Shown: piece after piece, positions 1-64,000 of the stretch
Layout: each line of letters begins with the position of its first letter
Position numbering within the stretch: the stretch's first letter is position 1
Assembly: GCA_027858855.1 (NCBI GenBank)
Contig: JAQIBV010000049.1
Location: 1 to 64,000, forward strand
Source: Spirochaetota bacterium
GTDB taxonomy: Bacteria > Spirochaetota > UBA4802 > JAFGJZ01
Reading direction: 5' to 3'
Length of the DNA: 64,000 nt
The notes under the pieces: generated by a model
Database searches by the model: none
Told to the model about the DNA's origin: nothing
What the model saw: the letters and a program-made list of their open reading frames with translations, nothing else
Translations under genes and position numbers: made by a program

Positions 1-60
1 TGCGAGCTCAAGTCCTATTCTTCTTTTGAAGTCTTCTGAATGTCTTTGTCGTTTTATCAT
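1..60 (-). CDS. IS3-type transposase OrfA, N-terminal fragment (runs off the window)
   Basis: The minus strand opens with ATG at 60-58 and reads 20 codons to the window edge. The N-terminus contains KRQRHSEDFKRRI, the typical beginning of IS3-family OrfA proteins (a K-R-x-R-x-S-E-x-F-K pattern leading into a helix-turn-helix). A purine-rich AGGA lies just upstream and the IS terminal repeat follows at about 93-117. Only the first 20 residues are visible, so the IS subgroup and whether the element is intact cannot be judged. Confidence 0.5.
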   Translation of the reverse strand, partial: MIKRQRHSEDFKRRIGLELA

Positions 61-117
61 AATCCTATATTCCTAATCCCAGTTATTTTGTCACTCCAGT
101 TTTAGGGGGTCAGTCCA
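1..117 (-). mobile_element. End of an IS3-family insertion sequence
   Basis: Read on the minus strand, the segment begins with a terminal-repeat-like stretch (TGGACTGACCCCC followed by TAAAACTGGAG, complement of 93-117) that resembles the ends of IS3-family elements. A ribosome binding site-like AGGA and the first codons of an OrfA-type transposase follow. The rest of the element lies left of the window. The outer boundary is uncertain: it could be near 117 or at about 125, where the minus strand reads TGTAGTATG. Confidence 0.55.
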
Positions 118-169
118 CATACTACACCGAAGGTCGTTCATAAATAATTTCATTCAAGGAGATACCTCT

Positions 170-631
170 ATGAAGAGATGCTCTATCATTTTTGTCCTTT
201 TGACCATTTTCATGTTCACCCTTGCAGTATTAAACGCAGCCGCCCCTATCGAAGGATACTGGAAAAGTATTGACGAAGACACTGGAAAACCCACCGCATT
301 CTGGAAGTTTTCTGTAAACAGCGGAACTTTAACAGGACAAATAATCAGCTATAAAGACATGAAAGACGAAGACATCTGTGAAGAGTGCTCTGGGGCTTTC
401 AAAAACAAGCCTATTCTGAAAACGAGCTGGATACGGCTGACAAATCAAAACGATGATGGCAGCTGGGATAATGGTTATATCATTGACTCTCGAATTGGCA
501 AACAGTACAAGGCAAAAATCTGGGTAGAAAGTGGCAACCTGATGGTTCGAGGTTACATTGGTGTAGAAGCGCTTGGCCGTACTCAGGTTTGGAAGAGTGC
601 AACAAAAGAGGCGGCTCTTAAAGGTCTGTAA
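170..631 (+). CDS. DUF2147 family secreted protein
   Basis: 153 residues. Residues 1-24 form a signal peptide (basic start, long hydrophobic core, AAA region) suggesting export. The mature part has the DUF2147 layout: G-x-W near the start with an acidic D-x-x-T-G-K, a C-E-E-C pair near residue 73, then W-x-x-G-Y-I-x-D, G-K-x-Y-x-A-K-I and the closing R-G-Y-I-G plus R-T-Q-V-W. This lipocalin-like periplasmic family has no firmly assigned function. The start has AAGGAG at 156-161. The gene stands alone between the IS end and the next gene. Confidence 0.85.
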   Translation: MKRCSIIFVLLTIFMFTLAVLNAAAPIEGYWKSIDEDTGKPTAFWKFSVNSGTLTGQIISYKDMKDEDICEECSGAFKNKPILKTSWIRLTNQNDDGSWDNGYIIDSRIGKQYKAKIWVESGNLMVRGYIGVEALGRTQVWKSATKEAALKGL

Positions 632-721
632 TCAAAATTCACTGGTTATTTTTTTAAAACATCCGGTTTATCTGATTGCAAAAAGAGAATTTCAAAAAAA
701 ATAAGCAGCAGGGAAGTATAC

Positions 722-1495
722 TTGAAGAAAATAATTACCATTATCACTATAATTTTATGCAGTAATCTTAACGCCGAGTCTCTCTTTATAGTAGGCCCAT
801 ACGCCGGGTTTAACAACAACGTTCAAAACGGAGAGAACAGACAGGAGACTGAAGAGACAGGCCTCATTTATGGACTTTACGCTCAGTTCATTAATCCGAA
901 CTATTTTCAGATTAACAATTTCCTATACCATGCACCGGACATTAATGAAACCAGTGTAATAGGAAACCACATAAACGCTGATTTTTATCCCTACAGCTTT
1001 CCGATTGGTTCTATTGCAATCGGAGGTGGCCTTGAGTATGTTTCCATGGACATTTCTCAGGATGACTTTTCTGTCAAACAGACCATAATCATACCTTATG
1101 CTCGTATGGGACAGAATTTTGTTTTCGGCAAATCCACTTCACTATGCCTGTTCCCATGGGTCGGCTTTGGAAAACAGTTTACCGATGGTGACGGCACAGT
1201 AAGAATAATACAGGAAGGTGCCCCAGAGTTATCACAGGATTTCAAGGTGGAAACTGATGATAATATAATACTTTATGGTGCTAACCTACGTTTTAAATTT
1301 GAGCATTATTTCGATGTAGTTTTCAAATACAGCATTAACCATAACATGGAAACCAAACACAATTACAAAAAAACGACTGTTATGCTCAACGCCTATCTTC
1401 ATAAACACGCCGGAGTCTCTTACCGTTTTATGTACAACGAACACTCCTATGGCGAAGACCTTACTAACCTGGTCGGTATCTTTTATAAATACTAA
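722..1495 (+). CDS. Predicted secreted or outer-membrane beta-barrel protein
   Basis: 257 residues from a TTG start, preceded by an AGGGA-type site. A signal peptide covers residues 1-18. The remainder alternates hydrophobic and polar residues with many aromatics and Gly, typical of small outer-membrane barrels (for example the LIYGLYAQF and FPWVGFGKQF stretches), and ends in an aromatic-rich strand with the last residues F-Y-K-Y. No family is recognised. Only 9 bases separate it from the next gene, so the two are probably co-transcribed. Confidence 0.6.
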   Translation: MKKIITIITIILCSNLNAESLFIVGPYAGFNNNVQNGENRQETEETGLIYGLYAQFINPNYFQINNFLYHAPDINETSVIGNHINADFYPYSFPIGSIAIGGGLEYVSMDISQDDFSVKQTIIIPYARMGQNFVFGKSTSLCLFPWVGFGKQFTDGDGTVRIIQEGAPELSQDFKVETDDNIILYGANLRFKFEHYFDVVFKYSINHNMETKHNYKKTTVMLNAYLHKHAGVSYRFMYNEHSYGEDLTNLVGIFYKY

Positions 1496-1504
1496 AGGGG
1501 GCAG

Positions 1505-2920
1505 ATGGAGCTCAAAAAGTTTGAATTTACTGAACATCTGATCGAACGTTTTAAGAATGAAAACCGCATTCCGGTAAATTTCTATAACCGGTACGGACAA
1601 ATTTTAATTCACAAAAAAGAGCGAGCTTCAGTACACGAAGTAAACCAACTGCTTAAGTTCCGTGAAACTGGAATCTTTTTCGATCAGAATGACTATGACT
1701 CCCTCACCGGTAATACCGCGGGGATTACCGCCACTAAAAAAGACACCCCTACTATTCCAAAAGGGCTTACAGACACTCGCCTTCTCTCTCAAAAAACCGC
1801 TGATGAGCTCACAAACTTCACAACTGACCTTTTTAACCGATTACAAATGGAAACTATTGGTTCTGTAACCGCTCGGAAGGCCGGTGAAAAACTTTCTGAT
1901 ATTTTTAACAATTTTTCACAGGAACCTGATGCAATGACCGGATTAATCAATATTCTTGAACTAATAAACCAGAACGGTGCTGAATATGAAGTAGCTCTTG
2001 CGGTTAAAAGAACAGTTATTTCCATGGCTCTTAAAACACGCGGAATGCTGGCACAAACGGGTAGTGAGCAGACTAAAATCAAAGAAGACATCACGGCTGT
2101 CATGATCTCGTCTCTTCTTTCTGATATAGCCTTTTTGAAGATGAATCTTCCTACTGACCGTCCCCTGAACAGTGATGAGTACCAAATGATGAAACGGCAT
2201 CCACTTATCTCATATTTAATGATCGCAGGAGAACCTGCGCTTTCCCATGCTGTAAAACATCTTATTCTGTTTCAACACTACCGCCAGAAAAATAAACCAA
2301 ACAACTACCCTGGCCTGTCATTAATAGAAAAACAGTTAACTCAAAGACAAAATAAAATTTCCGATGCAAAGAAGCAACTGCATGATCTTAAAACCGGGCT
2401 TATCTATACTCACAATGCAAATATAACGGGCATTGCTTCAAAGTTTGCGTACCTAACCACGCCGACAGAATTTAAACCGGCCATTACAGCTGTTGACGCA
2501 GTCAGGGCAATAATCAATAATGCAACTTTCACCTACACATATCAGTCTATTCGCGAATTTCTCGACTACTCAGCAATCAGCTTGTGCGACAATAACGAAA
2601 TTATCCGAACCGGCGATATAATCATAACCGAAGCGTCATCCTTCTCGGGTGAAAAAGCTTATGAAATCTGTATGGTGATGGAGAGTAGCCGGTTTCAAAG
2701 TCGTCCTCTTGTGAAAAGATTTGCCACCCTTACTCCACGAATAACAAACAGCCCTAAAACCGCCTTTAAAGATTTCAGACTTACAACCATAGAGCCTGAC
2801 AAACGACACGCAGATATAGACCTGAACCGCGATAACTCCCGATTCATAGCCTATGTGATCGATCCCGATTACGATACCGACCTTTTTCGTGCAGCAACAC
2901 TTCTTATACAAACAGCATAA
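1505..2920 (+). CDS. Degenerate HD-GYP-like domain protein
   Basis: 471 residues, ATG preceded by AAGGGGG. No signal peptide or membrane segment. Residues about 160-360 follow the order of an HD-GYP phosphodiesterase fold but catalytic positions are lost. The L-H-D-I-G-K motif reads LLSDIAF (204-210); the H-P helix is kept (H232); the H-H-E...G-Y-P region reads FQHYR...NNYPG (256-270). The D-A-x-T-S-x-R-x-Y segment is matched by AYLTTPTEF, followed by the A-V-x-A-I helix and a terminal strand region (G-D-I-I). Active HD-GYP proteins hydrolyse cyclic-di-GMP; this one probably binds a ligand or partner instead. It follows the barrel gene closely. Confidence 0.6.
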   Translation: MELKKFEFTEHLIERFKNENRIPVNFYNRYGQILIHKKERASVHEVNQLLKFRETGIFFDQNDYDSLTGNTAGITATKKDTPTIPKGLTDTRLLSQKTADELTNFTTDLFNRLQMETIGSVTARKAGEKLSDIFNNFSQEPDAMTGLINILELINQNGAEYEVALAVKRTVISMALKTRGMLAQTGSEQTKIKEDITAVMISSLLSDIAFLKMNLPTDRPLNSDEYQMMKRHPLISYLMIAGEPALSHAVKHLILFQHYRQKNKPNNYPGLSLIEKQLTQRQNKISDAKKQLHDLKTGLIYTHNANITGIASKFAYLTTPTEFKPAITAVDAVRAIINNATFTYTYQSIREFLDYSAISLCDNNEIIRTGDIIITEASSFSGEKAYEICMVMESSRFQSRPLVKRFATLTPRITNSPKTAFKDFRLTTIEPDKRHADIDLNRDNSRFIAYVIDPDYDTDLFRAATLLIQTA

Positions 2921-2956
2921 TCTAATCCCAATTTTACTAAAGATTATCTTATAGTA

Positions 2957-2985
2957 TTGACACTCAAAAACCAACATTAAATAAT
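2957..2985 (+). promoter_or_regulatory. Candidate sigma-70 promoter for prfC
   Basis: A perfect TTGACA at 2957-2962 is followed after 17 bases by AATAAT at 2980-2985, 70 bases before the release factor start. This is one of the best-spaced consensus-like promoters in the window. Assigned by inspection only. Confidence 0.5.
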
Positions 2986-3054
2986 GCCCAAATAGTCGCT
3001 GCAGCGGATACTTATCATTAGTCACCTACACTAATTACAAACAAGAAGAGAATA

Positions 3055-4665
3055 ATGAACAAAACGGTGCTTAATAACGAAATACAAAAAAGACGAACCT
3101 TTGCAATCATTTCACATCCTGATGCAGGGAAAACAACCTTAACAGAAAAACTTTTGCTGTATGGTGGTGCGCTCGAACTTGCCGGTTCTGTTACTGCTAA
3201 AAAAAAGCAGAGTGCAACATCCTCAGACTGGATGGAGCTTGAGAAGAAACGGGGAATCTCGATCTCTTCAACAGTTTTACAATTCGATTTTGAGGGTTTT
3301 AAGCTAAACCTACTGGATACTCCCGGTCACAAGGATTTCTCTGAGGACACTTACCGGGTTCTTATGGCAGTAGATTTTGTAATAATGGTAATTGATGCCG
3401 GAAAGGGTATAGAAAGTCAGACTTTAAAACTATTCGAGATTTGCCGAAAACGCGACGTTCCTATATTTACATTTATAAACAAACTCGATCGTCCCTCTTT
3501 ACCTCCACTTGACCTTATTGATGAACTCGAGAAGGTGCTTAACATCCATGCCTATCCTGCAAACTGGCCTCTTGACAATGGACCTGAATTTAAAGGGGTC
3601 TTTGACCGTTTAAAAAAGGAGTTCAACCTTTTTGAAAGAGTACCCGGAGGTTCATACCGGGTTCCGGTAGCTCTTCGTGATGCATCTGACCCATTCATAA
3701 AAGAAATATTGCATAGTGAAACATTTAAAGATATTAACGAAGAACTGGAAATGCTTGAAGTAGCTCAGGAGGGTTTTGATCACGAAGCCGTATTGTCAGG
3801 AAAAACAACTCCGGTTTTCTTTGGAAGCGCTGTAAATAACTTCGGGGTAGAGTTATTACTTAAAAATCTGATAAAATACTCCTGCCCGCCAGTTGCACGC
3901 ACTATTAATGGTAAACCTTTTCCCATGGATAGCTCAGTTTTTTCAGCTTTCATATTTAAAATTCAGACTAACATGGATCCACGACATCGTGACCGTATGG
4001 TTTTTGCCCGAATTTGTTCCGGCAAATTTACACGCGACATGACAATCATCAACACTCGCAGTAAAAAAGAGGTAAGACTCTCAAGTTCTCATACAATGTT
4101 CGGTCGAGATCGTGAAATAACCGAAGAGGCTTACCCAGGAGACATTATCGGTTTTGTTACCAATGCTGATTTCAGCATTGGAGATACCATTAGCTCTGAC
4201 CCATCTGTAGCCTTTAACGAAATACCACGGTTTGCTCCTGAATGTTTCGCTTATCTTTTGAACAGTACCATGTCGGCAGCCAAATCATTCCGTAAAGGAC
4301 TTGACCATCTTCTTGCTGAACACATTGTTCAATGTTTTTATCTTAACAATAACGTGGGAATGCCGCTTTTAGGCGCTGTTGGTCCACTTCAGTTTGAAAT
4401 TCTTCAGTATCGTCTTCGTGATGAATACAGTACCGAAACAAGACTCGAGATGAAACAGTGGGAGGTTATGCGCTGGCTTCCTTTGGGCATAACCGGCTCC
4501 GAGCTTGAAGGCGCCCTGCCCTACAACTCGACCTTCGGCTGTGATGACCAGAACAGACATGTCCTCTTTTTCCAGAATCAGTGGGGAATGAAATCGTTTC
4601 AGAAAGATCACCCTGACATCGAACTCTATGATAATCCGCCTGTGCAACCTGATAAAGATATCTGA
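3055..4665 (+). CDS. prfC: Peptide chain release factor 3
   Basis: 536 residues, close to the usual 525-530. RF3 is the translational GTPase that removes RF1/RF2 from the ribosome after termination. GTPase motifs are intact: SHPDAGKTT at 20-28 (P-loop), DTPGH at 88-92 and NKLD at 142-145. The conserved S-D-W-M-E-L-E-K-x-R-G-I-S-I segment is at 57-70. Domain 2 and the RF3-specific C-terminal part (G-P-L-Q-F near residue 445) follow. RF3 and EF-G are related, but the insertions and the R-x-I-S-I-S-S-T region identify RF3. The stop overlaps the next start (TGATG), showing translational coupling. Confidence 0.95.
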   Translation: MNKTVLNNEIQKRRTFAIISHPDAGKTTLTEKLLLYGGALELAGSVTAKKKQSATSSDWMELEKKRGISISSTVLQFDFEGFKLNLLDTPGHKDFSEDTYRVLMAVDFVIMVIDAGKGIESQTLKLFEICRKRDVPIFTFINKLDRPSLPPLDLIDELEKVLNIHAYPANWPLDNGPEFKGVFDRLKKEFNLFERVPGGSYRVPVALRDASDPFIKEILHSETFKDINEELEMLEVAQEGFDHEAVLSGKTTPVFFGSAVNNFGVELLLKNLIKYSCPPVARTINGKPFPMDSSVFSAFIFKIQTNMDPRHRDRMVFARICSGKFTRDMTIINTRSKKEVRLSSSHTMFGRDREITEEAYPGDIIGFVTNADFSIGDTISSDPSVAFNEIPRFAPECFAYLLNSTMSAAKSFRKGLDHLLAEHIVQCFYLNNNVGMPLLGAVGPLQFEILQYRLRDEYSTETRLEMKQWEVMRWLPLGITGSELEGALPYNSTFGCDDQNRHVLFFQNQWGMKSFQKDHPDIELYDNPPVQPDKDI

Positions 4666-5321
4666 TGACTCAACAAGTTTCGACAAAGGAGTGTATACTA
4701 TGCAACTCCAATTCATCCTACTACAAAAGCAACCGGGGTATCGACTATTTCAGGTGTGAAAAATGCGAATCCCTTTTTATGGATCCCGAATCACGACTTT
4801 CTCTTGAAGAGGAAAAAAGAAGATACCTTCAGCACAACAACGATGTAAACGATATTCGCTATCAAAACTTTGTAAAACCAATTGTTAACTTTGTTATCGA
4901 ACACTTTGAGCCTGTAACAATCGGGCTTGATTTTGGCTGTGGAACCGGGCCTGTAATCTCCAAATTACTCTGCGATAGAGCCTATAAAACCGCCCTTTTC
5001 GATCCATTCTTTTATCCTGACCATGAACTATTAAAAACGCAATATGATTATATAATTTGCTGTGAAGTCATGGAACACTTCCGTACCCCCGCAACAGAAT
5101 TCAATATTCTACGATCGCTCCTGAAGCCAGAGGGTGCTCTGATTTGCATGACCGAGTTATGGTCAGAAGATAAGGATTTTGACAAATGGCATTACAACAA
5201 CGATCCAACACACCACATCTTCTACAATAAAAATACACTTAAATGGATAAGCAAAAAGTTCAACTTCTCTTCATATAACTCTGATGATAGGCTTGTTGTT
5301 TTCAAAACTGTCCTTAATTAA
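4665..5321 (+). CDS. Zinc-ribbon class I SAM-dependent methyltransferase
   Basis: 218 residues. The N-terminus carries a zinc-ribbon-like C-x2-C...C-x2-C (CILC at about 10-13 and CEKC at about 31-34) with a following L-F-M-D-P, as seen in C-methyltransferases and related enzymes. A Methyltransf_23-like Rossmann domain follows: motif I as LDFGCGTGP near residue 87, then C-C-E-V-M-E-H-F (EVxEH motif) and a Y-N-K-N-T-L-x-W region. The substrate is unknown. Its ATG overlaps the prfC stop by one base, so it is co-translated with RF3, but no functional link is evident. Confidence 0.8.
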   Translation: MTQQVSTKECILCNSNSSYYKSNRGIDYFRCEKCESLFMDPESRLSLEEEKRRYLQHNNDVNDIRYQNFVKPIVNFVIEHFEPVTIGLDFGCGTGPVISKLLCDRAYKTALFDPFFYPDHELLKTQYDYIICCEVMEHFRTPATEFNILRSLLKPEGALICMTELWSEDKDFDKWHYNNDPTHHIFYNKNTLKWISKKFNFSSYNSDDRLVVFKTVLN

Positions 5322-5474
5322 TATTCTTCCCCCCTATATATTAATTATAGTCCAAAATGCATAGTACATAATGCAAAATATCCCTTATCTTAATAAAAAA
5401 CAATTGCATAAATATTTTAACAATATATAATTACTCAACAGTAAAATGGCCTCTTACGGCTGACAGGATGTCTT

Positions 5475-7565
5475 GTGAAAAATTTCATCTTCATACTCCT
5501 ATTACTCCTATTTTGCTCCTGCAGTGGTTACGAATCAACCCTAAGCGATATAGCGAGCGGAAATAACCACATTTCTGAACCGTTTCTGATATCAACTGAG
5601 AGTATTATATCACCCATAACATATCTACACGAAAGGTATCTTCGTGAAATACCAATGACAAATGCTAAAAACGCGACAAAAATTCTGCCCGAACAAATTA
5701 ATTCTTCAAAAATGGAATTTCTTGCACGGGGAACCTATCTTTTTACCCTTACTATCCCTGAATCAGCCGGCATTACAGTTTTCCGTTCTCCTTTTTTTAA
5801 TACAAACTGCAATGTTTTCATTGATAAAAAGCTAATGGGCTCCTTTTCCGAACGAAACATTCACCACCCCCAGAAAAGAGCCGTAACCATTCCCTCTACC
5901 GGAACAGTTACTATCGCAATTCACCTTTACGCACCGCTAAACGCAGCCGATTACGAACCATTTTCACTTGAATCACTGACTATTTCGCATAAAAAATCGA
6001 TACGTAACATACTCTTATCAGTGCTGATAATATTATTACTACTCGCTAATGCCTACTCACACGCAAAAAATCTAAGAATCCAGAAAAAAGAGATTCAACT
6101 TCTTTTCTCGGCTGTCGCACCGCTAATAGCAGCATTGCAGATAGCTCTTCTAACTGGATTTTTTCTGGAAGTAGCAATACCACACAATATATTTCTGCGA
6201 CTATATTACCCACTAGGGGTCATCTCGTTAGGTTTTCTGATTATTTCTCTCTATCACACTGTCCGTACAACTATTGACAGACGTTTTATGACCATCTCCG
6301 GAATCTGCCTTTTCATTACTATGGCAATACTTACCATTCCGCCTCTGGAGCTTCTCCCATCGATCATTCCAGCGATTTATGCCGCTTATTTAAGCCTGTT
6401 CATATTTTTCGTTGTTAAAAATATCAAAAAAAATGTATTTCAAAAGCGTCATCTCTCGATTTTTTTTGCTATCACTGCGGTTTTACTTTGTGCAGGCGCT
6501 TTATACGACGCATTTGCCCCACTATACCTGTATCATTCTCGATATCTGTACCAAATAAACATGTTACTGTTTCTTGTTATTCTAATTAACCCCGCACATA
6601 AAAAACTGGCCGGCTGTTTTGTTTCTGAACAAAAACTGACTCAGGAACTCGCAATCAAATCAGCAAAGCTTGTGAAGGCCAATTTTGAATTAAAAGTTCT
6701 GAATCAAAACCTCGAAGAGACAGTCTGCATCAGGACTAATGAATATAAAAATGCGCTCAGCAGTGTAGAGGCGACGCTGCGGGAACTAGAAAAAGCACAT
6801 GCATCAATCGAGCACGACCTTATCATGGCCTCAAATGTTCAACGCCTTTACTTCAGTGAAAAAATTCCACGGGTAAGAGGATGGGAGATAGCATTCATAT
6901 ACAAGCCGATGCAACAGGTTTCGGGTGACATGTACGACTTTTACGTTACTAACAATGTTCTTCTTGGCGCATCTCTTTTCGATGTTTCAGGACATGGTGT
7001 TCAATCAGCACTTGTAACAATGCTTGCAAAAAACCTTATTTCCGAGCTGTTCTATAAATTGTACGAAAAACCTGCAGGATCAATACTGGAAATTATCAAT
7101 AAACGACTGATTGAAGAAATCGGCAGCATAGAAAATTACCTGACAGGTCTGCTGATGAAAGTTGATGATAACAAAATAGAGATTGCTAACGCCTCTCATG
7201 CCAACGTTTTACACCGATCACACTCATTGCAAACCGTGCGTGAGCTAAACCCGAAACAAACTAAAGGCAATTTTCTGGGCATCTCGATTATGGACGAACC
7301 CTATGGCACAGACACCTATCTAATAGAAGAGGATGACTCGTTACTGTTGTACAGTGATGGACTCTACGAATACCGTATAGGGGATACTCTTCAAGCGCGA
7401 GAATTTGAAAAAATAAAAGAGAACTTTATGCGATGCAAAAAACACCAGTCTGCACGTTCACAGCTTGACTATATTCTGGAAAATTTCTCTTTAGATAACA
7501 CAAAAGGATTAGGAGACGATCTGACTGTTATTTTAATGAAAAGGATACGCGATCAGGAACGTTGA
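5475..7565 (+). CDS. Membrane-bound RsbU/SpoIIE-type serine phosphatase
   Basis: 696 residues from a GTG start. The first 20 residues form a signal sequence with a possible lipobox (FCSCS). A periplasmic jelly-roll-like domain (about 22-170) is followed by about seven membrane helices (about 178-375), a 7TMR-DISM-like arrangement. A coiled coil (about 385-450) leads to a PP2C SpoIIE-type phosphatase domain (about 450-696) with SGDMYDF, DVSGHG, YSDGLYE and GLGDDLTV, which carry the metal-binding acidic residues. Such proteins dephosphorylate STAS anti-anti-sigma factors in partner-switching. The convergent downstream gene encodes exactly such a STAS protein, and the two 3' ends overlap by 13 bases. 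Confidence 0.85.
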   Translation: MKNFIFILLLLLFCSCSGYESTLSDIASGNNHISEPFLISTESIISPITYLHERYLREIPMTNAKNATKILPEQINSSKMEFLARGTYLFTLTIPESAGITVFRSPFFNTNCNVFIDKKLMGSFSERNIHHPQKRAVTIPSTGTVTIAIHLYAPLNAADYEPFSLESLTISHKKSIRNILLSVLIILLLLANAYSHAKNLRIQKKEIQLLFSAVAPLIAALQIALLTGFFLEVAIPHNIFLRLYYPLGVISLGFLIISLYHTVRTTIDRRFMTISGICLFITMAILTIPPLELLPSIIPAIYAAYLSLFIFFVVKNIKKNVFQKRHLSIFFAITAVLLCAGALYDAFAPLYLYHSRYLYQINMLLFLVILINPAHKKLAGCFVSEQKLTQELAIKSAKLVKANFELKVLNQNLEETVCIRTNEYKNALSSVEATLRELEKAHASIEHDLIMASNVQRLYFSEKIPRVRGWEIAFIYKPMQQVSGDMYDFYVTNNVLLGASLFDVSGHGVQSALVTMLAKNLISELFYKLYEKPAGSILEIINKRLIEEIGSIENYLTGLLMKVDDNKIEIANASHANVLHRSHSLQTVRELNPKQTKGNFLGISIMDEPYGTDTYLIEEDDSLLLYSDGLYEYRIGDTLQAREFEKIKENFMRCKKHQSARSQLDYILENFSLDNTKGLGDDLTVILMKRIRDQER

Positions 7566-7927
7566 ATTTCGTCGAAAGAGTTGTAGATAGTGAAGTATTT
7601 ATCGGCTGATGTAATTTTCATTATTTGATAGATGTTATTAGGTATGTTAAACAGTGCAAATGATTTATTCTCGAGGTTCATCTGCTTACTTAAAACAGCC
7701 AAGACCCCGAGCCCAGAAGAGTCAATAACTTTCACCTGTTCAAAATCTATAGCAATAAAATCATTCTCCTCAGAAAGGGGGAAAAGCGTTTTTTTAATCT
7801 CAGCAGCATTATAGAGATCAATGTTTTCTGGCATTTCTACAACAACATATGAGTTTTCATTTCTTATCTTTAACATAAACGTTTTGTATATCTTATTGTT
7901 CAGCATGTAAAGCAAAAAATCATTCAT
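7553..7927 (-). CDS. STAS-domain anti-sigma factor antagonist
   Basis: 124 residues from the first ATG. The STAS domain proper starts near residue 18 (M-L-K-I), so an internal ATG at 7876 is a plausible alternative; neither has a strong ribosome binding site. Key features are the PENIDLYNA segment (33-41) and DSSGLGV (69-75), the loop carrying the serine phosphorylated in SpoIIAA-type proteins. Its 3' end overlaps the RsbU-type phosphatase gene tail to tail, so the two likely form a partner-switching pair. No serine kinase (RsbW/SpoIIAB) is visible nearby. Confidence 0.8.
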   Translation of the reverse strand: MNDFLLYMLNNKIYKTFMLKIRNENSYVVVEMPENIDLYNAAEIKKTLFPLSEENDFIAIDFEQVKVIDSSGLGVLAVLSKQMNLENKSFALFNIPNNIYQIMKITSADKYFTIYNSFDEIQRS

Positions 7928-8095
7928 GATCAGGAAAATCTTTATTTTTCAGTTCTCAACTTATATCTACAATATTCCCACATGTAATATATCAGGAAAT
8001 ACTATTTAATAATCAAATAAATTCTAAATGTTGATCCAATGAGCAACTAAAACCGGTTATAAAGTATCTTTGAAATAATTTTTTAGTGCCACCAT

Positions 8096-8121
8096 AAAAA
8101 AAATCTGCCCCATCGGGGCAG
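8096..8121 (-). terminator. Rho-independent terminator, minus strand, no gene assigned
   Basis: Seven-base perfect stem CTGCCCC / GGGGCAG (8105-8111 and 8115-8121) with a three-base loop, followed on the minus strand by eight T (8096-8103 are A apart from no break). No minus-strand gene lies upstream within the gap, so it ends either a small RNA or a decayed gene. Confidence 0.6.
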
Positions 8122-8229
8122 TTCAAGTTGGTCACTTCTAAATTAAGGAGGAAGTTTCTACAAAAAACAGTGTTTTGCCTAAAAGGCTCCCCTATTGATA
8201 GGTTATAAGCTCTTTCACGGCCTTTCATA

Positions 8230-8321
8230 GTAAGCAGGTAGGCAAATCGTTGGTAAGCAGGTAGGCAAATCGTTGGTAAGCAGTTAAGCAAATAATTGAT
8301 AAGCAGCTCGGTAAATCGTTT
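8230..8321. repeat. Four tandem copies of a 23-bp unit
   Basis: Units at 8230-8252, 8253-8275, 8276-8298 and 8299-8321. The first two are identical (GTAAGCAGGTAGGCAAATCG plus TTG); the third and fourth are progressively diverged. No spacers are present, so it is not a CRISPR array. It lies about 200 bases upstream of proA and upstream (on the minus strand) of the orphan terminator. Confidence 0.85.
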
Positions 8322-8519
8322 ATAAGTTGAATTATTAATAGCTCATCTCCACTTATATAACAATAAAATTGGAGATTTTAGCCTAAAAATTGAAATTTTT
8401 TGAAAAACCTCATCCTTCGATCCAAGAATAAACGATCAACATCAAAACAGCTTTCTTTAATTTATTGACAAGAATCCGGTTCATAAGCCCAAATAGGTCT
8501 TTATAGAGAGGGGATAAAG

Positions 8520-9818
8520 ATGACACTACATGAAACAGCACTGTCAGCCAAAAAAGCGTCAACCTACCTAGCTTCAATGAATGGAACCGACAAAAACAGT
8601 GCCCTCGAGCTGATTGCGCAAGAGCTGGACGCTAATCGTGTTCAAATAAAGAATGCAAACAGTGCGGACATCGAAAGAAGTAAAAAAGAGAACCTTGCGG
8701 AACCTCTTTTAAAGCGACTCCTGTTTGATGACAAAAAGATTGACCAGACCATCAAAGGTATTCGAGACCTAATCGAACTGACTGACCCGGTGGGCAAAAC
8801 ACTGATGGCCACTGAACTGGATACTAATCTTGAGTTATTCAAAACCAGTTGCCCGATAGGCCTGATAGGGGTTATTTTTGAATCACGTCCCGATGCCCTG
8901 GTGCAAATATCATCGCTTTGTCTGAAGAGCGGTAACGCCCTTCTTCTGAAAGGGGGCAGTGAAGCATTTGAAACAAACCGTATTCTGTCCGATATAATCT
9001 ATAAAGCATCCATAAAGGCAGGAATGCCTGAAAGCTGGTTATTTCTAATAGAAACACGAGCGGAAGTCAGAGAAATGCTGAATCTGGATGAGTGCATAGA
9101 TCTGATTATTCCTCGTGGTTCAAACGAATTTGTTCAATTTATCATGAATAATTCTAATATTCCGGTACTGGGACATGCTGACGGAATCTGTCACCTTTAT
9201 GTCGATAACGAAGCTGATCTCAAGATGGCAGAAAACCTGATCATTGACTCTAAAACGCAATCAGTTGCTGTCTGTAACGCCCTTGAAACTCTGCTAGTTC
9301 ACCACTCTGTTGCAAAACAGCTAATACCTGATTTAAAGGCCTTGCTCGACAAAAAAGGAGTTCGCATAATCGGCTGTGAAAAAACATGCTCAATTATCGA
9401 TTGTGAAGAAGCAACACCCGAAACCTGGAAAACAGAATATCTGGACTATATTCTTTCTGTTAAAATTGTGGACTCAACCGAAGATGCGATAGACCACATA
9501 AACAAATACGGCTCTGGACATACAGATTCAATAGTTACTTCAAACAAACAGACTGCGGACATTTTTATGAACCTGGTCGATTCAGGAAACATATTCTGGA
9601 ATGCCTCGACTCGTTTTTCTGATGGATTTGTATATGGCTTTGGTGCTGAAGTTGGAATCAGTACGAATAAGATTCACGCACGAGGACCGGTAGGGCTTGA
9701 TGGACTACTGATCTATAAGTACAAACTCGTAGGTACCGGCCATGTTCGAGCAGATTACAGCAATGGAACCAAGGCATACACCCATCAACCTCTGAAAAAG
9801 GAGTTCCCACAGGGCTGA
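8520..9818 (+). CDS. proA: Gamma-glutamyl phosphate reductase
   Basis: 432 residues, slightly longer than the usual 415-420. It catalyses NADPH-dependent reduction of glutamyl-5-phosphate to glutamate-5-semialdehyde, the second step of proline synthesis, in the cytoplasm. Diagnostic segments are CPIGLIGVIFESRPD (111-125), LLLKGGSEA (141-149), the catalytic cysteine in AVCNALETLLV (Cys252), and the C-terminal NASTRFSDG and GAEVGIST stretches. The start is preceded by GAGAGGGG. The usual partner proB (glutamate 5-kinase) is not in this window. Confidence 0.95.
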   Translation: MTLHETALSAKKASTYLASMNGTDKNSALELIAQELDANRVQIKNANSADIERSKKENLAEPLLKRLLFDDKKIDQTIKGIRDLIELTDPVGKTLMATELDTNLELFKTSCPIGLIGVIFESRPDALVQISSLCLKSGNALLLKGGSEAFETNRILSDIIYKASIKAGMPESWLFLIETRAEVREMLNLDECIDLIIPRGSNEFVQFIMNNSNIPVLGHADGICHLYVDNEADLKMAENLIIDSKTQSVAVCNALETLLVHHSVAKQLIPDLKALLDKKGVRIIGCEKTCSIIDCEEATPETWKTEYLDYILSVKIVDSTEDAIDHINKYGSGHTDSIVTSNKQTADIFMNLVDSGNIFWNASTRFSDGFVYGFGAEVGISTNKIHARGPVGLDGLLIYKYKLVGTGHVRADYSNGTKAYTHQPLKKEFPQG

Positions 9819-9893
9819 TTATCTTTCAGGCCCTTTACACCGAACTTCAAAACCATACAACACGGATTTACCGTCTGCTAATTTTCTATTTTC

Positions 9894-9923
9894 TTGACAA
9901 ACACTCTTCAACTTTTGTATATT
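9894..9923 (+). promoter_or_regulatory. Candidate promoter for the GH3 gene
   Basis: TTGACA at 9894-9899 is followed after 18 bases by TATATT at 9918-9923, 69 bases before the start codon at 9992. It is the only strong promoter match in the 173-base gap. Confidence 0.5.
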
Positions 9924-9991
9924 ATGATACAGATATCTGCTCTCAAACAGCCGTAAATAAGATAATATCAGTAAAAAATAAAGAGGCCTAA

Positions 9992-12577
9992 ATGTATAAA
10001 AACAGCTCCCTTCCAATTAAAAAAAGAGTAGAGGACCTTCTTTCGAAAATGACACTTGAAGAAAAAATTGCACAGCTTGGTGGGGCGATGCTGCTCTATA
10101 TCGTTGATAATAACGGTTTTAATTCAAGCAAGGCTGATGCTTTTCTTAAAAATGGAATAGGAGAGATATCACGAACGCAATGGATGCTTGGCGACATCAA
10201 TCCTGATGAGTGTTCTGATCTGGTTACAGCAGTTCAAAAATATCTGACAGAAAACACCCGACTTGGAATACCAGCTATTATTCACGATGAATGCCTAACC
10301 GGGTATCAGACAAAGGGAAGTACAGCCTATCCACAGAGCATAGGACTGGCTGCTACCTGGAACGAATCTCTGGCTTTCAGAATGACAGACTATATCCGTA
10401 AAGAGATGCGCGCAGTGGGAGCAACCCACGGTCTTTCTCCAGTACTGGACATCGTTCGTGATGCCCGCTGGGGTCGGGTCGAAGAGTCTTATGGTGAGTG
10501 TCCATACCTTGCGTCCTCTTTTGCGGTCTCCTTTGTAAAGGGCCTCCAAGGTGAGGATCTGAAAGAGGGAGTTATGGCTACCGGTAAACATTTTATCGGA
10601 TATGGAGTTACCGAAGGGGGCTTAAACTGGTCTCCATCACACATAAACCGCCGGGAGCTTCTCGAGGTCTATTCGCGTACTTTTGAAGCTACGATTCGCG
10701 AAGCTAATCTTGCCTCCATTATGAACTCATATTCAGAAATTGATGGTGTTCCCTGTGCAGTTTCCAAAGAAATTCTGACCGACCTTTTGCGCGACACTCT
10801 GGGTTTTACCGGTATTGTTGTTGCCGACTATGGGGCTGTCTTAACTGCACATACCTACCACAATCTTCGATCTTCTGTAAAAGAAGTTGCAATTGAAGCT
10901 CTATCAGCCGGCCTTGATATCGAACTACCCAAATTTGAAGGCTACTCCTTTTTAGCAGCAAGTGTTGCCGATGGCACTCTTTCAGAAGAAATTATAGATA
11001 TCGCCTGCCACCGAGTGCTGACTAAAAAGTTTGAACTGGGACTTTTTGAAAACCCATACGGCACGAAGGAAGATATCGAAGTTCTGTTTGGAGCCGATAA
11101 ATGTACTAAACTTGCTCACGAGATTTGTGAGAACTCTTTTGTGTTGCTGAAAAACGAAGGGGCTTTGCCCATTAAGCCTTCAACAAAAAAGATAGCAGTC
11201 ATTGGACCGAATGCAGATTCAGTACGCAATCTTTTTGGTGATTACACATATGGAGGCCATCTTGAAGGCGCAATAGCGATGTTAAACTCTTTTTCTACAT
11301 CCGGACAGTCGGGAGAGTCTGAAATTACAAAGGCCGAAAAATTGATAACTGAATTCTATAAGCTTGATGTAGAAAATTGCACCTTCGAAGAGCTTACAAA
11401 TGCATTTTATAACGAAAAAATTCTAAAAGACATTATTGCATCAACAGGATTCAATCCTCAGAAGGAGGTAACTCCGGGTCTGCTTTGGGGCGCCATCGAC
11501 ACAATACGTCAGAATCGCTTCATGATGCCTCTTGAAAGAGTAAAAAAACTTCAAAATTTTAAAAATGCTGACGAAATTATCAACTATCTGTATGAACCCC
11601 AATCGGTGCTAGAAGCCCTAAAAGCAAAAACAGACCCGGCTGTTACCATCAATTATGAAAAGGGTTGTGATGTTATTGGTGATGCTGACCTGAATATCGA
11701 AGCAGCCGTTAAAATTGCCGAATCCTCTGACATTGTTATAGCAGTTATGGGTGACCGCTCAGGAATTGACATAAATTCCACTACCGGAGAAGCACGGGAT
11801 CGTGCCGAACTGACACTTCCTGGACACCAACAAGAGCTACTCAAAGAGATAAAAAAATGCGGCAAACCGATTATTCTTGTCCTTTTTAGCGGACGGCCTG
11901 TTGCGCTCGAATGGGAATCTGATAATTGCGACGCAATTCTTGAGGTCTGGATTCCGGGTGAACACGGTGCCGGCCCTATAGCCGACATGCTCCTTGGAAC
12001 CGCTACCCCATCAGGGCGCCTTCCAATATCATTTCCAAGATCGGTCGGCCAGATGCCACTATTTTATAACCACAAACCGTCAGGAGCCCGCTCACACTGG
12101 TACGGTGACTATGTCGAGTTGAGCACTAAAGCACTCTACCCCTTCGGGTTTGGTCTTAGCTATACCACCTTTGAATACAATGACTTTTCTATATCTGATA
12201 AATCAATCGAAGAAGCAGGAATGGTGGACTGCTCATTAACTGTTAAAAATAGTGGCGATTATGACGGTGCCGAAACGGTACAGATCTATTACACACAACA
12301 GAACGCATCAGTGACTCGTCCTGTGAAACAACTTGTAGGATACAAAAAAGTCCATCTTCCTAAAGGTGAATCGGCACGAATAACCTTTACACTGGCTGCG
12401 GAACTGTTTGCCTTTTATGACCGTGACAATATTTTTTCAGTCGAAAAGGGGATAGTTACACTTATGGTAGGACGTTCTTCTGATGAGATCGAGTTCTCCG
12501 CTGAAATTAAAATAGAGTCTACCTTTCCGGTTAAAGAAAAGGTTTTTTTCTCCTCTGCAGATATGGAATTATTATAA
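9992..12577 (+). CDS. Glycoside hydrolase family 3 beta-glucosidase/beta-xylosidase
   Basis: 861 residues with no signal peptide, so probably a cytoplasmic enzyme hydrolysing imported oligosaccharides. The N-terminal TIM barrel shows R-W-G-R-x-E-E-S-Y-G-E (about 159-169), K-H-F (199-201) and the nucleophile region VVADYGAV with Asp279. The second alpha/beta domain follows, interrupted at about 400-530 by a helical insertion not found in the shortest GH3 enzymes. A C-terminal fibronectin III-like domain (about 735-840, with SLTVKNSGDYDGAE and QLVGYKKV) closes the protein. Glucosidase versus xylosidase specificity cannot be told from sequence. It is followed by a strong inverted repeat. Confidence 0.9.
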   Translation: MYKNSSLPIKKRVEDLLSKMTLEEKIAQLGGAMLLYIVDNNGFNSSKADAFLKNGIGEISRTQWMLGDINPDECSDLVTAVQKYLTENTRLGIPAIIHDECLTGYQTKGSTAYPQSIGLAATWNESLAFRMTDYIRKEMRAVGATHGLSPVLDIVRDARWGRVEESYGECPYLASSFAVSFVKGLQGEDLKEGVMATGKHFIGYGVTEGGLNWSPSHINRRELLEVYSRTFEATIREANLASIMNSYSEIDGVPCAVSKEILTDLLRDTLGFTGIVVADYGAVLTAHTYHNLRSSVKEVAIEALSAGLDIELPKFEGYSFLAASVADGTLSEEIIDIACHRVLTKKFELGLFENPYGTKEDIEVLFGADKCTKLAHEICENSFVLLKNEGALPIKPSTKKIAVIGPNADSVRNLFGDYTYGGHLEGAIAMLNSFSTSGQSGESEITKAEKLITEFYKLDVENCTFEELTNAFYNEKILKDIIASTGFNPQKEVTPGLLWGAIDTIRQNRFMMPLERVKKLQNFKNADEIINYLYEPQSVLEALKAKTDPAVTINYEKGCDVIGDADLNIEAAVKIAESSDIVIAVMGDRSGIDINSTTGEARDRAELTLPGHQQELLKEIKKCGKPIILVLFSGRPVALEWESDNCDAILEVWIPGEHGAGPIADMLLGTATPSGRLPISFPRSVGQMPLFYNHKPSGARSHWYGDYVELSTKALYPFGFGLSYTTFEYNDFSISDKSIEEAGMVDCSLTVKNSGDYDGAETVQIYYTQQNASVTRPVKQLVGYKKVHLPKGESARITFTLAAELFAFYDRDNIFSVEKGIVTLMVGRSSDEIEFSAEIKIESTFPVKEKVFFSSADMELL

Positions 12578-12610
12578 AAAGGAGTTTTCTGAACATTTAT
12601 TTCACACCTC

Positions 12611-12657
12611 TGCAAGAACTGAAGATTTGTTTATTGACACAAATCTTCAGTTCTGCA
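12611..12657. repeat. Long inverted repeat after the GH3 gene
   Basis: Arms 12611-12630 and 12639-12657 pair over 19 bases with one bulged A (core AGAACTGAAGATTTGT), with an eight-base loop. No T-run follows, so it is not a textbook terminator. It may insulate GH3 from the acyltransferase gene or stabilise the GH3 mRNA end. It lies 41 bases before the acyltransferase start. Confidence 0.7.
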
Positions 12658-12698
12658 CACATATAGTCGGTCTTCTAATTTTAGCGGGAGATAAAACC

Positions 12699-13595
12699 AT
12701 GAAATCCATTCTCTATTTTTTTAGAGGAATCTTTTCCTTCACACTGTTAATCATAAATACCATTTTTTGGTGCACTCCACTGACACTCATTGCCTTTTTT
12801 AAACTGCTTATTCCCATATCGGCATGGAGAAGATTATGCACACGACTACTGAATTTCATCGCTATGCTTTGGACTTCAGTAAATAATTGCTGTATAGATC
12901 TGTTCCTACCTACAAAATGGCATGTTAGAGGGTTTCCTGCTCTTAATAAAAAGAAAAACTATCTTATAATTTCGAACCACTGCTCTGGAATTGACATTGT
13001 TGCTCTTCAGAAAATTTTCAACCGACGCATTCCTTTCTTTCGCTTCTTTCTCAAAAAGGAACTTATCTGGATTCCCATTCTGGGCCTTGCCTGGTGGGCT
13101 CTTGATTATCCATTTATGAAACGTTACTCTCGGGAATTAATTACTAAAAAACCGAATCTAAAGGGAAAGGATCTTGAAATTACACGCAAAGCCTGTGCTA
13201 AATACCAGAAAAGCCCGGTATCCATAATGAATTTCCCCGAGGGAACCCGCTTTACACCTGCCAAGCACAAAAAACAGGCATCACCATACGCCCATCTGTT
13301 AAAACCGAAAGCTGGAGGAATCGGATATGTTCTTTCTGCAATGGGAGAAAGTGTTGATACAATACTGAATGTAACACTTGTATATCCTGATGGCGCACCC
13401 CATTTCTGGAATTTTTTAAGTGGGAAAATAATGCGAATTGTTGTAGATATTGAAGAGATTGCAGTCACAGCGAACATTAGAGGTGACTACCTTAACGATG
13501 AATATTTCCGATCAGACTTTCAGAAATGGGTAAATGAGTTGTGGGAAAACAAGGAGTCGCTGATAACAACGATTTTAAGGAAAGAGGGTTCCTGA
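12699..13595 (+). CDS. 1-acylglycerol-3-phosphate acyltransferase-like membrane protein
   Basis: 298 residues. The ATG at 12699 is chosen because GCGGGAG lies eight bases upstream and the protein then begins with a hydrophobic anchor; a frame extension to 12627 runs through the inverted repeat and is rejected. The PlsC/AGPAT motifs are present: NHCSGID (H-x4-D) and FPEGTRF, plus a two-helix N-terminal anchor. The spacing and the long insert before FPEGTRF resemble the YihG branch of the family. It would transfer acyl chains to lysophospholipids at the inner membrane. Confidence 0.85.
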   Translation: MKSILYFFRGIFSFTLLIINTIFWCTPLTLIAFFKLLIPISAWRRLCTRLLNFIAMLWTSVNNCCIDLFLPTKWHVRGFPALNKKKNYLIISNHCSGIDIVALQKIFNRRIPFFRFFLKKELIWIPILGLAWWALDYPFMKRYSRELITKKPNLKGKDLEITRKACAKYQKSPVSIMNFPEGTRFTPAKHKKQASPYAHLLKPKAGGIGYVLSAMGESVDTILNVTLVYPDGAPHFWNFLSGKIMRIVVDIEEIAVTANIRGDYLNDEYFRSDFQKWVNELWENKESLITTILRKEGS

Positions 13596-13610
13596 AAACT
13601 AGGAATTAGA

Positions 13611-13642
13611 TTACATAGAGAGGCCTGAACCTCTCTATGTAA
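13611..13642. terminator. Bidirectional hairpin between convergent genes
   Basis: Perfect 13-bp stem (TTACATAGAGAGG, 13611-13623 with 13630-13642) and six-base loop. It sits between the plus-strand acyltransferase and the minus-strand SH3 lipoprotein, so it can serve both. There is no strong T-run on either side. Confidence 0.65.
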
Positions 13643-13661
13643 TTAAAACTATAATTAAGAA

Positions 13662-14630
13662 TTATATACCATCGATAAATGCACCAAAGGCAAATCCGAC
13701 AGTCCCCTGGTAGTTAACCTTGTACCAGTAATTGGTTTTGCCTCCAATCTCGACTTCTTCTCCAACCTTATCCACTACACCGACTCTGCTACCTGAGGGT
13801 ATCAAAACAAGCTCTTCTCCGTCAACTGAAGGGTCAGATCGCACTTTAAGACCGCCACCCGCAGAAACTGTGCCTATTGAAAGATCATCAGCATACTCGT
13901 AATCATCTTTTTCAACAGCACTCGTACCGTCTAAAGCAAGTTCTGCAACAGAAGAGAGTTCTGAACCGGAAGAGGCTATCTTGTTTAGTGAATCACGGGC
14001 TATCGAAGCATCACCCTTAACAGATCCGGCAAGCACACCAATCGCATTTTTGATAATGACCGCCTCTGTAACAAGCGCCTTATCATTAGAAAACCCCTTC
14101 TCAATCCATTTTCCATAAACCTTTGTTCCGTCCGGCAATTCACCTGCAGTTATCTTAAGCCAGCCACCCTTTTCTTCTTCAACCATGGCGACTGTTCCCA
14201 CAGGTAAACGGGCAGCAACACCACTGGTTGTATTATTACGCTTAAACGCAGGCGTTTTGTCGGATACGATTACGACAGCATAATCAGCCAGATAATCTGA
14301 ACGAATATAACCTTCAGAGTCATCAGATAGACGAACCCTAGAAAGTGAATAGGTCTTTCCCTTAATTTCCTGATCAAACACTTCAAGAAGCTGAACCTCT
14401 TCAGCAGTATTCAGAGTAGCAACCCATTCAGTTAATTCAACGTCTTTACGAACCGAAGCTGGAAATTTGGCAACCTTTGTATCAAGCTCGACATCCTCAA
14501 CCTCACCGTCGTCATCAACGATCTCAGTATCAGACTCATTTTCATCCGACACCTCTTTTTTTGAACAACCTGTCTGCACAAGCAGTCCAGCAAAGAAGAG
14601 TAGTGTTATTAAAACCAAAAGTTTTTTCAT
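13662..14630 (-). CDS. SH3-domain lipoprotein
   Basis: 322 residues. A lipoprotein signal ends in LVQTGC (lipid-modified Cys near residue 22), followed by a very acidic linker (about 26-50). Three bacterial SH3-like segments follow: about 55-115, about 125-185 (VAARLPVGTVAMVEEEKGGWLKIT) and about 250-320 (GGLKVRSDPSVDGEELVLIPSG). Such domains bind cell-wall peptides or proteins; a spirochaetal-type envelope lipoprotein is likely. No catalytic domain is visible. Confidence 0.75.
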   Translation of the reverse strand: MKKLLVLITLLFFAGLLVQTGCSKKEVSDENESDTEIVDDDGEVEDVELDTKVAKFPASVRKDVELTEWVATLNTAEEVQLLEVFDQEIKGKTYSLSRVRLSDDSEGYIRSDYLADYAVVIVSDKTPAFKRNNTTSGVAARLPVGTVAMVEEEKGGWLKITAGELPDGTKVYGKWIEKGFSNDKALVTEAVIIKNAIGVLAGSVKGDASIARDSLNKIASSGSELSSVAELALDGTSAVEKDDYEYADDLSIGTVSAGGGLKVRSDPSVDGEELVLIPSGSRVGVVDKVGEEVEIGGKTNYWYKVNYQGTVGFAFGAFIDGI

Positions 14631-15006
14631 CAGATGTTTCTCCCTTATTTTATTATTACTGCTAAATAACTATAAACCTTAATTTTATGAATTCCAATTT
14701 CGCAAATACGCTTTCCGGTTATTTCAAAACATACGAAAGAGGATAATAGGGAACTTCGAAAAGTTAATTATTAGAGGTTCCTAATAATCAATTCACGAAT
14801 CCTTATGTACTACATAAGCGCAAATAATGATTTTAAGCTACTCTTTTCTATTAGAGCTACAAAATTTTTTCTTATGTCAATTATCTTTATCTTGGTATTT
14901 TAAAAAGCGTACTCTCTTTGTCATAAAAGTGAGTAAAACTTGAATGTGCTCTCAAAAAGCGCTTTATTGAGATTGACTAAGAACCCATAAGGGGCGAAAA
15001 TAGGGT
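14631..15006. other. 376-base intergenic region with a repeat copy and a small palindrome
   Basis: Holds the shortest copy of the dispersed repeat (14743-14788) and a 17-base palindrome CTTATGTACTACATAAG with one central base (14802-14818). The remaining sequence is AT-rich and shows no gene or clear promoter. Confidence 0.55.
14743..14788 (-). repeat. Dispersed repeat, minimal copy (both ends joined)
   Basis: Begins ATAATAGGGAACTTCGAAAA and continues directly into GTTAATTATTAGAGGTT then a CTAATAAT end. These are the reverse complements of the right and left ends of the copy at 20601-20765, with the whole interior missing. The TTATTAG / CTAATAA ends form a small hairpin. Confidence 0.7.
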
Positions 15007-15318
15007 ATGAAAAACACTGTAACAGTTACTCTGTTTCGTATGGCGATTATAAGTCTCTGTATATTCATGTCTGTAACTATTGTCGGTAGATGTGACAACA
15101 TTCAACTAATTTTGTACAACGATGTCTACAAGCCCTGTTACAGAATCGGAAAATCCAGCAAGAATGCTACAGCCTGTTTCGACACGGCTCTTAGCAAACC
15201 GCCAAAAGAAAAAAACGAGCTGACCCAACTTATAGCCACAATATGTATGCTCGGATGCGCAGATGCTGTAAGCGGTAATTCAATGCAGCGGGAGAATCAG
15301 TTTTGCAGCAGCCTATAA
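15007..15318 (+). CDS. Small secreted cysteine-rich protein, unknown
   Basis: 103 residues. An N-terminal hydrophobic segment (about 8-27) looks like a signal peptide. The mature region holds six cysteines (29, 44, 57, 80, 84, 100), which could form three disulfide bonds in the periplasm. No family is recognised. AAGGGG and AGGG lie upstream of the ATG. It runs convergent to the next gene with 14 bases between them. Short and orphan, so it may not be a real gene, but the signal peptide and cysteine pattern support it. Confidence 0.5.
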   Translation: MKNTVTVTLFRMAIISLCIFMSVTIVGRCDNIQLILYNDVYKPCYRIGKSSKNATACFDTALSKPPKEKNELTQLIATICMLGCADAVSGNSMQRENQFCSSL

Positions 15319-15332
15319 ACTAAAAAAAGAAG

Positions 15333-16250
15333 CTACTCAAACGAGTCGAAGATTGATTGGCGATTTTTAAACATACTGATGAAAAAGGGATCCTGAACAA
15401 TTGTCTTTATCATCTGTTTTTCTACTGAGTCGGCAAAAGCCCCCTCGGCATCGAAATGCTCTATTGCTTTCATGGAATCCGGAAGTTCCCTGATACGGTT
15501 AACAAGAAAGGATATCCTGTTCATATCACGTTGTTCAAACGGCAGCTTCCGTTCACTTTCCAGATCAGTTTTTTTCTGATAATTGCGTAACATGTCGTTC
15601 AGACGGCTGATCTGATCCATATCCTGCTGGTATTTAACAAAAAAGGAGTGCACAGACTCATCTCGTATATGCTCGACACTCATAATTATAATATACTGAA
15701 AAAGACTATAGTTCTTCATAATAACGGACCGAACCATGTCATCAGGAAGCTTTATAAAAAAAGAGATAAAGTCGAGTATTGTCTGCTTCTGTTCAAAATA
15801 GAGTTTTATCGATGCTGAATCAAGTTTAGAAAGCACATAAAGTAGCAACAATTTATCTCGATTTATAAATTTTCCATCCATTAAAAGCCCCAGCAAACGT
15901 TGCTGATCGATAAAATAGAGAACCTCATCGAAGATAAGTTCAGTCGGGTAATCCTTCAAAGTACAATATCCGTATGTAAAAAGCACAATACGCTCTAAAA
16001 GCTCGACATTAAGGCTGGGCGAGTTAATAAACAGCTGAATATTCGAATTATCACGAAAGAGTATAATATAATAAATGAAGAGCTGAAACTGTTCATGGTC
16101 GTTTGTAGAGATTATTTTATCTACAAGAGCTATCAGCTCCTCTTCAGAGAGAGATTTAAAAAAATTTTCAATCTGCCTGATAGGTGTGAGTTCATCATCC
16201 TCCATAACCGCATGTGCTAAATACTTCTTGAAAATCACTGATTCTTCCAT
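15333..16250 (-). CDS. Hypothetical all-helical cytoplasmic protein
   Basis: 305 residues, no signal peptide or membrane segment. Composition is rich in Leu, Ile, Phe and charged residues, consistent with stacked alpha helices like a repeat scaffold; no catalytic motif or known family is recognised. It starts 75 bases downstream of metG on the same strand, so it may be co-transcribed with metG. Confidence 0.6.
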   Translation of the reverse strand: MEESVIFKKYLAHAVMEDDELTPIRQIENFFKSLSEEELIALVDKIISTNDHEQFQLFIYYIILFRDNSNIQLFINSPSLNVELLERIVLFTYGYCTLKDYPTELIFDEVLYFIDQQRLLGLLMDGKFINRDKLLLLYVLSKLDSASIKLYFEQKQTILDFISFFIKLPDDMVRSVIMKNYSLFQYIIIMSVEHIRDESVHSFFVKYQQDMDQISRLNDMLRNYQKKTDLESERKLPFEQRDMNRISFLVNRIRELPDSMKAIEHFDAEGAFADSVEKQMIKTIVQDPFFISMFKNRQSIFDSFE

Positions 16251-16324
16251 TTAGAACTCATTATCTCTCTGTTTTTTTGTTCAAGATACTATGAAACTGA
16301 TATTTATCAAATTTTCATTCATAC

Positions 16325-18331
16325 CTATGATATTTTCTGTCCAGGTTTAGCACCAGAATCCGGAGACAGCAGAAGCACCGTGCTCTTATCATCAGCAGAA
16401 GCGGCAAGCAGCATCCCCTCTGAAAGACCGAACTTCATCTTTCGCGGGGCCAAATTAGCGACAACAACGATCATGCGTCCCTGTAATTTTTCGGGAGTAT
16501 AATGCTTCTTGATTCCGGCAAAAATTGTACGCTCACCCCCTTCTCCCAGAGAAATAGTTAGTTTCAGCAGTTTATCTGCACCTTCAACATCCTCCGCTTT
16601 AAGAACTTCCGCCACACGAAGATCTACTTTCGCAAAATCGTTAAAATCGATCTCACTACTCTGTACTGTTTTTTCAGCTTCTTTGAGCTTATCTGCTGCG
16701 GCACTCTTCTCTTCAGATACTATAGCCTCAACAGACTCTTTTTCGATACGGTTAAGCAGGTGCTTGTAAGCATTAACAGTATGGTTCTCAAGAACCGTTG
16801 CGGCAGTTTCCCATGTAAATGGCTTATCATTTAACAGCTGTTCGACCATTGCTGCATACCCGGGCAAGACCGGTTTTAAATAGACGGTTATAATTCTAAA
16901 AACATTTATTAAAGCTGTTAAAACTGACCGAACCCCTTCAGGGTTATCGGCCAGATGTTTCCATGGTTCCTGATTATCAATATACCGGTTGGCCTCTTCG
17001 GCAATTTCACGTATCTCTTTAACAGCTTTCGAAAAATTACGTTCCTCATAAAAACGAGCTACAAGGTCTGATTTAGAACCGGCAGCATCGACAAGGGCAC
17101 GACCCTCTTCAGTAAGGACTCCCGTTTTAAGATCAAGCTTCTTCAGCATCTGAATACTTCGTGATGCTATATTTGTTATTTTACCAATTAATTCAGAATT
17201 TACACGGTTAACAAAATCATCAAAACTCAGATCGACATCTTCAATTGATGCATTAAGTTTGCAGGCATAATAGTAACGAAGATATTCGGGATTAAGATGA
17301 TTCAAAAAGGTACGTGCCTTAATAAACGTTCCCTTTGATTTACTCATCTTTTCACCATTTACAGTTAAGAAGCCGTGAACAAAAACAGAATCGGGAGTCT
17401 TAAAACCGGCATTGTGAAGCATGGCTGGCCAGAAAAGTGTATGAAAGTAGACAATATCTTTTCCAATAAAATGATAAAGTTCGGCATCATCAGATCTCCA
17501 GAACTCGTTAAAATCACGACCGATTTTATCACACCAGTTTTTTGTAGCCGAGATATAGCCGATGGGAGCATCGACCCAAACATAAAAGAACTTGTCTTTG
17601 TAGCCCGGAATTTGAAAACCGAAATAGGGGGCATCACGGGAAATATCCCAGTCCCTAAGGTCTTCAGAAAGCCATTCATTCAGTTTATTTGCAATTTCAC
17701 GGGAAGAGTGCTCTTTTACCCAATCTTTCAGAAAAGGACGAAAATTATTCAGCTTAAAAAACAGATGTACGCTCTCTTTCAATACCGGATTTTTTCCACA
17801 CATAACACAAGAAGCATTTTTCAGATCAGATGGAGAATAGGTAGCACTACATGCATCACATGAATCACCATATTGATCGGCAGCACCACAAGATGGGCAC
17901 ACTCCTTTGACAAAGCGGTCTGGTAAAAACATTTTATCGTGATCACAGTAAAGCTGTGATATTGAACGCTCATCAATATGACCGTTTTCCTTCATTTTAA
18001 GGAATATTTCTGAAGCAAATTCTCTGTTTTCAGGGCTGTTTGTAGTGTAATAGTTATCGAACTCTATGTTAAAGTCACAAAAATCTTTTACATGGCGATC
18101 ATAACAGTCAGCAATAAGTTGTTCAGGTGTTATCCCACGGTCGCGGGCACTTATCATTATAGGTGTTCCATGAGTATCATCCGCACACATATAGTGGCAG
18201 TCATGACCTCGCATCTTCTGAAAGCGAACCCAGAAATCAGTCTGCAGATATTCGACCAGATGCCCAATATGTATATCACCGTTAGCATAAGGGAGAGCGG
18301 AGGTAACCAGTATTTTTCTTTTGTCGTTCAT
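16325..18331 (-). CDS. metG: Methionyl-tRNA synthetase
   Basis: 668 residues, full length with the C-terminal tRNA-binding domain. It charges tRNA-Met with methionine in the cytoplasm. The class I signatures are HIGH at 21-24 and KMSKS at 328-332. The zinc knuckle region has C145, C148, C158, C161, C175 and C178, giving the four-cysteine, two-knuckle form. An anticodon-binding helical domain follows, then an EMAP/Trbp111-type OB fold from about 565 (FAKVDLRVAEVLKAEDVEGADKLL) used for dimerisation and tRNA binding. It is divergent from the AraC gene at 18493. Confidence 0.97.
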   Translation of the reverse strand: MNDKRKILVTSALPYANGDIHIGHLVEYLQTDFWVRFQKMRGHDCHYMCADDTHGTPIMISARDRGITPEQLIADCYDRHVKDFCDFNIEFDNYYTTNSPENREFASEIFLKMKENGHIDERSISQLYCDHDKMFLPDRFVKGVCPSCGAADQYGDSCDACSATYSPSDLKNASCVMCGKNPVLKESVHLFFKLNNFRPFLKDWVKEHSSREIANKLNEWLSEDLRDWDISRDAPYFGFQIPGYKDKFFYVWVDAPIGYISATKNWCDKIGRDFNEFWRSDDAELYHFIGKDIVYFHTLFWPAMLHNAGFKTPDSVFVHGFLTVNGEKMSKSKGTFIKARTFLNHLNPEYLRYYYACKLNASIEDVDLSFDDFVNRVNSELIGKITNIASRSIQMLKKLDLKTGVLTEEGRALVDAAGSKSDLVARFYEERNFSKAVKEIREIAEEANRYIDNQEPWKHLADNPEGVRSVLTALINVFRIITVYLKPVLPGYAAMVEQLLNDKPFTWETAATVLENHTVNAYKHLLNRIEKESVEAIVSEEKSAAADKLKEAEKTVQSSEIDFNDFAKVDLRVAEVLKAEDVEGADKLLKLTISLGEGGERTIFAGIKKHYTPEKLQGRMIVVVANLAPRKMKFGLSEGMLLAASADDKSTVLLLSPDSGAKPGQKIS

Positions 18332-18492
18332 TGTATATCCTTTGCGGGTCTCGTATTAGTGTACTGTCCTAAAACATGATACCCCGACACAGCAATTTGT
18401 TGTCAATAAGATAATTTGAGTTAAACGTTTTCCATGTTGACATAAAACAGTTTAATATTTATAGAAAGGTAAATTCTTATGGATGATATAAA

Positions 18493-19617
18493 ATGAATTC
18501 AAGCACACAATTAATTTCGGAAATCTTGGGAATCGCGGGCGGGCTGGTTATTCTGGTATTTATGGGTCTCTATCGGAGTGAAAACAGACGTATTTCACAG
18601 GGTATACCGCTAATAATAATGACACAGGTTCTCTCTTTGATTTTTCACCTTGTCCTTCAGTTTACCGGGTGGACACAGAAATTTCCAGGGCTTACCTGGA
18701 GTAGCACACTGATAAGTGCGATTTTCCTGCTTTTTCTTATTAATAGCTATTTCATGGAACAGCCATTTCATAATATGAGGCAGTTGTTTCATCTTATTCC
18801 ATTACTCTTTTCAATTACCAGTTCACTCTTTTTTATTATACCCGACTTCAATTTCGCGACATCCCTCAGTCACCCGCTTGTTGAAAGGTCTCTTTTTATA
18901 TTTTCAGTTCTTCTGACATTATTATATCTTCTTTTAAGCGGGACTACAATCAGTCGACACTTTAAAAGGCTTGAACGACACTTTTCGTCTATTAATTATA
19001 CTACAAGGCGGGTAATTAAACTCTTCTATGTTTCTCTAGTAATACTACTAATATTTTCACTTATTCCGGCAACAATACTCTCTTTTGAATCATCAATAGA
19101 GCTGCAAAACTACTTCACATTGATATCTGCATCAAGAACCATTCCACTGTTCATCTTCTATTTCTTCTCCATTGCTCTTATTCTATCTCCCCCGCTTCCA
19201 TTAACGACAACTGATGACTTTACAGCAGGTGTCGTTAACATAGAATTGAAAGATGTGCAAACTATATACAACAGAATTATTTCAGAGCTGGAAAAACAAA
19301 AATTGTACCTTATTCCGGATCTTACTCTTGGTGTGGCCGCTGAGAAAATCAAAATACCCGCAGAGGAGATGTGCGCGGCAATTCAGCAGATAAAGGGAGT
19401 AAACTTCTATAATTTGATTAATGAATTAAGAATTAAGGAATCCCTTAAACTGCTTGAGAACCCTCTATGCAAAAACTTCCCCTTCGTTACAATAGCCTGT
19501 CAGGCTGGATTCAAATCAGAACTCTCATTTAAACGGGTGTTCAAAAAACTGACCGGGATCAAACCAAATGAGTACAGAAAACAACATGAATCAGAATCAG
19601 AATCAAAATCAATCTGA
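18493..19617 (+). CDS. Membrane-anchored AraC-family transcriptional regulator
   Basis: 374 residues. About seven hydrophobic helices (residues about 7-235) precede a C-terminal AraC helix-turn-helix domain (about 265-370) with the conserved IACQAGFKSELSFKRVFKKLTGIKPNEYR ending read in shorter pieces (IACQAGF, FKRVFKKLTG, PNEYR). The layout, a multi-helix membrane sensor fused to AraC DNA binding, matches the protein at 47941-49089. The start is tight: an upstream ATG at 18480 is in another frame. The ligand is unknown. Confidence 0.85.
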   Translation: MNSSTQLISEILGIAGGLVILVFMGLYRSENRRISQGIPLIIMTQVLSLIFHLVLQFTGWTQKFPGLTWSSTLISAIFLLFLINSYFMEQPFHNMRQLFHLIPLLFSITSSLFFIIPDFNFATSLSHPLVERSLFIFSVLLTLLYLLLSGTTISRHFKRLERHFSSINYTTRRVIKLFYVSLVILLIFSLIPATILSFESSIELQNYFTLISASRTIPLFIFYFFSIALILSPPLPLTTTDDFTAGVVNIELKDVQTIYNRIISELEKQKLYLIPDLTLGVAAEKIKIPAEEMCAAIQQIKGVNFYNLINELRIKESLKLLENPLCKNFPFVTIACQAGFKSELSFKRVFKKLTGIKPNEYRKQHESESESKSI

Positions 19618-19626
19618 TCTTTTAAA

Positions 19627-19643
19627 CCCCGTCACCGACGGGG
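19627..19643. terminator. GC-rich hairpin between convergent genes
   Basis: CCCCGTC (19627-19633) and GACGGGG (19637-19643) form a perfect seven-base stem with a three-base loop, nine bases after the AraC stop and before the RDD gene end. Likely a shared terminator, although neither side has a long T-run. Confidence 0.6.
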
Positions 19644-19662
19644 CGCTTAAAGCAAACCCCAT

Positions 19663-20100
19663 TCAATCAAACTTGATTTGATGTCCCGGTTTATCGATTA
19701 CCAGTGATTTTGAAATTATATCATGAAGTGCCTGCTTTTTCGAGGTAAACCCAGCCATAAAAAAACCAAAGAACAGAGGAAGTGCCGATATATACTTACA
19801 CAAGTTTCTGACAACAGCATGCTTAAAAGTCATCACCTCACCATCAAGCGATACAACTCTGATGTCAAAAAAAAGTTTTCCAAGAGTTGCATGAAAATTA
19901 GACGATTCCATCAGGGCAAAATAGAGCCAGGAAAAGGAGTGAACAACAACATGCCCGACACCCCAAGCATATATACCTCGTTCGGTCTCTCCACCAAAAG
20001 CTACAAGAAGAATTTGCCCCAATATTTCACCAAGAGCCCCTAAAGCCATTACATCCACAAACAGTGCTGCTGAGCGTCTCCAGAATCCAGCATATTTCAT
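19663..20100 (-). CDS. RDD family membrane protein
   Basis: 145 residues with three to four hydrophobic segments. The RDD signature residues are visible: an arginine pair at 8-9 (FWRRSAALFVDVMALG), Asp16 in the first helix, and the G-K-x-x-F-x-I-R-V-V segment near 73-82. Functions in this family are diverse, with some members reported as ion exchangers; no specific role can be given. An isolated gene. Confidence 0.8.
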   Translation of the reverse strand: MKYAGFWRRSAALFVDVMALGALGEILGQILLVAFGGETERGIYAWGVGHVVVHSFSWLYFALMESSNFHATLGKLFFDIRVVSLDGEVMTFKHAVVRNLCKYISALPLFFGFFMAGFTSKKQALHDIISKSLVIDKPGHQIKFD

Positions 20101-20171
20101 AAAAACCTACCTTTATTGTATTTCAAGAAGCTGCTTTTAAAAATCACCGCAAGAAGCACCAGGTTTTTTAT

Positions 20172-20290
20172 ATTAGGGACTTCGAAAACTACATTGTTTC
20201 AGAAGGTAATCATATTCAAGAGCCTATTTGAAAAAATTTTTCGTGTCACCCCTGTCGAAAACCTGATTATCAGAGATTACCATTATCATG
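20172..20290 (-). repeat. Dispersed repeat, diverged copy lacking the central core
   Basis: Reads ATTAGGGACTTCGAAAA, then CTACATTGTTTCAGA, GAGCCTATTTGAAAAA and TTTTTCGTG, ending GATTATCAGAGATTACC. Each block matches the reverse complement of the copy at 20601-20765 in the same order, but the central AGCAGCAAGAG core is missing. Confidence 0.65.
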
Positions 20291-20600
20291 CCAGTCAAAA
20301 ATGCGTCTATTGACTTTTATTTAGGAATTAGATTTTTTAACTACTATCAGATAAAGACTAAATACTGATTGACAATACAACTGAACAAACCATATTGATC
20401 ACTTATATATATAAAATATTTAGCATATCAGCTGTTTTCTAGCAACTCTTAATGGAACTAACTTAAGAATTATATATAAACTTGACTTGCATAATGAACT
20501 CTTAAAATATTGCATTTCTGAACATCAAATTTCATGCCCTACAGATAGTTCCCTTATTATTCTACAAGCTGATGCCGACAATTAATAAACAATTTAGTTT

Positions 20601-20765
20601 AATTATTAGTAACCTCTAATAATTAACTTTTCAACTAGGCCGCATATGCGAGCAGCAAGAGTCATCTTGCGACCAGCAAAGGAACTTACGAAAAATTCCT
20701 TTAGAATAGGCACTTAAACAATGTTACTCTCTGGAACATTGTAATTTTTCGAAGTCCCCTATTAT
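20601..20765 (+). repeat. Dispersed repeat, longest copy
   Basis: Left end AATTATTAGTAACCTCTAAT, core TGCGAGCAGCAAGAGTCATC (20647-20666) continuing to the CCAGCA at 20673-20678, an internal AAAGGAA...TTCCTTT hairpin (20677-20702), and right end TTTTTCGAAGTCCCCTATTA (20745-20764). The core contains CAAGA...TCTTG, a small stem. It shares 31 of 32 core bases with the copy at 46690-46787. Confidence 0.75.
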
Positions 20766-20868
20766 AAAGAATTGTACAAAACCGACCAATACTATTGAAG
20801 CCTGCAAAAAAATATTTTAATATGGATTTTACTAGTGTCCAAAATTTTTCAAGCAAAGTGGTAAAGAA

Positions 20869-22833
20869 ATGAACAAAATGAAACCAGTAATTGAACTTAA
20901 AACTGACAACTGTGTCAACTGTCACGCCTGTATTGCGGCATGTCCGGTTAAATATTGCAACGACGCCAGCCTGGACTATATGCAAATCAATCATGATATG
21001 TGTATTGGTTGCGGTAGCTGTATTACAGCATGTTCTCATGAAGCGAGGGGAATTATCGACGATTTCGATCTTTTTTTAGAAAACCGCAATAAACATAAAT
21101 TCTTCGCGATTGTCGCTCCAGCTGTTGCTGCAAACTTCCCTAAGCAATACCTGAACCTTAACGGCTTTTTACGTTCTCTGGGTGTCGAGGCCTTCTTTGA
21201 TGTTAGTTTTGGAGCCGAACTCACTGTCAAATCATACATCGAAGCAATAAAAGACAAAAATCCGAAAACTGTCATCTCGCAACCCTGCCCAGCAATTGTA
21301 TCCTACATCGAAATACATAAGCCACAGCTGCTGCAATATCTGGCTACGGCCGACAGCCCGATGCTTCATACCATAAAAATGGTTAAAGAATTTTACCCAA
21401 AATACAAGAAACATAGCGTTATAGTTGTTTCGCCCTGTCTTGCCAAACGTCGTGAATTTGACTCTACAGGTTACGGTGACTCTGTTTACAATGTGACCTA
21501 TCAATCACTCAACAACTATCTTGAAGAAAATAAAATAGAACTAAAGCAGTTTCCAAAGGTTAACTTTACAAATCCGCCTGCCGAACGAGCAGTGCTGTTT
21601 TCAACTCCCGGTGGGCTATTTAAAACCGCTATCCGTGATCTTCCCGAAATCGAAGAGAAAACCAGAAAAATTGAGGGAGCAAAAAATATCTATCACTATC
21701 TTGATAACCTGAAAGAGTCAATAAACAGTGGTGTTGCTCCTCTTCTGATAGATTGTCTTAATTGCGAAATGGGTTGCAACGGTGGACCAGGCACTCTTAA
21801 TTGTGATAAAACGGTTGATGAAATCGAACATCACATCTCAGAGCGAAACAGAGAAATGAAAAAGCATTACAGTAACCCATCCCTGAAAAAAACATCAAAG
21901 AAGATTAACAAGCTATTAAGCAAATTCTGGAAAAAGGGACTTTATGATCGCAGCTACTCTGATCGCTCGGCTTTGAACACAATCGAAACACCTTCTGAAA
22001 AACAAATAGATAAAATTTATGAATCCATGAAAAAGTTTTCTACAGCTGAAATCATCAACTGTAACTCATGTGGTTACGGAAGCTGCTACTCAATGGCGAT
22101 TGCAATTCATAATGGCCTGAATTCACCGGAAAATTGCCACTACTACCGCCAGAAACTTCTGGCCGAAGAGCACTATAGGACCGAATCAGAACATCAGAAT
22201 GCCCTTGAGGCAAACCGGCAAACTGAACTGAACAAAACTGCACTTGAAAAAGAGCATCAATCTAAAATGACAATCGCGCAACATGTCTCGGCGACAACAA
22301 CAGAGATGGAATCAAACAATCACTCCATTGCAAAAATGACCGAATCACTCTCTTCTCTTTCAAGAGAACAGGAGAAGAGCCTGAAAGGCCTGTTTAAAAC
22401 TCTTGCCGAAGCCGGTAAGATTACATCAGAATTCAAATCGATTGCCGAAGCAATTACTGATGTTGCCGAACAGACCGACATGCTTGCATTAAATGCGAGT
22501 ATTGAGGCCGCCCGTGCCGGTGAAGTCGGCCGTGGTTTTGCCGTAGTGTCAGATGAGGTAAAAACGCTTGCCGAAAACACGCAGCACGAGATTAAAAAAA
22601 TTGGTTCATTTACCGACAACCTGCAGAAGGTTTTTAACAGAATAAATGAATCATCTCATGATGTCTTTAACAACTTCGAAAGGATGTCCCAGCTTACAAC
22701 AGAAGTAACCGCGGCAACTGAAGAGATGGCCGCGGCAACAACGTCGGTTAATGCTGAGATTGCCAAACTTGCGTCATCTGAAGAAAATTCTGATCAGAAC
22801 GAAACAAGCAAAACAGACAAAAAACTAGCGTGA
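20869..22833 (+). CDS. [FeFe]-hydrogenase-like sensor fused to a chemoreceptor signalling domain
   Basis: 654 residues, no membrane segment. Order: two ferredoxin-type 4Fe-4S motifs (C15, C18, C21, C25; C45, C48, C51, C55), a hydrogenase large-subunit domain with candidate H-cluster cysteines C140 (SQPCPA), C190 ([10 protein letters not shown]), C299 and C303 (CEMGCNGG), a further 4Fe-4S domain of PF04060 type (C398, C401, C406, C423), a coiled coil, and a methyl-accepting signalling domain (about 470-640) whose hairpin tip reads [18 protein letters not shown]. The variant L1 motif and PF04060 domain match putative sensory group C enzymes rather than catalytic group A. It probably senses H2 or redox state and signals to CheA/CheW. 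No hydE, hydF or hydG is in the window. Confidence 0.9.
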
Positions 22834-24051
22834 GACCATAAAATCACGAACTACCTTTCCCTCCGCAATGACCGCGCGGGGAAACGCCCCTAAATGGAAT
22901 GGATCCTGGTCCCACACAATTATGCTGGCCAGTTTTCCTGCTTCAACTGTACCGAGATCCTTTTCCAGCCCTAAAATCTTTGCGCTCCTTGAGGTTATCA
23001 GACTGATTGCCTCTGCGGGCTGCATACCCTGTATCAAAAAATACTTCAAGGAGTCCCGCAAACTATGAGTGAGAACCACAGGATGATCAGTCATCAGTGC
23101 ATACTCTGCCTTTGATCTCATCAACAGCGCCGGATTCTGATAATAAGCATGCTTGAGCTCCACCTTGTAATCAAACGAGCCGAGCGGACCATATACTATG
23201 GGAATATTTTTCTGTGCAATAATGTCAAATATCTCCTGATTAAAAACATCACATGCATGTTCAATTGTAATCTTCAGTTCATACTTCTCTGCAAGTTCCA
23301 GCAGATAGAGAATATCATCCTCTTTATGAACATGAACTTTGCATATCTTTTTACCGTCAAGAATCTCCAGAAGTGCCTTCTCGGTCGGACTGAATTCCAG
23401 CTCATGTTCCAGATGCACTATTTCAATCCGTTCCAGACGAGTCTCATTATCAATTTTATCATCGTTAAAGCGCTCTTCAATATCACTTAACGAATCCTCC
23501 AGAGAGCAACGCTCCTTTTCACGTTTCTGCAAAACATCATCAAAGGTCGTCTCAAGGTGTGCATAGACTCCCATGCGGGTTGTCGGGCGCGTACCTTTCC
23601 AGTTTCCCGTTGAGCGCGGATTAAACCCCAGCGCCATCTTATAACCATAATGCTTAATAAGCGCCTCACCTCGGGTACGTGCAAAGTTCTTGATAATCAT
23701 GGCCTTACCGCCAAGCAGGTTACCGCTACCGGGAACAACACAGCTATAAAGAACTCCAAAGTCTACTGCATCAGCAAAAGCCCGGTCATCGAAATAGATG
23801 CTGTTTAAAGGGTTGTTAAGCGGAGTAATCTGGTCGATCTCATCATTAGTTTCGCCCTCTTCTCCCGGCTCCCCCTGTCGTTCCATCCCTATATGCGAGT
23901 GCGGGTCTATGAAGGCAGGCGTTACCACGCCCTCAAAATCGACTTCACAGGGCTCTGAACTTACTGAAACAATACGATCATTTTCAATTGTAATAAAACT
24001 ATTTTCTGAAGAGGTTAATCCATCGTACAAAAGAGTTGCTTTAATTTTCAT
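22825..24051 (-). CDS. Amidohydrolase family protein (imidazolonepropionase-like)
   Basis: 408 residues from the ATG at 24051; GTG codons four and three codons further out are less likely. A TIM-barrel metal-dependent hydrolase: metal ligands are seen in [20 protein letters not shown] and TDHPV, and the C-terminal A-x-x-L-G-L-E-x-x-L-G-T-V-E-x-G-K-x-A-x-I-I-V-W-D segment is diagnostic of this amidohydrolase group (COG1228). Substrate unknown. Its 3' end overlaps the hydrogenase-chemoreceptor gene by nine bases on the opposite strand. Confidence 0.88.
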
Positions 24052-24275
24052 CCAATACACCACATTTTTTAGTTAGAAGATTATGATTGTTACTATCCAA
24101 TAACAAATAATAGTGTTACCCCGAAAAGCAACAATTTTTTGCTTGTCTACTAATGTAAGGTTAAACTATAAATAACAAAAGACATTCTTAAAGATAACCC
24201 ATGAACGCTGTTTGCTAATTTTCTGCATCTGGGGTTTTAGCAAAACCGCACAGCATACCTTTTCGGAGGCCTTAT

Positions 24276-24929
24276 ATGGAATTATACCCAGTTTTTATTT
24301 CTATATATGTTCTGCTTGTAATACTGGTTCTGACTCTGGAAAATCAGAAAAGCAGGTTTTACCCCTTCTTCAAGGCGATTCCGGCTCTGATGTGTGCATT
24401 TCTGCTCTTATGGAGTTTGAGCACCCTAAATGGAAAGATACAGACGCACCTGTATATTATTCCGGTTGCACTTGTTTTTGGGGCCTGTGGTGACTTCCTA
24501 CTGGCTCGTATGACCGATATCAGATATGGATTAATTGCATTTTTGGCGGGGCACTGTATCTATTCTTTCATTTTTATATCAGCTGCAACAGGCTTAAGCC
24601 TGTACTCACTATCCATCGCAATACCGGTTTTAATCTATTGTCTCTTTTTTTTCAGAAAGCTTCCAAGCCAAAACCGTTCGTTAAGGTTTCCAGTTTTAAT
24701 CTATGTAACCATTCTTACATGCATGATAATTACCGCAACAAACCTCTCCATGGTCAGCGGTAACTATCTGTTCATATCCGGAGGCCTGCTCTTTCTTTGT
24801 TCAGATGCACTTCTGGCCTGGGACATGATGGTTCAAAGAGTTAGGAATTCAATTCTCCTGACTCTTCCGCTCTATTACTCGGCACAACTACTGTTAACCT
24901 CCGCAATAATTGAAACAGTTATCGCCTGA
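24276..24929 (+). CDS. YhhN family integral membrane protein (lysoplasmalogenase-like)
   Basis: 217 residues with about eight hydrophobic helices. YhhN/TMEM86 motifs are present: ALVFGACGDFLL, a G-H-C-I-Y-S-F segment, GGLLFLCSDALLAW and YYSAQLLL. Characterised relatives hydrolyse the vinyl-ether bond of lysoplasmalogens, which fits an anaerobe that makes plasmalogens, but the activity is inferred. GGAGG lies six bases before the ATG. The 3' end overlaps the next gene (minus strand) by 11 bases. Confidence 0.85.
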   Translation: MELYPVFISIYVLLVILVLTLENQKSRFYPFFKAIPALMCAFLLLWSLSTLNGKIQTHLYIIPVALVFGACGDFLLARMTDIRYGLIAFLAGHCIYSFIFISAATGLSLYSLSIAIPVLIYCLFFFRKLPSQNRSLRFPVLIYVTILTCMIITATNLSMVSGNYLFISGGLLFLCSDALLAWDMMVQRVRNSILLTLPLYYSAQLLLTSAIIETVIA

Positions 24930-25539
24930 ATGAATCCAGAGAATAACTCTGTCGAAACATCAACTTTTCTTCATCGTCGAAGATTAAAATAGTCACTTTA
25001 TTGAAGAACACATATTTACGCCGATAGTGGCTCAAAAACTCATAACGGAAAGCATAGTAGTCTGTTAGATGATAAGCCTTGCCGGTATCCGGGCTCACTC
25101 CTGTTTTAATATTCTTGGGATATTTTATTATACTCTTTTCTCCCTCGATCTCGTACTCATACTGTGATACGTCTTCAGGTAGGGATTTAATATACTTTGT
25201 ATCTATTCGTTTGGGAGTTATCTTTTTTTTACCAAAACTGTCATAAACCCAAACCAGTTCTTCATTGGTAGCGACAATGTGTATATATAAATCTAGACTT
25301 ATATCAACTTCATTTTCGAGCTGAAAATCAACCTGAAGTAGCTCACCCCTGCCACGAGGATCAACCTTTTTATTAAAAGATATATGACGGATCTCAAACT
25401 CTTCGCTCTGTACCATCTGTGTCGGAAGATCTTTTTCCGTTGTCGAACCTGAACGGTCGCTCTTTTTTTCTTCGTCCTCTTTCGCCTGCGCCCATAAAAG
25501 AACAGGAATGAGTATGAGTATTACAACTAATCTTTTCAT
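24919..25539 (-). CDS. Secreted hypothetical protein, last gene of the TPR/barrel operon
   Basis: 206 residues with a signal peptide (cleavage likely after LLWAQA), then a charged linker rich in Lys, Glu and Ser and a beta-rich domain ending RQSYSLDSF. No family is recognised. It follows the two TPR/barrel genes on the same strand after an 89-base gap that holds an 11-bp tandem repeat, so it may be co-transcribed and act in the same envelope process. Confidence 0.6.
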   Translation of the reverse strand: MKRLVVILILIPVLLWAQAKEDEEKKSDRSGSTTEKDLPTQMVQSEEFEIRHISFNKKVDPRGRGELLQVDFQLENEVDISLDLYIHIVATNEELVWVYDSFGKKKITPKRIDTKYIKSLPEDVSQYEYEIEGEKSIIKYPKNIKTGVSPDTGKAYHLTDYYAFRYEFLSHYRRKYVFFNKVTILIFDDEEKLMFRQSYSLDSFRR

Positions 25540-25562
25540 TTTACCACCATCCTCTGGTTTGA

Positions 25563-25595
25563 TATTATCTAACTATTATCTAACTATTATCTAAC
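25563..25595. repeat. Three tandem copies of an 11-bp unit
   Basis: TATTATCTAAC occurs at 25563-25573, 25574-25584 and 25585-25595, followed by a partial fourth unit (TATA). The 11-base period is near one DNA turn, so it could be protein-bound or affect spacing within the operon. Confidence 0.8.
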
Positions 25596-25628
25596 TATAA
25601 CCTGCTTACTTTCTAAAGATACCTATCA

Positions 25629-27011
25629 TCAGTATCCACCCTCTACACCGACTTCCAAGGCTGCTTCATGTTTTTCACGAGACGGCATAACTGCCTCAAC
25701 AGTTATTTTCTGATATAGTGTCAATTCTTTGGAAAACCTCTGCTCAAACTTTGCACCAATAACGTGCGCTAAAGTGCTTATGCCAGAAAGTGGTGCGCCT
25801 TTAAACCAGTTACTGCTGTCGATTCCGAACATTCCCTGACCGTTTAAAGAGGAGTAGGGATCACTGTTATTCTCATTCTTCATGTAAATCCGTTCTGTTA
25901 ACGAGAGATGTATCCTATGAAATGCCGATGGATTATTGTTAAATATTACACCGGCTGAAAACTCATAGGTTCCAGAGTAATCTGAAACAGGCCTCTCTCC
26001 GGTGTTGTCAAAAAAATAAAACTCATGCGTAGCAAATCCGAATTGAAGGTCATAACTTCTTCTAAATGCTCGAACCCACTCTATCTCAAAAAGTGACACA
26101 TCAAAATAGCGTTTAGAACCATAACCGGTATCATGAGGAATCAACCTGGGGTACCAGCGCATGTCCACACGATTCTTATCGTTTTCGTATCCATATATAA
26201 TACCCAGCTTTACATCATGTAATAGCAGCTTTCTGTCAAAATGGTTGTTACCCCTGTAATGTGAAACAAGTAGACCTGCGCCGAAATAGTAGGCTTCGCC
26301 AATCGTATATACTTCAAGCCTCTCATTTAGTATTAATGTGTCTGCAAGAAGTGAACCAAAATAGGGGTTTCCGGCACGAGCCCTGACTCCCCAGCGGTTC
26401 CTGTGATTATACTCACCCCAGGCTTCGAAAGTAAGATCGAGAAAAGGCCCCGGATTATCAACATATCCGAAAGAGTAGTCATCGGTGTACAACCCTGCAA
26501 GCCCCGTTACCTGAGCACCGGCTGTAAAGATACGGCGTTCAAGCAGCTTAAAAGTTCGATTAGGATCATCCAGAAGATACTGATCGCGACTATGCCTTTC
26601 ACGATAAGCCTTTGTAAGCCACTCCGGAATTTTATCATTTGTTGGATCAAGCTGCATGCCTGTTTCACCGATTGTAACGGCCCTCTGATATTGACCCAGC
26701 TTATAACTGACAAAGCCTGCACGTTCGTACGAAACCACCTGTCGCGGATTTCTTTTTATTGCCTCCTCATAATTCAGGAGTGCATTTTTATAGTCTCGCT
26801 GCTGCTCATAACTCCAACCTATATTATGATACACAAGGGCCGCACCAATATCCGATTTGCTAATTCCTTTATCAAAGTCCTTAGCGGCCTCATCATAGTT
26901 TCCGCTCTTACTCTTATCTACACCCGAGCGGTTCAACTCATCGACAGTCTGCGCAAATAGAGAACCGTCAATCGAACATACCACTACGATTATCATTAAC
27001 AACTTTTTCAT
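25629..27011 (-). CDS. TPR-repeat protein with C-terminal outer-membrane barrel-like domain, paralogue 2
   Basis: 460 residues. Signal peptide (1-20, ending LFAQ), then about three TPR units (about 25-135) including ALLNYEEAIKRNPRQVVSYERAG read in pieces, followed by a beta-strand-rich part (about 160-460) with many aromatic and Gly residues and a terminal E-G-G-Y. It is clearly paralogous to the upstream gene: same length, same repeat order, the shared R-N-P-R-Q-x-V-S-x-E-R motif and the same barrel-like block. It overlaps that gene by four bases (ATGA). Possibly an outer-membrane assembly or polysaccharide export component. Confidence 0.7.
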   Translation of the reverse strand: MKKLLMIIVVVCSIDGSLFAQTVDELNRSGVDKSKSGNYDEAAKDFDKGISKSDIGAALVYHNIGWSYEQQRDYKNALLNYEEAIKRNPRQVVSYERAGFVSYKLGQYQRAVTIGETGMQLDPTNDKIPEWLTKAYRERHSRDQYLLDDPNRTFKLLERRIFTAGAQVTGLAGLYTDDYSFGYVDNPGPFLDLTFEAWGEYNHRNRWGVRARAGNPYFGSLLADTLILNERLEVYTIGEAYYFGAGLLVSHYRGNNHFDRKLLLHDVKLGIIYGYENDKNRVDMRWYPRLIPHDTGYGSKRYFDVSLFEIEWVRAFRRSYDLQFGFATHEFYFFDNTGERPVSDYSGTYEFSAGVIFNNNPSAFHRIHLSLTERIYMKNENNSDPYSSLNGQGMFGIDSSNWFKGAPLSGISTLAHVIGAKFEQRFSKELTLYQKITVEAVMPSREKHEAALEVGVEGGY

Positions 27012-28450
27012 CGAATGTACCCCGCTCCAAAGCGGATCATAAACTCATGTCGTTCGCTCTCATAACCTGCAAGTTCAAAGATCAGTGATTGATATAAAAA
27101 GAAGTTTTCTGAAAACCTTTCATCAATTTGAAAGCTTAAAACAGTGTTTTTGACTGTTTGCCCCGAAAAAATAGAGCCACCATCACGATTTTTATCTATT
27201 CCCAGAAAACTTTGCCCGTTAAAAAATCCGTATGGCTCATCTACATCCGTTTTAACAATATACTGGCGCAAAGCGGCCTCTGCTGTTAAGCGCAGATCGA
27301 CACCGGGAAACAGACTGTAATTTGTAAAGGTTGCCCCTATTGCACCATCAAAATATCCGTAATAGTCAGAGACAGGATCATCATGATTAAACAGATAATA
27401 GTCATAACTAGAGACACGCACATAGTAGTTAAAATCTGGTTTAAACAGATAGGTGTACTTAAATTCGAACTGTGCTGTATCATAGCTGGTTCCTGACAGA
27501 TAACTTAAGTCAAGAAGCAGCAACCTGGGGTAAAAAAGAAGATCCATAATATAGTCTTCACCCTCATAATGCACAGTAGCTCCGAGTTTGTAATCATGCA
27601 GCAACTCATTTTTGTTTTGAAGCAGGTCGGACTGATAATGACTCAACAGAAGCCCGCCACCTATAACAAGCCGGCCCATGTAATACAAACACTCAAGCCG
27701 CTCACTCTGAGATATCACATCGGGCAGACCGACTCCCGTATATGGATGTTCAAAGAGTCCATAAAATCCTATCTTTTTAAAGGGGCGATAATAGGCCTGA
27801 CCACGATAGGGAAAGTTAGCAACAATTCCCTCAACTTTTTCATAACCTATTTGGCTATCTGATTCAGGCTGGTAGAAAAAACGTAGATCAAAATCAAATG
27901 TACCATAAAAAGTTCCACGGAAAGGGTCTATTCGTTTATAAGGGCTGCTTCCCTGCCATAACGGCTCCCGGTCGGCGACCAGCCCTTCATATGGTACAGC
28001 GTCAATTGTATCCACCTTTCTACGATAGGCATCATAAATCCAGGTCTTAACCTGTCTATTATCGGGATCGACCTCCAGCGTCTTTTCTCCAAAATGCACA
28101 GCCTTACCATAGCGCCCCTGTTTATAATTCAGGTATCCAAGACGCTCAAACGATACCGCCTGACGGGGATTACGACGTGCGGCCTCTTCAAAAGCAACAA
28201 GGGCCTCTTCAATATTACCGCGTTTTTCAAGCATAACGCCCTTATTATGAAGAAGCTTGGCCGATTCCTGATTATATATAGAAGCAGCACGTGTGAAATC
28301 TTCACGTGCTTTCTCGTGTCGCCCATCCTTGCCCCGGTCGACTCCCCTTTTATTGAAGGAATCGGTAGTCGTCTGAGCGGCAAGCATGCCTGTATACATC
28401 AGAAGTAGGATAATAACTGCTCTGTTAATAACAATTTTCACATTAATCAC
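27008..28450 (-). CDS. TPR-repeat protein with C-terminal outer-membrane barrel-like domain, paralogue 1
   Basis: 480 residues from a GTG start (an ATG just upstream meets TGA at once). Signal peptide ends near GMLAAQ. TPR units at about 30-140 (NKGVMLEKRGNIEEALVAFEEA is typical), then a long beta-strand-rich region (about 170-480) ending R-F-G-A-G-Y-I-R. First gene of an operon with its paralogue (ATGA overlap) and probably the secreted protein at 24919-25539. A recent or ancient tandem duplication produced the pair. Confidence 0.7.
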   Translation of the reverse strand: MINVKIVINRAVIILLLMYTGMLAAQTTTDSFNKRGVDRGKDGRHEKAREDFTRAASIYNQESAKLLHNKGVMLEKRGNIEEALVAFEEAARRNPRQAVSFERLGYLNYKQGRYGKAVHFGEKTLEVDPDNRQVKTWIYDAYRRKVDTIDAVPYEGLVADREPLWQGSSPYKRIDPFRGTFYGTFDFDLRFFYQPESDSQIGYEKVEGIVANFPYRGQAYYRPFKKIGFYGLFEHPYTGVGLPDVISQSERLECLYYMGRLVIGGGLLLSHYQSDLLQNKNELLHDYKLGATVHYEGEDYIMDLLFYPRLLLLDLSYLSGTSYDTAQFEFKYTYLFKPDFNYYVRVSSYDYYLFNHDDPVSDYYGYFDGAIGATFTNYSLFPGVDLRLTAEAALRQYIVKTDVDEPYGFFNGQSFLGIDKNRDGGSIFSGQTVKNTVLSFQIDERFSENFFLYQSLIFELAGYESERHEFMIRFGAGYIR

Positions 28451-28801
28451 ATACTATACCAGAAGAGCACGTTAAACACACATTAGGCTGTTTTTAAAGT
28501 ACTCAATATTCTATACCCACTATACAGAGTATCGACCCATATTCAGGATTGTTTTATAGAGAAAATTTAAAAACTCAATTTTAAAGCCATAGTTTAGACT
28601 CATAAGCGGTCTTTTCCATTTAAACTGTAAATCTATCTTCTAATTCAAACCTGTTAAGTACTACGCTTCAATCATGAAGTTGGAATTGGTAATTACAAAT
28701 TGCAAAATGCAAACTGGTAACAACTTTTCGATTGACACTAAATAGGTGAAAACAGCTAATTAACAGAATCAACCCATGAAATCACAAATAAACCGGATTA
28801 T
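28451..28801. other. 351-base divergent intergenic region
   Basis: Lies between the minus-strand TPR operon and bioB. AT-rich, no coding frame. TTGACA at 28732-28737 followed 17 bases later by GCTAAT (28755-28760) is a weak candidate bioB promoter. No clear BirA-type operator palindrome was found. Confidence 0.4.
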
Positions 28802-29644
28802 ATGAACTGTTCAGAAAAAACCGTAGAGATGTGTTCGATTGTAAATATACACTCTGGCAACTGCCCGGAAAACTGCAGCTTTTGCACCCAATCGTCACAT
28901 AACAGCTGTAAAATAGAAACCTATGAATCAATTGATATCACAGAATTGATTCGACATGCAAAAGCATTAGAATCCAAAGGTGTATCCCATTTATCATTAG
29001 TGGCCAGTGGTCGCGCCCCATCTGAAAAGATTCTGCAAAACGTTAAGCAGATAACAGAACAACTTTTAAAAGAGACAAAACTGAAAATTTGCTGTTCACT
29101 GGGACTACTAACACGAGAAACCGCACTTTTTCTGAAATCAATTGGGATAAGCCGCTACCACCATAATCTCGAGAGCAGTCCGGGCTTTTTTAGTTCTATA
29201 TGCACTACTCACAACTTTACTGAACGGCTAGAAACTCTGGATTATGCTGCTGAAGCCAGCCTTGAAATATGCTCAGGTGGTATATTCAACCTGGGTGAAA
29301 CAGAAGATGATCGAATAGAGATGATCGAAATAGCAGTAAAAAAAGGTGCAACCTCTGTACCTTTTAATGTTCTTTCACCAGTAGAGGGGACACCTCTATA
29401 CGGCAGACCCACAATGAATGAAAAAGGTCTATTACACACAATCGAGCGTATTTCACAAAAATTTCCGAATGTTGTTATAAGGTTCGCAGGCGGACGCACT
29501 CAATATAGGCACTCCCTACTTGTTGACTCATTCAATCGTGGTGTTCGAGGCTTCATGATAGGCAACTATTTAACTACTAACGGCTTCACTATCGATGATG
29601 ATATCGAATTAATTGGACGATACGGTTATACCATTATACCTTAA
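28802..29644 (+). CDS. bioB: Biotin synthase, short form with an altered auxiliary-cluster site
   Basis: 280 residues against the usual 315-350; the N-terminal helix region is missing, and the frame is closed by TAA 45 bases upstream, so no longer start exists. Radical SAM enzyme that inserts sulfur into dethiobiotin. The SAM-cluster motif is C21-x3-C25-x2-C28. Other BioB marks are YHHNLESSPGFF (119-130), ICSGG (156-160) and the R-x4-R segment at 227-232. Aligned to E. coli BioB, the C128 and C188 auxiliary-cluster ligands correspond to C97/C98 and C157, but the C97 ligand is replaced (Ser65 region, HLSLVASG). Extra cysteines lie at 3, 11, 36 and 134. No bioA, bioD or bioF is near. Confidence 0.85.
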   Translation: MNCSEKTVEMCSIVNIHSGNCPENCSFCTQSSHNSCKIETYESIDITELIRHAKALESKGVSHLSLVASGRAPSEKILQNVKQITEQLLKETKLKICCSLGLLTRETALFLKSIGISRYHHNLESSPGFFSSICTTHNFTERLETLDYAAEASLEICSGGIFNLGETEDDRIEMIEIAVKKGATSVPFNVLSPVEGTPLYGRPTMNEKGLLHTIERISQKFPNVVIRFAGGRTQYRHSLLVDSFNRGVRGFMIGNYLTTNGFTIDDDIELIGRYGYTIIP

Positions 29645-29692
29645 AATGAAGATAATCTGATAGCCAGCTGTTTAGAATAAAAAGTACTCTAT

Positions 29693-29794
29693 TCTTCAAA
29701 AACCGAACTTTTGAAACCACGCCCGCTTATGATCCTCTCGAATACGATGGGGAATTTAATAATTGAGCGTCTTTTAAAATGTGGTTTTTGAAGA
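29693..29794. repeat. About 100-bp element with 12-bp terminal inverted repeats
   Basis: TCTTCAAAAACC at 29693-29704 and GGTTTTTGAAGA at 29783-29794 are perfect inverted repeats separated by 78 bases, in the gap before the acyl-activating gene. Size and architecture resemble a MITE or a small mRNA leader structure. No transposase is present. Confidence 0.55.
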
Positions 29795-29822
29795 GAACTA
29801 CTATTCACCAATTGAGGTTAAT

Positions 29823-32264
29823 ATGTTTATTAAAAACTATGACAAAGTAGCTATGATAGAAAACGGAGAGGAGATCTCATATTCGGATCTTTTAAGGGCT
29901 GTTGACAACTACTCCAGCTATTACAAAAAAATTAAGCCGGGTGCTCGTATTGCAATTGTTGCAGAGAACCGTTCTGAGTGGTTTTACGCCTTTTTAGCAT
30001 GCTGGAGAATACAGGCAACACCTGTACCAATCGATGCACTTTCTACCGAAGAGGAGATAGCATATATCCTTCAGGACTGCAAACCCGAATACATTGTCTT
30101 TACCGAAACGACCAAAGATATCTGCCGTAAGTCTCTAAAAAAAGTAAAGAAAAAGATAAAACCCATTAATATCGACACCATTCGTTTTAATCCCGACAAA
30201 TATGATCCCGAACCACTTCCTGAACTGAATGCCAATGACACAGCAGTAATTATCTATACTTCAGGGACAACCGGAAACCCGAAAGGAGTCATGCTCAGCT
30301 ATGACAACATCATGGCAAACATAGAATCTGTAAGCTGCAAAGAGTCACTCTTTTACACCGCCGAAACCAGAATAATTGTACTCTTACCACTTCACCACTC
30401 GTTTCCGCTGATGGGTTGCTTTCTGGCTCCCCTTCATGTTGGCGGCACCTGCATATTCTGCCCATCATTAACCGGTGAAGACATTATGGCAACCCTTCAA
30501 AATTATGGCATAACACTCTTTCTGGGCGTTCCACGGCTTTATGACATGATTATTAAAGCAATTCGAAACAAGATAAACGCAAGCGGAGCATCAAAGGCTG
30601 TTTTTAAAATCGCAGGCTTAATCGGCTCTAAAAAACTATCAAGAGTTGTTTTCAAATCAGTTCAGAATAAATTCGGAGGACATATAGAAGGGCTTATTTC
30701 CGGAGGAGCCGCTCTGGATTATCATACTGCCCGTGACTTCTCGACTCTGGGTTTTGATGTTATGGAGGGCTATGGAATGACCGAAACCGCCCCAATGATA
30801 TCGTGTCCACGACCGGGAAAAGTTAAAGTCGGTAACGTCGGTTTGCCAATAACAAACACTGAAGTTAAAATTATCGAAAATGAGGTCTGTTGTCGCGGTC
30901 GCAATGTTATGAAAGGCTATTATAACCGCCCCGAAGAGACAACTCAGGTTATCCGTGATGGCTGGTTACACACAGGAGACAAAGGGTTTTTTGATCGCAA
31001 AGGATACCTGCACATTAACGGACGCATAAAAGAGATTATTATTCTCTCTAACGGGAAGAACGTTAATCCTGTCGAAATTGAACAAAAGCTGGAAAAGAAT
31101 AGTGACATTATTAAAGAAGCTGCCGTCATAGATGACAGTGATTTGTTGACAGCCGTAATAAACCCAGACAGCGAGTTTCTACAAAAACAGGGCATCCTGA
31201 ATATTGAAGAATATATCAAACAGGAAGTTATCGACCCTTATAACAGGTCAGCATCACCCTACAAGCGGATAAAAAAGATTATTTTGACATCTACAGATTT
31301 TCCGCGAACACGCCTTGGCAAAATACAACGCTTCAAACTTGAACGAACCACGGCTCCTGTTAAAGCCAGCAAAGAGAAGAGCAAATCATCTACGAAAGAG
31401 TCTACAATATTGATGGATTATATTCTGCGCGAAACAGGAAGAAAAGTAAAAGTTACCGATCATATAGAGATTGATGTAGGGCTGGACTCACTCGACAAGT
31501 TATCACTACTGACATTTATTCAGGCTCACTTCAACATGGACGCAAACGAAGAGTTGCTCTCAAAATATCCAACCATTCAGGCAATTGCGGACTACATCAG
31601 TAAAAATCGAGGCAGTGGAGTTGTCGAAGTTGAATCTTCAGATCCCGGCGAGCTTCCCAAAAGTCGCTTTCCGCATATTACTCTGCGCAACCTGATGTGT
31701 TTGCCCCTGCGCATGCTTTCCAGAATCACAATTACCGGTCAGGAAAACATTCCGGTTGCACCCTACATAATGTGCGCGAACCATCAAAGCGCGTTTGACT
31801 GGCTCTTTATAGCTCACTCCATGCACAAGTCCATTTTACGTAAAAGCTATATTTTTGCTAAAACCAAACACTTTAAGAGCCGGTTACGGAAAGGTCTGGC
31901 AGCACGTTCCAATATTATTCTGCTGGATATAAATAAAGATCTGAATACTTCAATCGAACAGATGCAAAATGTTCTGCAAAAGGGAAGCAATCTTGTTCTG
32001 TTTCCGGAGGGTACGCGCAGCAAAGACGGATCGCTTCTTGAGTTCAAAAAAACATTCGCACTGCTCGCTAAAGAAATAAATGTACCGGTTCTGCCAATTG
32101 CTATCGACGGCGCACGTCATGTATTACCTAAATCGGCTCTGTTCATCAGACCATTTAAAAAAGTGGGCATTCACTATCTTCCACCGGTTTATCCATCAGG
32201 CAAAACCGTCGAAGAGATTGTCGCGCTTACTCAATCGAGTATTGATGACTCACTGAAAAAGTAG
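29823..32264 (+). CDS. Acyl-activating enzyme / acyl carrier / acyltransferase fusion
   Basis: 813 residues from ATG 29823 (GAGG five bases upstream); a longer frame from 29781 starts inside an inverted repeat and is rejected. Three domains: an AMP-forming acyl-CoA or acyl-ACP synthetase (about 1-500) with YTSGTTGNPKGVML (145-158) and GYGMTETAP; an acyl carrier domain with a phosphopantetheine serine in GLDSLDKL (about 553); a PlsC-type acyltransferase with NHQSAFD (about 652) and FPEGTRS (about 726). Logic: activate a free fatty acid, load it on the attached carrier, and transfer it to a lysolipid. This resembles E. coli Aas, but with an internal carrier domain and reversed order. Confidence 0.9.
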   Translation: MFIKNYDKVAMIENGEEISYSDLLRAVDNYSSYYKKIKPGARIAIVAENRSEWFYAFLACWRIQATPVPIDALSTEEEIAYILQDCKPEYIVFTETTKDICRKSLKKVKKKIKPINIDTIRFNPDKYDPEPLPELNANDTAVIIYTSGTTGNPKGVMLSYDNIMANIESVSCKESLFYTAETRIIVLLPLHHSFPLMGCFLAPLHVGGTCIFCPSLTGEDIMATLQNYGITLFLGVPRLYDMIIKAIRNKINASGASKAVFKIAGLIGSKKLSRVVFKSVQNKFGGHIEGLISGGAALDYHTARDFSTLGFDVMEGYGMTETAPMISCPRPGKVKVGNVGLPITNTEVKIIENEVCCRGRNVMKGYYNRPEETTQVIRDGWLHTGDKGFFDRKGYLHINGRIKEIIILSNGKNVNPVEIEQKLEKNSDIIKEAAVIDDSDLLTAVINPDSEFLQKQGILNIEEYIKQEVIDPYNRSASPYKRIKKIILTSTDFPRTRLGKIQRFKLERTTAPVKASKEKSKSSTKESTILMDYILRETGRKVKVTDHIEIDVGLDSLDKLSLLTFIQAHFNMDANEELLSKYPTIQAIADYISKNRGSGVVEVESSDPGELPKSRFPHITLRNLMCLPLRMLSRITITGQENIPVAPYIMCANHQSAFDWLFIAHSMHKSILRKSYIFAKTKHFKSRLRKGLAARSNIILLDINKDLNTSIEQMQNVLQKGSNLVLFPEGTRSKDGSLLEFKKTFALLAKEINVPVLPIAIDGARHVLPKSALFIRPFKKVGIHYLPPVYPSGKTVEEIVALTQSSIDDSLKK

Positions 32265-32277
32265 TCGAATAACAATT

Positions 32278-33543
32278 TTGGTGAAAGACAATCTCGTTAC
32301 AGTCATTGGAGGAGGCCCCGCAGGTCTGTTTTGTGCGGGGCAGATCGCCCGAAGAAGTCCGGACACCCAAGTAGTTTTACTGGAAAAGATGAAAGCTCCG
32401 GGTCGCAAACTGCTTATAACCGGTGCCGGAGAGTGCAACCTGACCAATAGCGCCCCTATAGAAGAATTTGTCACAGCCTATGGAGGTAATGGTCGCTTTC
32501 TTAAGCATGCTCTCTACAGTTTCCCCCCTGAAAAACTGCTGCAATTTTTTTCAGACCGGGGGCTCACCTTCTACACAGACCCAAACGGGAAATACTTCCC
32601 GGAAACAGGGCGCGCACAGGGCATACTGCGTGCCCTTACAGATTTCTGTGATGAAGGCGGAGTTTCTGTTCATACATCAGAAGCTGTTCACTCAGTTGAA
32701 AGAAACGACAACTTTTTTACAATTAGCACAGACAAGCAGAATTATACAACCAGGCATGTTGTACTTGCAACTGGTGGTAAAAGTTACCCGGCAACCGGAT
32801 CAAGCGGCGACGGCTACCTGATTGCCGAGTCGTTAGGACACTTGATTATTCAACCTACCGAAGCACTCAGCCCCCTGATAATTAGTGGTTTTCCTTTTAA
32901 AAATTGCGCTGGTGTCTCTTTTAAAGATATTGTACTGTCGGTTAAGAAAAGTGGTTCCAGGTTAAAGGCTAAAGAAAAGGGTGATCTTTTAATTACGCAT
33001 AACGGATTATCCGGGCCAGCCGCCCTGCATCTTTCGCGTGTTATTGAGAAGGAAGATGTAGTTTCAATTGACCTTCTTCCTATGCGAATGCAAAATGAAG
33101 ACGAGACATTACAGAAAATAGACTCCCTTATTCGAAGAAACCCTCAGAAAATGGTTAAGCACTGTCTTAGCGAGCTTGTTGACGGAACAAGATTTTTTCA
33201 GGTTCTGCTAAAAGAACTTAATATCCCCCCCGAACAGACCGGACAATCTATGTCGATTAAAAATCAGAAAAAACTTTCTCATAGTTTACACAATCTTGAA
33301 TTTGAAGTCAGCGAAAAGGGTTCGTATGACAGCGCTATGGTTACCGCGGGTGGCATAAATCTGCGTGAGATAGAAAGCCGCAACTTTGAGTCGAAGCTGG
33401 TTAAAAACCTCTATTGTATTGGCGAGACGATTGATATTGACGGCAACAGCGGCGGTTATAACCTGCAAGCAGCATTTTCGACTGCATTTTGCGCAGCCCA
33501 GGCAATAGTCAAGAAAATAGGTGAACACCCAAAACCTGATTAA
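32278..33543 (+). CDS. HI0933/YhiN-type flavoprotein (aminoacetone oxidase family FAD enzyme)
   Basis: 421 residues from TTG at 32278 (GTG at 32281 equally possible); it starts 13 bases after the acyl-activating gene. FAD-binding motif VIGGGPAGLFCAGQIA at the N-terminus, then the family block PGRKLLITGAGECNLTN, a G-R-x-F-L-K-H-A-L segment, GGKSYPATGSSGDGY, NGLSGPAALHLSR and the C-terminal GGINLREI plus GETIDIDGNSGGYNLQAA that closes the FAD site. The physiological substrate is unsettled for this family. Confidence 0.9.
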   Translation: MVKDNLVTVIGGGPAGLFCAGQIARRSPDTQVVLLEKMKAPGRKLLITGAGECNLTNSAPIEEFVTAYGGNGRFLKHALYSFPPEKLLQFFSDRGLTFYTDPNGKYFPETGRAQGILRALTDFCDEGGVSVHTSEAVHSVERNDNFFTISTDKQNYTTRHVVLATGGKSYPATGSSGDGYLIAESLGHLIIQPTEALSPLIISGFPFKNCAGVSFKDIVLSVKKSGSRLKAKEKGDLLITHNGLSGPAALHLSRVIEKEDVVSIDLLPMRMQNEDETLQKIDSLIRRNPQKMVKHCLSELVDGTRFFQVLLKELNIPPEQTGQSMSIKNQKKLSHSLHNLEFEVSEKGSYDSAMVTAGGINLREIESRNFESKLVKNLYCIGETIDIDGNSGGYNLQAAFSTAFCAAQAIVKKIGEHPKPD

Positions 33544-33642
33544 AGGTGATTAAATCCGAGTATTAATTGTGATAATATATTTTTCTAAAAGTGCCCTTAT
33601 GAGGATTAATTCATAAATATATAATTCTCAGGATTTACCGTG

Positions 33643-34668
33643 CTACATATCATAAAAGTAGTCACTGTCGGTCAGCTCTTCTATGGGGTCGGGTTCTGGG
33701 GTATAGTGTGGTTCACCAGATTTAATCAGATGGAGCTGCTGAACAAGCTCATCGGTCTCTTGCATCCAGTAATCGTCAGTTCCAAAATGGGGAAAAGCCA
33801 TTGGAAAAACAGGATCCTTCCACCGTTTAGCTATCCATCCAGCATAGCGGATGAAGCGTAATGCACGTAAGGGTTCTATCAGCTTTAACCAGGATCGGTT
33901 AAAAGGTCGAAAGGTCTGATAAGCCTCAAGTAGCAACTCACGGTGCCTTTCACCTTCACGATCATTACCGGGATAGAGCATCCAGATATCCTGAACTGCC
34001 GGACCACTGCAGAAATCGTCAAAATCAAAAATGAACCAGCCGTCGCTGCCTTTAAGCAGGTTTCCAGGATGGCAATCCGCATGGATACGATGGAAAGGAA
34101 CTCCCTCACTGTAGGACTGATACAACTGAGCCACTTCGCGCACCGACTTCTCAAAACGGTCACGGCACTGCGAAGGCAAAAAATCATTTTGCAGAAGATA
34201 AGCGAGTGAATTTAATGCATATTCGGTGGATGTAAGCTCATGACGAGCCTGAATAGGTTTTACCGCACCAACATTGTGAATACGCGCAAGCAGCCTTCCG
34301 ATCACCTGAATGTCTGTATCGGAAAGATCGTGAGCAGAACGACCACCGGTACGAGGCCATATTGCATAAAAGATGCCATTTATTGAGTGAAGAGTGTCGC
34401 CGTCAGGGAAAGTCATGGGAGCGCACACAGGAATTTCGGCTTCATTAAGCTCAAGCAGAAAAGAGTGCTCTTCACGGATCTGCTCTTCGCTCCACCGCCC
34501 GGGGCGATAAAACTTGGAGACGATGTGAGAGCCATCTTCCAGCTTGAGGTCATAAACCCGATTCTCATAGCTATTGAGGGCCATTATGTGCCCTGTCGGT
34601 TTGAATCCCCCCTTTTCAATAGCAGTGAAAACCGGTTCGGGAGTTAATTCATAAAAATAATCACCCAT
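33643..34668 (-). CDS. srkA: SrkA/YihE-like stress-response protein kinase
   Basis: 341 residues from ATG 34668 (a TTG one codon earlier is possible). An aminoglycoside-phosphotransferase-fold kinase: N-lobe with SYENRVYDL and V-S-K-F-Y-R-P-G-R-W; catalytic loop H-A-D-C-H-P-G-N-L-L; metal-binding D-F-D-D-F. These are hallmarks of YihE/SrkA, a Ser/Thr kinase that protects against stress and death in E. coli. The C-terminal tail (about 320-341) is acidic. It is isolated between a flavoprotein and a lipoprotein operon, preceded by a 12-bp inverted repeat. Confidence 0.88.
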   Translation of the reverse strand: MGDYFYELTPEPVFTAIEKGGFKPTGHIMALNSYENRVYDLKLEDGSHIVSKFYRPGRWSEEQIREEHSFLLELNEAEIPVCAPMTFPDGDTLHSINGIFYAIWPRTGGRSAHDLSDTDIQVIGRLLARIHNVGAVKPIQARHELTSTEYALNSLAYLLQNDFLPSQCRDRFEKSVREVAQLYQSYSEGVPFHRIHADCHPGNLLKGSDGWFIFDFDDFCSGPAVQDIWMLYPGNDREGERHRELLLEAYQTFRPFNRSWLKLIEPLRALRFIRYAGWIAKRWKDPVFPMAFPHFGTDDYWMQETDELVQQLHLIKSGEPHYTPEPDPIEELTDSDYFYDM

Positions 34669-34671
34669 CAA

Positions 34672-34742
34672 TCAACTATAATGTTTGCCGCGCTGGTGGC
34701 AATGACTTTTCATTATTTAGTCAAACTTTTCATTATAGTTGA
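34672..34742. repeat. Inverted repeat upstream of srkA
   Basis: TCAACTATAATG (34672-34683) and CATTATAGTTGA (34731-34742) are perfect 12-bp inverted repeats, with ACTTTTCATTAT occurring twice inside (34705-34716 and 34725-34736). It lies directly before the srkA start, so it could shape that leader or be a small inserted element. Confidence 0.6.
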
Positions 34743-34870
34743 GCACTAATCAGTAAATTTTAACGGCTGGTTTTTTATCCTGAATATATTACTGGTTGTA
34801 CTAATGAAATTTAAAAAGTCCTTTATTTTTAACTTGCGATAAAAAAATAGTTTGTCATTATGCATTTTTA

Positions 34871-34880
34871 GGGGGGGGGG
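34871..34880 (+). promoter_or_regulatory. G10 homopolymer at the ribosome binding site of the DUF4349 gene
   Basis: Ten consecutive G lie three bases before the ATG at 34884 and replace a normal Shine-Dalgarno site. In this AT-rich genome such a tract is rare. Slippage would change the strength and spacing of the ribosome site, so translation could be phase-variable. Confidence 0.6.
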
Positions 34881-34883
34881 TTT

Positions 34884-35801
34884 ATGAGACAAATAATGCT
34901 TTTAATGCTGTTAATAATTATTTCTGGTTGCGCTAAAAATTCAGAGTCACCAACTGAACAGTTTACCGAAAATAAAGTAACTGACGCTAAAATGGATAAG
35001 TCGGTTTCCCCCTCAATGGATACCGAAGAGTTTAACAGTGAATTGAGCAAAAACAGTAGATCCTCCTCCACGGACGAAGACGGGCTTGATCCAGCCGGCT
35101 ATAACAACTACTATTCTGTCGAAGGTCGTATGCTCGAATATTCAATCGAACTTTTTTTTGAAAGCACCAATCTTCGTTCAAGCCGGCAAAAACTTTACGA
35201 CTCCATTGCAAAATTCGGTTTTTTGCAAAACTCTGATACATCGCTCTACCCGAATCAGCCCTCACTTCAAATTAATGCCAGAATCAAAAGCGAAAACTTC
35301 TATGAATTGCTTACAGAATTAAGATCAATCGGAATCTTAAAAAAAGAGACCATATCTGTTAATGACCTGACTCCCGACAATATATACACTCGAATAATAA
35401 AAAACCGACAGGAAACACGCATCAAAAGAAGATCATCTGCTCTTCTCAATCCATCCCTTTTACCTAAAGATCACTCTGTTCGTGAAAGAATTCTACAAGA
35501 AAGTGAAGACAAGATGGATCAGGCAGAATATGACCTGTGGAAACTGCAGGACCGTGTGATGTGGGCAAACCTTTCGGTTATGGTAACCGGCCCAGACACG
35601 GGAAAGTCTGTTGTTATACCCCGTTTTTCTGACGCATTTACCACACTCTTGAACGGATTACTGGAAATATTCTACAATATGATTACAATGGCTCCTTTTC
35701 TTGTTATACTATTACTTATTATCATAAAACGAAAAAAGATATGGAACGCGCTCATGTCTCAGCATAAATCTGATAACTCGAAAGGAGATTCTCATGATTG
35801 A
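34884..35801 (+). CDS. DUF4349 lipoprotein
   Basis: 305 residues. Lipoprotein signal with IIISGC (Cys near residue 16), a Ser/Glu-rich linker, then the DUF4349 domain (about 75-245) with a central helical hairpin (R-E-R-I-L-Q-E-S-E-D) and L-Q-D-R-V-M-W-A-N-L-S-V near its end. A C-terminal membrane helix (about 262-282) with a basic tail follows. Function unknown. The next gene (NfeD-like) starts eight bases before its stop, so they are translationally coupled. The ribosome site is a G10 tract. Confidence 0.82.
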   Translation: MRQIMLLMLLIIISGCAKNSESPTEQFTENKVTDAKMDKSVSPSMDTEEFNSELSKNSRSSSTDEDGLDPAGYNNYYSVEGRMLEYSIELFFESTNLRSSRQKLYDSIAKFGFLQNSDTSLYPNQPSLQINARIKSENFYELLTELRSIGILKKETISVNDLTPDNIYTRIIKNRQETRIKRRSSALLNPSLLPKDHSVRERILQESEDKMDQAEYDLWKLQDRVMWANLSVMVTGPDTGKSVVIPRFSDAFTTLLNGLLEIFYNMITMAPFLVILLLIIIKRKKIWNALMSQHKSDNSKGDSHD

Positions 35802-36279
35802 TTTTTATCTGTTTCAGGTATCAATACCTCTGTTATGGCTTTCAGCCGGCATTCTCATCGGTTCAACAGAATTTATTTTTCCAACTAATGTGTCGATCTG
35901 GCCAGGAATAGCTGCTTTACTTGTCTCTCTGTTAACAGCTTTGGGCCTTATTTATGAATACAACTTTCCATGGCAATTTTTCTGGTTTGCAGTATTTACA
36001 ATAGCCCTCACTCTGCTATGGTTTATGGTTATTAAAAGGTATACCCATTTTGGCTCATCTACTGTAGATGAGCACCGTGACATGTCGATGGTTTCACTAC
36101 GTGGCACAGTTGAAGAGATTATACGTCCTGGGCGCCCCGGCAGTGTTGAACTTTTTTCTTCTTACCACGGAATAAGAAAATGGAAAGCGGAATCTTCGCA
36201 AACTATTGAACCTGGAAGTGAAGTTACCATCGAAGACGCAGACGGAATTAAGTTGATAGTAAAAAAAGTGTCGGAATAA
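35794..36279 (+). CDS. NfeD-like membrane protein
   Basis: 161 residues. Two to three membrane helices (about 8-85) and a C-terminal OB-fold of the NfeD type (about 100-161), with SLRGTVEEIIRPGRPGSVEL and GSEVTIEDADGIKLIVKK. NfeD proteins pair with SPFH (stomatin-like) proteins, one of which is encoded 149 bases downstream, supporting a shared membrane-domain function. Its start overlaps the DUF4349 gene. Confidence 0.85.
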   Translation: MIDFYLFQVSIPLLWLSAGILIGSTEFIFPTNVSIWPGIAALLVSLLTALGLIYEYNFPWQFFWFAVFTIALTLLWFMVIKRYTHFGSSTVDEHRDMSMVSLRGTVEEIIRPGRPGSVELFSSYHGIRKWKAESSQTIEPGSEVTIEDADGIKLIVKKVSE

Positions 36280-36428
36280 ATTTTCCCTATGGAAACTTTT
36301 AAAAAGATTAGCATATGACTCTGTACTAAAATCTAGTAGCTCATAACTGTAGTTTTGAAACGACCATGCACTATTTACTAAGGTTTTTAAATAGCCGTAA
36401 AATATACTAAGCCGCACGAGGAGGAAGC

Positions 36429-37310
36429 ATGACCTATTATCTCATTATTGCCCTTTTAGTTTTCGGAGGAATCCTGATTATTAAGGGTGTACGCATTGTG
36501 CCCCAGGCAGAAAACTGGATCGTAGAACGATTTGGTAAATACCGTATTACCTTACAGGCAGGCTTAAACCTGATTAATCCGTTTTTTTCCAAAGTCGCCA
36601 AACGGGTAGATATCAGGGAAAGACTTATTGATATGCCCAGCCAGCCAATCATTACCGCTGATAATGCAACCGTGAATGTGAATGGAGTCGTTTTTTTCAA
36701 GATTATGGATCCCTATAAATCCTTTTATGGAATTGACCATCTTGAATTCGGAATTCAATCCCTAGCTCAGACATCTCTCCGCGCAATCATGGGAAAGATG
36801 ACACTTGATGAGTCGCTATCAAAACGGGACAAAATTAACAATGAACTTCTGGGAATTCTGGATGATGCGACCGACCCCTGGGGTGCCAAGATTACACGTG
36901 TAGAACTTCAGGATATTGATCCTCCAACAGATATCAAGGATGCTATGGCTTCACAGATGAAGGCCGAAAGGAATAAACGGGCTCAGATTCTTGAAGCAGA
37001 AGGTATGAAACAGAGCGCGATTGAAAAAGCTGAAGGGCTGAAACGCTCTGCAATACTGAAAGCTGAAGGTGGAAAAGAGGCTGCCGAGCTGGAATCCGAA
37101 GCTCGCGAACGCTTGGCACAGGCCGAAGCACGAGCTCTTCAAATGGTTGCGGAATCGCTACTTTCCACCAAAGGAGATCCTATGATATACCTGCTGGGAC
37201 AGGAATATATCAAGAAAATGGCCGACCTGGCTGCTTCTCCTAATTCCAAGTTTGTGATGCTCCCTTCAGATCTGCAGCAGACCCTAAAAGGTCTCTTTGA
37301 AAAAAGATAG
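36429..37310 (+). CDS. SPFH/Band 7 stomatin-like protein (QmcA/paraslipin type)
   Basis: 293 residues. An N-terminal membrane helix (1-22) and an SPFH domain (about 25-190) with VPQAENWIVERFGKY, ANVTVNVNGVVFFKI-like strand pairs and LDDATDPWGAKITRVELQDI, then a coiled coil rich in A-E-G-x-K and A-E-A-R (190-240). The C-terminal Y-L-L-G-Q-E-Y-I and K-F-V-M-L-P-S-D blocks are typical of QmcA/stomatin-like proteins that form membrane oligomers. AGGAGG precedes the ATG. Its NfeD partner is upstream. Confidence 0.92.
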   Translation: MTYYLIIALLVFGGILIIKGVRIVPQAENWIVERFGKYRITLQAGLNLINPFFSKVAKRVDIRERLIDMPSQPIITADNATVNVNGVVFFKIMDPYKSFYGIDHLEFGIQSLAQTSLRAIMGKMTLDESLSKRDKINNELLGILDDATDPWGAKITRVELQDIDPPTDIKDAMASQMKAERNKRAQILEAEGMKQSAIEKAEGLKRSAILKAEGGKEAAELESEARERLAQAEARALQMVAESLLSTKGDPMIYLLGQEYIKKMADLAASPNSKFVMLPSDLQQTLKGLFEKR

Positions 37311-37381
37311 ATAAGATTCCTGTCAGTGGAGCTTCAAAACTTCAAACGATTCTCCACCGATAATTTTACAAAGGAAAAGCT

Positions 37382-37413
37382 CCTCAAAGTGCAAAAACAT
37401 TTGCGCTTTGAGG
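37382..37413. terminator. Inverted repeat after the SPFH gene
   Basis: Arms 37382-37395 (CCTCAAAGTGCAAA) and 37400-37413 pair at 13 of 14 positions around a four-base loop, 72 bases after the stop. No T-run on the plus strand, so terminator function is only likely. Confidence 0.45.
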
Positions 37414-37548
37414 ACAGCGCCGTATTTATATCTTCCAATACATTTAAGATTGACTAAAGCAGACTTTTTTTGTTTGTAATTTTTTAAAAAAGCAGCTATT
37501 ATCATGATGTGGGTTTCCTATGGATCCATTTCAAGAAAAAGGGGCTAT

Positions 37549-40509
37549 ATGTTCAAAACAAATTCCACCAAACAACTGAAAATTGGTGTTATGTTTCCGG
37601 GACTCTTCTCGGCATACGAGAAAAATGTCTATGAATCTGCATGTAGCATAATACAAGAAAGTGGTCACCACCTGTTTGCCCTTATCTCCGGATTGACTCT
37701 GGATACCAATAAATCATTCAAAACCCGAAAACATATTTTTTACAAACTATTTGACGGTCTGGACGGAGTAATAATTATCTCTACCCCTTTGGTAAACCAT
37801 CTCACTAATGTCAAAGATATTATCAAGTTTATCGAAACAATTCAGATACCTGTGGTTTCACTAGGAATTCCAGTTCCGGAAACATCTTCGATAATAATCG
37901 ATAACTACAGCGGTTTTTCAGAGGCCATAAAACATCTGATTCTGCACCACCAGAAGAAAAAAATTGCTTTCATTGAAGGGAATTGTGACAACCATGATTC
38001 ACACGAGCGACTTCGGATTTATAAAGAAGTACTTTCGGAGCATAATCTTGAATTTCCGGACAGCTATATTACATCGGGTAATCTGTGCAGTGATATTTCC
38101 GGGAATGAACTTGCAACACTAATAAACAATAACCCATCAGGTCTTGATGCAGTAATCTGTGCCAACGACGCTATTGCCGCTAAAGCGATTAATGAAGCAA
38201 AACAACTCAAACTAAAAGTCCCTGAAGACATCGCAATTACAGGATTCGACAATTCGTACGACTGTGGTTTGACCGATATACCGATGAGCACAGTCAACCA
38301 GCCGATTGAGCAGGCTTTGAAAGAGGCCATGACTCAACTTGAGAAAACAAACAAAACCGGAAAATTCACACACATACACCTGAAGACAAAGTTTATACAG
38401 CGCCGAAGCTGCGGCTGTTTTTATGCCGACTACAGCAAAGCCTCTTCTGTACAAGACATTAAAAACAACAACGCTCTCTCTGATTGCATTCTCAATTTAA
38501 TAACAACAGTTTTTTCATCAAATCACGCCACATACCCGCTCGACAGATGGAAAGACGTTCTGCTACTGGCCTTCGCATCTCTAAACAATAATGACGTAAA
38601 ACCGTTTTTACTAAAATTTGAAAACTTGATTCATGATGGGATAAAAGAGAAAATAGATCCGATGAAGTGGCTAAATATACTCCTGCTGCTGGTACACTCA
38701 CCATGTGCCGCATCCCGACTTACAATTGAAGGTAGAACAAAGCTTCTTCATGGGGCGGGACGCATAACAGAAGAGCTGATTAGTCTGGCACAGATATCAG
38801 AAAAACGAACAAAGCATTCACACTATAAAAACATCTACGATATAGTAGAGACCTTTGCCAACATTACAGATTATGCTGAACTCAAACTGGCATGTGTTAA
38901 TGCCTTTTCTCGTGCGGGAATCGACAGATGCGCAATCTTTATATATTCGGACCAAACTTTAACCGACGAATTCTTTACCGCATACAGAACCGAAAATAAT
39001 AAGCCTGTCAAAGAAAACTTTTCCGGGTACACTCTTAAGTCCATGTATGTAAAACTTACAGAAAACAAAGAAAAGGCATCGATTATTTTGCCTATTTACG
39101 GAGAATTCCATGACCTGGGATATATCATTATAAATGATGATATGTATGACAGCATCTTCTATCATATTATTTCCATTATAGTCTCTAATGCTCTTCGCTC
39201 TATCGAGCTACTTCAAACAGTAAACTCCTATTCAATGAATCTGGAGGAGCAGATAACAGAGCGTACCCACGAACTTGAAAAAGTAAATGAACAATTGCAA
39301 AATCTTGATACTCTGAAAAATGATTTTATTGCGAACATTACCCACGACTTCAAGTCACCGCTTTCAGTAGTAATTAACATGGCCGAGTTATGTCTTGAAA
39401 CAGGTCGGTATAACAACCGTAATTTTGAGTTGATACATCAGGCCTCATTAAAATTGAAAACAACCGTTGACCGGTTGCTGAACCTGGCACGTATGGATGC
39501 ACGGGGTGTCGAACTGAATTTAACAGAATTTGATCTGAAAATTATTGTGGAAAAAATCTGCGACTTCTATCAGTCTACAATTATTGGTACAAACATAAAA
39601 ATAAAAACCAGCTACGATCCGACACAGAATTATTCCATTTACAGCGATCAGGAGAAGATAGAAGACGTATTAAATAATATTCTTTCCAATGCGATTAAAT
39701 TTGTAAGTCCCGATAGCGGTTTGATCGAAATTGCAATTGAAAAAAGCAGTAATGAGTACAGCTTAACTGTTACCGATAACGGCATTGGAATTGAACCCGA
39801 CATGATGAATACAATATTCAGAAGATTTGAGCAAACAGAGCAGGGAAAACAGAAAAAATACAGAGGAACCGGTATTGGTCTTGATTATTCTAAACAGCTA
39901 ATGGACTTTTTAAAAGGCTCTATTCAGGCACAATCAGATGGGAAAAACAGAGGCTCGCGTTTTATAATCACGATCCCACGCAACCTTCCAGGGAAAACCA
40001 GACAGAAAAAGATTTATGCTGAAGATAAGAATTTCAATATTGAAGATAACAATACTGATTTACCTGTTACTTATAATATTCGAAATTTAAACAATGTAAA
40101 TGAATACGAAAACAGCAAAGCTCTCTTTTGTATTATCACTCACGAGTCAAACACTCAAAAAACCGTGTACAATCATCTGATACGAAACGGTTATTCAAAT
40201 GTTATACAAATTTATGATCAGAGCGAAGCGCTTGCCATATTACACATAAATCAGCCAGATATAATCATTGCAGACCTGACACAGACCTCACTGTACAAAC
40301 AGATAGCGGATGCCCCCTCTCTGAATCCGGTTCCGATGATTCTGTTAACGCGGATCAAAGAGAAACGACTGCTGCGTAATTTTTATGAATCGGGAATGGC
40401 AGCTCTACTTACGAAGCCAATTAACGAAACAGAACTGATTGGCATTGTAAAATATCACATCAATACATATTTCCGATACAGGAAGATGACTCAGCAGCTC
40501 CATCCATAA
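37549..40509 (+). CDS. Hybrid histidine kinase with cytoplasmic LacI-type sugar-binding sensor
   Basis: 986 residues from ATG 37549 (AAAGGGG just upstream); a longer frame from 37504 lacks a ribosome site. Residues about 8-290 are a periplasmic-binding-protein-like domain of LacI/GalR type without the HTH (I-G-V-M-F-P-G-L, AVICANDAIAAKAI, PEDIAITGFDN, T-V-N-Q-P). A helical/GAF-like middle follows, a coiled coil, HisKA with His near 597 (ANITHDFKSPLS), HATPase with ...NNILSNAIKF and GTGIGLDYSKQL, and a C-terminal receiver (phosphoacceptor Asp near 907, IIADLT). There is no signal peptide or membrane helix, so the sugar-type ligand is cytoplasmic. Partner regulator not in view. Confidence 0.9.
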   Translation: MFKTNSTKQLKIGVMFPGLFSAYEKNVYESACSIIQESGHHLFALISGLTLDTNKSFKTRKHIFYKLFDGLDGVIIISTPLVNHLTNVKDIIKFIETIQIPVVSLGIPVPETSSIIIDNYSGFSEAIKHLILHHQKKKIAFIEGNCDNHDSHERLRIYKEVLSEHNLEFPDSYITSGNLCSDISGNELATLINNNPSGLDAVICANDAIAAKAINEAKQLKLKVPEDIAITGFDNSYDCGLTDIPMSTVNQPIEQALKEAMTQLEKTNKTGKFTHIHLKTKFIQRRSCGCFYADYSKASSVQDIKNNNALSDCILNLITTVFSSNHATYPLDRWKDVLLLAFASLNNNDVKPFLLKFENLIHDGIKEKIDPMKWLNILLLLVHSPCAASRLTIEGRTKLLHGAGRITEELISLAQISEKRTKHSHYKNIYDIVETFANITDYAELKLACVNAFSRAGIDRCAIFIYSDQTLTDEFFTAYRTENNKPVKENFSGYTLKSMYVKLTENKEKASIILPIYGEFHDLGYIIINDDMYDSIFYHIISIIVSNALRSIELLQTVNSYSMNLEEQITERTHELEKVNEQLQNLDTLKNDFIANITHDFKSPLSVVINMAELCLETGRYNNRNFELIHQASLKLKTTVDRLLNLARMDARGVELNLTEFDLKIIVEKICDFYQSTIIGTNIKIKTSYDPTQNYSIYSDQEKIEDVLNNILSNAIKFVSPDSGLIEIAIEKSSNEYSLTVTDNGIGIEPDMMNTIFRRFEQTEQGKQKKYRGTGIGLDYSKQLMDFLKGSIQAQSDGKNRGSRFIITIPRNLPGKTRQKKIYAEDKNFNIEDNNTDLPVTYNIRNLNNVNEYENSKALFCIITHESNTQKTVYNHLIRNGYSNVIQIYDQSEALAILHINQPDIIIADLTQTSLYKQIADAPSLNPVPMILLTRIKEKRLLRNFYESGMAALLTKPINETELIGIVKYHINTYFRYRKMTQQLHP

Positions 40510-40966
40510 ACTTCATACACATTCGCAAGCCGTTACTGCCCGGGCCGTAATAACCGGGAAGTCGCTTCTCTTTTGAGAAACCGTATTTGCTGTATAACAA
40601 TATAGCCTTCTGGTTCGTCTCACGAACCTCAAGACTTATTTTAGCACATCCCATTGATGAGACTATGTTTATAACACGAGTTAACAACTCCTTTGCTATT
40701 CCTCTTCCACGGAATTCATTAACAACAGCCAAAGAATAGATACGAGCTTTACTCCTGCGAAACAGCACCAGGATATAACCCACACACCTGTTTTCTTCAG
40801 AGGTATCGTTTTCTGCAACTAACAGCAAATTTTTTGATCTTACATGATAATAAAAAGCGCCGCGAGTCAGAAGACCATCCGATTCTACAAAGACCTCTTC
40901 TTCAAGATGTCGTAACCCCGCGACATCTGTTGTAACGGCGATGCGAATTATAATACTCAAGCTCAA
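40460..40966 (-). CDS. RimI-like GNAT acetyltransferase
   Basis: 168 residues, probable TTG start. GNAT fold with the acetyl-CoA binding motif V-N-E-F-R-G-R-G-I-A-K-E-L-L and the A-I-L-L-Y-S-K-Y-G-F segment, closest in layout to ribosomal-protein N-acetyltransferases (RimI). Target unknown. Its 3' end overlaps the hybrid kinase gene by 50 bases on the opposite strand, and its start overlaps the end of the DUF2156 pseudogene (TTGA), so the pair probably was an operon. Confidence 0.82.
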   Translation of the reverse strand: MSLSIIIRIAVTTDVAGLRHLEEEVFVESDGLLTRGAFYYHVRSKNLLLVAENDTSEENRCVGYILVLFRRSKARIYSLAVVNEFRGRGIAKELLTRVINIVSSMGCAKISLEVRETNQKAILLYSKYGFSKEKRLPGYYGPGSNGLRMCMKFMDGAAESSSCIGNMY

Positions 40967-41227
40967 TACCGTTTATAGATTGTATACTTTGGTATCAGCT
41001 TATTCGGCCTATAAGACATTTTTACTTTTTTAAGGTTTTCAAAGCCCATGTCATCACCAACATTAATGTTCGTTACCGAATAGTCCCGTGCGAGCACTTT
41101 AACAAATTCTCTGAAGATGTACTGGGCACAACCGAATATTTCAAAGAGCCAGATATTTATCCATAACCTCTTTCGCCTGAATATCGAATGGTAAAAGCTC
41201 GTACTCACCAATTTTTAAGGTACTCAC
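40963..41227 (-). pseudogene. Collapsed DUF2156 (phosphatidylglycerol lysyltransferase C-terminal-like) gene
   Basis: A strong site GGAGGG seven bases before GTG 41227 starts a frame STLKIGEYELLPFDIQAKEV...DKYLAL, which resembles the beginning of DUF2156 proteins, and then hits TGA. The neighbouring frame continues as EIFGCAQYIFREF...INVGDDMGFENLKKVKMSYRPNKLI..KYTI, which matches the DUF2156 C-terminus (the D-x-G-x-x-x-L-x-x-x-K-x-S-Y-x-P-x-x-L-x-x-K-Y-T pattern). About 200 internal residues of the usual protein are missing and the frame is shifted. An 82-codon open frame at 40963-41211 is a by-product of this decay. Confidence 0.7.
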
Positions 41228-41424
41228 ACTCGTACCCTCCAGAAAATCTGTCAAACCGACAGAAAAAATATAAAAACTCAGAGTAGCTAATAAAAATAGA
41301 TCAATAAATCAAATACATTTTTTTAAATGGGGGAAAACGGTGTAAAATCATCATACCCTGAAACGGGATTTAGAGGTAACCACGAAGAATTTATTCAATC
41401 AACATTTTAGAAAAAGACTTGAGG

Positions 41425-41491
41425 CACTTCCAAAAACCATCCTTATTCAGTATTTTATTTATCAATTGCATTTATGAGGTTTTTGGAAGTG
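41425..41491. repeat. Perfect 14-bp inverted repeat, about 67-bp element
   Basis: CACTTCCAAAAACC (41425-41438) and GGTTTTTGGAAGTG (41478-41491) flank 39 bases, immediately downstream of the jelly-roll secreted gene. Its arms resemble the TTCAAAAACC arms of the element at 29693-29794. It may be a terminator, or a small mobile or structured element. Confidence 0.6.
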
Positions 41492-41499
41492 TTTCTGTA

Positions 41500-42063
41500 T
41501 TAATTCAATGGCTGTACATCGAATATCTTTAATGACACTGAATCGTGTGGTTGCCCGACAGTTTGAAACGAGATCTGAACCAGAGTTCCCTTATTAAAAG
41601 AGCCAACACCTGTTCCCCAGCCCTCCTGTTTAAGGCTTGAATAGGGAACACTTACCTGGGTAACAGACCCTTTAGTACTGAAAACCTTGCCGTGATAGTC
41701 GTAATCAGTAACTTTTGTAGACTCGGCACGCATACGGTAGGATTTGCCATCACCAATAACCTTAAACGTTATTCCCTTTGCCTTACGAAAACGAGCCAGG
41801 TCTTCACCATCAGGGCGAATACCAAACCCGATAAAACCATACTCAAATTTCTTGGTAACCTTTCCGGTACATGACAAAACCAGATACTCTTTTCCACCGA
41901 TTGTCTCCTTGTTCTTGCGGAGTTTAATCAATGAGTCGCCGCCATCGCCCTTGTCATTGTAGGTAAACCACTGATCGGGAGCTTCAAGCGCCTGCCCGCT
42001 TGCGCTCATTACCGGCAAAACAAGCATTGTTGCGAAAAGCCCCAAAAATACAATTTTTTTCAT
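41500..42063 (-). CDS. Secreted CIA30-like jelly-roll protein
   Basis: 187 residues. Signal peptide 1-23 (ending SASGQA) then a single CIA30/CBM11-like beta-sandwich: W-F-T-Y-N-D-K-G-D-G-G-D-S near the start, GYGFIGFGIR-type strand (FEYGFIGFGI), FRKAKGITFKVIGDGKSYRMR and a C-terminal V-S-V-P-Y-S-S-L. CIA30-type domains bind partners or sugars. Nearby transmembrane AraC regulators have a similar predicted periplasmic fold. Probably periplasmic or surface carbohydrate-associated. Confidence 0.7.
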   Translation of the reverse strand: MKKIVFLGLFATMLVLPVMSASGQALEAPDQWFTYNDKGDGGDSLIKLRKNKETIGGKEYLVLSCTGKVTKKFEYGFIGFGIRPDGEDLARFRKAKGITFKVIGDGKSYRMRAESTKVTDYDYHGKVFSTKGSVTQVSVPYSSLKQEGWGTGVGSFNKGTLVQISFQTVGQPHDSVSLKIFDVQPLN

Positions 42064-42221
42064 TTATTTTCCCCCTCTATTGTTAGTTACATGGTCGAAT
42101 CATTTATATACCATGCGCACCACACTTAATACAAGCAACAGTTTAAGTCAAGAAGTGATTGATACGCATACCGTTTTATAACTATTAATAAACCAACCAA
42201 AGTCAATAGCCTCGAAAACTC

Positions 42222-42851
42222 CTATTTTTCATTTTTCGGAGTTTCGTTGAAATTAATACGATACAGTTTAAAACTGCTTTTTAAAAGAATCATATCCTGT
42301 TGAATTTTGTGCAAATTCATAGTCTCTTTCTTAAAAACGGCTGGTAATTTGGAATGACGGTTTATATTCCGAGAATGAAGAAGCACTGTAGCCTGCATAT
42401 CGTCACTGATTCGTTCAAGCTGGGCAAGTACCTCCTGCAAGTTCTGAGACATATCGTTTACCAACATCGCCATTTCGGCAAGTTCATCATTTGTGTGCAC
42501 CTTTATCATTCCACTCAAGTCGCCCTCAGACATTTTGACAGCCTGCTTTATCATATAGTGCAGAGGCGATGCTATCTGAACAACAAACAGAAAGAGTATC
42601 ACAGCCGAAACGGTTATAAGGACACCAATCATTACAGAAAATTTCTTGATCCACTCATCAATAATATCGTAAATAACTTCCGGCTTTACTACGCCCTGCT
42701 CTACCTGATACATCTTTGTTACGACTCTGTTGCGATAATCTTCACTTTTCATTTCATAGATGATCTCGCCAGCAACGAAAATATTAGCCAAAGCAATGAG
42801 CAAAAAGTAGAAGATCATTCGTTTACGTATGGTAGTACGAGGTTTTTTCAT
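42222..42851 (-). CDS. Orphan HAMP-domain membrane protein
   Basis: 209 residues. Two membrane helices (about 12-32 and about 73-97) enclose a short periplasmic loop of about 40 residues. A HAMP domain (about 92-145; A-S-P-L-H-Y-M-I...M-S-E-G-D-L-S and N-D-E-L-A-E-M-A) is followed by a coiled coil and a basic tail (to 209). No kinase, GGDEF, phosphatase or MCP output domain is attached, so it may modulate a partner. It starts near the structured region. Confidence 0.75.
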   Translation of the reverse strand: MKKPRTTIRKRMIFYFLLIALANIFVAGEIIYEMKSEDYRNRVVTKMYQVEQGVVKPEVIYDIIDEWIKKFSVMIGVLITVSAVILFLFVVQIASPLHYMIKQAVKMSEGDLSGMIKVHTNDELAEMAMLVNDMSQNLQEVLAQLERISDDMQATVLLHSRNINRHSKLPAVFKKETMNLHKIQQDMILLKSSFKLYRINFNETPKNEK

Positions 42852-42976
42852 TGGAATCCCACTATATTCAGTTCTAATAAACAGAAAATGCCACAGCCAG
42901 GGTCTGTTTAATGTAAAAAATGGACTTTAGCATACCACAACCTACAAATTAAGACAATCATTTTTTTAATATAGTC

Positions 42977-43125
42977 AAAACTTATGCGTAATCTTCAAGC
43001 GCATTAGTTTTGATGGTTTCACACGCAAGTGCGAAAATTGTCCTGAAACGAATCACCACTCTCGCAAAGCGACAGCGATGCGAAGTGGTGACGAAAAACT
43101 TATGCGTAATCTTCAAGCGCATTAG
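42977..43125. repeat. 31-bp direct repeats flanking a hairpin-rich core
   Basis: AAAACTTATGCGTAATCTTC continuing to AAGCGCATTAG occurs at 42977-43007 and exactly again at 43095-43125 (period 118 bases). Each copy contains the inverted pair ATGCG / CGCAT. Between them lie a long stem CACCACT...AGTGGTG (43053-43089) that continues inward through TCGCA/TGCGA, and a small TTTC...GAAA stem. Confidence 0.85.
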
Positions 43126-43180
43126 GTATTTGATATTTTTTGTAAATTTGGTTTCTTTCTATTTTAACAAAATGGTTTCT

Positions 43181-43214
43181 CGTTCTTTCTTTTTCTTTAG
43201 CAAAAAAGAAAGAA
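43181..43214. repeat. 14-bp inverted repeat
   Basis: GTTCTTTCTTTTTC and its near-complement AAAAAAGAAAGAAC surround a short TTTAGC loop, forming a purine/pyrimidine-biased stem in the structured island. Confidence 0.6.
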
Positions 43215-43230
43215 CCAAAGAAAATGCCAC

Positions 43231-43248
43231 GAGGGGCCGCGGCCCCTC
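43231..43248. repeat. Perfect 18-bp GC palindrome
   Basis: GAGGGGCCGCGGCCCCTC is an exact palindrome. It is far more GC-rich than its surroundings. Confidence 0.85.
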
Positions 43249-43337
43249 AACCCCGCAGGTAAGGATTATTAATCTTTTGCTATAAAGTTTTATTGATGCG
43301 CTTTCATCAATTACTCCCTTCTGTGTAATGTCCGCTA

Positions 43338-43385
43338 TGATGGCATCCTGCCATCATCGCTGCCGCGCCGGCGTCGTGCCGGCGC
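43338..43385. repeat. Two adjacent strong hairpins
   Basis: TGATGGCA / TGCCATCA (43338-43345 and 43349-43356) and GCGCCGGC / GCCGGCGC (43365-43372 and 43378-43385, five-base loop) lie back to back, ending the GC-rich island. Confidence 0.8.
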
Positions 43386-43503
43386 TTGTTTACTTAAATT
43401 GAAAATTGTTATTATATGAATTTAATTCTAAACGGTTTTTGATTTTTCGTTATCTTTGATTTAATGGTGGTTTTACGCGAACAGCAAAAAAACACACATT
43501 ACA

Positions 43504-44607
43504 CTAATTATCACTTTCGCGATCTCGGCAAGACTGTGGAGTCACTCCCTCAAGTTTTTTGAAAACACGATTAAAATGAGAAATTGAACCGAAACCGGTA
43601 AGACCTGCAATTTCAATAATTTTCATTGGAGAAGTTTTTAAAAGACGCTTTGCTGAAGAAACTCGTATTAAATTAAGATACTCGGGAAAAGAGGCATTGT
43701 AATGCTCTTTTAATAGAGTTGATACTTCTTTTGTAGAAACATTACAGTTACCTGACACATTCCTGATTACCAGTTTACTGTTCATAAAGTTATTACCGAT
43801 AAAACTGGTGACTTTTTTTATTTCCTCATTATTCGATCTATCATTTGCAATTTCACCATCCTGAGAAACCGGCTTTGAATAAACTTTATTTATTACTTTT
43901 TTACGCCTGTAATACATCATAATAATTATAATAAAATATAACAGTATGGAAACAGACAAAAACAGGAGAATTGGTTTTTTTGATCTGACAAACTTTATCT
44001 CATCTACAACAATGGTATCCATTACCTCAAGTGGTACAATAACTCCATTCTGGATATCAATACTATAGGTTTTAGAATAATCCCGAACACTTTCTTTATC
44101 ATCAGGCAGTAATTTATTAGTCTGATACCACCATTGTGGAATATTAAAATCATTTAAACTGATTTTATACTTATTCTGTTGTTTCCAGGTGGGGATTTCA
44201 GCAAGGTTGAAAGCATAGCTCATTACATCTTTTTCATCAGTATGTCCATCAACATATGTATAGATAAAAAGTCTAAGCGCACGTGACCTGGTTGTTTTTA
44301 TTTTAATTACTATATAATCGAAAGAAGACAGATCCCAAAATTCACCTTTTTCCTTTACACAAAAACCACACCCGGCATATGGGTATTGAAACTTGTCTTT
44401 CAAAGTATAAGAGAATATAAGATTTTTTCTGCCATATAATGCAGTATGAACTATGCTTTTTCCGCCTAACCTGTAATCGCTATATGTGCAGACAAAGGTT
44501 TTACCTGACGGAAAGATTTTCAATTCGGGTTGAGCAAAAAAAGCTATTGTAGAAAGAAGTAAAACAACTATGGGAATAATAAAATATTTAGTCTTTTTTG
44601 TTATCAT
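43504..44607 (-). CDS. Transmembrane AraC-family regulator with periplasmic jelly-roll-like sensor (second of pair)
   Basis: 367 residues. An N-terminal anchor (about 8-26), a periplasmic beta-rich domain (about 30-205) with FWDLSSFDYIVIKIKTT, R-L-F-I-Y-T-Y-V-D-G and IPQWWYQTN, a second membrane helix (about 212-232), then a cytoplasmic linker and a C-terminal AraC domain (about 260-365; ...IAGLTGFGSISHFNRVFKKLEGVTPQS). The periplasmic part resembles sugar-binding jelly-roll domains and may read a carbohydrate signal. Overlaps the preceding paralogue's 3' end by 20 bases. Confidence 0.8.
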   Translation of the reverse strand: MITKKTKYFIIPIVVLLLSTIAFFAQPELKIFPSGKTFVCTYSDYRLGGKSIVHTALYGRKNLIFSYTLKDKFQYPYAGCGFCVKEKGEFWDLSSFDYIVIKIKTTRSRALRLFIYTYVDGHTDEKDVMSYAFNLAEIPTWKQQNKYKISLNDFNIPQWWYQTNKLLPDDKESVRDYSKTYSIDIQNGVIVPLEVMDTIVVDEIKFVRSKKPILLFLSVSILLYFIIIIMMYYRRKKVINKVYSKPVSQDGEIANDRSNNEEIKKVTSFIGNNFMNSKLVIRNVSGNCNVSTKEVSTLLKEHYNASFPEYLNLIRVSSAKRLLKTSPMKIIEIAGLTGFGSISHFNRVFKKLEGVTPQSCRDRESDN

Positions 44608-45745
44608 TATTATCGGTGCCAGCTCCTTTACGATATTTCAATGGTGATGTCTTTTCAAAGCGCTTAAAAAATTCATTAAAACTGTTAATGCTATTGTATC
44701 CAACGTCATGTGCGATATCAATTACTTTTTTATCCGTTTCACGAAGCAACTGCTTGGCCTTTTCAATTCGCAATTTGTGTATATACTTTGGAAAAGTTAA
44801 ACCGGTTAGTTTTTTGATTATTTGGGGGATTCTTTTTTGGGAGATATGGGTATAGTCACCGACAAACTCAACAGACATGTCAACATGATTAAAATTCTGC
44901 TGTAAAAACTCTATTAATAGCTGTTCATCGATTTCTTCAGTTGAAACGTAGTCAATTTTTTTGTATAATACAGGATGATCAATGTTAAATTTATTAATAA
45001 CTCCTGGAAATTTACGATAAACCCATAACACACACGCAAAAAAAATGTCTATAAAAGCAATAGCTACCAAAATATACAAAAACAGGGTATTAATGCCAGA
45101 TAACGCTATTTTTTTTACTGTAATTGACGATAGAGTATTAAAAGGATGAGCTATTTCGTTTCCGATTATTATATCCCTAATTCGTGTTAAGTCTCGTTGT
45201 GCTAAGACATCATACCTTGACAGACCATTATCTTTAAACCACCACTCAGGTATCTGCAAATCGTCAATTTTAATCGAATATACGTCTTGATCTTTCCAGA
45301 CAGGTATCTCGTATTTATAATGCTTGTATGTCTTAACACGCTCAGCAATTGAATAATTAGGAATTTCTTCTCTTATAGTTAAATCAAGGGTTTGTGCTAC
45401 AGTAGAGTGGAGTTCGATATCTAGGTTATCATATATTGACAAGTCGAACAAACTGTTGTTTTTAGGTATAAACTGCAGGGCAGCCCTGGGAAATTCTTCA
45501 AAATCAAGCCCATTGATTTTATAAAGTGTAAAATCTATTGAAACATAATCAATTGCCTGTACAAAGCTGTTAATTTTCACAGATCCAATTTCATTAAGAT
45601 GAGTTGTGGTCTGGATTTCAATGTTATCATTCGGGAAAAAAAGATAATTAGTCTTTAGGTTTAAAGACAAATAAACAATTATAACAATTTGAACCAAAAT
45701 CGTCAGTATCAGATACTTTTTTTTCTTTATTCCCGATTTATTCAT
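44588..45745 (-). CDS. Transmembrane AraC-family regulator with periplasmic jelly-roll-like sensor (first of pair)
   Basis: About 385 residues from ATG 45745 (M-N-K-S-G-I), which gives a normal membrane anchor; frames further out to 45832 add a sequence without a better ribosome site. Architecture as in its neighbour: anchor (about 8-28), periplasmic beta-rich domain with LFDLSIYDNLDIEL and IPEWWFKDNGLSRYDV, a membrane helix (about 212-235) and an AraC domain (about 278-380) with IDIAHDVGYNSINSFNEFFKRFE. The two are tandem paralogues and overlap by 20 bases. Confidence 0.78.
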   Translation of the reverse strand: MNKSGIKKKKYLILTILVQIVIIVYLSLNLKTNYLFFPNDNIEIQTTTHLNEIGSVKINSFVQAIDYVSIDFTLYKINGLDFEEFPRAALQFIPKNNSLFDLSIYDNLDIELHSTVAQTLDLTIREEIPNYSIAERVKTYKHYKYEIPVWKDQDVYSIKIDDLQIPEWWFKDNGLSRYDVLAQRDLTRIRDIIIGNEIAHPFNTLSSITVKKIALSGINTLFLYILVAIAFIDIFFACVLWVYRKFPGVINKFNIDHPVLYKKIDYVSTEEIDEQLLIEFLQQNFNHVDMSVEFVGDYTHISQKRIPQIIKKLTGLTFPKYIHKLRIEKAKQLLRETDKKVIDIAHDVGYNSINSFNEFFKRFEKTSPLKYRKGAGTDNNDNKKD

Positions 45746-45942
45746 AATAGCAATGATAACCTCTAAGTATTCTCCAATAACAACCACTAAATAGAGAATC
45801 CTATGCAAACTAGCCGACATGAGATAATTCATTTAATGCCGGACGACCAGATAAAATCCTTTTCTAAAATTCCAGAATAAAGCCTTACTTATTTTTCCCA
45901 AAAGCTTTAATTTTTTACGAGTGGGAAAAAAATACATGCTGG

Positions 45943-45956
45943 TGTAACCGTTTGCA
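45943..45956. promoter_or_regulatory. LacI/GalR-family operator-like site
   Basis: TGTAACCGTTTGCA matches the general LacI/CcpA-type consensus TGNAANCGNTTNCA at every fixed position. It lies in the divergent gap between the AraC pair (start at 45745) and the plus-strand decayed unit (46066), about 110 bases before the latter. No LacI regulator gene with an HTH is in the window. Confidence 0.5.
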
Positions 45957-46065
45957 AACACTTTTTATATATTAACAAAATTTTTAAACTCAATTTGGTG
46001 AACTCGGAAACAATTCGAACTGTTTCCTCACCAACCGTCAAATTTTAGAAATTAAAGAGAAACAC

Positions 46066-46367
46066 TTGAAAGAAAAGTTATCACAGTTTTTACGCGTTTT
46101 TACCATAACCTGTTTGCATTATTCACTACCGTTAGTGAAAGTTCCGAAAACATAAATCCAAAAAATGGTAACGCTGCACCTAATAATGATCCGCCTAATA
46201 TCGAAGAGCTTAGTGGTCCATCATACAGTCGAAATATGAGGGTTGAATCAGAGTATCCGAGTCTGACCGGCATGGGAACATTGTCGATTGCACTTGTCCC
46301 TAATAATCTGAATCACACGACAATACCTCAAGCAAGACAAAATATCCAGGATGCTTCTGATATATGA
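46066..46367 (+). pseudogene. Frameshifted small secreted protein-like gene
   Basis: A TTG with an AAGAG-type site starts KEKLSQFLRVFTITCLHYS in frame 1. The signal-like segment continues sensibly only after a shift to frame 0, giving LFALFTTVSESSENIN and then SGPSYSRNMRVESEYPSLTG...SIALVPNNL to TGA 46365-46367. Frame 0 has no usable start and frame 1 stops early, so a single-base change between about 46105 and 46130 probably broke it. A 14-bp hairpin follows directly. Family unknown. Confidence 0.45.
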
Positions 46368-46372
46368 CTCGC

Positions 46373-46410
46373 TTTTATTGGAAGATCAAGTGTATCATCT
46401 TCCAATAAAA
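46373..46410 (+). terminator. Hairpin after the frameshifted small gene
   Basis: TTTTATTGGAAGAT (46373-46386) and ATCTTCCAATAAAA (46397-46410) form a perfect 14-bp stem with a ten-base loop, starting six bases after the stop codon. No T-run follows, so it may be a processing or attenuator structure. Confidence 0.55.
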
Positions 46411-46498
46411 ATAAGATCAGATGTATATCCGCGGGGTTCAAACTCATTTATTCTTAACATTATGCTGATCATAGGATAAGCATACGATTATCCTATGA

Positions 46499-46681
46499 CA
46501 CAAAACATCTATTTACGATGAAAATGGAGGATATGATTATGAAGCACCACATAAGGCAAACCGGACTCCTTCAGAAACAGGTGCCTACAAAATTGCATCA
46601 TCAATACATTTTTATCATAAGACAGCAGGTGATAATAATCAATCAAATGATTATTCCGAGAGTATAATGAATAACAGTTGA
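46499..46681 (+). pseudogene. Coding-like fragment without a start codon
   Basis: Sixty codons read after a stop at 46496-46498 to TGA at 46679-46681 without an ATG, GTG or TTG near the beginning. The reading gives SIYDENGGYDYEAPHKANR, then TPSETGAYKIA and HKTAGDNNQSNDYSE, a composition typical of exported proteins. Probably the tail of a decayed gene or a second fragment of the preceding one. Confidence 0.3.
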
Positions 46682-46689
46682 GTAACAAT

Positions 46690-46787
46690 TGGGTACCTCT
46701 AATAATTGTCTAATGTAACATATAATGTGCGAGCAGCAAGAGTCATCTTGAGACCAGCACAGGTACTTAAACGATGTTCCCTATTAT
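46690..46787 (+). repeat. Dispersed repeat, copy with the core but a short right arm
   Basis: Carries a left end similar to 20601-20640 (ACCTCTAATAATTG), the core TGCGAGCAGCAAGAGTCATC at 46728-46747 onward to 46759 (31 of 32 bases identical to the copy at 20647-20678), then TACTTAAACGATGTTCCCTATTATT. The AAAGGAA hairpin and the long right-end stem of the 20.6 kb copy are absent. Confidence 0.75.
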
Positions 46788-46804
46788 TCATTATACTGAG
46801 ATTT

Positions 46805-46830
46805 GGCTGCCTGAAAAGGCAGCCTTTTTT
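46805..46830 (+). terminator. Rho-independent terminator, plus strand
   Basis: GGCTGCCT (46805-46812), GAAA loop, AGGCAGCC (46817-46824), then TTTTTT. This is a strong, strand-specific terminator. No intact plus-strand gene lies within 6 kb upstream, so it should end the decayed unit or an RNA. Confidence 0.8.
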
Positions 46831-46862
46831 CACTTTTCAGATTATTTATGGCTTGTTTGTAA

Positions 46863-47738
46863 TCACTTATCGGCATTTCTTGCGACACGCATACCAATGT
46901 AATCATTATGACTTCCTGTAACTACACCCAAACGATGACCGGATATAATATGGTCACAAAGATACGCCTGTCCTCCTAGGGTAATCTTACCGTTACCACT
47001 TCGAGGCCCCCTGTAGTCCGATTGTGTACTGTTCGGCAATGAGCCATACCAGTCCCAGCACCACTCCCAGACATTCCCATCTACTCCATGTATTCCTATT
47101 TTATTTGCCGACATCCGGTTCACATGATAAAGACGGTCAGTCATTTTTTGTTTAACCTTTATTCTCTCATCACTCCCGCGACTTCGAGCCGCAAATTTCC
47201 ACTCACCCTCGGTTGGCAACCGATAACCGTTTGCAGACCAATCCGCAGTAATGGCATAACGCTCTTTTTGATTCAGATTTCGCATATCACGAACAATATT
47301 TTTATCTTTTGTGTAATAGACAGGGGTTAATTTATATTTTTCACTGTATGCATTGCACCAGACAAGGGCATCGTAATAATTAATGTTTGTTACCGGAAAC
47401 AGACCTGACACTCCTGAATCCTTAGTCATCAAAGTTCCCATACCGGGCTGTCCACTGTTATCAAAAGTATAGCCTTCAATCACAGCCCAATCATACACAT
47501 GACTCCAAAGCTGATAGGTTACCTCGTATTTACCTATGTAAACTGATGAAATATCATGCAAAAACGCGCGATACACCTTACCGTTTACAGGGTTACTGTC
47601 ATACTGCATAAAAACACCACTCCTGACATAAATCATATCAGAATATGAAATCGGGTTAGCGATATCGGACATGGAAAATAGAAGTGAACACAACAGACTA
47701 ATAAATATTATCTGAAAACTTTTTGTGAATGCTCTCAT
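46863..47738 (-). CDS. SUMF1/FGE-sulfatase-domain secreted protein
   Basis: 291 residues from ATG 47738, chosen because AGGAGG lies six bases upstream; an extension to 47756 has no site. Signal peptide (about 1-25). The SUMF1 (formylglycine-generating-enzyme-type) fold is clear: Y-I-G-K-Y-E-V-T-Y-Q-L-W, the NGYRLPTEGEWKFAARS block, G-N-V-W-E-W-C-W-D-W and a final H-N-D-Y-I-G-M-R-V-A-R. True aerobic FGEs carry two catalytic cysteines near the C-terminus, and only one conserved-position Cys is seen, so a non-catalytic envelope role is more likely. Confidence 0.85.
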   Translation of the reverse strand: MRAFTKSFQIIFISLLCSLLFSMSDIANPISYSDMIYVRSGVFMQYDSNPVNGKVYRAFLHDISSVYIGKYEVTYQLWSHVYDWAVIEGYTFDNSGQPGMGTLMTKDSGVSGLFPVTNINYYDALVWCNAYSEKYKLTPVYYTKDKNIVRDMRNLNQKERYAITADWSANGYRLPTEGEWKFAARSRGSDERIKVKQKMTDRLYHVNRMSANKIGIHGVDGNVWEWCWDWYGSLPNSTQSDYRGPRSGNGKITLGGQAYLCDHIISGHRLGVVTGSHNDYIGMRVARNADK

Positions 47739-47940
47739 AATGATCCTCCTGAACATGCTATAAATAAAATAATAACATATTCAGGTAACTTAATCGCCCG
47801 CATTCATAAGACTGGACTAATTAATATGTTCGATCTTATAAGATGGATAATTAAAACCGGAAATTAATGATAACCTGATTTTTAACAGGAATCCCAATTG
47901 GATATCATTAGAGTTAATCCGTGACTCTCTTAATAGCTTT

Positions 47941-49089
47941 TTAACAAATACTCGCCAGTTTTTTTCGGTATTCGGAGGGAGTCATATTGGTATGTTTTTT
48001 GAAGACTTCATTAAACGATGATTTTGAACTAAAACCAGATCTGTATGCAATCTCCAAAACGGTCATGGTTCTGCAATCAGGATCTTTCAGAAGCTTTTTC
48101 GAATAGGCGATGCGATATCCATTTATGTAGTTATAAAAATTGCCGTTAGTTTTTCTATTGATTACCTGTGAAAGCATATAGGGTTCACACCCCACCTTTT
48201 CAGCAACCCGGTTTAATGAGATATCCATGTCTTCAAAGAGATCATCTTCTTTCATAACCTCTTCCACACGGCTCATAATTCTATCAACATCTTTTTCAGG
48301 CATTCTGGTTTTTAAGTATTTTTTTGTCCGCCTTGTTCCTTCAGTACGATCAGGAGATCCAGAATTGTAATTAATTATACCTGGATGGTTTAAGAAAAAA
48401 TAGAATGTAATTAATGTTATCACAAACATCATCATGACAAAACTCAAACTGGCTACATGAGAAATCACAGATCCAATAGTGAAAAACCTGATACCATTAA
48501 AGACATAGGCCAAAAAAGTTGAAACACTAATCAGAACCACATACTTGTAACGGATTTTGAATGCCTCATCATCACTCTTCCCGTTATTAAGATTATACTG
48601 TTTAATAAGCATGGAGATAATACCATAATATACAAAAACCTGAATATAATTGGCAACCGGAACAGCAATATTAACCAGCCATTCAAGCTTTAATAAACGG
48701 CTATCATTCAACACTGTTAAATCAGACGTTAAACGGTTTATCAGATAGGGAAGAAGAATAAAGAAAGATAAAACAGCCGGAATATAATGGAGATAACCAT
48801 TTTTGGTTTTTTGGCCATAACCGGAAAGCAGTGATCTAATATAAAGGTAGGTTAACGGAACAAAGGCAAAATTCAAGGCCTGCCATATATTGTAGTCATA
48901 ATGACTGTACCAGGGTTCGAGGCTGAACTGATCAAACAGCATTCTGAAGCCGAAAACAAACACAAGAATGGAAAGATATCTGTTTTCCAGAGGACATTGC
49001 AGTTTGTTGACAAAAAAGGTCACAAAAACAAACATAAAAACAGAACCTAAAATAAGAAGAGAAAAAAATTCGAATAATACGGGATTCAT
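47941..49089 (-). CDS. Membrane-anchored AraC-family regulator between two SUMF1 genes
   Basis: 382 residues. About seven membrane helices (about 8-240) and a C-terminal AraC domain (about 275-378) with VAEKVGCEPYMLSQVINRK, IAYRSGFSSKSSFNEVFKKH and NMTPSEYRK. Similar in layout to the protein at 18493-19617. Its ATG overlaps the upstream SUMF1 gene stop by four bases (ATGA), so it is translationally coupled to it. Confidence 0.85.
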   Translation of the reverse strand: MNPVLFEFFSLLILGSVFMFVFVTFFVNKLQCPLENRYLSILVFVFGFRMLFDQFSLEPWYSHYDYNIWQALNFAFVPLTYLYIRSLLSGYGQKTKNGYLHYIPAVLSFFILLPYLINRLTSDLTVLNDSRLLKLEWLVNIAVPVANYIQVFVYYGIISMLIKQYNLNNGKSDDEAFKIRYKYVVLISVSTFLAYVFNGIRFFTIGSVISHVASLSFVMMMFVITLITFYFFLNHPGIINYNSGSPDRTEGTRRTKKYLKTRMPEKDVDRIMSRVEEVMKEDDLFEDMDISLNRVAEKVGCEPYMLSQVINRKTNGNFYNYINGYRIAYSKKLLKDPDCRTMTVLEIAYRSGFSSKSSFNEVFKKHTNMTPSEYRKKLASIC

Positions 49090-49997
49090 TCCTGCTCCCG
49101 TGATGCATTTTTTGCCAAACGGAAACCTATAAAACTATTCACAAAATCAGGAAAAATTCCTACTCTATTCCCTGAAAAAATCATATCCGCAACAAAAGCC
49201 CTGCCACCAAGTATGATTTTCCCTGTACCTCTCTTCTCTCCACTGTAATCCTCAACAGTTGTCTTAGGCAACGAACCATGCCAATCCCAGCACCACTCCC
49301 AGACATTGTCTGACATACCATGCAGCCCCAGCCCGTTTGACTCAGTCAAAACAACAGATTCCGGTAAATACGACATATCCTGATTTACAGGAGGAATATC
49401 ACAAGTACCACGACAACTGGCTGAAAACAGATACTCACCTTCTGTGGGCAATCGATACCCGTCAGCATCCCGATTCATAACTACATTTTGAAGCTGAATT
49501 ATATTTGAATCACGAGCATCACGAATTATTTCGCCCTGTGAAGAGTAATAGACCGGAGTTAGACCCTTCAACTGGCTGTAAGCATTGCACCATACAACGA
49601 CATCATAGAACGAAACAGAAGTTACCGGCTCTCCACGATACCGTATTGGCAGATGTCCACTTTTACCCTGCGCCCCTTCCCGCCCAGGATTTTCAAAGTG
49701 ATATCCGTTTTTCTCAGCCCAGTTTAAAACATCAAACCAGAGCTGATATGTAGTTTCGTATTTAGCGATGTAATAAGAGGAAACAGTATGCTGAAAACTG
49801 TCATAGACTTTTCCACTGACTGCATCAACATCCAGCTGAATAAACGTTCCACCCTCTATATAAACGAGTACATCAGTATTCTTATTTAATTTGTATTGCT
49901 GATTCAACTTATACGCAAAAAACACTGTCAAAAGAATTACCAGAATACCAAAAAAAGTGACCTTAATTATCATTGAAATTTTTTCAAAATGTTTCAT
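49086..49997 (-). CDS. Membrane-anchored SUMF1/FGE-sulfatase-domain protein
   Basis: 303 residues from ATG 49997 (GAGGAAAG upstream); a GTG two codons earlier is possible. An N-terminal membrane helix (about 10-30) anchors a periplasmic SUMF1 domain paralogous to the one at 46863-47738: YYIAKYETTYQLW, DGYRLPTEGEYLFSASCRG, DNVWEWCWDWHG and F-I-G-F-R-L-A-K-N. As with its paralogue, the usual pair of C-terminal catalytic cysteines is not seen. First gene of an operon with the AraC regulator. Confidence 0.85.
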   Translation of the reverse strand: MKHFEKISMIIKVTFFGILVILLTVFFAYKLNQQYKLNKNTDVLVYIEGGTFIQLDVDAVSGKVYDSFQHTVSSYYIAKYETTYQLWFDVLNWAEKNGYHFENPGREGAQGKSGHLPIRYRGEPVTSVSFYDVVVWCNAYSQLKGLTPVYYSSQGEIIRDARDSNIIQLQNVVMNRDADGYRLPTEGEYLFSASCRGTCDIPPVNQDMSYLPESVVLTESNGLGLHGMSDNVWEWCWDWHGSLPKTTVEDYSGEKRGTGKIILGGRAFVADMIFSGNRVGIFPDFVNSFIGFRLAKNASREQE

Positions 49998-50097
49998 CTT
50001 CACTTTCCTCTATCTGGTCGAGCTATAATGTACAGCTATCTGGTTATCACGAAATGTTTTTTTATCATTCACCGTCGATTCAAATTGATTATTATAA

Positions 50098-50811
50098 TCA
50101 GCTCTTATCATTCAACTGTGAGGCCAAACTCTTTTGTTTAAGCTCGTCAAAAAGCCAGCGGGCAAAATCGTGCATGGCAGTTTCTACTGAATTTCCTTCA
50201 CAGTCAGAGAGTTCGTAAAGAGAATCTTCGAGATAGGAGTAGGCGATGTTATAAAGTTCACAGCCACCGCGAAGCTGATATTCAAGAAAAAAGGAGATTC
50301 CCTTTATAAAATAGATACGCCCGTTTTTATTATGTTTGCTGTTATACCAGATGCTAAAACGGCGCAGATGATTTCGATTATAATTCAGAAAAACAGAAAC
50401 AAATGAGGGGTCATACTGCTGAGCTCTTTTTACAACATCTTCAAGAATTATGCGATTGCGCCGCTGCACACTTTCACGAATTCGAAGCTTTACTGAAAAC
50501 AGACCAACGGTAATATAGCGCTTCAGACTGAGATAAAACATCAACCGGCAATAACGCTCATCAGGAACAGTCTGTGAACGAGACACAGCCGTAAAATAGC
50601 CAGCTAGCGACTCAATTCCCTCGAGTGCCTGCTCATACTCTTCGCGAAGACGTATGAAATCATCAGCTCCTTTGCCAGTGATGTCGGGGTGAGTCTGTTT
50701 TGAAAGCAAACGATAGGCTCGGCGCACACTCTCTTCAGTAAAAACATTCTGATCGCGCAAAAAAAGGATTACTCTGTTATCTTCAAAGCGACTTTTCTGT
50801 GATGTATTCAT
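50098..50811 (-). CDS. J-domain protein of unknown function
   Basis: 237 residues. Residues about 12-65 form a DnaJ-type J domain with the essential HPD at 41-43 (R-R-A-Y-R-L-L-S-K-Q-T-H-P-D). The rest (about 70-237) is a helical region rich in Arg, Tyr and Phe without recognised domains. It should recruit a DnaK-type chaperone to a specific client. It starts two bases after the Crp gene ends, so the two are co-transcribed. Confidence 0.8.
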   Translation of the reverse strand: MNTSQKSRFEDNRVILFLRDQNVFTEESVRRAYRLLSKQTHPDITGKGADDFIRLREEYEQALEGIESLAGYFTAVSRSQTVPDERYCRLMFYLSLKRYITVGLFSVKLRIRESVQRRNRIILEDVVKRAQQYDPSFVSVFLNYNRNHLRRFSIWYNSKHNKNGRIYFIKGISFFLEYQLRGGCELYNIAYSYLEDSLYELSDCEGNSVETAMHDFARWLFDELKQKSLASQLNDKS

Positions 50812-50813
50812 CG

Positions 50814-51482
50814 TCAGCTAATAACAATCTCGTCAAGAACCGCAGATAGATAGTCCTTATCGACTGATATTTCATTATTAACCCACTGAAGTACAGAACG
50901 CTGTTTCATCTTTTTTATCATGCGTGAAAAGGTCTCAGGAATAGTGCCAATCTCAGAGGCAATATCGCGCTTATTCTCAAGCGCAGTATAACGACCCTGA
51001 TCATCCAGACGTTTTGACAGATACAGTAAAAACCGCTCCTCTACATCAAGGGAAGAGAGAACCTTGACCCGCTCGGCAAGATAGCGCATTTTTTTCATCA
51101 AACCTGCACAAAAGGCGTCCCGGAATGCAGGTTCCTGAAGAAAGACAACAAACTCGGAGCGATGCAAGAAAAGCAGACGTGAATCTTCGACTACTTCTGC
51201 TGAAACCGGGTAGGTATCAGATTCAAAGAGTATCACCTCTGCAATTAATTCTCCGGAAAAAGCCGTTCTTATAGTCGTCTCTCGGTCGTTGCCTGCACTC
51301 TTGAAAAGACGGATCTTACCCGACTCTATAAGATAAAAGGAGTCTCCGGGTTCACCCTCAATAAAGAGCAGCTCACCCTTAGTTGCGTGTCTATAGTGGG
51401 CATTTTTAGCAATACGGTTTTGCCATGCAAAATCGAGCTCGCCAAAAAGCTCATTATTCTGTAATAATTCTAATGGATTCAT
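50814..51482 (-). CDS. Crp/Fnr family transcriptional regulator
   Basis: 222 residues. N-terminal cyclic-nucleotide-binding beta roll (about 12-120) with GELLFIEGEPGDSFYLIESGKIRLF, a dimer helix (about 125-145) and a C-terminal winged HTH (about 150-210) with KRDIASEIGTIPETFSRMIKKM. No cluster of cysteines like those of Fnr, so a Crp-like nucleotide or other ligand sensor is more likely. Co-transcribed with the J-domain gene. Confidence 0.88.
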   Translation of the reverse strand: MNPLELLQNNELFGELDFAWQNRIAKNAHYRHATKGELLFIEGEPGDSFYLIESGKIRLFKSAGNDRETTIRTAFSGELIAEVILFESDTYPVSAEVVEDSRLLFLHRSEFVVFLQEPAFRDAFCAGLMKKMRYLAERVKVLSSLDVEERFLLYLSKRLDDQGRYTALENKRDIASEIGTIPETFSRMIKKMKQRSVLQWVNNEISVDKDYLSAVLDEIVIS

Positions 51483-51562
51483 AAAATAATGGTATATTTG
51501 ATAGTTTATACGTCAATATTTTTAATCCTGCTGATACTTCTCAAGATGACAATTTAAAGAAG

Positions 51563-51597
51563 ATAAAAAAAAGGGAATATCCATACCGAATATTCCC
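51563..51597 (-). terminator. Rho-independent terminator for the 1143-residue gene
   Basis: GGGAATAT (51573-51580) and ATATTCCC (51590-51597) form a perfect stem with a nine-base loop. On the minus strand it is followed by a run of eight T (51565-51572), 30 bases after the stop of the gene at 51628. Confidence 0.85.
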
Positions 51598-51627
51598 ATT
51601 AATAAGAAAACTTAATCAATAATCCTC

Positions 51628-54600
51628 TTACAAATTAATTTCAATACGGCTGTACACGCCGGTTTTTGCGAATATGGCTTTTGATATCTCTTTGCCCAAA
51701 GAAGCTCCCGCAATGTCATTTCTTGTACCGTCAGACTTTATTGCAACAATTTGTATTTCATCGTTAGAAACTGATTTATTGCGGACAACTACCGGCACCT
51801 GACAAAAAGTAAAGGCGTAACTTCCAGGCTCAAGTTCCAGCGATGCCTCTTGCTTGTTAACATCATAAAATTTGAAATTTGCTTTTTCTTTCAGATACTC
51901 ATCTTCATGAACCAGCATGCTATCAAAACAGATTTCACCGTTAAGCACCCGTAGCCCCATTTCGGCAAAACGTGTGATGACTTCCTCTTTTACCTGCCCT
52001 GTCATTCCCGGCTGTTTGGCTCCAGCACCGAAAGGCGTATGTGAATAGGGATCGGTCGGAAAGGCGCCGTACACTTCCGGGCTCTTATTAAATCCGATTC
52101 CATCGCGAACCTGGTAATAGTGATTACGCAGCCGCTCTTTAAGAGAGTCCTCACCCTTTGCATTAAAGAGAGCCTCCTGCGAAGCAAGCAGCAGTTTCGA
52201 AACCATATGCCAGTAAATACTACCTAAACCCTCATAAGCGTAGAATGTTCCTGAACGACCGGTAAATGCGGTGTGATTGAAAACAGACTCGAAGAGTTGT
52301 AGCAACGCCGCCGACTCCTTTTGTGTAATTTCCGAAGCACTGTTCTGGTTATTATGCAGTTTTATCGCTCCAGCAAGTTCATTCGCGTTTCGAAATGTAT
52401 AGTGAAAATGCCACACACCGAATTTATCCTGTATCAGAATATCACTCAACTGGCCATCACGAAGCTTCGCAAAGAATGACTGTTTTTTAAGATCCTCTTC
52501 TGATATACTGTTTTTTTCTAAAAATCCATCCAGTTCACGATTCGGGTACAGCATGTAAGAGTTCTGATCAGCCCTATACATAGAGCTTTCACGAAGCGCA
52601 GCAAAGATTTCATTGGCCTGCTGAGCAGATAAAATGCCCGAGGAAATTCCTGCAACCTGCCCCTCAAGCATCTCATAAAGATATGAAACTGTTGCTGACC
52701 CTTCACTTATCGCCAGAGTATTATAGGAGTGAAACAGACCATCAGGCCTGATATTGTTTTTAAGACTATTCGAAATATAATCGCTAACAACCGTAAGAAA
52801 AGACTTCAACTGATCATGACTAACGGCTTCTGTGTCATCAAAAAGACCGGCTTTATACAGAACTTCGCGATAACTATCGGCGGCCTTAACCGACTCTTTA
52901 ATGAATGAAAAGCGGATCTTATCATCAAAGCCGATCTCAAGGTGTTTTAGGTACTTCTGCAGAATTTCACTTTCTGTAGAAAACCAGCGAAGTGTTGAAC
53001 TATTTACTGTATATTTTCTATCACTATCAGAAGCGACAAGATCCACCAAAAATGAGACAAAGCGATACAGATAAGCAAGTGTCACGACCGAAAGACCTTT
53101 TCCAACAAGGGCATTGTTCGCGTCATTCCATTCCGGCCGTTGAGTTGTCATCCAGATACCACCATCAGGAACCAGATTACTCATCTTCGCAAGAAGAAGA
53201 AGAATAAGTTTGTCGAGCATGGTTGTATGCACAATATTGCCAGTTGAGTCCGTAAGCAGACGACCATCAGAACCTATTTTTTCTACACGCTCAGTAATTT
53301 TTCTATCCTTCTGTTCATTAAAGACTATTGTATCACAGGGGTTATCAAAGACTGCCTCAAACTTCTTTATCTCATAGGGAACATTTGCGTGAACAAAAAG
53401 GGGCTCATTAAAAAGGCTCAAAGTTGCGCCCGGATAATAGTTCTGCTGCAACTCAAGAAGTTTTTGCAAATAGATAATCTGATGATCACTCCAATATCCG
53501 ATATTAGCCCAGGGATTATCGTGTTCGGGTCTCTCCCAGTCAATTCCATTACGGGATATTCTATATGGATTGTAACCATCCGCGGTTGTCGCATTCAGAA
53601 ACTTACATATAACATCTTCAACAAAAAGCGGATTGCTGACAAGTAGCGCCTCCCAATTTTGAAAAATATCACGCCAGTTACCCTGATAGTCAATACGCGC
53701 CGACCCATCTTCGTTACGGGTATTTATGGAAAACTTATTCCATGGTCGACTTGGGTCACCATGGCGCCGGCTGAATGTAATCGGCAAATACTCACTTACA
53801 AGACGTATCAGATCGACATCCCCACTACTACGGGCATCGTCCAGCACGTCGGTGAAAAGCCTTTCACTCACATTTTCAGAAAATAGTGAATTGTGATGTT
53901 CAAAAACTTCACTGTTCTGCTCTTTAACAAAATCCGCCAGATCATCAACCATGATGGAGTATCCATTATGGAAATAACCACCGCGCATCACATTAAATAA
54001 AACATTCGCACTGTGGTGAACGGTTGTCAGTTTATTACCTGTCTGTTGTAATCCATCATTAATTCCTATTATTTTCTGAAGCAACACGGTCGCCTGATTA
54101 ACATCGTCACGAACCATTTGCAGCAAATTATTTTTTTCATTTTTCAGTAAATCGATAAGTGTTGATACTGACTCGTGAGTCTGGTTGACCTCACCGCACA
54201 TGACCCAGCTACTTTCACTTTCTGAATCCAATACAATATCTTTCTGTACAAAGCAGGCTCCCCGTTCGCCCTTAATGTCGGTTTCGGTCATTATGGCTTT
54301 GCCATCACGGAAATTATCCAGTTGCCGACTGCTTAACAGTATAACATCAGGGTCGAATCCCGCACTCCAATAACTGTTTGCACGAAGGCACTCGCTGGGT
54401 TCCGCAAGATCTGTTAGGGTTGCTGTTAACGAAAAAAGTGCAGGTCCAGAGTCCTGAACCAATTCAGACCGCTTATAAGCATTCAGAAGATTACTCATTT
54501 GAACCTGTATCTGCTCAGGAACTTGAGCCGGAAGAATATTTTGAACACCATCAAGAACAGAAAGAGTCAGTCTTTCACCCGACTGATTAATGAGCCGCGA

Positions 54601-55059
54601 CTCTTTTACAATACCATATTTAGGGCTGCTGCTCCATGAAGTTGTAAACGTTAATCCAAGATCGTTATTTATCTCTTCGAAAACCAGGATGTTTCCACAA
54701 CAGTTTTTATACAGATTACGTTTCACCGCATAAATCCCACGGTAATAGGGTGAAAACGGCTCCCAAAGTTGTGCACCCTTTTTTTCTATCTGTATTATAG
54801 TCTTGCTACCTGTATTTAAATAGTTTTCGCTAACCTTATCGTCAGTGTAATAGGGGAAAAGCGCATTATCAGAGTTTTTTCGCCCTGCAGTCAGCCCCCC
54901 GGTCGATGAGATGTAGATCCAGTGATCCTCCGGGCTTGTTAGCGTCATAAAAAAAGGATCCATTTTATCATAGTCGGCTATTTTATAAAACTCATCCCTG
55001 TATCCTTCGATAGTCACAAATTTATTCTCTTCTGCAGTATTCCTGTTGTCGGTTGACAT
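51628..55059 (-). CDS. Large six-hairpin-glycosidase-like protein (GH94-like candidate)
   Basis: 1143 residues, no signal peptide. The N-terminal block DPFFMTLTSPEDHWIYISST with G-G-L-T-A-G-R-K-N-S-D resembles the beta-sandwich entry of carbohydrate phosphorylases of GH94/GH65 type. The middle has N-W-R-D-I-F-Q-N-W-E-A-L, D-G-Y-N-P-Y-R-I, GYWSDHQIIYLQKLLEL and W-M-T-T-Q-R-P-E-W-N-D-A-N-N-A-L-V-G, which look like an (alpha/alpha)6 barrel active-site region. A beta-rich C-terminus follows. It probably acts on a cytoplasmic glucan or oligosaccharide; exact chemistry is not decided. A strong terminator lies downstream. Confidence 0.5.
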   Translation of the reverse strand: MSTDNRNTAEENKFVTIEGYRDEFYKIADYDKMDPFFMTLTSPEDHWIYISSTGGLTAGRKNSDNALFPYYTDDKVSENYLNTGSKTIIQIEKKGAQLWEPFSPYYRGIYAVKRNLYKNCCGNILVFEEINNDLGLTFTTSWSSSPKYGIVKESRLINQSGERLTLSVLDGVQNILPAQVPEQIQVQMSNLLNAYKRSELVQDSGPALFSLTATLTDLAEPSECLRANSYWSAGFDPDVILLSSRQLDNFRDGKAIMTETDIKGERGACFVQKDIVLDSESESSWVMCGEVNQTHESVSTLIDLLKNEKNNLLQMVRDDVNQATVLLQKIIGINDGLQQTGNKLTTVHHSANVLFNVMRGGYFHNGYSIMVDDLADFVKEQNSEVFEHHNSLFSENVSERLFTDVLDDARSSGDVDLIRLVSEYLPITFSRRHGDPSRPWNKFSINTRNEDGSARIDYQGNWRDIFQNWEALLVSNPLFVEDVICKFLNATTADGYNPYRISRNGIDWERPEHDNPWANIGYWSDHQIIYLQKLLELQQNYYPGATLSLFNEPLFVHANVPYEIKKFEAVFDNPCDTIVFNEQKDRKITERVEKIGSDGRLLTDSTGNIVHTTMLDKLILLLLAKMSNLVPDGGIWMTTQRPEWNDANNALVGKGLSVVTLAYLYRFVSFLVDLVASDSDRKYTVNSSTLRWFSTESEILQKYLKHLEIGFDDKIRFSFIKESVKAADSYREVLYKAGLFDDTEAVSHDQLKSFLTVVSDYISNSLKNNIRPDGLFHSYNTLAISEGSATVSYLYEMLEGQVAGISSGILSAQQANEIFAALRESSMYRADQNSYMLYPNRELDGFLEKNSISEEDLKKQSFFAKLRDGQLSDILIQDKFGVWHFHYTFRNANELAGAIKLHNNQNSASEITQKESAALLQLFESVFNHTAFTGRSGTFYAYEGLGSIYWHMVSKLLLASQEALFNAKGEDSLKERLRNHYYQVRDGIGFNKSPEVYGAFPTDPYSHTPFGAGAKQPGMTGQVKEEVITRFAEMGLRVLNGEICFDSMLVHEDEYLKEKANFKFYDVNKQEASLELEPGSYAFTFCQVPVVVRNKSVSNDEIQIVAIKSDGTRNDIAGASLGKEISKAIFAKTGVYSRIEINL

Positions 55060-55289
55060 AATAATCCCCCTCTTTAGTTTGTTTCTGTCGTCAACTTATT
55101 GATTATATACAATTTGTCAATAAATTACAGCTGTAACAGAGATTTTTCATTAAAATTATCTATTTTTATCAGAAAACCTGCCTGCAAAGCGAGGACTTGA
55201 ATAAAACAGCAGTAAAATTTCACCCAAACAGGTTCTGCTGCTTTTTTCTGAAATTTAGGGGACATTATCCAGATAAGAGTTTCAGCCTG
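55060..55289. other. 230-base gap upstream of the 1143-residue gene
   Basis: AT-rich. AGCAGCAG...CTGCTG with a following short T-rich stretch on the minus strand is a weak terminator candidate after the DUF2721 gene. No gene seen. Confidence 0.35.
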
Positions 55290-55673
55290 TCACTCGTTAC
55301 ATGAGTCGAGCTGAATGTCGAGAGCATCTACAGAGATCTGTATCTCTTTTAAAGAGAAGCCAAGCGACGCCATCATCAGAACAAGACTAACTCCAAAAAC
55401 AATTTCACCTATAAGCTCTTCGTTCAAAAACAGAAAGAACATGCTGATCACACAGAAAAAGAGGCTGGCAATACCGAAAAACTGCATATACTTTATCAGG
55501 TATATCCTTTTTCGCAGATTTCTTATCTGACCGTCAACAACAGGAATGTTATCTCGGCTCCGCTCTTTACATAGCGTTCTGATAAGCCCGGCAAGAGTCA
55601 AAAATCTGTTTGTGTACGCAAGCAGAAGAAGTGAAAGCGCCGGGAACAACAACGCTGGTGTAGTTAAATTCAT
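55290..55673 (-). CDS. DUF2721 family membrane protein
   Basis: 127 residues with three membrane helices. It has the DUF2721 pattern: T-T-P-A-L-L-F-P-A at the start, L-L-A-Y-T-N-R-F-L-x-L, R-L-R-K-R-I-Y-L-I-K-Y-M and S-L-G-F-S-L-K-E-I-Q-I-S-V-D-A-L at the end. Function unknown. It lies just after the nuclease-domain frame on the same strand. Confidence 0.85.
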   Translation of the reverse strand: MNLTTPALLFPALSLLLLAYTNRFLTLAGLIRTLCKERSRDNIPVVDGQIRNLRKRIYLIKYMQFFGIASLFFCVISMFFLFLNEELIGEIVFGVSLVLMMASLGFSLKEIQISVDALDIQLDSCNE

Positions 55674-55676
55674 AAC

Positions 55677-56108
55677 TCACATACCCCAAATTTTAATTAT
55701 CCTGCCATCAAACTCTTCAGTGTCAGTAAAGACGGTCTCGCGCCAGCCAAGAGCTTCATCACGATCAAATATTAAAATGTGCGACTCATCTGCATCACAA
55801 ATTTCAGCATATTCAAACGTTTGCCTTAAGGCTTCCGCTTTTAACTTCGCATAGCTCTGCTTTTGTTTGATAGTTTTAATCTCTATTACGATCTTTTGCG
55901 CCCTGTTTATTCCGTCAACACGGTACTTCCATTTCAGCATAAGATCGGTGCGCTTACGTAATATGGCGTACTCACGGACAATGCTTCCATTACCATTTGC
56001 AACCCGTTGAAGAAACGCCTGTGTAATAAGCTGCGGTGCCGCTTCCTGATAACCTCTGATATGACTTGCCCAGATACCGGCATTCTCACGCCAAAAATCC
56101 TGAAACAT
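55677..56108 (-). CDS. C-terminal PD-(D/E)XK nuclease part of the split AAA-nuclease gene
   Basis: 143 residues in the same reading frame as the ATPase frame upstream, separated from it by one amber codon and 25 further codons. It has the restriction-endonuclease fold marks: R-T-D-L, then V-I-E-I-K near residues 71-75, and ends G-R-I-I-K-I-W-G-M, as in intact members of this family. Read alone it lacks a start site with a good ribosome signal, so it is probably made, if at all, by readthrough or reinitiation at 56108. Confidence 0.7.
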   Translation of the reverse strand: MFQDFWRENAGIWASHIRGYQEAAPQLITQAFLQRVANGNGSIVREYAILRKRTDLMLKWKYRVDGINRAQKIVIEIKTIKQKQSYAKLKAEALRQTFEYAEICDADESHILIFDRDEALGWRETVFTDTEEFDGRIIKIWGM

Positions 56109-56183
56109 CCTAAATAGTGTTTCTGAATTAATACTGCCATCATTATTTATCCAATCGAGTTTAAATCGAGCAAGGAATTCGTT

Positions 56184-56186
56184 CTA
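56184..56186 (-). other. In-frame amber (TAG) codon between ATPase and nuclease domains
   Basis: After TAG the frame continues as N-E-F-L-A-R-F-K-L-D-W-I-N-N-D-G and joins the nuclease frame at 56108 with no further stop and no frameshift. All other features of the gene look intact, so this is a single nonsense change, a sequencing error, or a programmed readthrough. Confidence 0.85.
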
Positions 56187-57275
56187 TTTTGAATCCGTAA
56201 GCTCGCGCGGTATAACTTCACGATATATTTCATTTGAAATATCATATCCAGTAGAACTTTTTGAAATTAGGCCAAGATCAAGACAATATTGCTCATCATC
56301 TTTGTTTACCTCAGTATCTTCACCCAGAATCATCGGCAAAACTACCCGTCGAACCCTCGGCTCTTCCAGCTTGTCGGCAAGCTGGTCAAGGTGAGTCTGA
56401 CGTGACAAAATAAGCCGTTCTTTAGCCTCTTCTATCATGGAGCAGGTAATTGCGATAGAGCGGTCGCGATTTTCTTTCATTTCGAAAGTCACTTCATAGG
56501 CAAGAGCATTCACCAGCCACGGCTGGCCAGCAGTATATCGCCAGATCAGCTCAAAACACTCATGCTGAAATATTTGACCAGTCGACTTAGTATGTTCATT
56601 ATACAGAGCAGAAATATCCTCATGCGTAAAATTACCTAACCTAAGTGATTTTGCTTTAATGTTAAAGGCGCTTCCGCCCGTAATTATTTCGGAATCCGGG
56701 CGATGAATGCGGTAATCCCTTATATCCCTGACTCCACAAAGAACAATAGTTGAAGGAAACTCTGACGGACGTTTGTCATACCCTCCACGGATTTGACGCA
56801 AGACCGACAAAAGAGTGTCACCAATTAGCGAGTCAATTTCATCTATAAGGAGTACTACTGGCTTTTGTAATTCGCGGGAAAGGTAGGTAAGAACAGCATT
56901 AAGACCGCTTTCGGCTTTAGCACTGTTGAAAATAGAATACAACTCTTCTGATAAACTGTCTCTTTCAAAATGACTACTGAACCGTCCGCTCAACTCGGTT
57001 ACAATTGCCTGAAGACCCGAATTTACATTGTTTCTTGCAGCCTGTGCCGCTTCAAAATTGGCATACACGCATACATAATCATTCTCATTGTTTAGATAAT
57101 CACGAAGGGCAAGAAGCGAGCTGGTTTTTCCGGTCTGACGAGGAGCGTGCAGTATGAAATATTTTCTTTGAGCAATAAGCATAAGGACCTCATCAAGATC
57201 CCACCTGTGAAGCGGATCAACCCTGTAATGCTCTGGTTGATTAACCGGCCCTGCTGTATTAAAAAACTTTTCCAT
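56184..57275 (-). CDS. AAA-family ATPase part of the split AAA-nuclease gene
   Basis: 363 residues to an amber stop. Walker A is APRQTGKTS (44-52) and Walker B is LLIDEID (142-148); ITGGSAFNIKAKSLRLG and G-Q-P-W-L-V-N-A-L-A-Y-E are typical. In the family this ATPase is followed by a linker and a nuclease domain in one chain of about 520 residues. Here the frame ends with R-E-V-I-P-R-E-L-T-D-S-K then TAG. The next 25 codons and the nuclease domain are open in the same frame, so the full product would be 532 residues. Confidence 0.8.
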   Translation of the reverse strand: MEKFFNTAGPVNQPEHYRVDPLHRWDLDEVLMLIAQRKYFILHAPRQTGKTSSLLALRDYLNNENDYVCVYANFEAAQAARNNVNSGLQAIVTELSGRFSSHFERDSLSEELYSIFNSAKAESGLNAVLTYLSRELQKPVVLLIDEIDSLIGDTLLSVLRQIRGGYDKRPSEFPSTIVLCGVRDIRDYRIHRPDSEIITGGSAFNIKAKSLRLGNFTHEDISALYNEHTKSTGQIFQHECFELIWRYTAGQPWLVNALAYEVTFEMKENRDRSIAITCSMIEEAKERLILSRQTHLDQLADKLEEPRVRRVVLPMILGEDTEVNKDDEQYCLDLGLISKSSTGYDISNEIYREVIPRELTDSK

Positions 57276-57425
57276 ACCTCGTTATTCCACAGCAGGATGC
57301 TTCTGTCAAGATGGAAAAAGAACAGAAGAGCCCTTTCTGCAGTAGTCAGTTAAGAAGGATGATTTAATTGCATTTTAATGGACTATATCAGTATCTATAC
57401 TAGGTTTAGTGACACTTCTGAATAT

Positions 57426-57471
57426 CTTCTGGGGCCTTGCTTCTGTCAGTTAATCAGCAAGAGCCCAGAAG
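57426..57471 (-). terminator. Hairpin over the end of the EIIA gene
   Basis: Arms 57426-57441 and 57456-57471 pair at 14 of 16 positions (CTTCTGGG...CCCAGAAG ends) around a 14-base loop; the gene stop is at 57454-57456. There is no T-run on the minus strand, so terminator function is uncertain. Confidence 0.4.
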
Positions 57472-57903
57472 CCTAAGGATTTCCACCTTATCGGTACTTT
57501 CGATTATTTGTTCTTTGATGCTTTCGTTCTTCAATACAGTCATAATATTGGACATTAAAGAGAGGTAGTGTTTGTGCTGTTTTTCACCGGCAGCAACAAG
57601 AATGATCAGGTGCACCGGTTTGCCATCCATTGAATCAAACTCGACCCCTTTTTTAGAAATTCCAACAGCAAAAGAGAGGTTTCTGACCGTGGCAATCTTG
57701 GCATGCGGAATGGCAATGCCAAAACCAATACCTGTGCTCATTATACGTTCCCGATCTTTAAGGGCGCTTATTAAAGCATTGATATCGGTACAGACTTCTC
57801 CATCGGCAAAGAGTGAGGCAAGCTCTTCAATGACGCTGAACTTATCCTCTGATTCAACTAATTTTATGTAGTCGGTTGATGTATATTCTATAATATCGGA
57901 CAT
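57454..57903 (-). CDS. PTS EIIA-type (PtsN/fructose-like) phosphoryl carrier
   Basis: 149 residues from ATG 57903 (M-S-D-I-I-E-Y), the natural start of the domain; the frame extends to 57975 without a good site. EIIA fold with the phosphorylatable histidine in GIGFGIAIPHAKI and a following V-H-L-I-I-L-V-A-A-G-E-K-Q-H-K-H-Y-L. Soluble carrier or regulator in the nitrogen/carbohydrate PTS. No EIIB or EIIC is nearby, so a regulatory (PtsN-like) role is favoured. Confidence 0.88.
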   Translation of the reverse strand: MSDIIEYTSTDYIKLVESEDKFSVIEELASLFADGEVCTDINALISALKDRERIMSTGIGFGIAIPHAKIATVRNLSFAVGISKKGVEFDSMDGKPVHLIILVAAGEKQHKHYLSLMSNIMTVLKNESIKEQIIESTDKVEILRLLGSC

Positions 57904-57928
57904 TGTTATATTTCGTTCCCGTTCATAT

Positions 57929-58363
57929 CTATTTCTTTTTTCGTTTGGATTTTCCTTTTCCCTTATTTGTAGCATTTTTTACCGAAACAATAAAAATGCC
58001 AGCAATCTCAACATTAACATTCTTGTGCTCGGGAATCTTCGCAAAAACATCTTCTTCACAAATCAGAGTAACAATCTGAGGCCCCACCTTGGCAACTACA
58101 AGCGGCATCTTTTTTATCCGGTAAATTGCTGGAACCTGATCAATTACATTTTTGGGAAGCTTGGCATCAGTTATTTTGCCACGTTTCTTTTCTAAAACGA
58201 ATATTGCAGCCGGCATCTTATGTTCATTTACGATTGCCTTCTGTTCGTTTGCCTTTTTTGCAAAACGCTTACGCAAAAGTTTTATAACGATTACAATTGC
58301 AATTATTACTATTACAATTCCTGCATACACTGCAAGAACTTCGATTCTTACTCCAAAAAGCAT
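57929..58363 (-). CDS. Small membrane-anchored protein, unknown
   Basis: 144 residues. One N-terminal membrane helix (about 5-28) with a basic flank and a soluble beta-rich domain (VFAKIPEHKNVNVEIAGIFIV) ending in a Lys/Arg tail (G-K-G-K-S-K-R-K-K-K). AGGAG lies eight bases before ATG 58363. The EIIA start lies 26 bases beyond this gene's stop, so the two appear to be an operon. No family recognised. Confidence 0.6.
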   Translation of the reverse strand: MLFGVRIEVLAVYAGIVIVIIAIVIVIKLLRKRFAKKANEQKAIVNEHKMPAAIFVLEKKRGKITDAKLPKNVIDQVPAIYRIKKMPLVVAKVGPQIVTLICEEDVFAKIPEHKNVNVEIAGIFIVSVKNATNKGKGKSKRKKK

Positions 58364-58497
58364 AGCTTTTCTCCTGTTTTAGGTATCCGACTTCCGGGTA
58401 ATACCTTCTATATAATTTCTATAGAGAACTTCAGAAAATCTCAATTTTTAGAAGACCTCATGTAAATACAAATTATTTATTGGTTCAGATAATTAAA

Positions 58498-59364
58498 TCA
58501 TAATCTACAGTTTTTTATCTCTGACTCTATAATAGCCGTTGCACCAATAGCTTCTAGCTGATCCATTACAGCTGGTACATCCTCTTTTTTCACCATAACC
58601 TTAACAGCATAGCTGCCTGCAGCTTCAAGAGGTGAAATAGTTGGGCTGTTATAACCCGGTGTTATCGCCTCGGCACGGGCGAGGTTTTTACTGTCTATAT
58701 TATATTCAAGAATGGTGTACCTTGTGGCAACAAGTATTCCCTCAACACGCCGTGTTATTAAATCTGTCATTTGAGACTGTTTTGCAAAATCATTATTTGC
58801 AATCAGAACTGTCTGATAACTTCCAATATCAGAAAAAACTTTAAGCTGATTATCGCGCAAAGAGTCACCAGTTTCAACGATATCAACAATGGCATCTGCA
58901 AGCCCAAGGGCAACCATAATTTCGACCGAACCATTCATCTGGACAATATTAATATTTACATTATTTCGCTTAAAATAGGATTCCGTAATACGGGGGAACG
59001 AAGTGGCGATAGTAGCGCCTTCTAAAAAAGTATGATCGCCCTCACCGCAATCCTCCTTAATCGCAACGCAAAGACGACAACGTCCGAATCCAAGTGGCAA
59101 AAGCTCTTTAACATCAGCATTACGCTCGATGATAAGATCACTACCAGTTATTCCCATGTCTACAACGCCCTTTTGTACCAGAAGCGGAATATCATCTGCA
59201 CGTACAAAGATAAACGTTATATCATCCGAGGTACAGGTCGCATAAAGATTACGCCCCTTAGCCCTGAACTTAAAACCCGCCTTCTGAAGTAACTCAATGG
59301 CGGGTTCCTTCAGCCGACCCTTTCCCGGAAGAGCAAATTTAACCCTTTTATTGTCATTCAGCAT
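58498..59364 (-). CDS. hisG: ATP phosphoribosyltransferase (long form)
   Basis: 288 residues from ATG 59364, chosen because AAGGAAA precedes it and the protein then starts V-K-F-A-L-P-G-K-G-R-L-K-E. First step of histidine synthesis: condenses ATP and PRPP. Marks include the substrate-binding E-L-L-P-L-G-F-G-R-C-R-L-C-V-A and D-A-I-V-D-I-V-E-T-G-D-S-L (PRPP loop), and a C-terminal regulatory domain (about 210-288) with S-P-L-E-A-A-G-S-Y-A-V. Its start overlaps the hisE stop by 11 bases. Confidence 0.95.
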   Translation of the reverse strand: MLNDNKRVKFALPGKGRLKEPAIELLQKAGFKFRAKGRNLYATCTSDDITFIFVRADDIPLLVQKGVVDMGITGSDLIIERNADVKELLPLGFGRCRLCVAIKEDCGEGDHTFLEGATIATSFPRITESYFKRNNVNINIVQMNGSVEIMVALGLADAIVDIVETGDSLRDNQLKVFSDIGSYQTVLIANNDFAKQSQMTDLITRRVEGILVATRYTILEYNIDSKNLARAEAITPGYNSPTISPLEAAGSYAVKVMVKKEDVPAVMDQLEAIGATAIIESEIKNCRL

Positions 59365-59698
59365 TATTTTTCCTTTCGGCTTTTTCAACCAGCCCGCTCT
59401 TTCCAAACCGTCGAATCAGTTCAGCCTCTATCTCTGCAAGTGTAATATTCCGATAACCTGCAAGCACAAATGTATGAAAAAGCAGATCACAAATTTCGTA
59501 TATCAGATGCTCGCGATCCTCTTCATGGGCTGCTTCTGTAACTTCAGCAGCCTCTTCAATAATTTTACTATTGATTTTATCAATACCGCGATGCATTAAG
59601 CGGGCAACGTATGACTTATCGGGTGACTCCTCTCTTCGACTATCGATAACCTCAAAAAGACGGTCAAAAACAGAATTTCCGGCTATGTTTTCACTCAT
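59354..59698 (-). CDS. hisE: Phosphoribosyl-ATP pyrophosphatase
   Basis: 114 residues, usual for HisE. It hydrolyses PR-ATP to PR-AMP and PPi, the second histidine step. MazG-like metal-binding motif: K-I-I-E-E-A-A-E-V-T-E-A-A plus E-I-C-D-L-L-F-H. Overlaps hisG by 11 bases, so the two are a translationally coupled pair. Other his genes are not in the window. Confidence 0.93.
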   Translation of the reverse strand: MSENIAGNSVFDRLFEVIDSRREESPDKSYVARLMHRGIDKINSKIIEEAAEVTEAAHEEDREHLIYEICDLLFHTFVLAGYRNITLAEIEAELIRRFGKSGLVEKAERKNNAE

Positions 59699-59745
59699 TT
59701 AGGGATCCCCTGTGCCCGATGGGAACACCAAGACTCTTTGATAAT

Positions 59746-59872
59746 ACCGAGTTTTAAAAAATCCCCATCTATAAATTTGATTCCTACACCAATGCGATTG
59801 TTTTATTGAGCGATTATGATGCAACCACTGTTTTAGTCAAGAATATTGAACCGGCTTTTTTAAAAACTCGGT
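59746..59872. repeat. About 127-bp element with 16-bp terminal inverted repeats
   Basis: ACCGAGTTTTAAAAAA at 59746-59761 is matched by the complement of TTTTTTAAAAACTCGGT (59856-59872) with one indel. No coding frame inside. Could be a MITE relative or a hisE leader structure. Confidence 0.55.
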
Positions 59873-59901
59873 TTAAAGGGATTGTTTTATATAATTTAAA
59901 C

Positions 59902-59950
59902 TTCTAATGTTCTTCTCCCCCGCCTTCGGCGGGGGAGAAGAACATTAGAA
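59902..59950. repeat. Perfect 23-bp stem with a 3-base loop
   Basis: Every base of 59902-59924 (core TTCTTCTCCCCCGCC) pairs with 59928-59950 around TTC. It lies about 150 bases beyond the activase terminator and about 200 bases before hisE. It is likely a backup terminator or RNA structure. Confidence 0.8.
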
Positions 59951-60096
59951 CAGCTGCTTTATTTTAACCCTACTACTCCAAGCTTTACCATATAAAGCAA
60001 CACTCCAGATAGGGCTATAACTACTTGATAATCCGATTATCTGTTATATAAACTCCCTTTAGAAAGCAACTGAATGTTTATTCAAGTTCTTCAAAC

Positions 60097-60120
60097 AAAA
60101 AAACCCCCATAACGGAGGCT
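60097..60120 (-). terminator. Rho-independent terminator of the activase gene
   Basis: On the minus strand CCTCC (60114-60118) pairs with GGGGG (60104-60108, one G-T pair) around a five-base loop and is followed by seven T (60097-60103), 27 bases past the stop. Confidence 0.65.
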
Positions 60121-60146
60121 CTTCTGTTTATAATATGTCGGTGCGA

Positions 60147-63100
60147 CTATTCTCCCTGACTCTCTGCCCTTTCAAGCTCTTTAGCAAGTGTCTCTTTTGC
60201 GGATGCAACCATGAAGTGAGCCCTGTTGAACACATTAGCCGGGCTTGTACTCTGATCAAAATCAATCGCAAGCAACTTAAAACCGGGATAAAGATTTTTA
60301 ATCCGTTTCTCAACACCTTTTGCTACAACATGGTTCGAAATACAACCGAACGGCTGAACCGATATAATATTCTCGACTCCCTCATCAAGCATCGAAAGCA
60401 TGTCCGCAGTTAAAAGCCACCCCTCTCCGAACTGATTAACCAGTGATACAAAATTCTCGGTCTTATTGGCCAGTACGTGAAGATCATGCGGCTTCTTGTA
60501 ATAACGATAACCCTCCATTATGCGATCGACCTTCTTTACTTTTCGGTTTACATAGTTCCATATAAACCGGTTAATCATTCGACTCATAATAGAACCGGCT
60601 ATATGCATGTCATGCATATAGTCACGGCTTATAAAATCATGCAAAAAGAAGCCCTGAAGAGGAGGCAGAACAATTTCGGCACCCTGCTCAAGAACCCACT
60701 CTATGAGATTCATATGGGCAAATTCGTTATATTTTACAAAGATCTCTCCAACAAAACCGATCCTGGGAATCGGTTCACTGCTTACCTTTATAGCATTAAA
60801 TTCTTTAACAGCCTCGTCAAGGACAGCAAAAGCCTCTTCATATTTTTTAGTAACAATAACTTCATTAAAAAGGTTAATATACTTCTCATGAAGTTTATTG
60901 GCACTGCCCTTTTCAAGTTCACGAGGCTTAGTTGTTAAATACATGTACATCAGTTGATCAAGAAGCAGAATCCCCAGAACCATCTTCTTCGCAAGCAGTA
61001 TACCTTCACGACCAGTAACAACCGTTTTTAATGAAGATGTCGAAAGAGTCGCAACCTGCACATCTCCGAAACCTACCTTATCAAGAGCCTTGTTCACAAG
61101 GTTGATATAGTTAGAAGCACGGCACTGTCCACCGGTTTGAGTCAACAAAACCAAAGAATCATCGACACTATAGTTATTCTGCTGATAGGCTTTAATAATA
61201 TCACCCGCAACAAGGATTGCAGGGTAACAGATCTCATTATTGATGTTTTTGATACCGTAATCAACAGAATCATTATCCTGCACAGGTAAAGTCTCCATCT
61301 TTAAGCCAAAGCTTTTAAACAGCGGAGGAATGATGGGAGAGTAGTATTTAGAAAAATGTGGCACAATAATTGTCTTCTCTTTCGAAAACGGAACGTCAGT
61401 TTTAATATTCCGACGGGCGTATTCTGGACGGTTTAAAACAGTCTTCTTCTTTTTTAACGCTTCGAGCATTGAACGGATACGGATCTTGACCGCACCAAGA
61501 TTAAAGACCTCGTCGACCTTAATAATAGTAAAAAGTTTGTCGTTTTCCTCGAGAATCTCTTTAACCTCATCAGCGGATACCGCATCGGGACCACAACCAA
61601 AAGAATTTATCTGAATCAGCTGAGCTGTTGGATGCTCGCTGACCCATTTTGCTGTTGCATAAAGCCTGTTCGTATAGGCCCACTGTGACAACACGTTAAC
61701 ATCTGAAATGATAATACTGTTAAGCCCAGGAATTGAATCTTCCGGAATAACAATAGCACCAAGATCACTGATAAGCTCGGGTATACCATGATTTATCAGC
61801 TTGTCAATATGGTAGGGACGGCCGGCCATTACAAGGAGCGGCTTGCCTGTTGAATCGGCTTTTGCGATAAGATCCCTGGCACGATCCTGTAAACGTTTCT
61901 TTGTAGCCTTCTGCTCGTGAATAGCAGCTTTGTATGCCCGTCGCACAAGGCCTTCCCGCACATTGAGTGTCTTCATATACTTGATAAGTTGACGCACAAT
62001 AAGACGACTGCTTCTGAAACTTATTGGCGGAGAATCAAGTGGTATATTGAACCGGCTTTCAGGATCAATTGAGCTTCGTATAACACAGGGATACCCGGTA
62101 ACAACGGGACAGTTATAAGTATTTTGTGAACCCTCATATTCATCCCTTTCAAATACAACATTAGGGAAGAAGATTCGATCTACATCTTTTTCCACAAGAT
62201 TAAGAATATGACCATGGGCAATTTTAGCCGGGAAACAGATGTTTTCAGACATAACCGATTTTACACCCGCCTCAAAAATTTCAACATTGGAACGATCAGA
62301 AAGCACAACATCAATTCCACAGTCATTAAAAAAGGTTGCCCAGAAAGGAAAGTTTTCGAACATATTCAAAATTCGGGGAATCCCTATACGTATTCCTCGA
62401 GGCTTACGTGCTGAAAGATTGCGACGGAAAATAATATCCCTTTTTTCCGATACTAAATTTTCACCCCGCTCTACAACTTCTGTATTATTTGTAAAGATCC
62501 GTTCACAGTTGTTTCCGATATAAAAATGGTTACCATTAGGAAATGTAAGCTTTGTTACCTGGCACTTATTTTCACAGCCCTTACAGTTAATAATCTTTTT
62601 TTCTGTTTCGACATCTGTCAAAGCAGCCGCAACCCCCGGGAAAACCGTGTCAGACCTGTTCTCTTTATACAGATCCATCGCCTTGAGTGCACAGCCGAAT
62701 GCTCCCATTAGTTCGGGAATATCCGGCCGTATGATCTCGCGGCCTGTTAGCTGTTCAAAAGCACGAAGTATCGAGTTGTTTTTAAAAGTTCCACCCTGAA
62801 GAACAATGTTTTCGCCAAGAGGTTTACTGTCGGTAAGTTTCAATACTTTATACAGTGTGTTTTTAATGACTGAAAAGGAAAGGCCGGCCGAGATGTCCTC
62901 TATGGAAGCCCCCTCACGCAGAGCCTGTTTAACCTTGGTATTCATGAAAACGGTACAGCGCGTTCCCAGGTCATACGGTTTCTTCGAACGGCAGGCAATC
63001 TCTGCAAAATTTGCAACGGGATACCCCATGTTGTTGGCGAAGGTCTCTATGAAAGAGCCGCACCCCGAAGAGCAGGCCTCATTAATCTGAATATCTGCCA

Positions 63101-64000
63101 CATAACCGTCACGAATGAACATGGCCTTCATATCCTGTCCACCAATATCCAGTATAAAGGAGACATCTGGATCGAAATGGGAAGCCGCTCGAAAGTGTGC
63201 CATGGTTTCTACAAAACCATGATCCAGACCAAAAGCACATTTTATCAGCCCCTCACCATATCCCGTTACACCGGAACCGACTATTTGGGGGGTAAAACCC
63301 TTGGAGGAACAGAAATCGGAGATCTGCTTTAACCCCTTTTGCACGGTTCCGATCGGGTCACCCATATTGTTCTGATAAAAGGTCGAAACGAGATTACCCT
63401 CATCATCAGCAAGAACTATTTTAGTTGTAGTAGAACCCGAATCAATTCCGAGAAAGCAATCTTTTTCTGAATGCTTATCAAAATCAATTCGATTAACACG
63501 GTACTTATCAAAAGTAGCAAGCCAGGTTTTATAGTCGTCATCGTCCTTAAACAGTTCAGGTATGGCGCCAATAAGCGATTCCGCACTGTTCGCAAAAACC
63601 GGCACCTTCTCTACAAGTGTAATAAGATCATCAAGCATCTGAACTTCATTCTGATCATCACAGGTTAACGCCGTACCAATAGCAGGAATCAGCTGAGGAT
63701 TATCTGTTACAACAAAATCACTTTCCGGAAAATCTTTAATGCAGTTCACGAAAGCTTTGCGCAAATACTTATTAAAAGTTAATGGACCACCACCGAGCAA
63801 AATCTTCGGCTCTATATCGTGTCCGCGAGTTAATGTGCTCAGCACCTGAAGGGCAACAGCATGAAATGCCGAAAGAGCAATATTTTCTTTTGACACATTA
63901 TGCGAAAGCAGACTTTGAACATCAGTTTTAGCAAAAACGCCACAGCGTGTCGCAACTGGAAAAACCTTGTCTCCACGTGAGGCGTATTCATCAAATTCTT
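60147..64000 (-). CDS. 2-hydroxyacyl-CoA dehydratase activase plus related dehydratase-like region, giant form (5' end outside window)
   Basis: At least 1283 residues, open to the window edge; the GTG at 63896 is internal because the frame continues upstream (A-T-R-C-G-V-F-A-K-T-D-V-Q). The visible part has the end of a first activase (ASKHA) domain, a second one with GIDSGSTTTKIVLAD, ACSSGCGSF (cluster cysteine) and TRCTVFMNTKVKQALREG, a C-x2-C-x3-C segment (NCKGCENKC), then DUF2229 and dehydratase-subunit-like domains. Such proteins couple ATP hydrolysis to electron injection into 2-hydroxyacyl-CoA or benzoyl-CoA-type enzymes. A terminator follows at 60097. Confidence 0.9.
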   Translation of the reverse strand, partial: EFDEYASRGDKVFPVATRCGVFAKTDVQSLLSHNVSKENIALSAFHAVALQVLSTLTRGHDIEPKILLGGGPLTFNKYLRKAFVNCIKDFPESDFVVTDNPQLIPAIGTALTCDDQNEVQMLDDLITLVEKVPVFANSAESLIGAIPELFKDDDDYKTWLATFDKYRVNRIDFDKHSEKDCFLGIDSGSTTTKIVLADDEGNLVSTFYQNNMGDPIGTVQKGLKQISDFCSSKGFTPQIVGSGVTGYGEGLIKCAFGLDHGFVETMAHFRAASHFDPDVSFILDIGGQDMKAMFIRDGYVADIQINEACSSGCGSFIETFANNMGYPVANFAEIACRSKKPYDLGTRCTVFMNTKVKQALREGASIEDISAGLSFSVIKNTLYKVLKLTDSKPLGENIVLQGGTFKNNSILRAFEQLTGREIIRPDIPELMGAFGCALKAMDLYKENRSDTVFPGVAAALTDVETEKKIINCKGCENKCQVTKLTFPNGNHFYIGNNCERIFTNNTEVVERGENLVSEKRDIIFRRNLSARKPRGIRIGIPRILNMFENFPFWATFFNDCGIDVVLSDRSNVEIFEAGVKSVMSENICFPAKIAHGHILNLVEKDVDRIFFPNVVFERDEYEGSQNTYNCPVVTGYPCVIRSSIDPESRFNIPLDSPPISFRSSRLIVRQLIKYMKTLNVREGLVRRAYKAAIHEQKATKKRLQDRARDLIAKADSTGKPLLVMAGRPYHIDKLINHGIPELISDLGAIVIPEDSIPGLNSIIISDVNVLSQWAYTNRLYATAKWVSEHPTAQLIQINSFGCGPDAVSADEVKEILEENDKLFTIIKVDEVFNLGAVKIRIRSMLEALKKKKTVLNRPEYARRNIKTDVPFSKEKTIIVPHFSKYYSPIIPPLFKSFGLKMETLPVQDNDSVDYGIKNINNEICYPAILVAGDIIKAYQQNNYSVDDSLVLLTQTGGQCRASNYINLVNKALDKVGFGDVQVATLSTSSLKTVVTGREGILLAKKMVLGILLLDQLMYMYLTTKPRELEKGSANKLHEKYINLFNEVIVTKKYEEAFAVLDEAVKEFNAIKVSSEPIPRIGFVGEIFVKYNEFAHMNLIEWVLEQGAEIVLPPLQGFFLHDFISRDYMHDMHIAGSIMSRMINRFIWNYVNRKVKKVDRIMEGYRYYKKPHDLHVLANKTENFVSLVNQFGEGWLLTADMLSMLDEGVENIISVQPFGCISNHVVAKGVEKRIKNLYPGFKLLAIDFDQSTSPANVFNRAHFMVASAKETLAKELERAESQGE

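Follow-up and report, generated by a model that had tools for sequence, protein, structure and literature searches.

An [FeFe]-hydrogenase-like soluble chemoreceptor of a Spirochaetota bacterium, a putative sensor of H2 or redox state

Introduction

[FeFe]-hydrogenases joined to methyl-accepting chemotaxis proteins (MCPs) were given a class of their own in 2016, when HydDB defined [FeFe] group C2 as 'Chemotactic (putative)' (PMC5037454). The definition was repeated in a 2022 survey of acetogens (PMC9431212). Orientation in H2 gradients by sensory hydrogenases was proposed for termite-gut bacteria (Warnecke 2007, as cited in a Fibrobacteres paper, PMC4704652), and taxis toward H2 was reported for the methanogen Methanococcus maripaludis (Brileya 2013, as cited in PMC4266047). 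In the literature searched, experiments on an MCP-linked [FeFe]-hydrogenase were absent, as was any report of a bacterial H2 receptor. H2 gradients control syntrophy, acetogenesis and the ecology of the gut.

The gene described here lies in a window of 64,000 nucleotides, the whole stretch of DNA that was analysed (GCA_027858855.1, contig JAQIBV010000049.1). Its product resembles HydDB group C2, with which it was compared by description: an H-domain outside groups A and B is combined with a methyl-accepting domain, as in a putative H2 sensor. With TmHydS of Thermotoga maritima (group C, PAS-linked) it shares ferredoxin sites, replacement of the CpI residues C299, M353 and M497, and a C-terminal four-cysteine cluster; the replacements are Ala, Gly and Ser next to a PAS domain in TmHydS, but Pro, Ser and Leu next to an MCP hairpin in the window protein. 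TamHydS of Thermoanaerobacter mathranii (group D, M2e) has the same Cx2Cx4Cx16C cluster, Met353 to Ser and Met497 to Leu, but no output domain. The histidine-kinase-linked sensory enzymes (group C1-like, e.g. loci L024 and L029) have the same front end of Fer4, H-domain and PF04060, whereas their output is HisKA plus HATPase, their L1 motif reads TTCPA or SDCPA instead of QPCPA, and they form a separate clade. Aer-type cytosolic redox receptors likewise feed cofactor-based redox sensing into a chemoreceptor hairpin, but through an FAD-PAS sensor and HAMP, in place of which the window protein has iron-sulphur clusters and an H-cluster site, without PAS or HAMP.

The window receptor is real and well conserved, and the MCP-linked kind is already known, widespread and was proposed in 2016. 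Added here are strict ligand conservation, a heptad ladder in the hairpin, linkage to che genes and a direct junction between C423 and the receptor helix.

Gene and domain features

The open reading frame and the Pfam matches agree with the initial annotation that one chain of 654 residues joins ferredoxin clusters, a hydrogenase domain, a PF04060 cluster domain and a methyl-accepting domain (Table 1). All Pfam matches are above the gathering cut-offs: Fe_hyd_lg_C 77-307 (4e-33), MCPsignal 493-641 (2e-26), Fer4 twice, and FeS PF04060 396-424 (1e-5). An RDD protein gene is located upstream. Downstream, a convergent amidohydrolase-like gene (22825-24063, minus strand) overlaps the last 9 bases of the receptor gene. 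The neighbourhood of this copy is uninformative.

Table 1. Coordinates of the receptor gene and its features in the window
Feature	Position	Strand	Basis
[FeFe]-hydrogenase-like chemoreceptor gene, 654 aa, ATG start	20869..22833	+	ORF translation, Pfam, homologues of equal architecture
Two ferredoxin-type [4Fe-4S] sites (C15, C18, C21, C25; C45, C48, C51, C55)	20911..21033	+	Two Fer4 matches; 8/8 Cys invariant, n=85
H-domain, residues 77-307, PF02906	21097..21789	+	Pfam E 4e-33; Foldseek top 50
L1 motif SQPCPA; ligand C140 kept, proton-relay Cys replaced by P139	21277..21294	+	Translation, alignment
L2 motif SPCLAKRRE; ligand C190, K193 and E196 kept, Met replaced by S188	21430..21456	+	Translation, alignment
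L3 motif DCLNCEMGC; ligands C299 and C303 kept, Met replaced by L297	21751..21777	+	Translation, alignment
C-terminal [4Fe-4S] domain, Cx2Cx4Cx16C (C398, C401, C406, C423), PF04060	22060..22137	+	Pfam; 4/4 Cys invariant, n=85
Receptor helix 1, residues 424-549, begins directly after C423	22138..22515	+	AlphaFold model
Kinase-control tip, 34 residues, turn at about residue 550	22462..22563	+	Pfam, homologues, AlphaFold model, alignment
Receptor helix 2, residues 551-640; methylation-like motif at 614-623	22519..22788	+	AlphaFold model, alignment

An AlphaFold model was built from 85 sequences. Its mean pLDDT is 89, with values above 90 in nearly all blocks of the hydrogenase part. In the PDB, every one of the model's top 50 Foldseek matches is an [FeFe]-hydrogenase entry; a CO2 reductase contributes one of these, its hydrogenase subunit. 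The receptor part is modelled as two long helices, 424-549 and 551-653, with the turn at residue 550; no membrane segment is present, in agreement with the initial reading of a soluble receptor. In the model C423, the last ligand of the C-terminal cluster domain, sits one residue ahead of the receptor helix.

Relatives and conservation

At least 559 relatives were found in a scan of GTDB genomes. The best 80 of these belong to Spirochaetota, Bacillota, Bacteroidota, Acidobacteriota, Thermodesulfobacteriota, Planctomycetota, Ignavibacteriota, Fibrobacterota, Auribacterota and candidate groups. Named carriers that are not MAGs are Desulfoluna limicola, Labilibacter marinus, Plebeiobacterium sediminum and Clostridium sp. 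ZS2-4. Since the family is spread across many phyla and occurs in such strains, the 'putative' label of 2016 is directly testable.

The architecture recurs in the homologues compared: among 71 scanned relatives the H-domain is found in all, PF04060 in 64 and MCPsignal (PF00015) in 70. The sole relative without MCPsignal is probably L149, in which the frame stops ahead of the tip. A chance fusion or an assembly artefact is ruled out by the identical architecture in many unrelated genomes. Matches on virus contigs were limited to ferredoxin-like stretches of 40 residues.

To assess conservation, 85 proteins from about nine named phyla were aligned. None of the 16 cluster cysteines varies among them; these include the H-cluster ligands C140, C190, C299 and C303, that is, the four cysteine ligands of [4Fe-4S]H, one of them bridging to [2Fe]H. 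Ligand loss, which was to count against a sensory role, is ruled out for these sequences. K193, E196 and S163-P164 are retained in 84-85 of the 85, and so, at nearly the same level, are the replacing residues P139 (83/85), S188 (82/85) and L297 (84/85). The L1 motif that had been singled out as a variant is indeed present, but it is not odd, as [SA]QPCPA is near-universal within the MCP-linked family.

Sensor-type hydrogenase domain

The window protein was aligned with the two catalytic-type HydA proteins of its own genome and two others, and positions are given in CpI numbering. The CpI C299 position is occupied by Pro and the S319 position by Ala, and a deletion removes the segment with E279 and E282. 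Judged from the sequence, the missing proton-relay residues fit a slow, sensor-type enzyme. Among sensory sequences about 10% have Pro at the CpI C299 position and about 32% have Ser at M353 (PMC10055695), and TamHydS, in which Met353 is Ser, Met497 is Leu and the Cx2Cx4Cx16C motif is present, becomes active once matured (PMC8163306). The second-shell replacements in the window protein are therefore not exotic.

A tree of 43 proteins, in which bootstrap values are not fully settled, unites the MCP-linked proteins in a single clade (100/100). The other clades are the histidine-kinase-linked (96/92) and PAS-like (99/98) proteins, group A (100/100) and group B (100/99), the labels A and B being our own, from motifs and model matches, and not from HydDB. 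Membership in catalytic group A is ruled out: the window protein falls outside that clade, lacks the CpI set C299/E279/E282/S319/M353/M497 and scores far below the cut-offs of the NCBIfam group A models. This bears out the initial annotation, in which the H-domain was read as sensory and placement in group A was named as the outcome that would overturn it. By its domains and the tree, the protein combines a sensory-type H-domain with a methyl-accepting chemotaxis protein as in HydDB group C2, which is known here by description. Placement in group D (M2e, TamHydS-like) does not fit, since the cluster and the Ser are present, yet an MCP output is fused.

Receptor hairpin

Coordinated heptad changes in both arms define chemoreceptor length classes. 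In the 85 aligned proteins the length from C423 to the tip and the length past the tip co-vary (Spearman 0.80, uncorrected for relatedness, so that its p-value is not literal). The C423-to-tip length equals 1 modulo 7 in 54 of them, e.g. 85, 99, 113, 127, 141, 155 and 169 residues. Because of this coordinated ladder the hairpin was judged to be of genuine chemoreceptor type. As in methyl-accepting chemoreceptors, it is an antiparallel helical hairpin with symmetric heptad indels and a conserved kinase-control tip, where N542, G551 and F557 are found in 84/85, E563 in 82/85 and E546 in 80/85. The strict methylation consensus occurs in only 33 of the 85; the window protein has only one methylation-like motif.

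CheA (PF02895) is present in 48 of 50 carrier genomes. At locus L087 a full CheA gene starts 28 bases past the homologue and is followed by a dCache receptor. The fetched flanks of other homologues hold CheA-type proteins (L145, L089), CheW with CheR (L088, L096) or CheR (L107). Conserved neighbours across the homologue loci are weak, and a neighbour cluster of 19 loci apparently consists largely of two-component proteins linked in a chain.

Maturases and Che genes in the carrier genomes

HydE, HydF and HydG genes are absent among the neighbours of the window gene, as had been noted. In its own genome HydG and HydF are found on contig C50, with an aspartase-like gene between them, and HydE on contig C44. 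Two catalytic-type HydA genes are present, one in a HydABC-type operon (C16) and the second on C39. CheW domains occur at seven places, including three CheA-sized frames (about 707, 756 and 1168 aa), and there are at least 15 other MCPs. The genes that the initial annotation proposed to look for elsewhere in the genome were thus found, and the parts for an H-cluster and for a chemotaxis output exist in this cell. At L154:6482-10541 (G000:C50) the gene between hydG and hydF is aspartate ammonia-lyase-like; the order hydG, aspartate ammonia-lyase-like gene, hydF is likewise described for Pelobacter carbinolicus (PMC3543383).

HydG is commoner among relatives with the receptor gene (8/11) than among those without it (9/48; Fisher p 0.001, uncorrected for relatedness). 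Among 77 carrier genomes HydG is above the cut-off in 52 and missing in 25, and the absences are grouped by clade. Most of the HydG-lacking carriers tested are also without HydE and HydF. Real loss may lie behind the absences, but so may divergent maturases or gaps in binning. Most carriers are MAGs, so part of the absence is incompleteness; the clade pattern suggests a cause beyond this. Group-A HydA with complete motifs is present in the HydEFG-poor carriers inspected. The absences weaken the maturase argument without singling out the receptor.

Carriers without HydG above the cut-off include G098, G124 and G126 (L126, L134, L137), G083 and G132 (L101, L151), G080 and G112 (L098, L114), G069 and G070 (L084, L085), and G107 (L148). 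In these, HydE above the cut-off and HydF were missing wherever tested. Complete-motif group-A HydA was confirmed in G098, G083, G080, G069, G070 and G107.

Proposed function and alternatives

We slightly favour a cytosolic chemoreceptor in which a low-turnover [FeFe]-hydrogenase serves as ligand module and controls CheA, giving H2 or redox taxis. The H-cluster would be made by the HydE, HydF and HydG of the cell. H2, or an H2-coupled redox poise reaching it through the ferredoxin clusters, would alter its state. The change would pass to the C-terminal [4Fe-4S] domain and, through the junction at C423, to the coiled-coil hairpin, which would relay it to the tip, the site of CheA and CheW. The resulting CheA activity would bias swimming; whether toward or away from the stimulus cannot be assigned. 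The C-terminal cluster of TamHydS is not reduced by H2 (PMC13104023), so that signalling by the redox state of this cluster is doubtful; a conformational route through the domain is possible. The narrower reading, a true bacterial H2 chemoreceptor without PAS, HAMP or membrane step, where Fe-S chemistry acts directly on the coiled coil, is put forward tentatively, at somewhat less than an even chance. Steering by H2 or redox state through a chemotaxis output, as initially suggested, gains from the sensor-type H-domain, the intact hairpin and the CheA genes of the carriers, but the novelty implied there does not stand beside HydDB group C2 (PMC5037454) and the termite-gut proposal (PMC4704652). 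The family offers a soluble, HAMP-free system in which to see an Fe-S protein drive a chemoreceptor.

The protein might instead be a redox- or energy-taxis receptor that reads the redox poise of ferredoxin or of the cytosol through its clusters, H2 not being the physiological ligand and the site perhaps holding no more of the H-cluster than its [4Fe-4S] part, as in an Fe-S analogue of Aer. We regard this as unlikely, though a serious candidate. The eight ferredoxin and four C-terminal cluster cysteines vary no more than the H-cluster ligands do, and recognisable HydG is absent from about one third of the carrier genomes, in whole clades; the HydEFG-poor genomes inspected keep a complete group-A HydA, however, so that maturase absence says little about the receptor. 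The changes at CpI C299, M353 and M497 are of the turnover-lowering kind, and CpI M497L is without a properly integrated [2Fe] subcluster (PMC10055695), but TamHydS is active with the same Ser and Leu (PMC8163306), and the four invariant H-cluster ligands, with K193 and E196, indicate that the site has been selected for.

That the hairpin drives a non-swimming chemosensory array, e.g. for gene regulation or biofilm, appears improbable: the three CheA-sized frames of the own genome need not all control a flagellum and PocR-type histidine kinases adjoin some carrier loci, but flagellar genes do occur (L154 holds one for a FlgG-like rod protein) and nearly all carriers have CheA. It is very improbable that another small molecule that binds the H-cluster, such as CO or formaldehyde, is the ligand and H2 incidental. 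H-clusters do bind CO, and CpI structures with CO or formaldehyde inhibition exist (8aln and 8pvm among the Foldseek matches), yet the sensory enzymes studied show reduced CO sensitivity (PMC8163306) and sensing of CO or C1 compounds is not suggested by anything in the gene context. It is scarcely credible that the protein is a catalytic hydrogenase whose receptor tail is accidental; its H-domain ligands would be intact as observed, but the protein lies outside group A with full support and without the proton relay, and the tail is conserved across phyla with its coordinated ladder.

Variant copies and other loci

A spirochaete MAG (G046) carries two divergent paralogues, L046:2384-4186 and L047:3639-5468. 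In the former the L2 motif is degraded (GSCIGN, with K193 replaced by N) and the four ligands are retained; from its sequence it may mark a stage on the way to a sensor that lacks a [2Fe] site. The homologue L022 (G007:C51:10280-11582) is broken by internal stops or a frameshift and is probably a pseudogene or an assembly error. Elsewhere in the window, positions 28802-32264 encode, to judge from the translation, a radical SAM protein of BioB-like type (CxxxCxxC) and, after it, an 827-aa AMP-ligase/carrier/acyltransferase fusion, genes possibly concerned with a lipid or a small molecule. The paralogues L014 and L042 of genome G002 (648 and 603 aa) have hairpin arms of unequal length, a difference that might fit them to receptor arrays that are not equally high.
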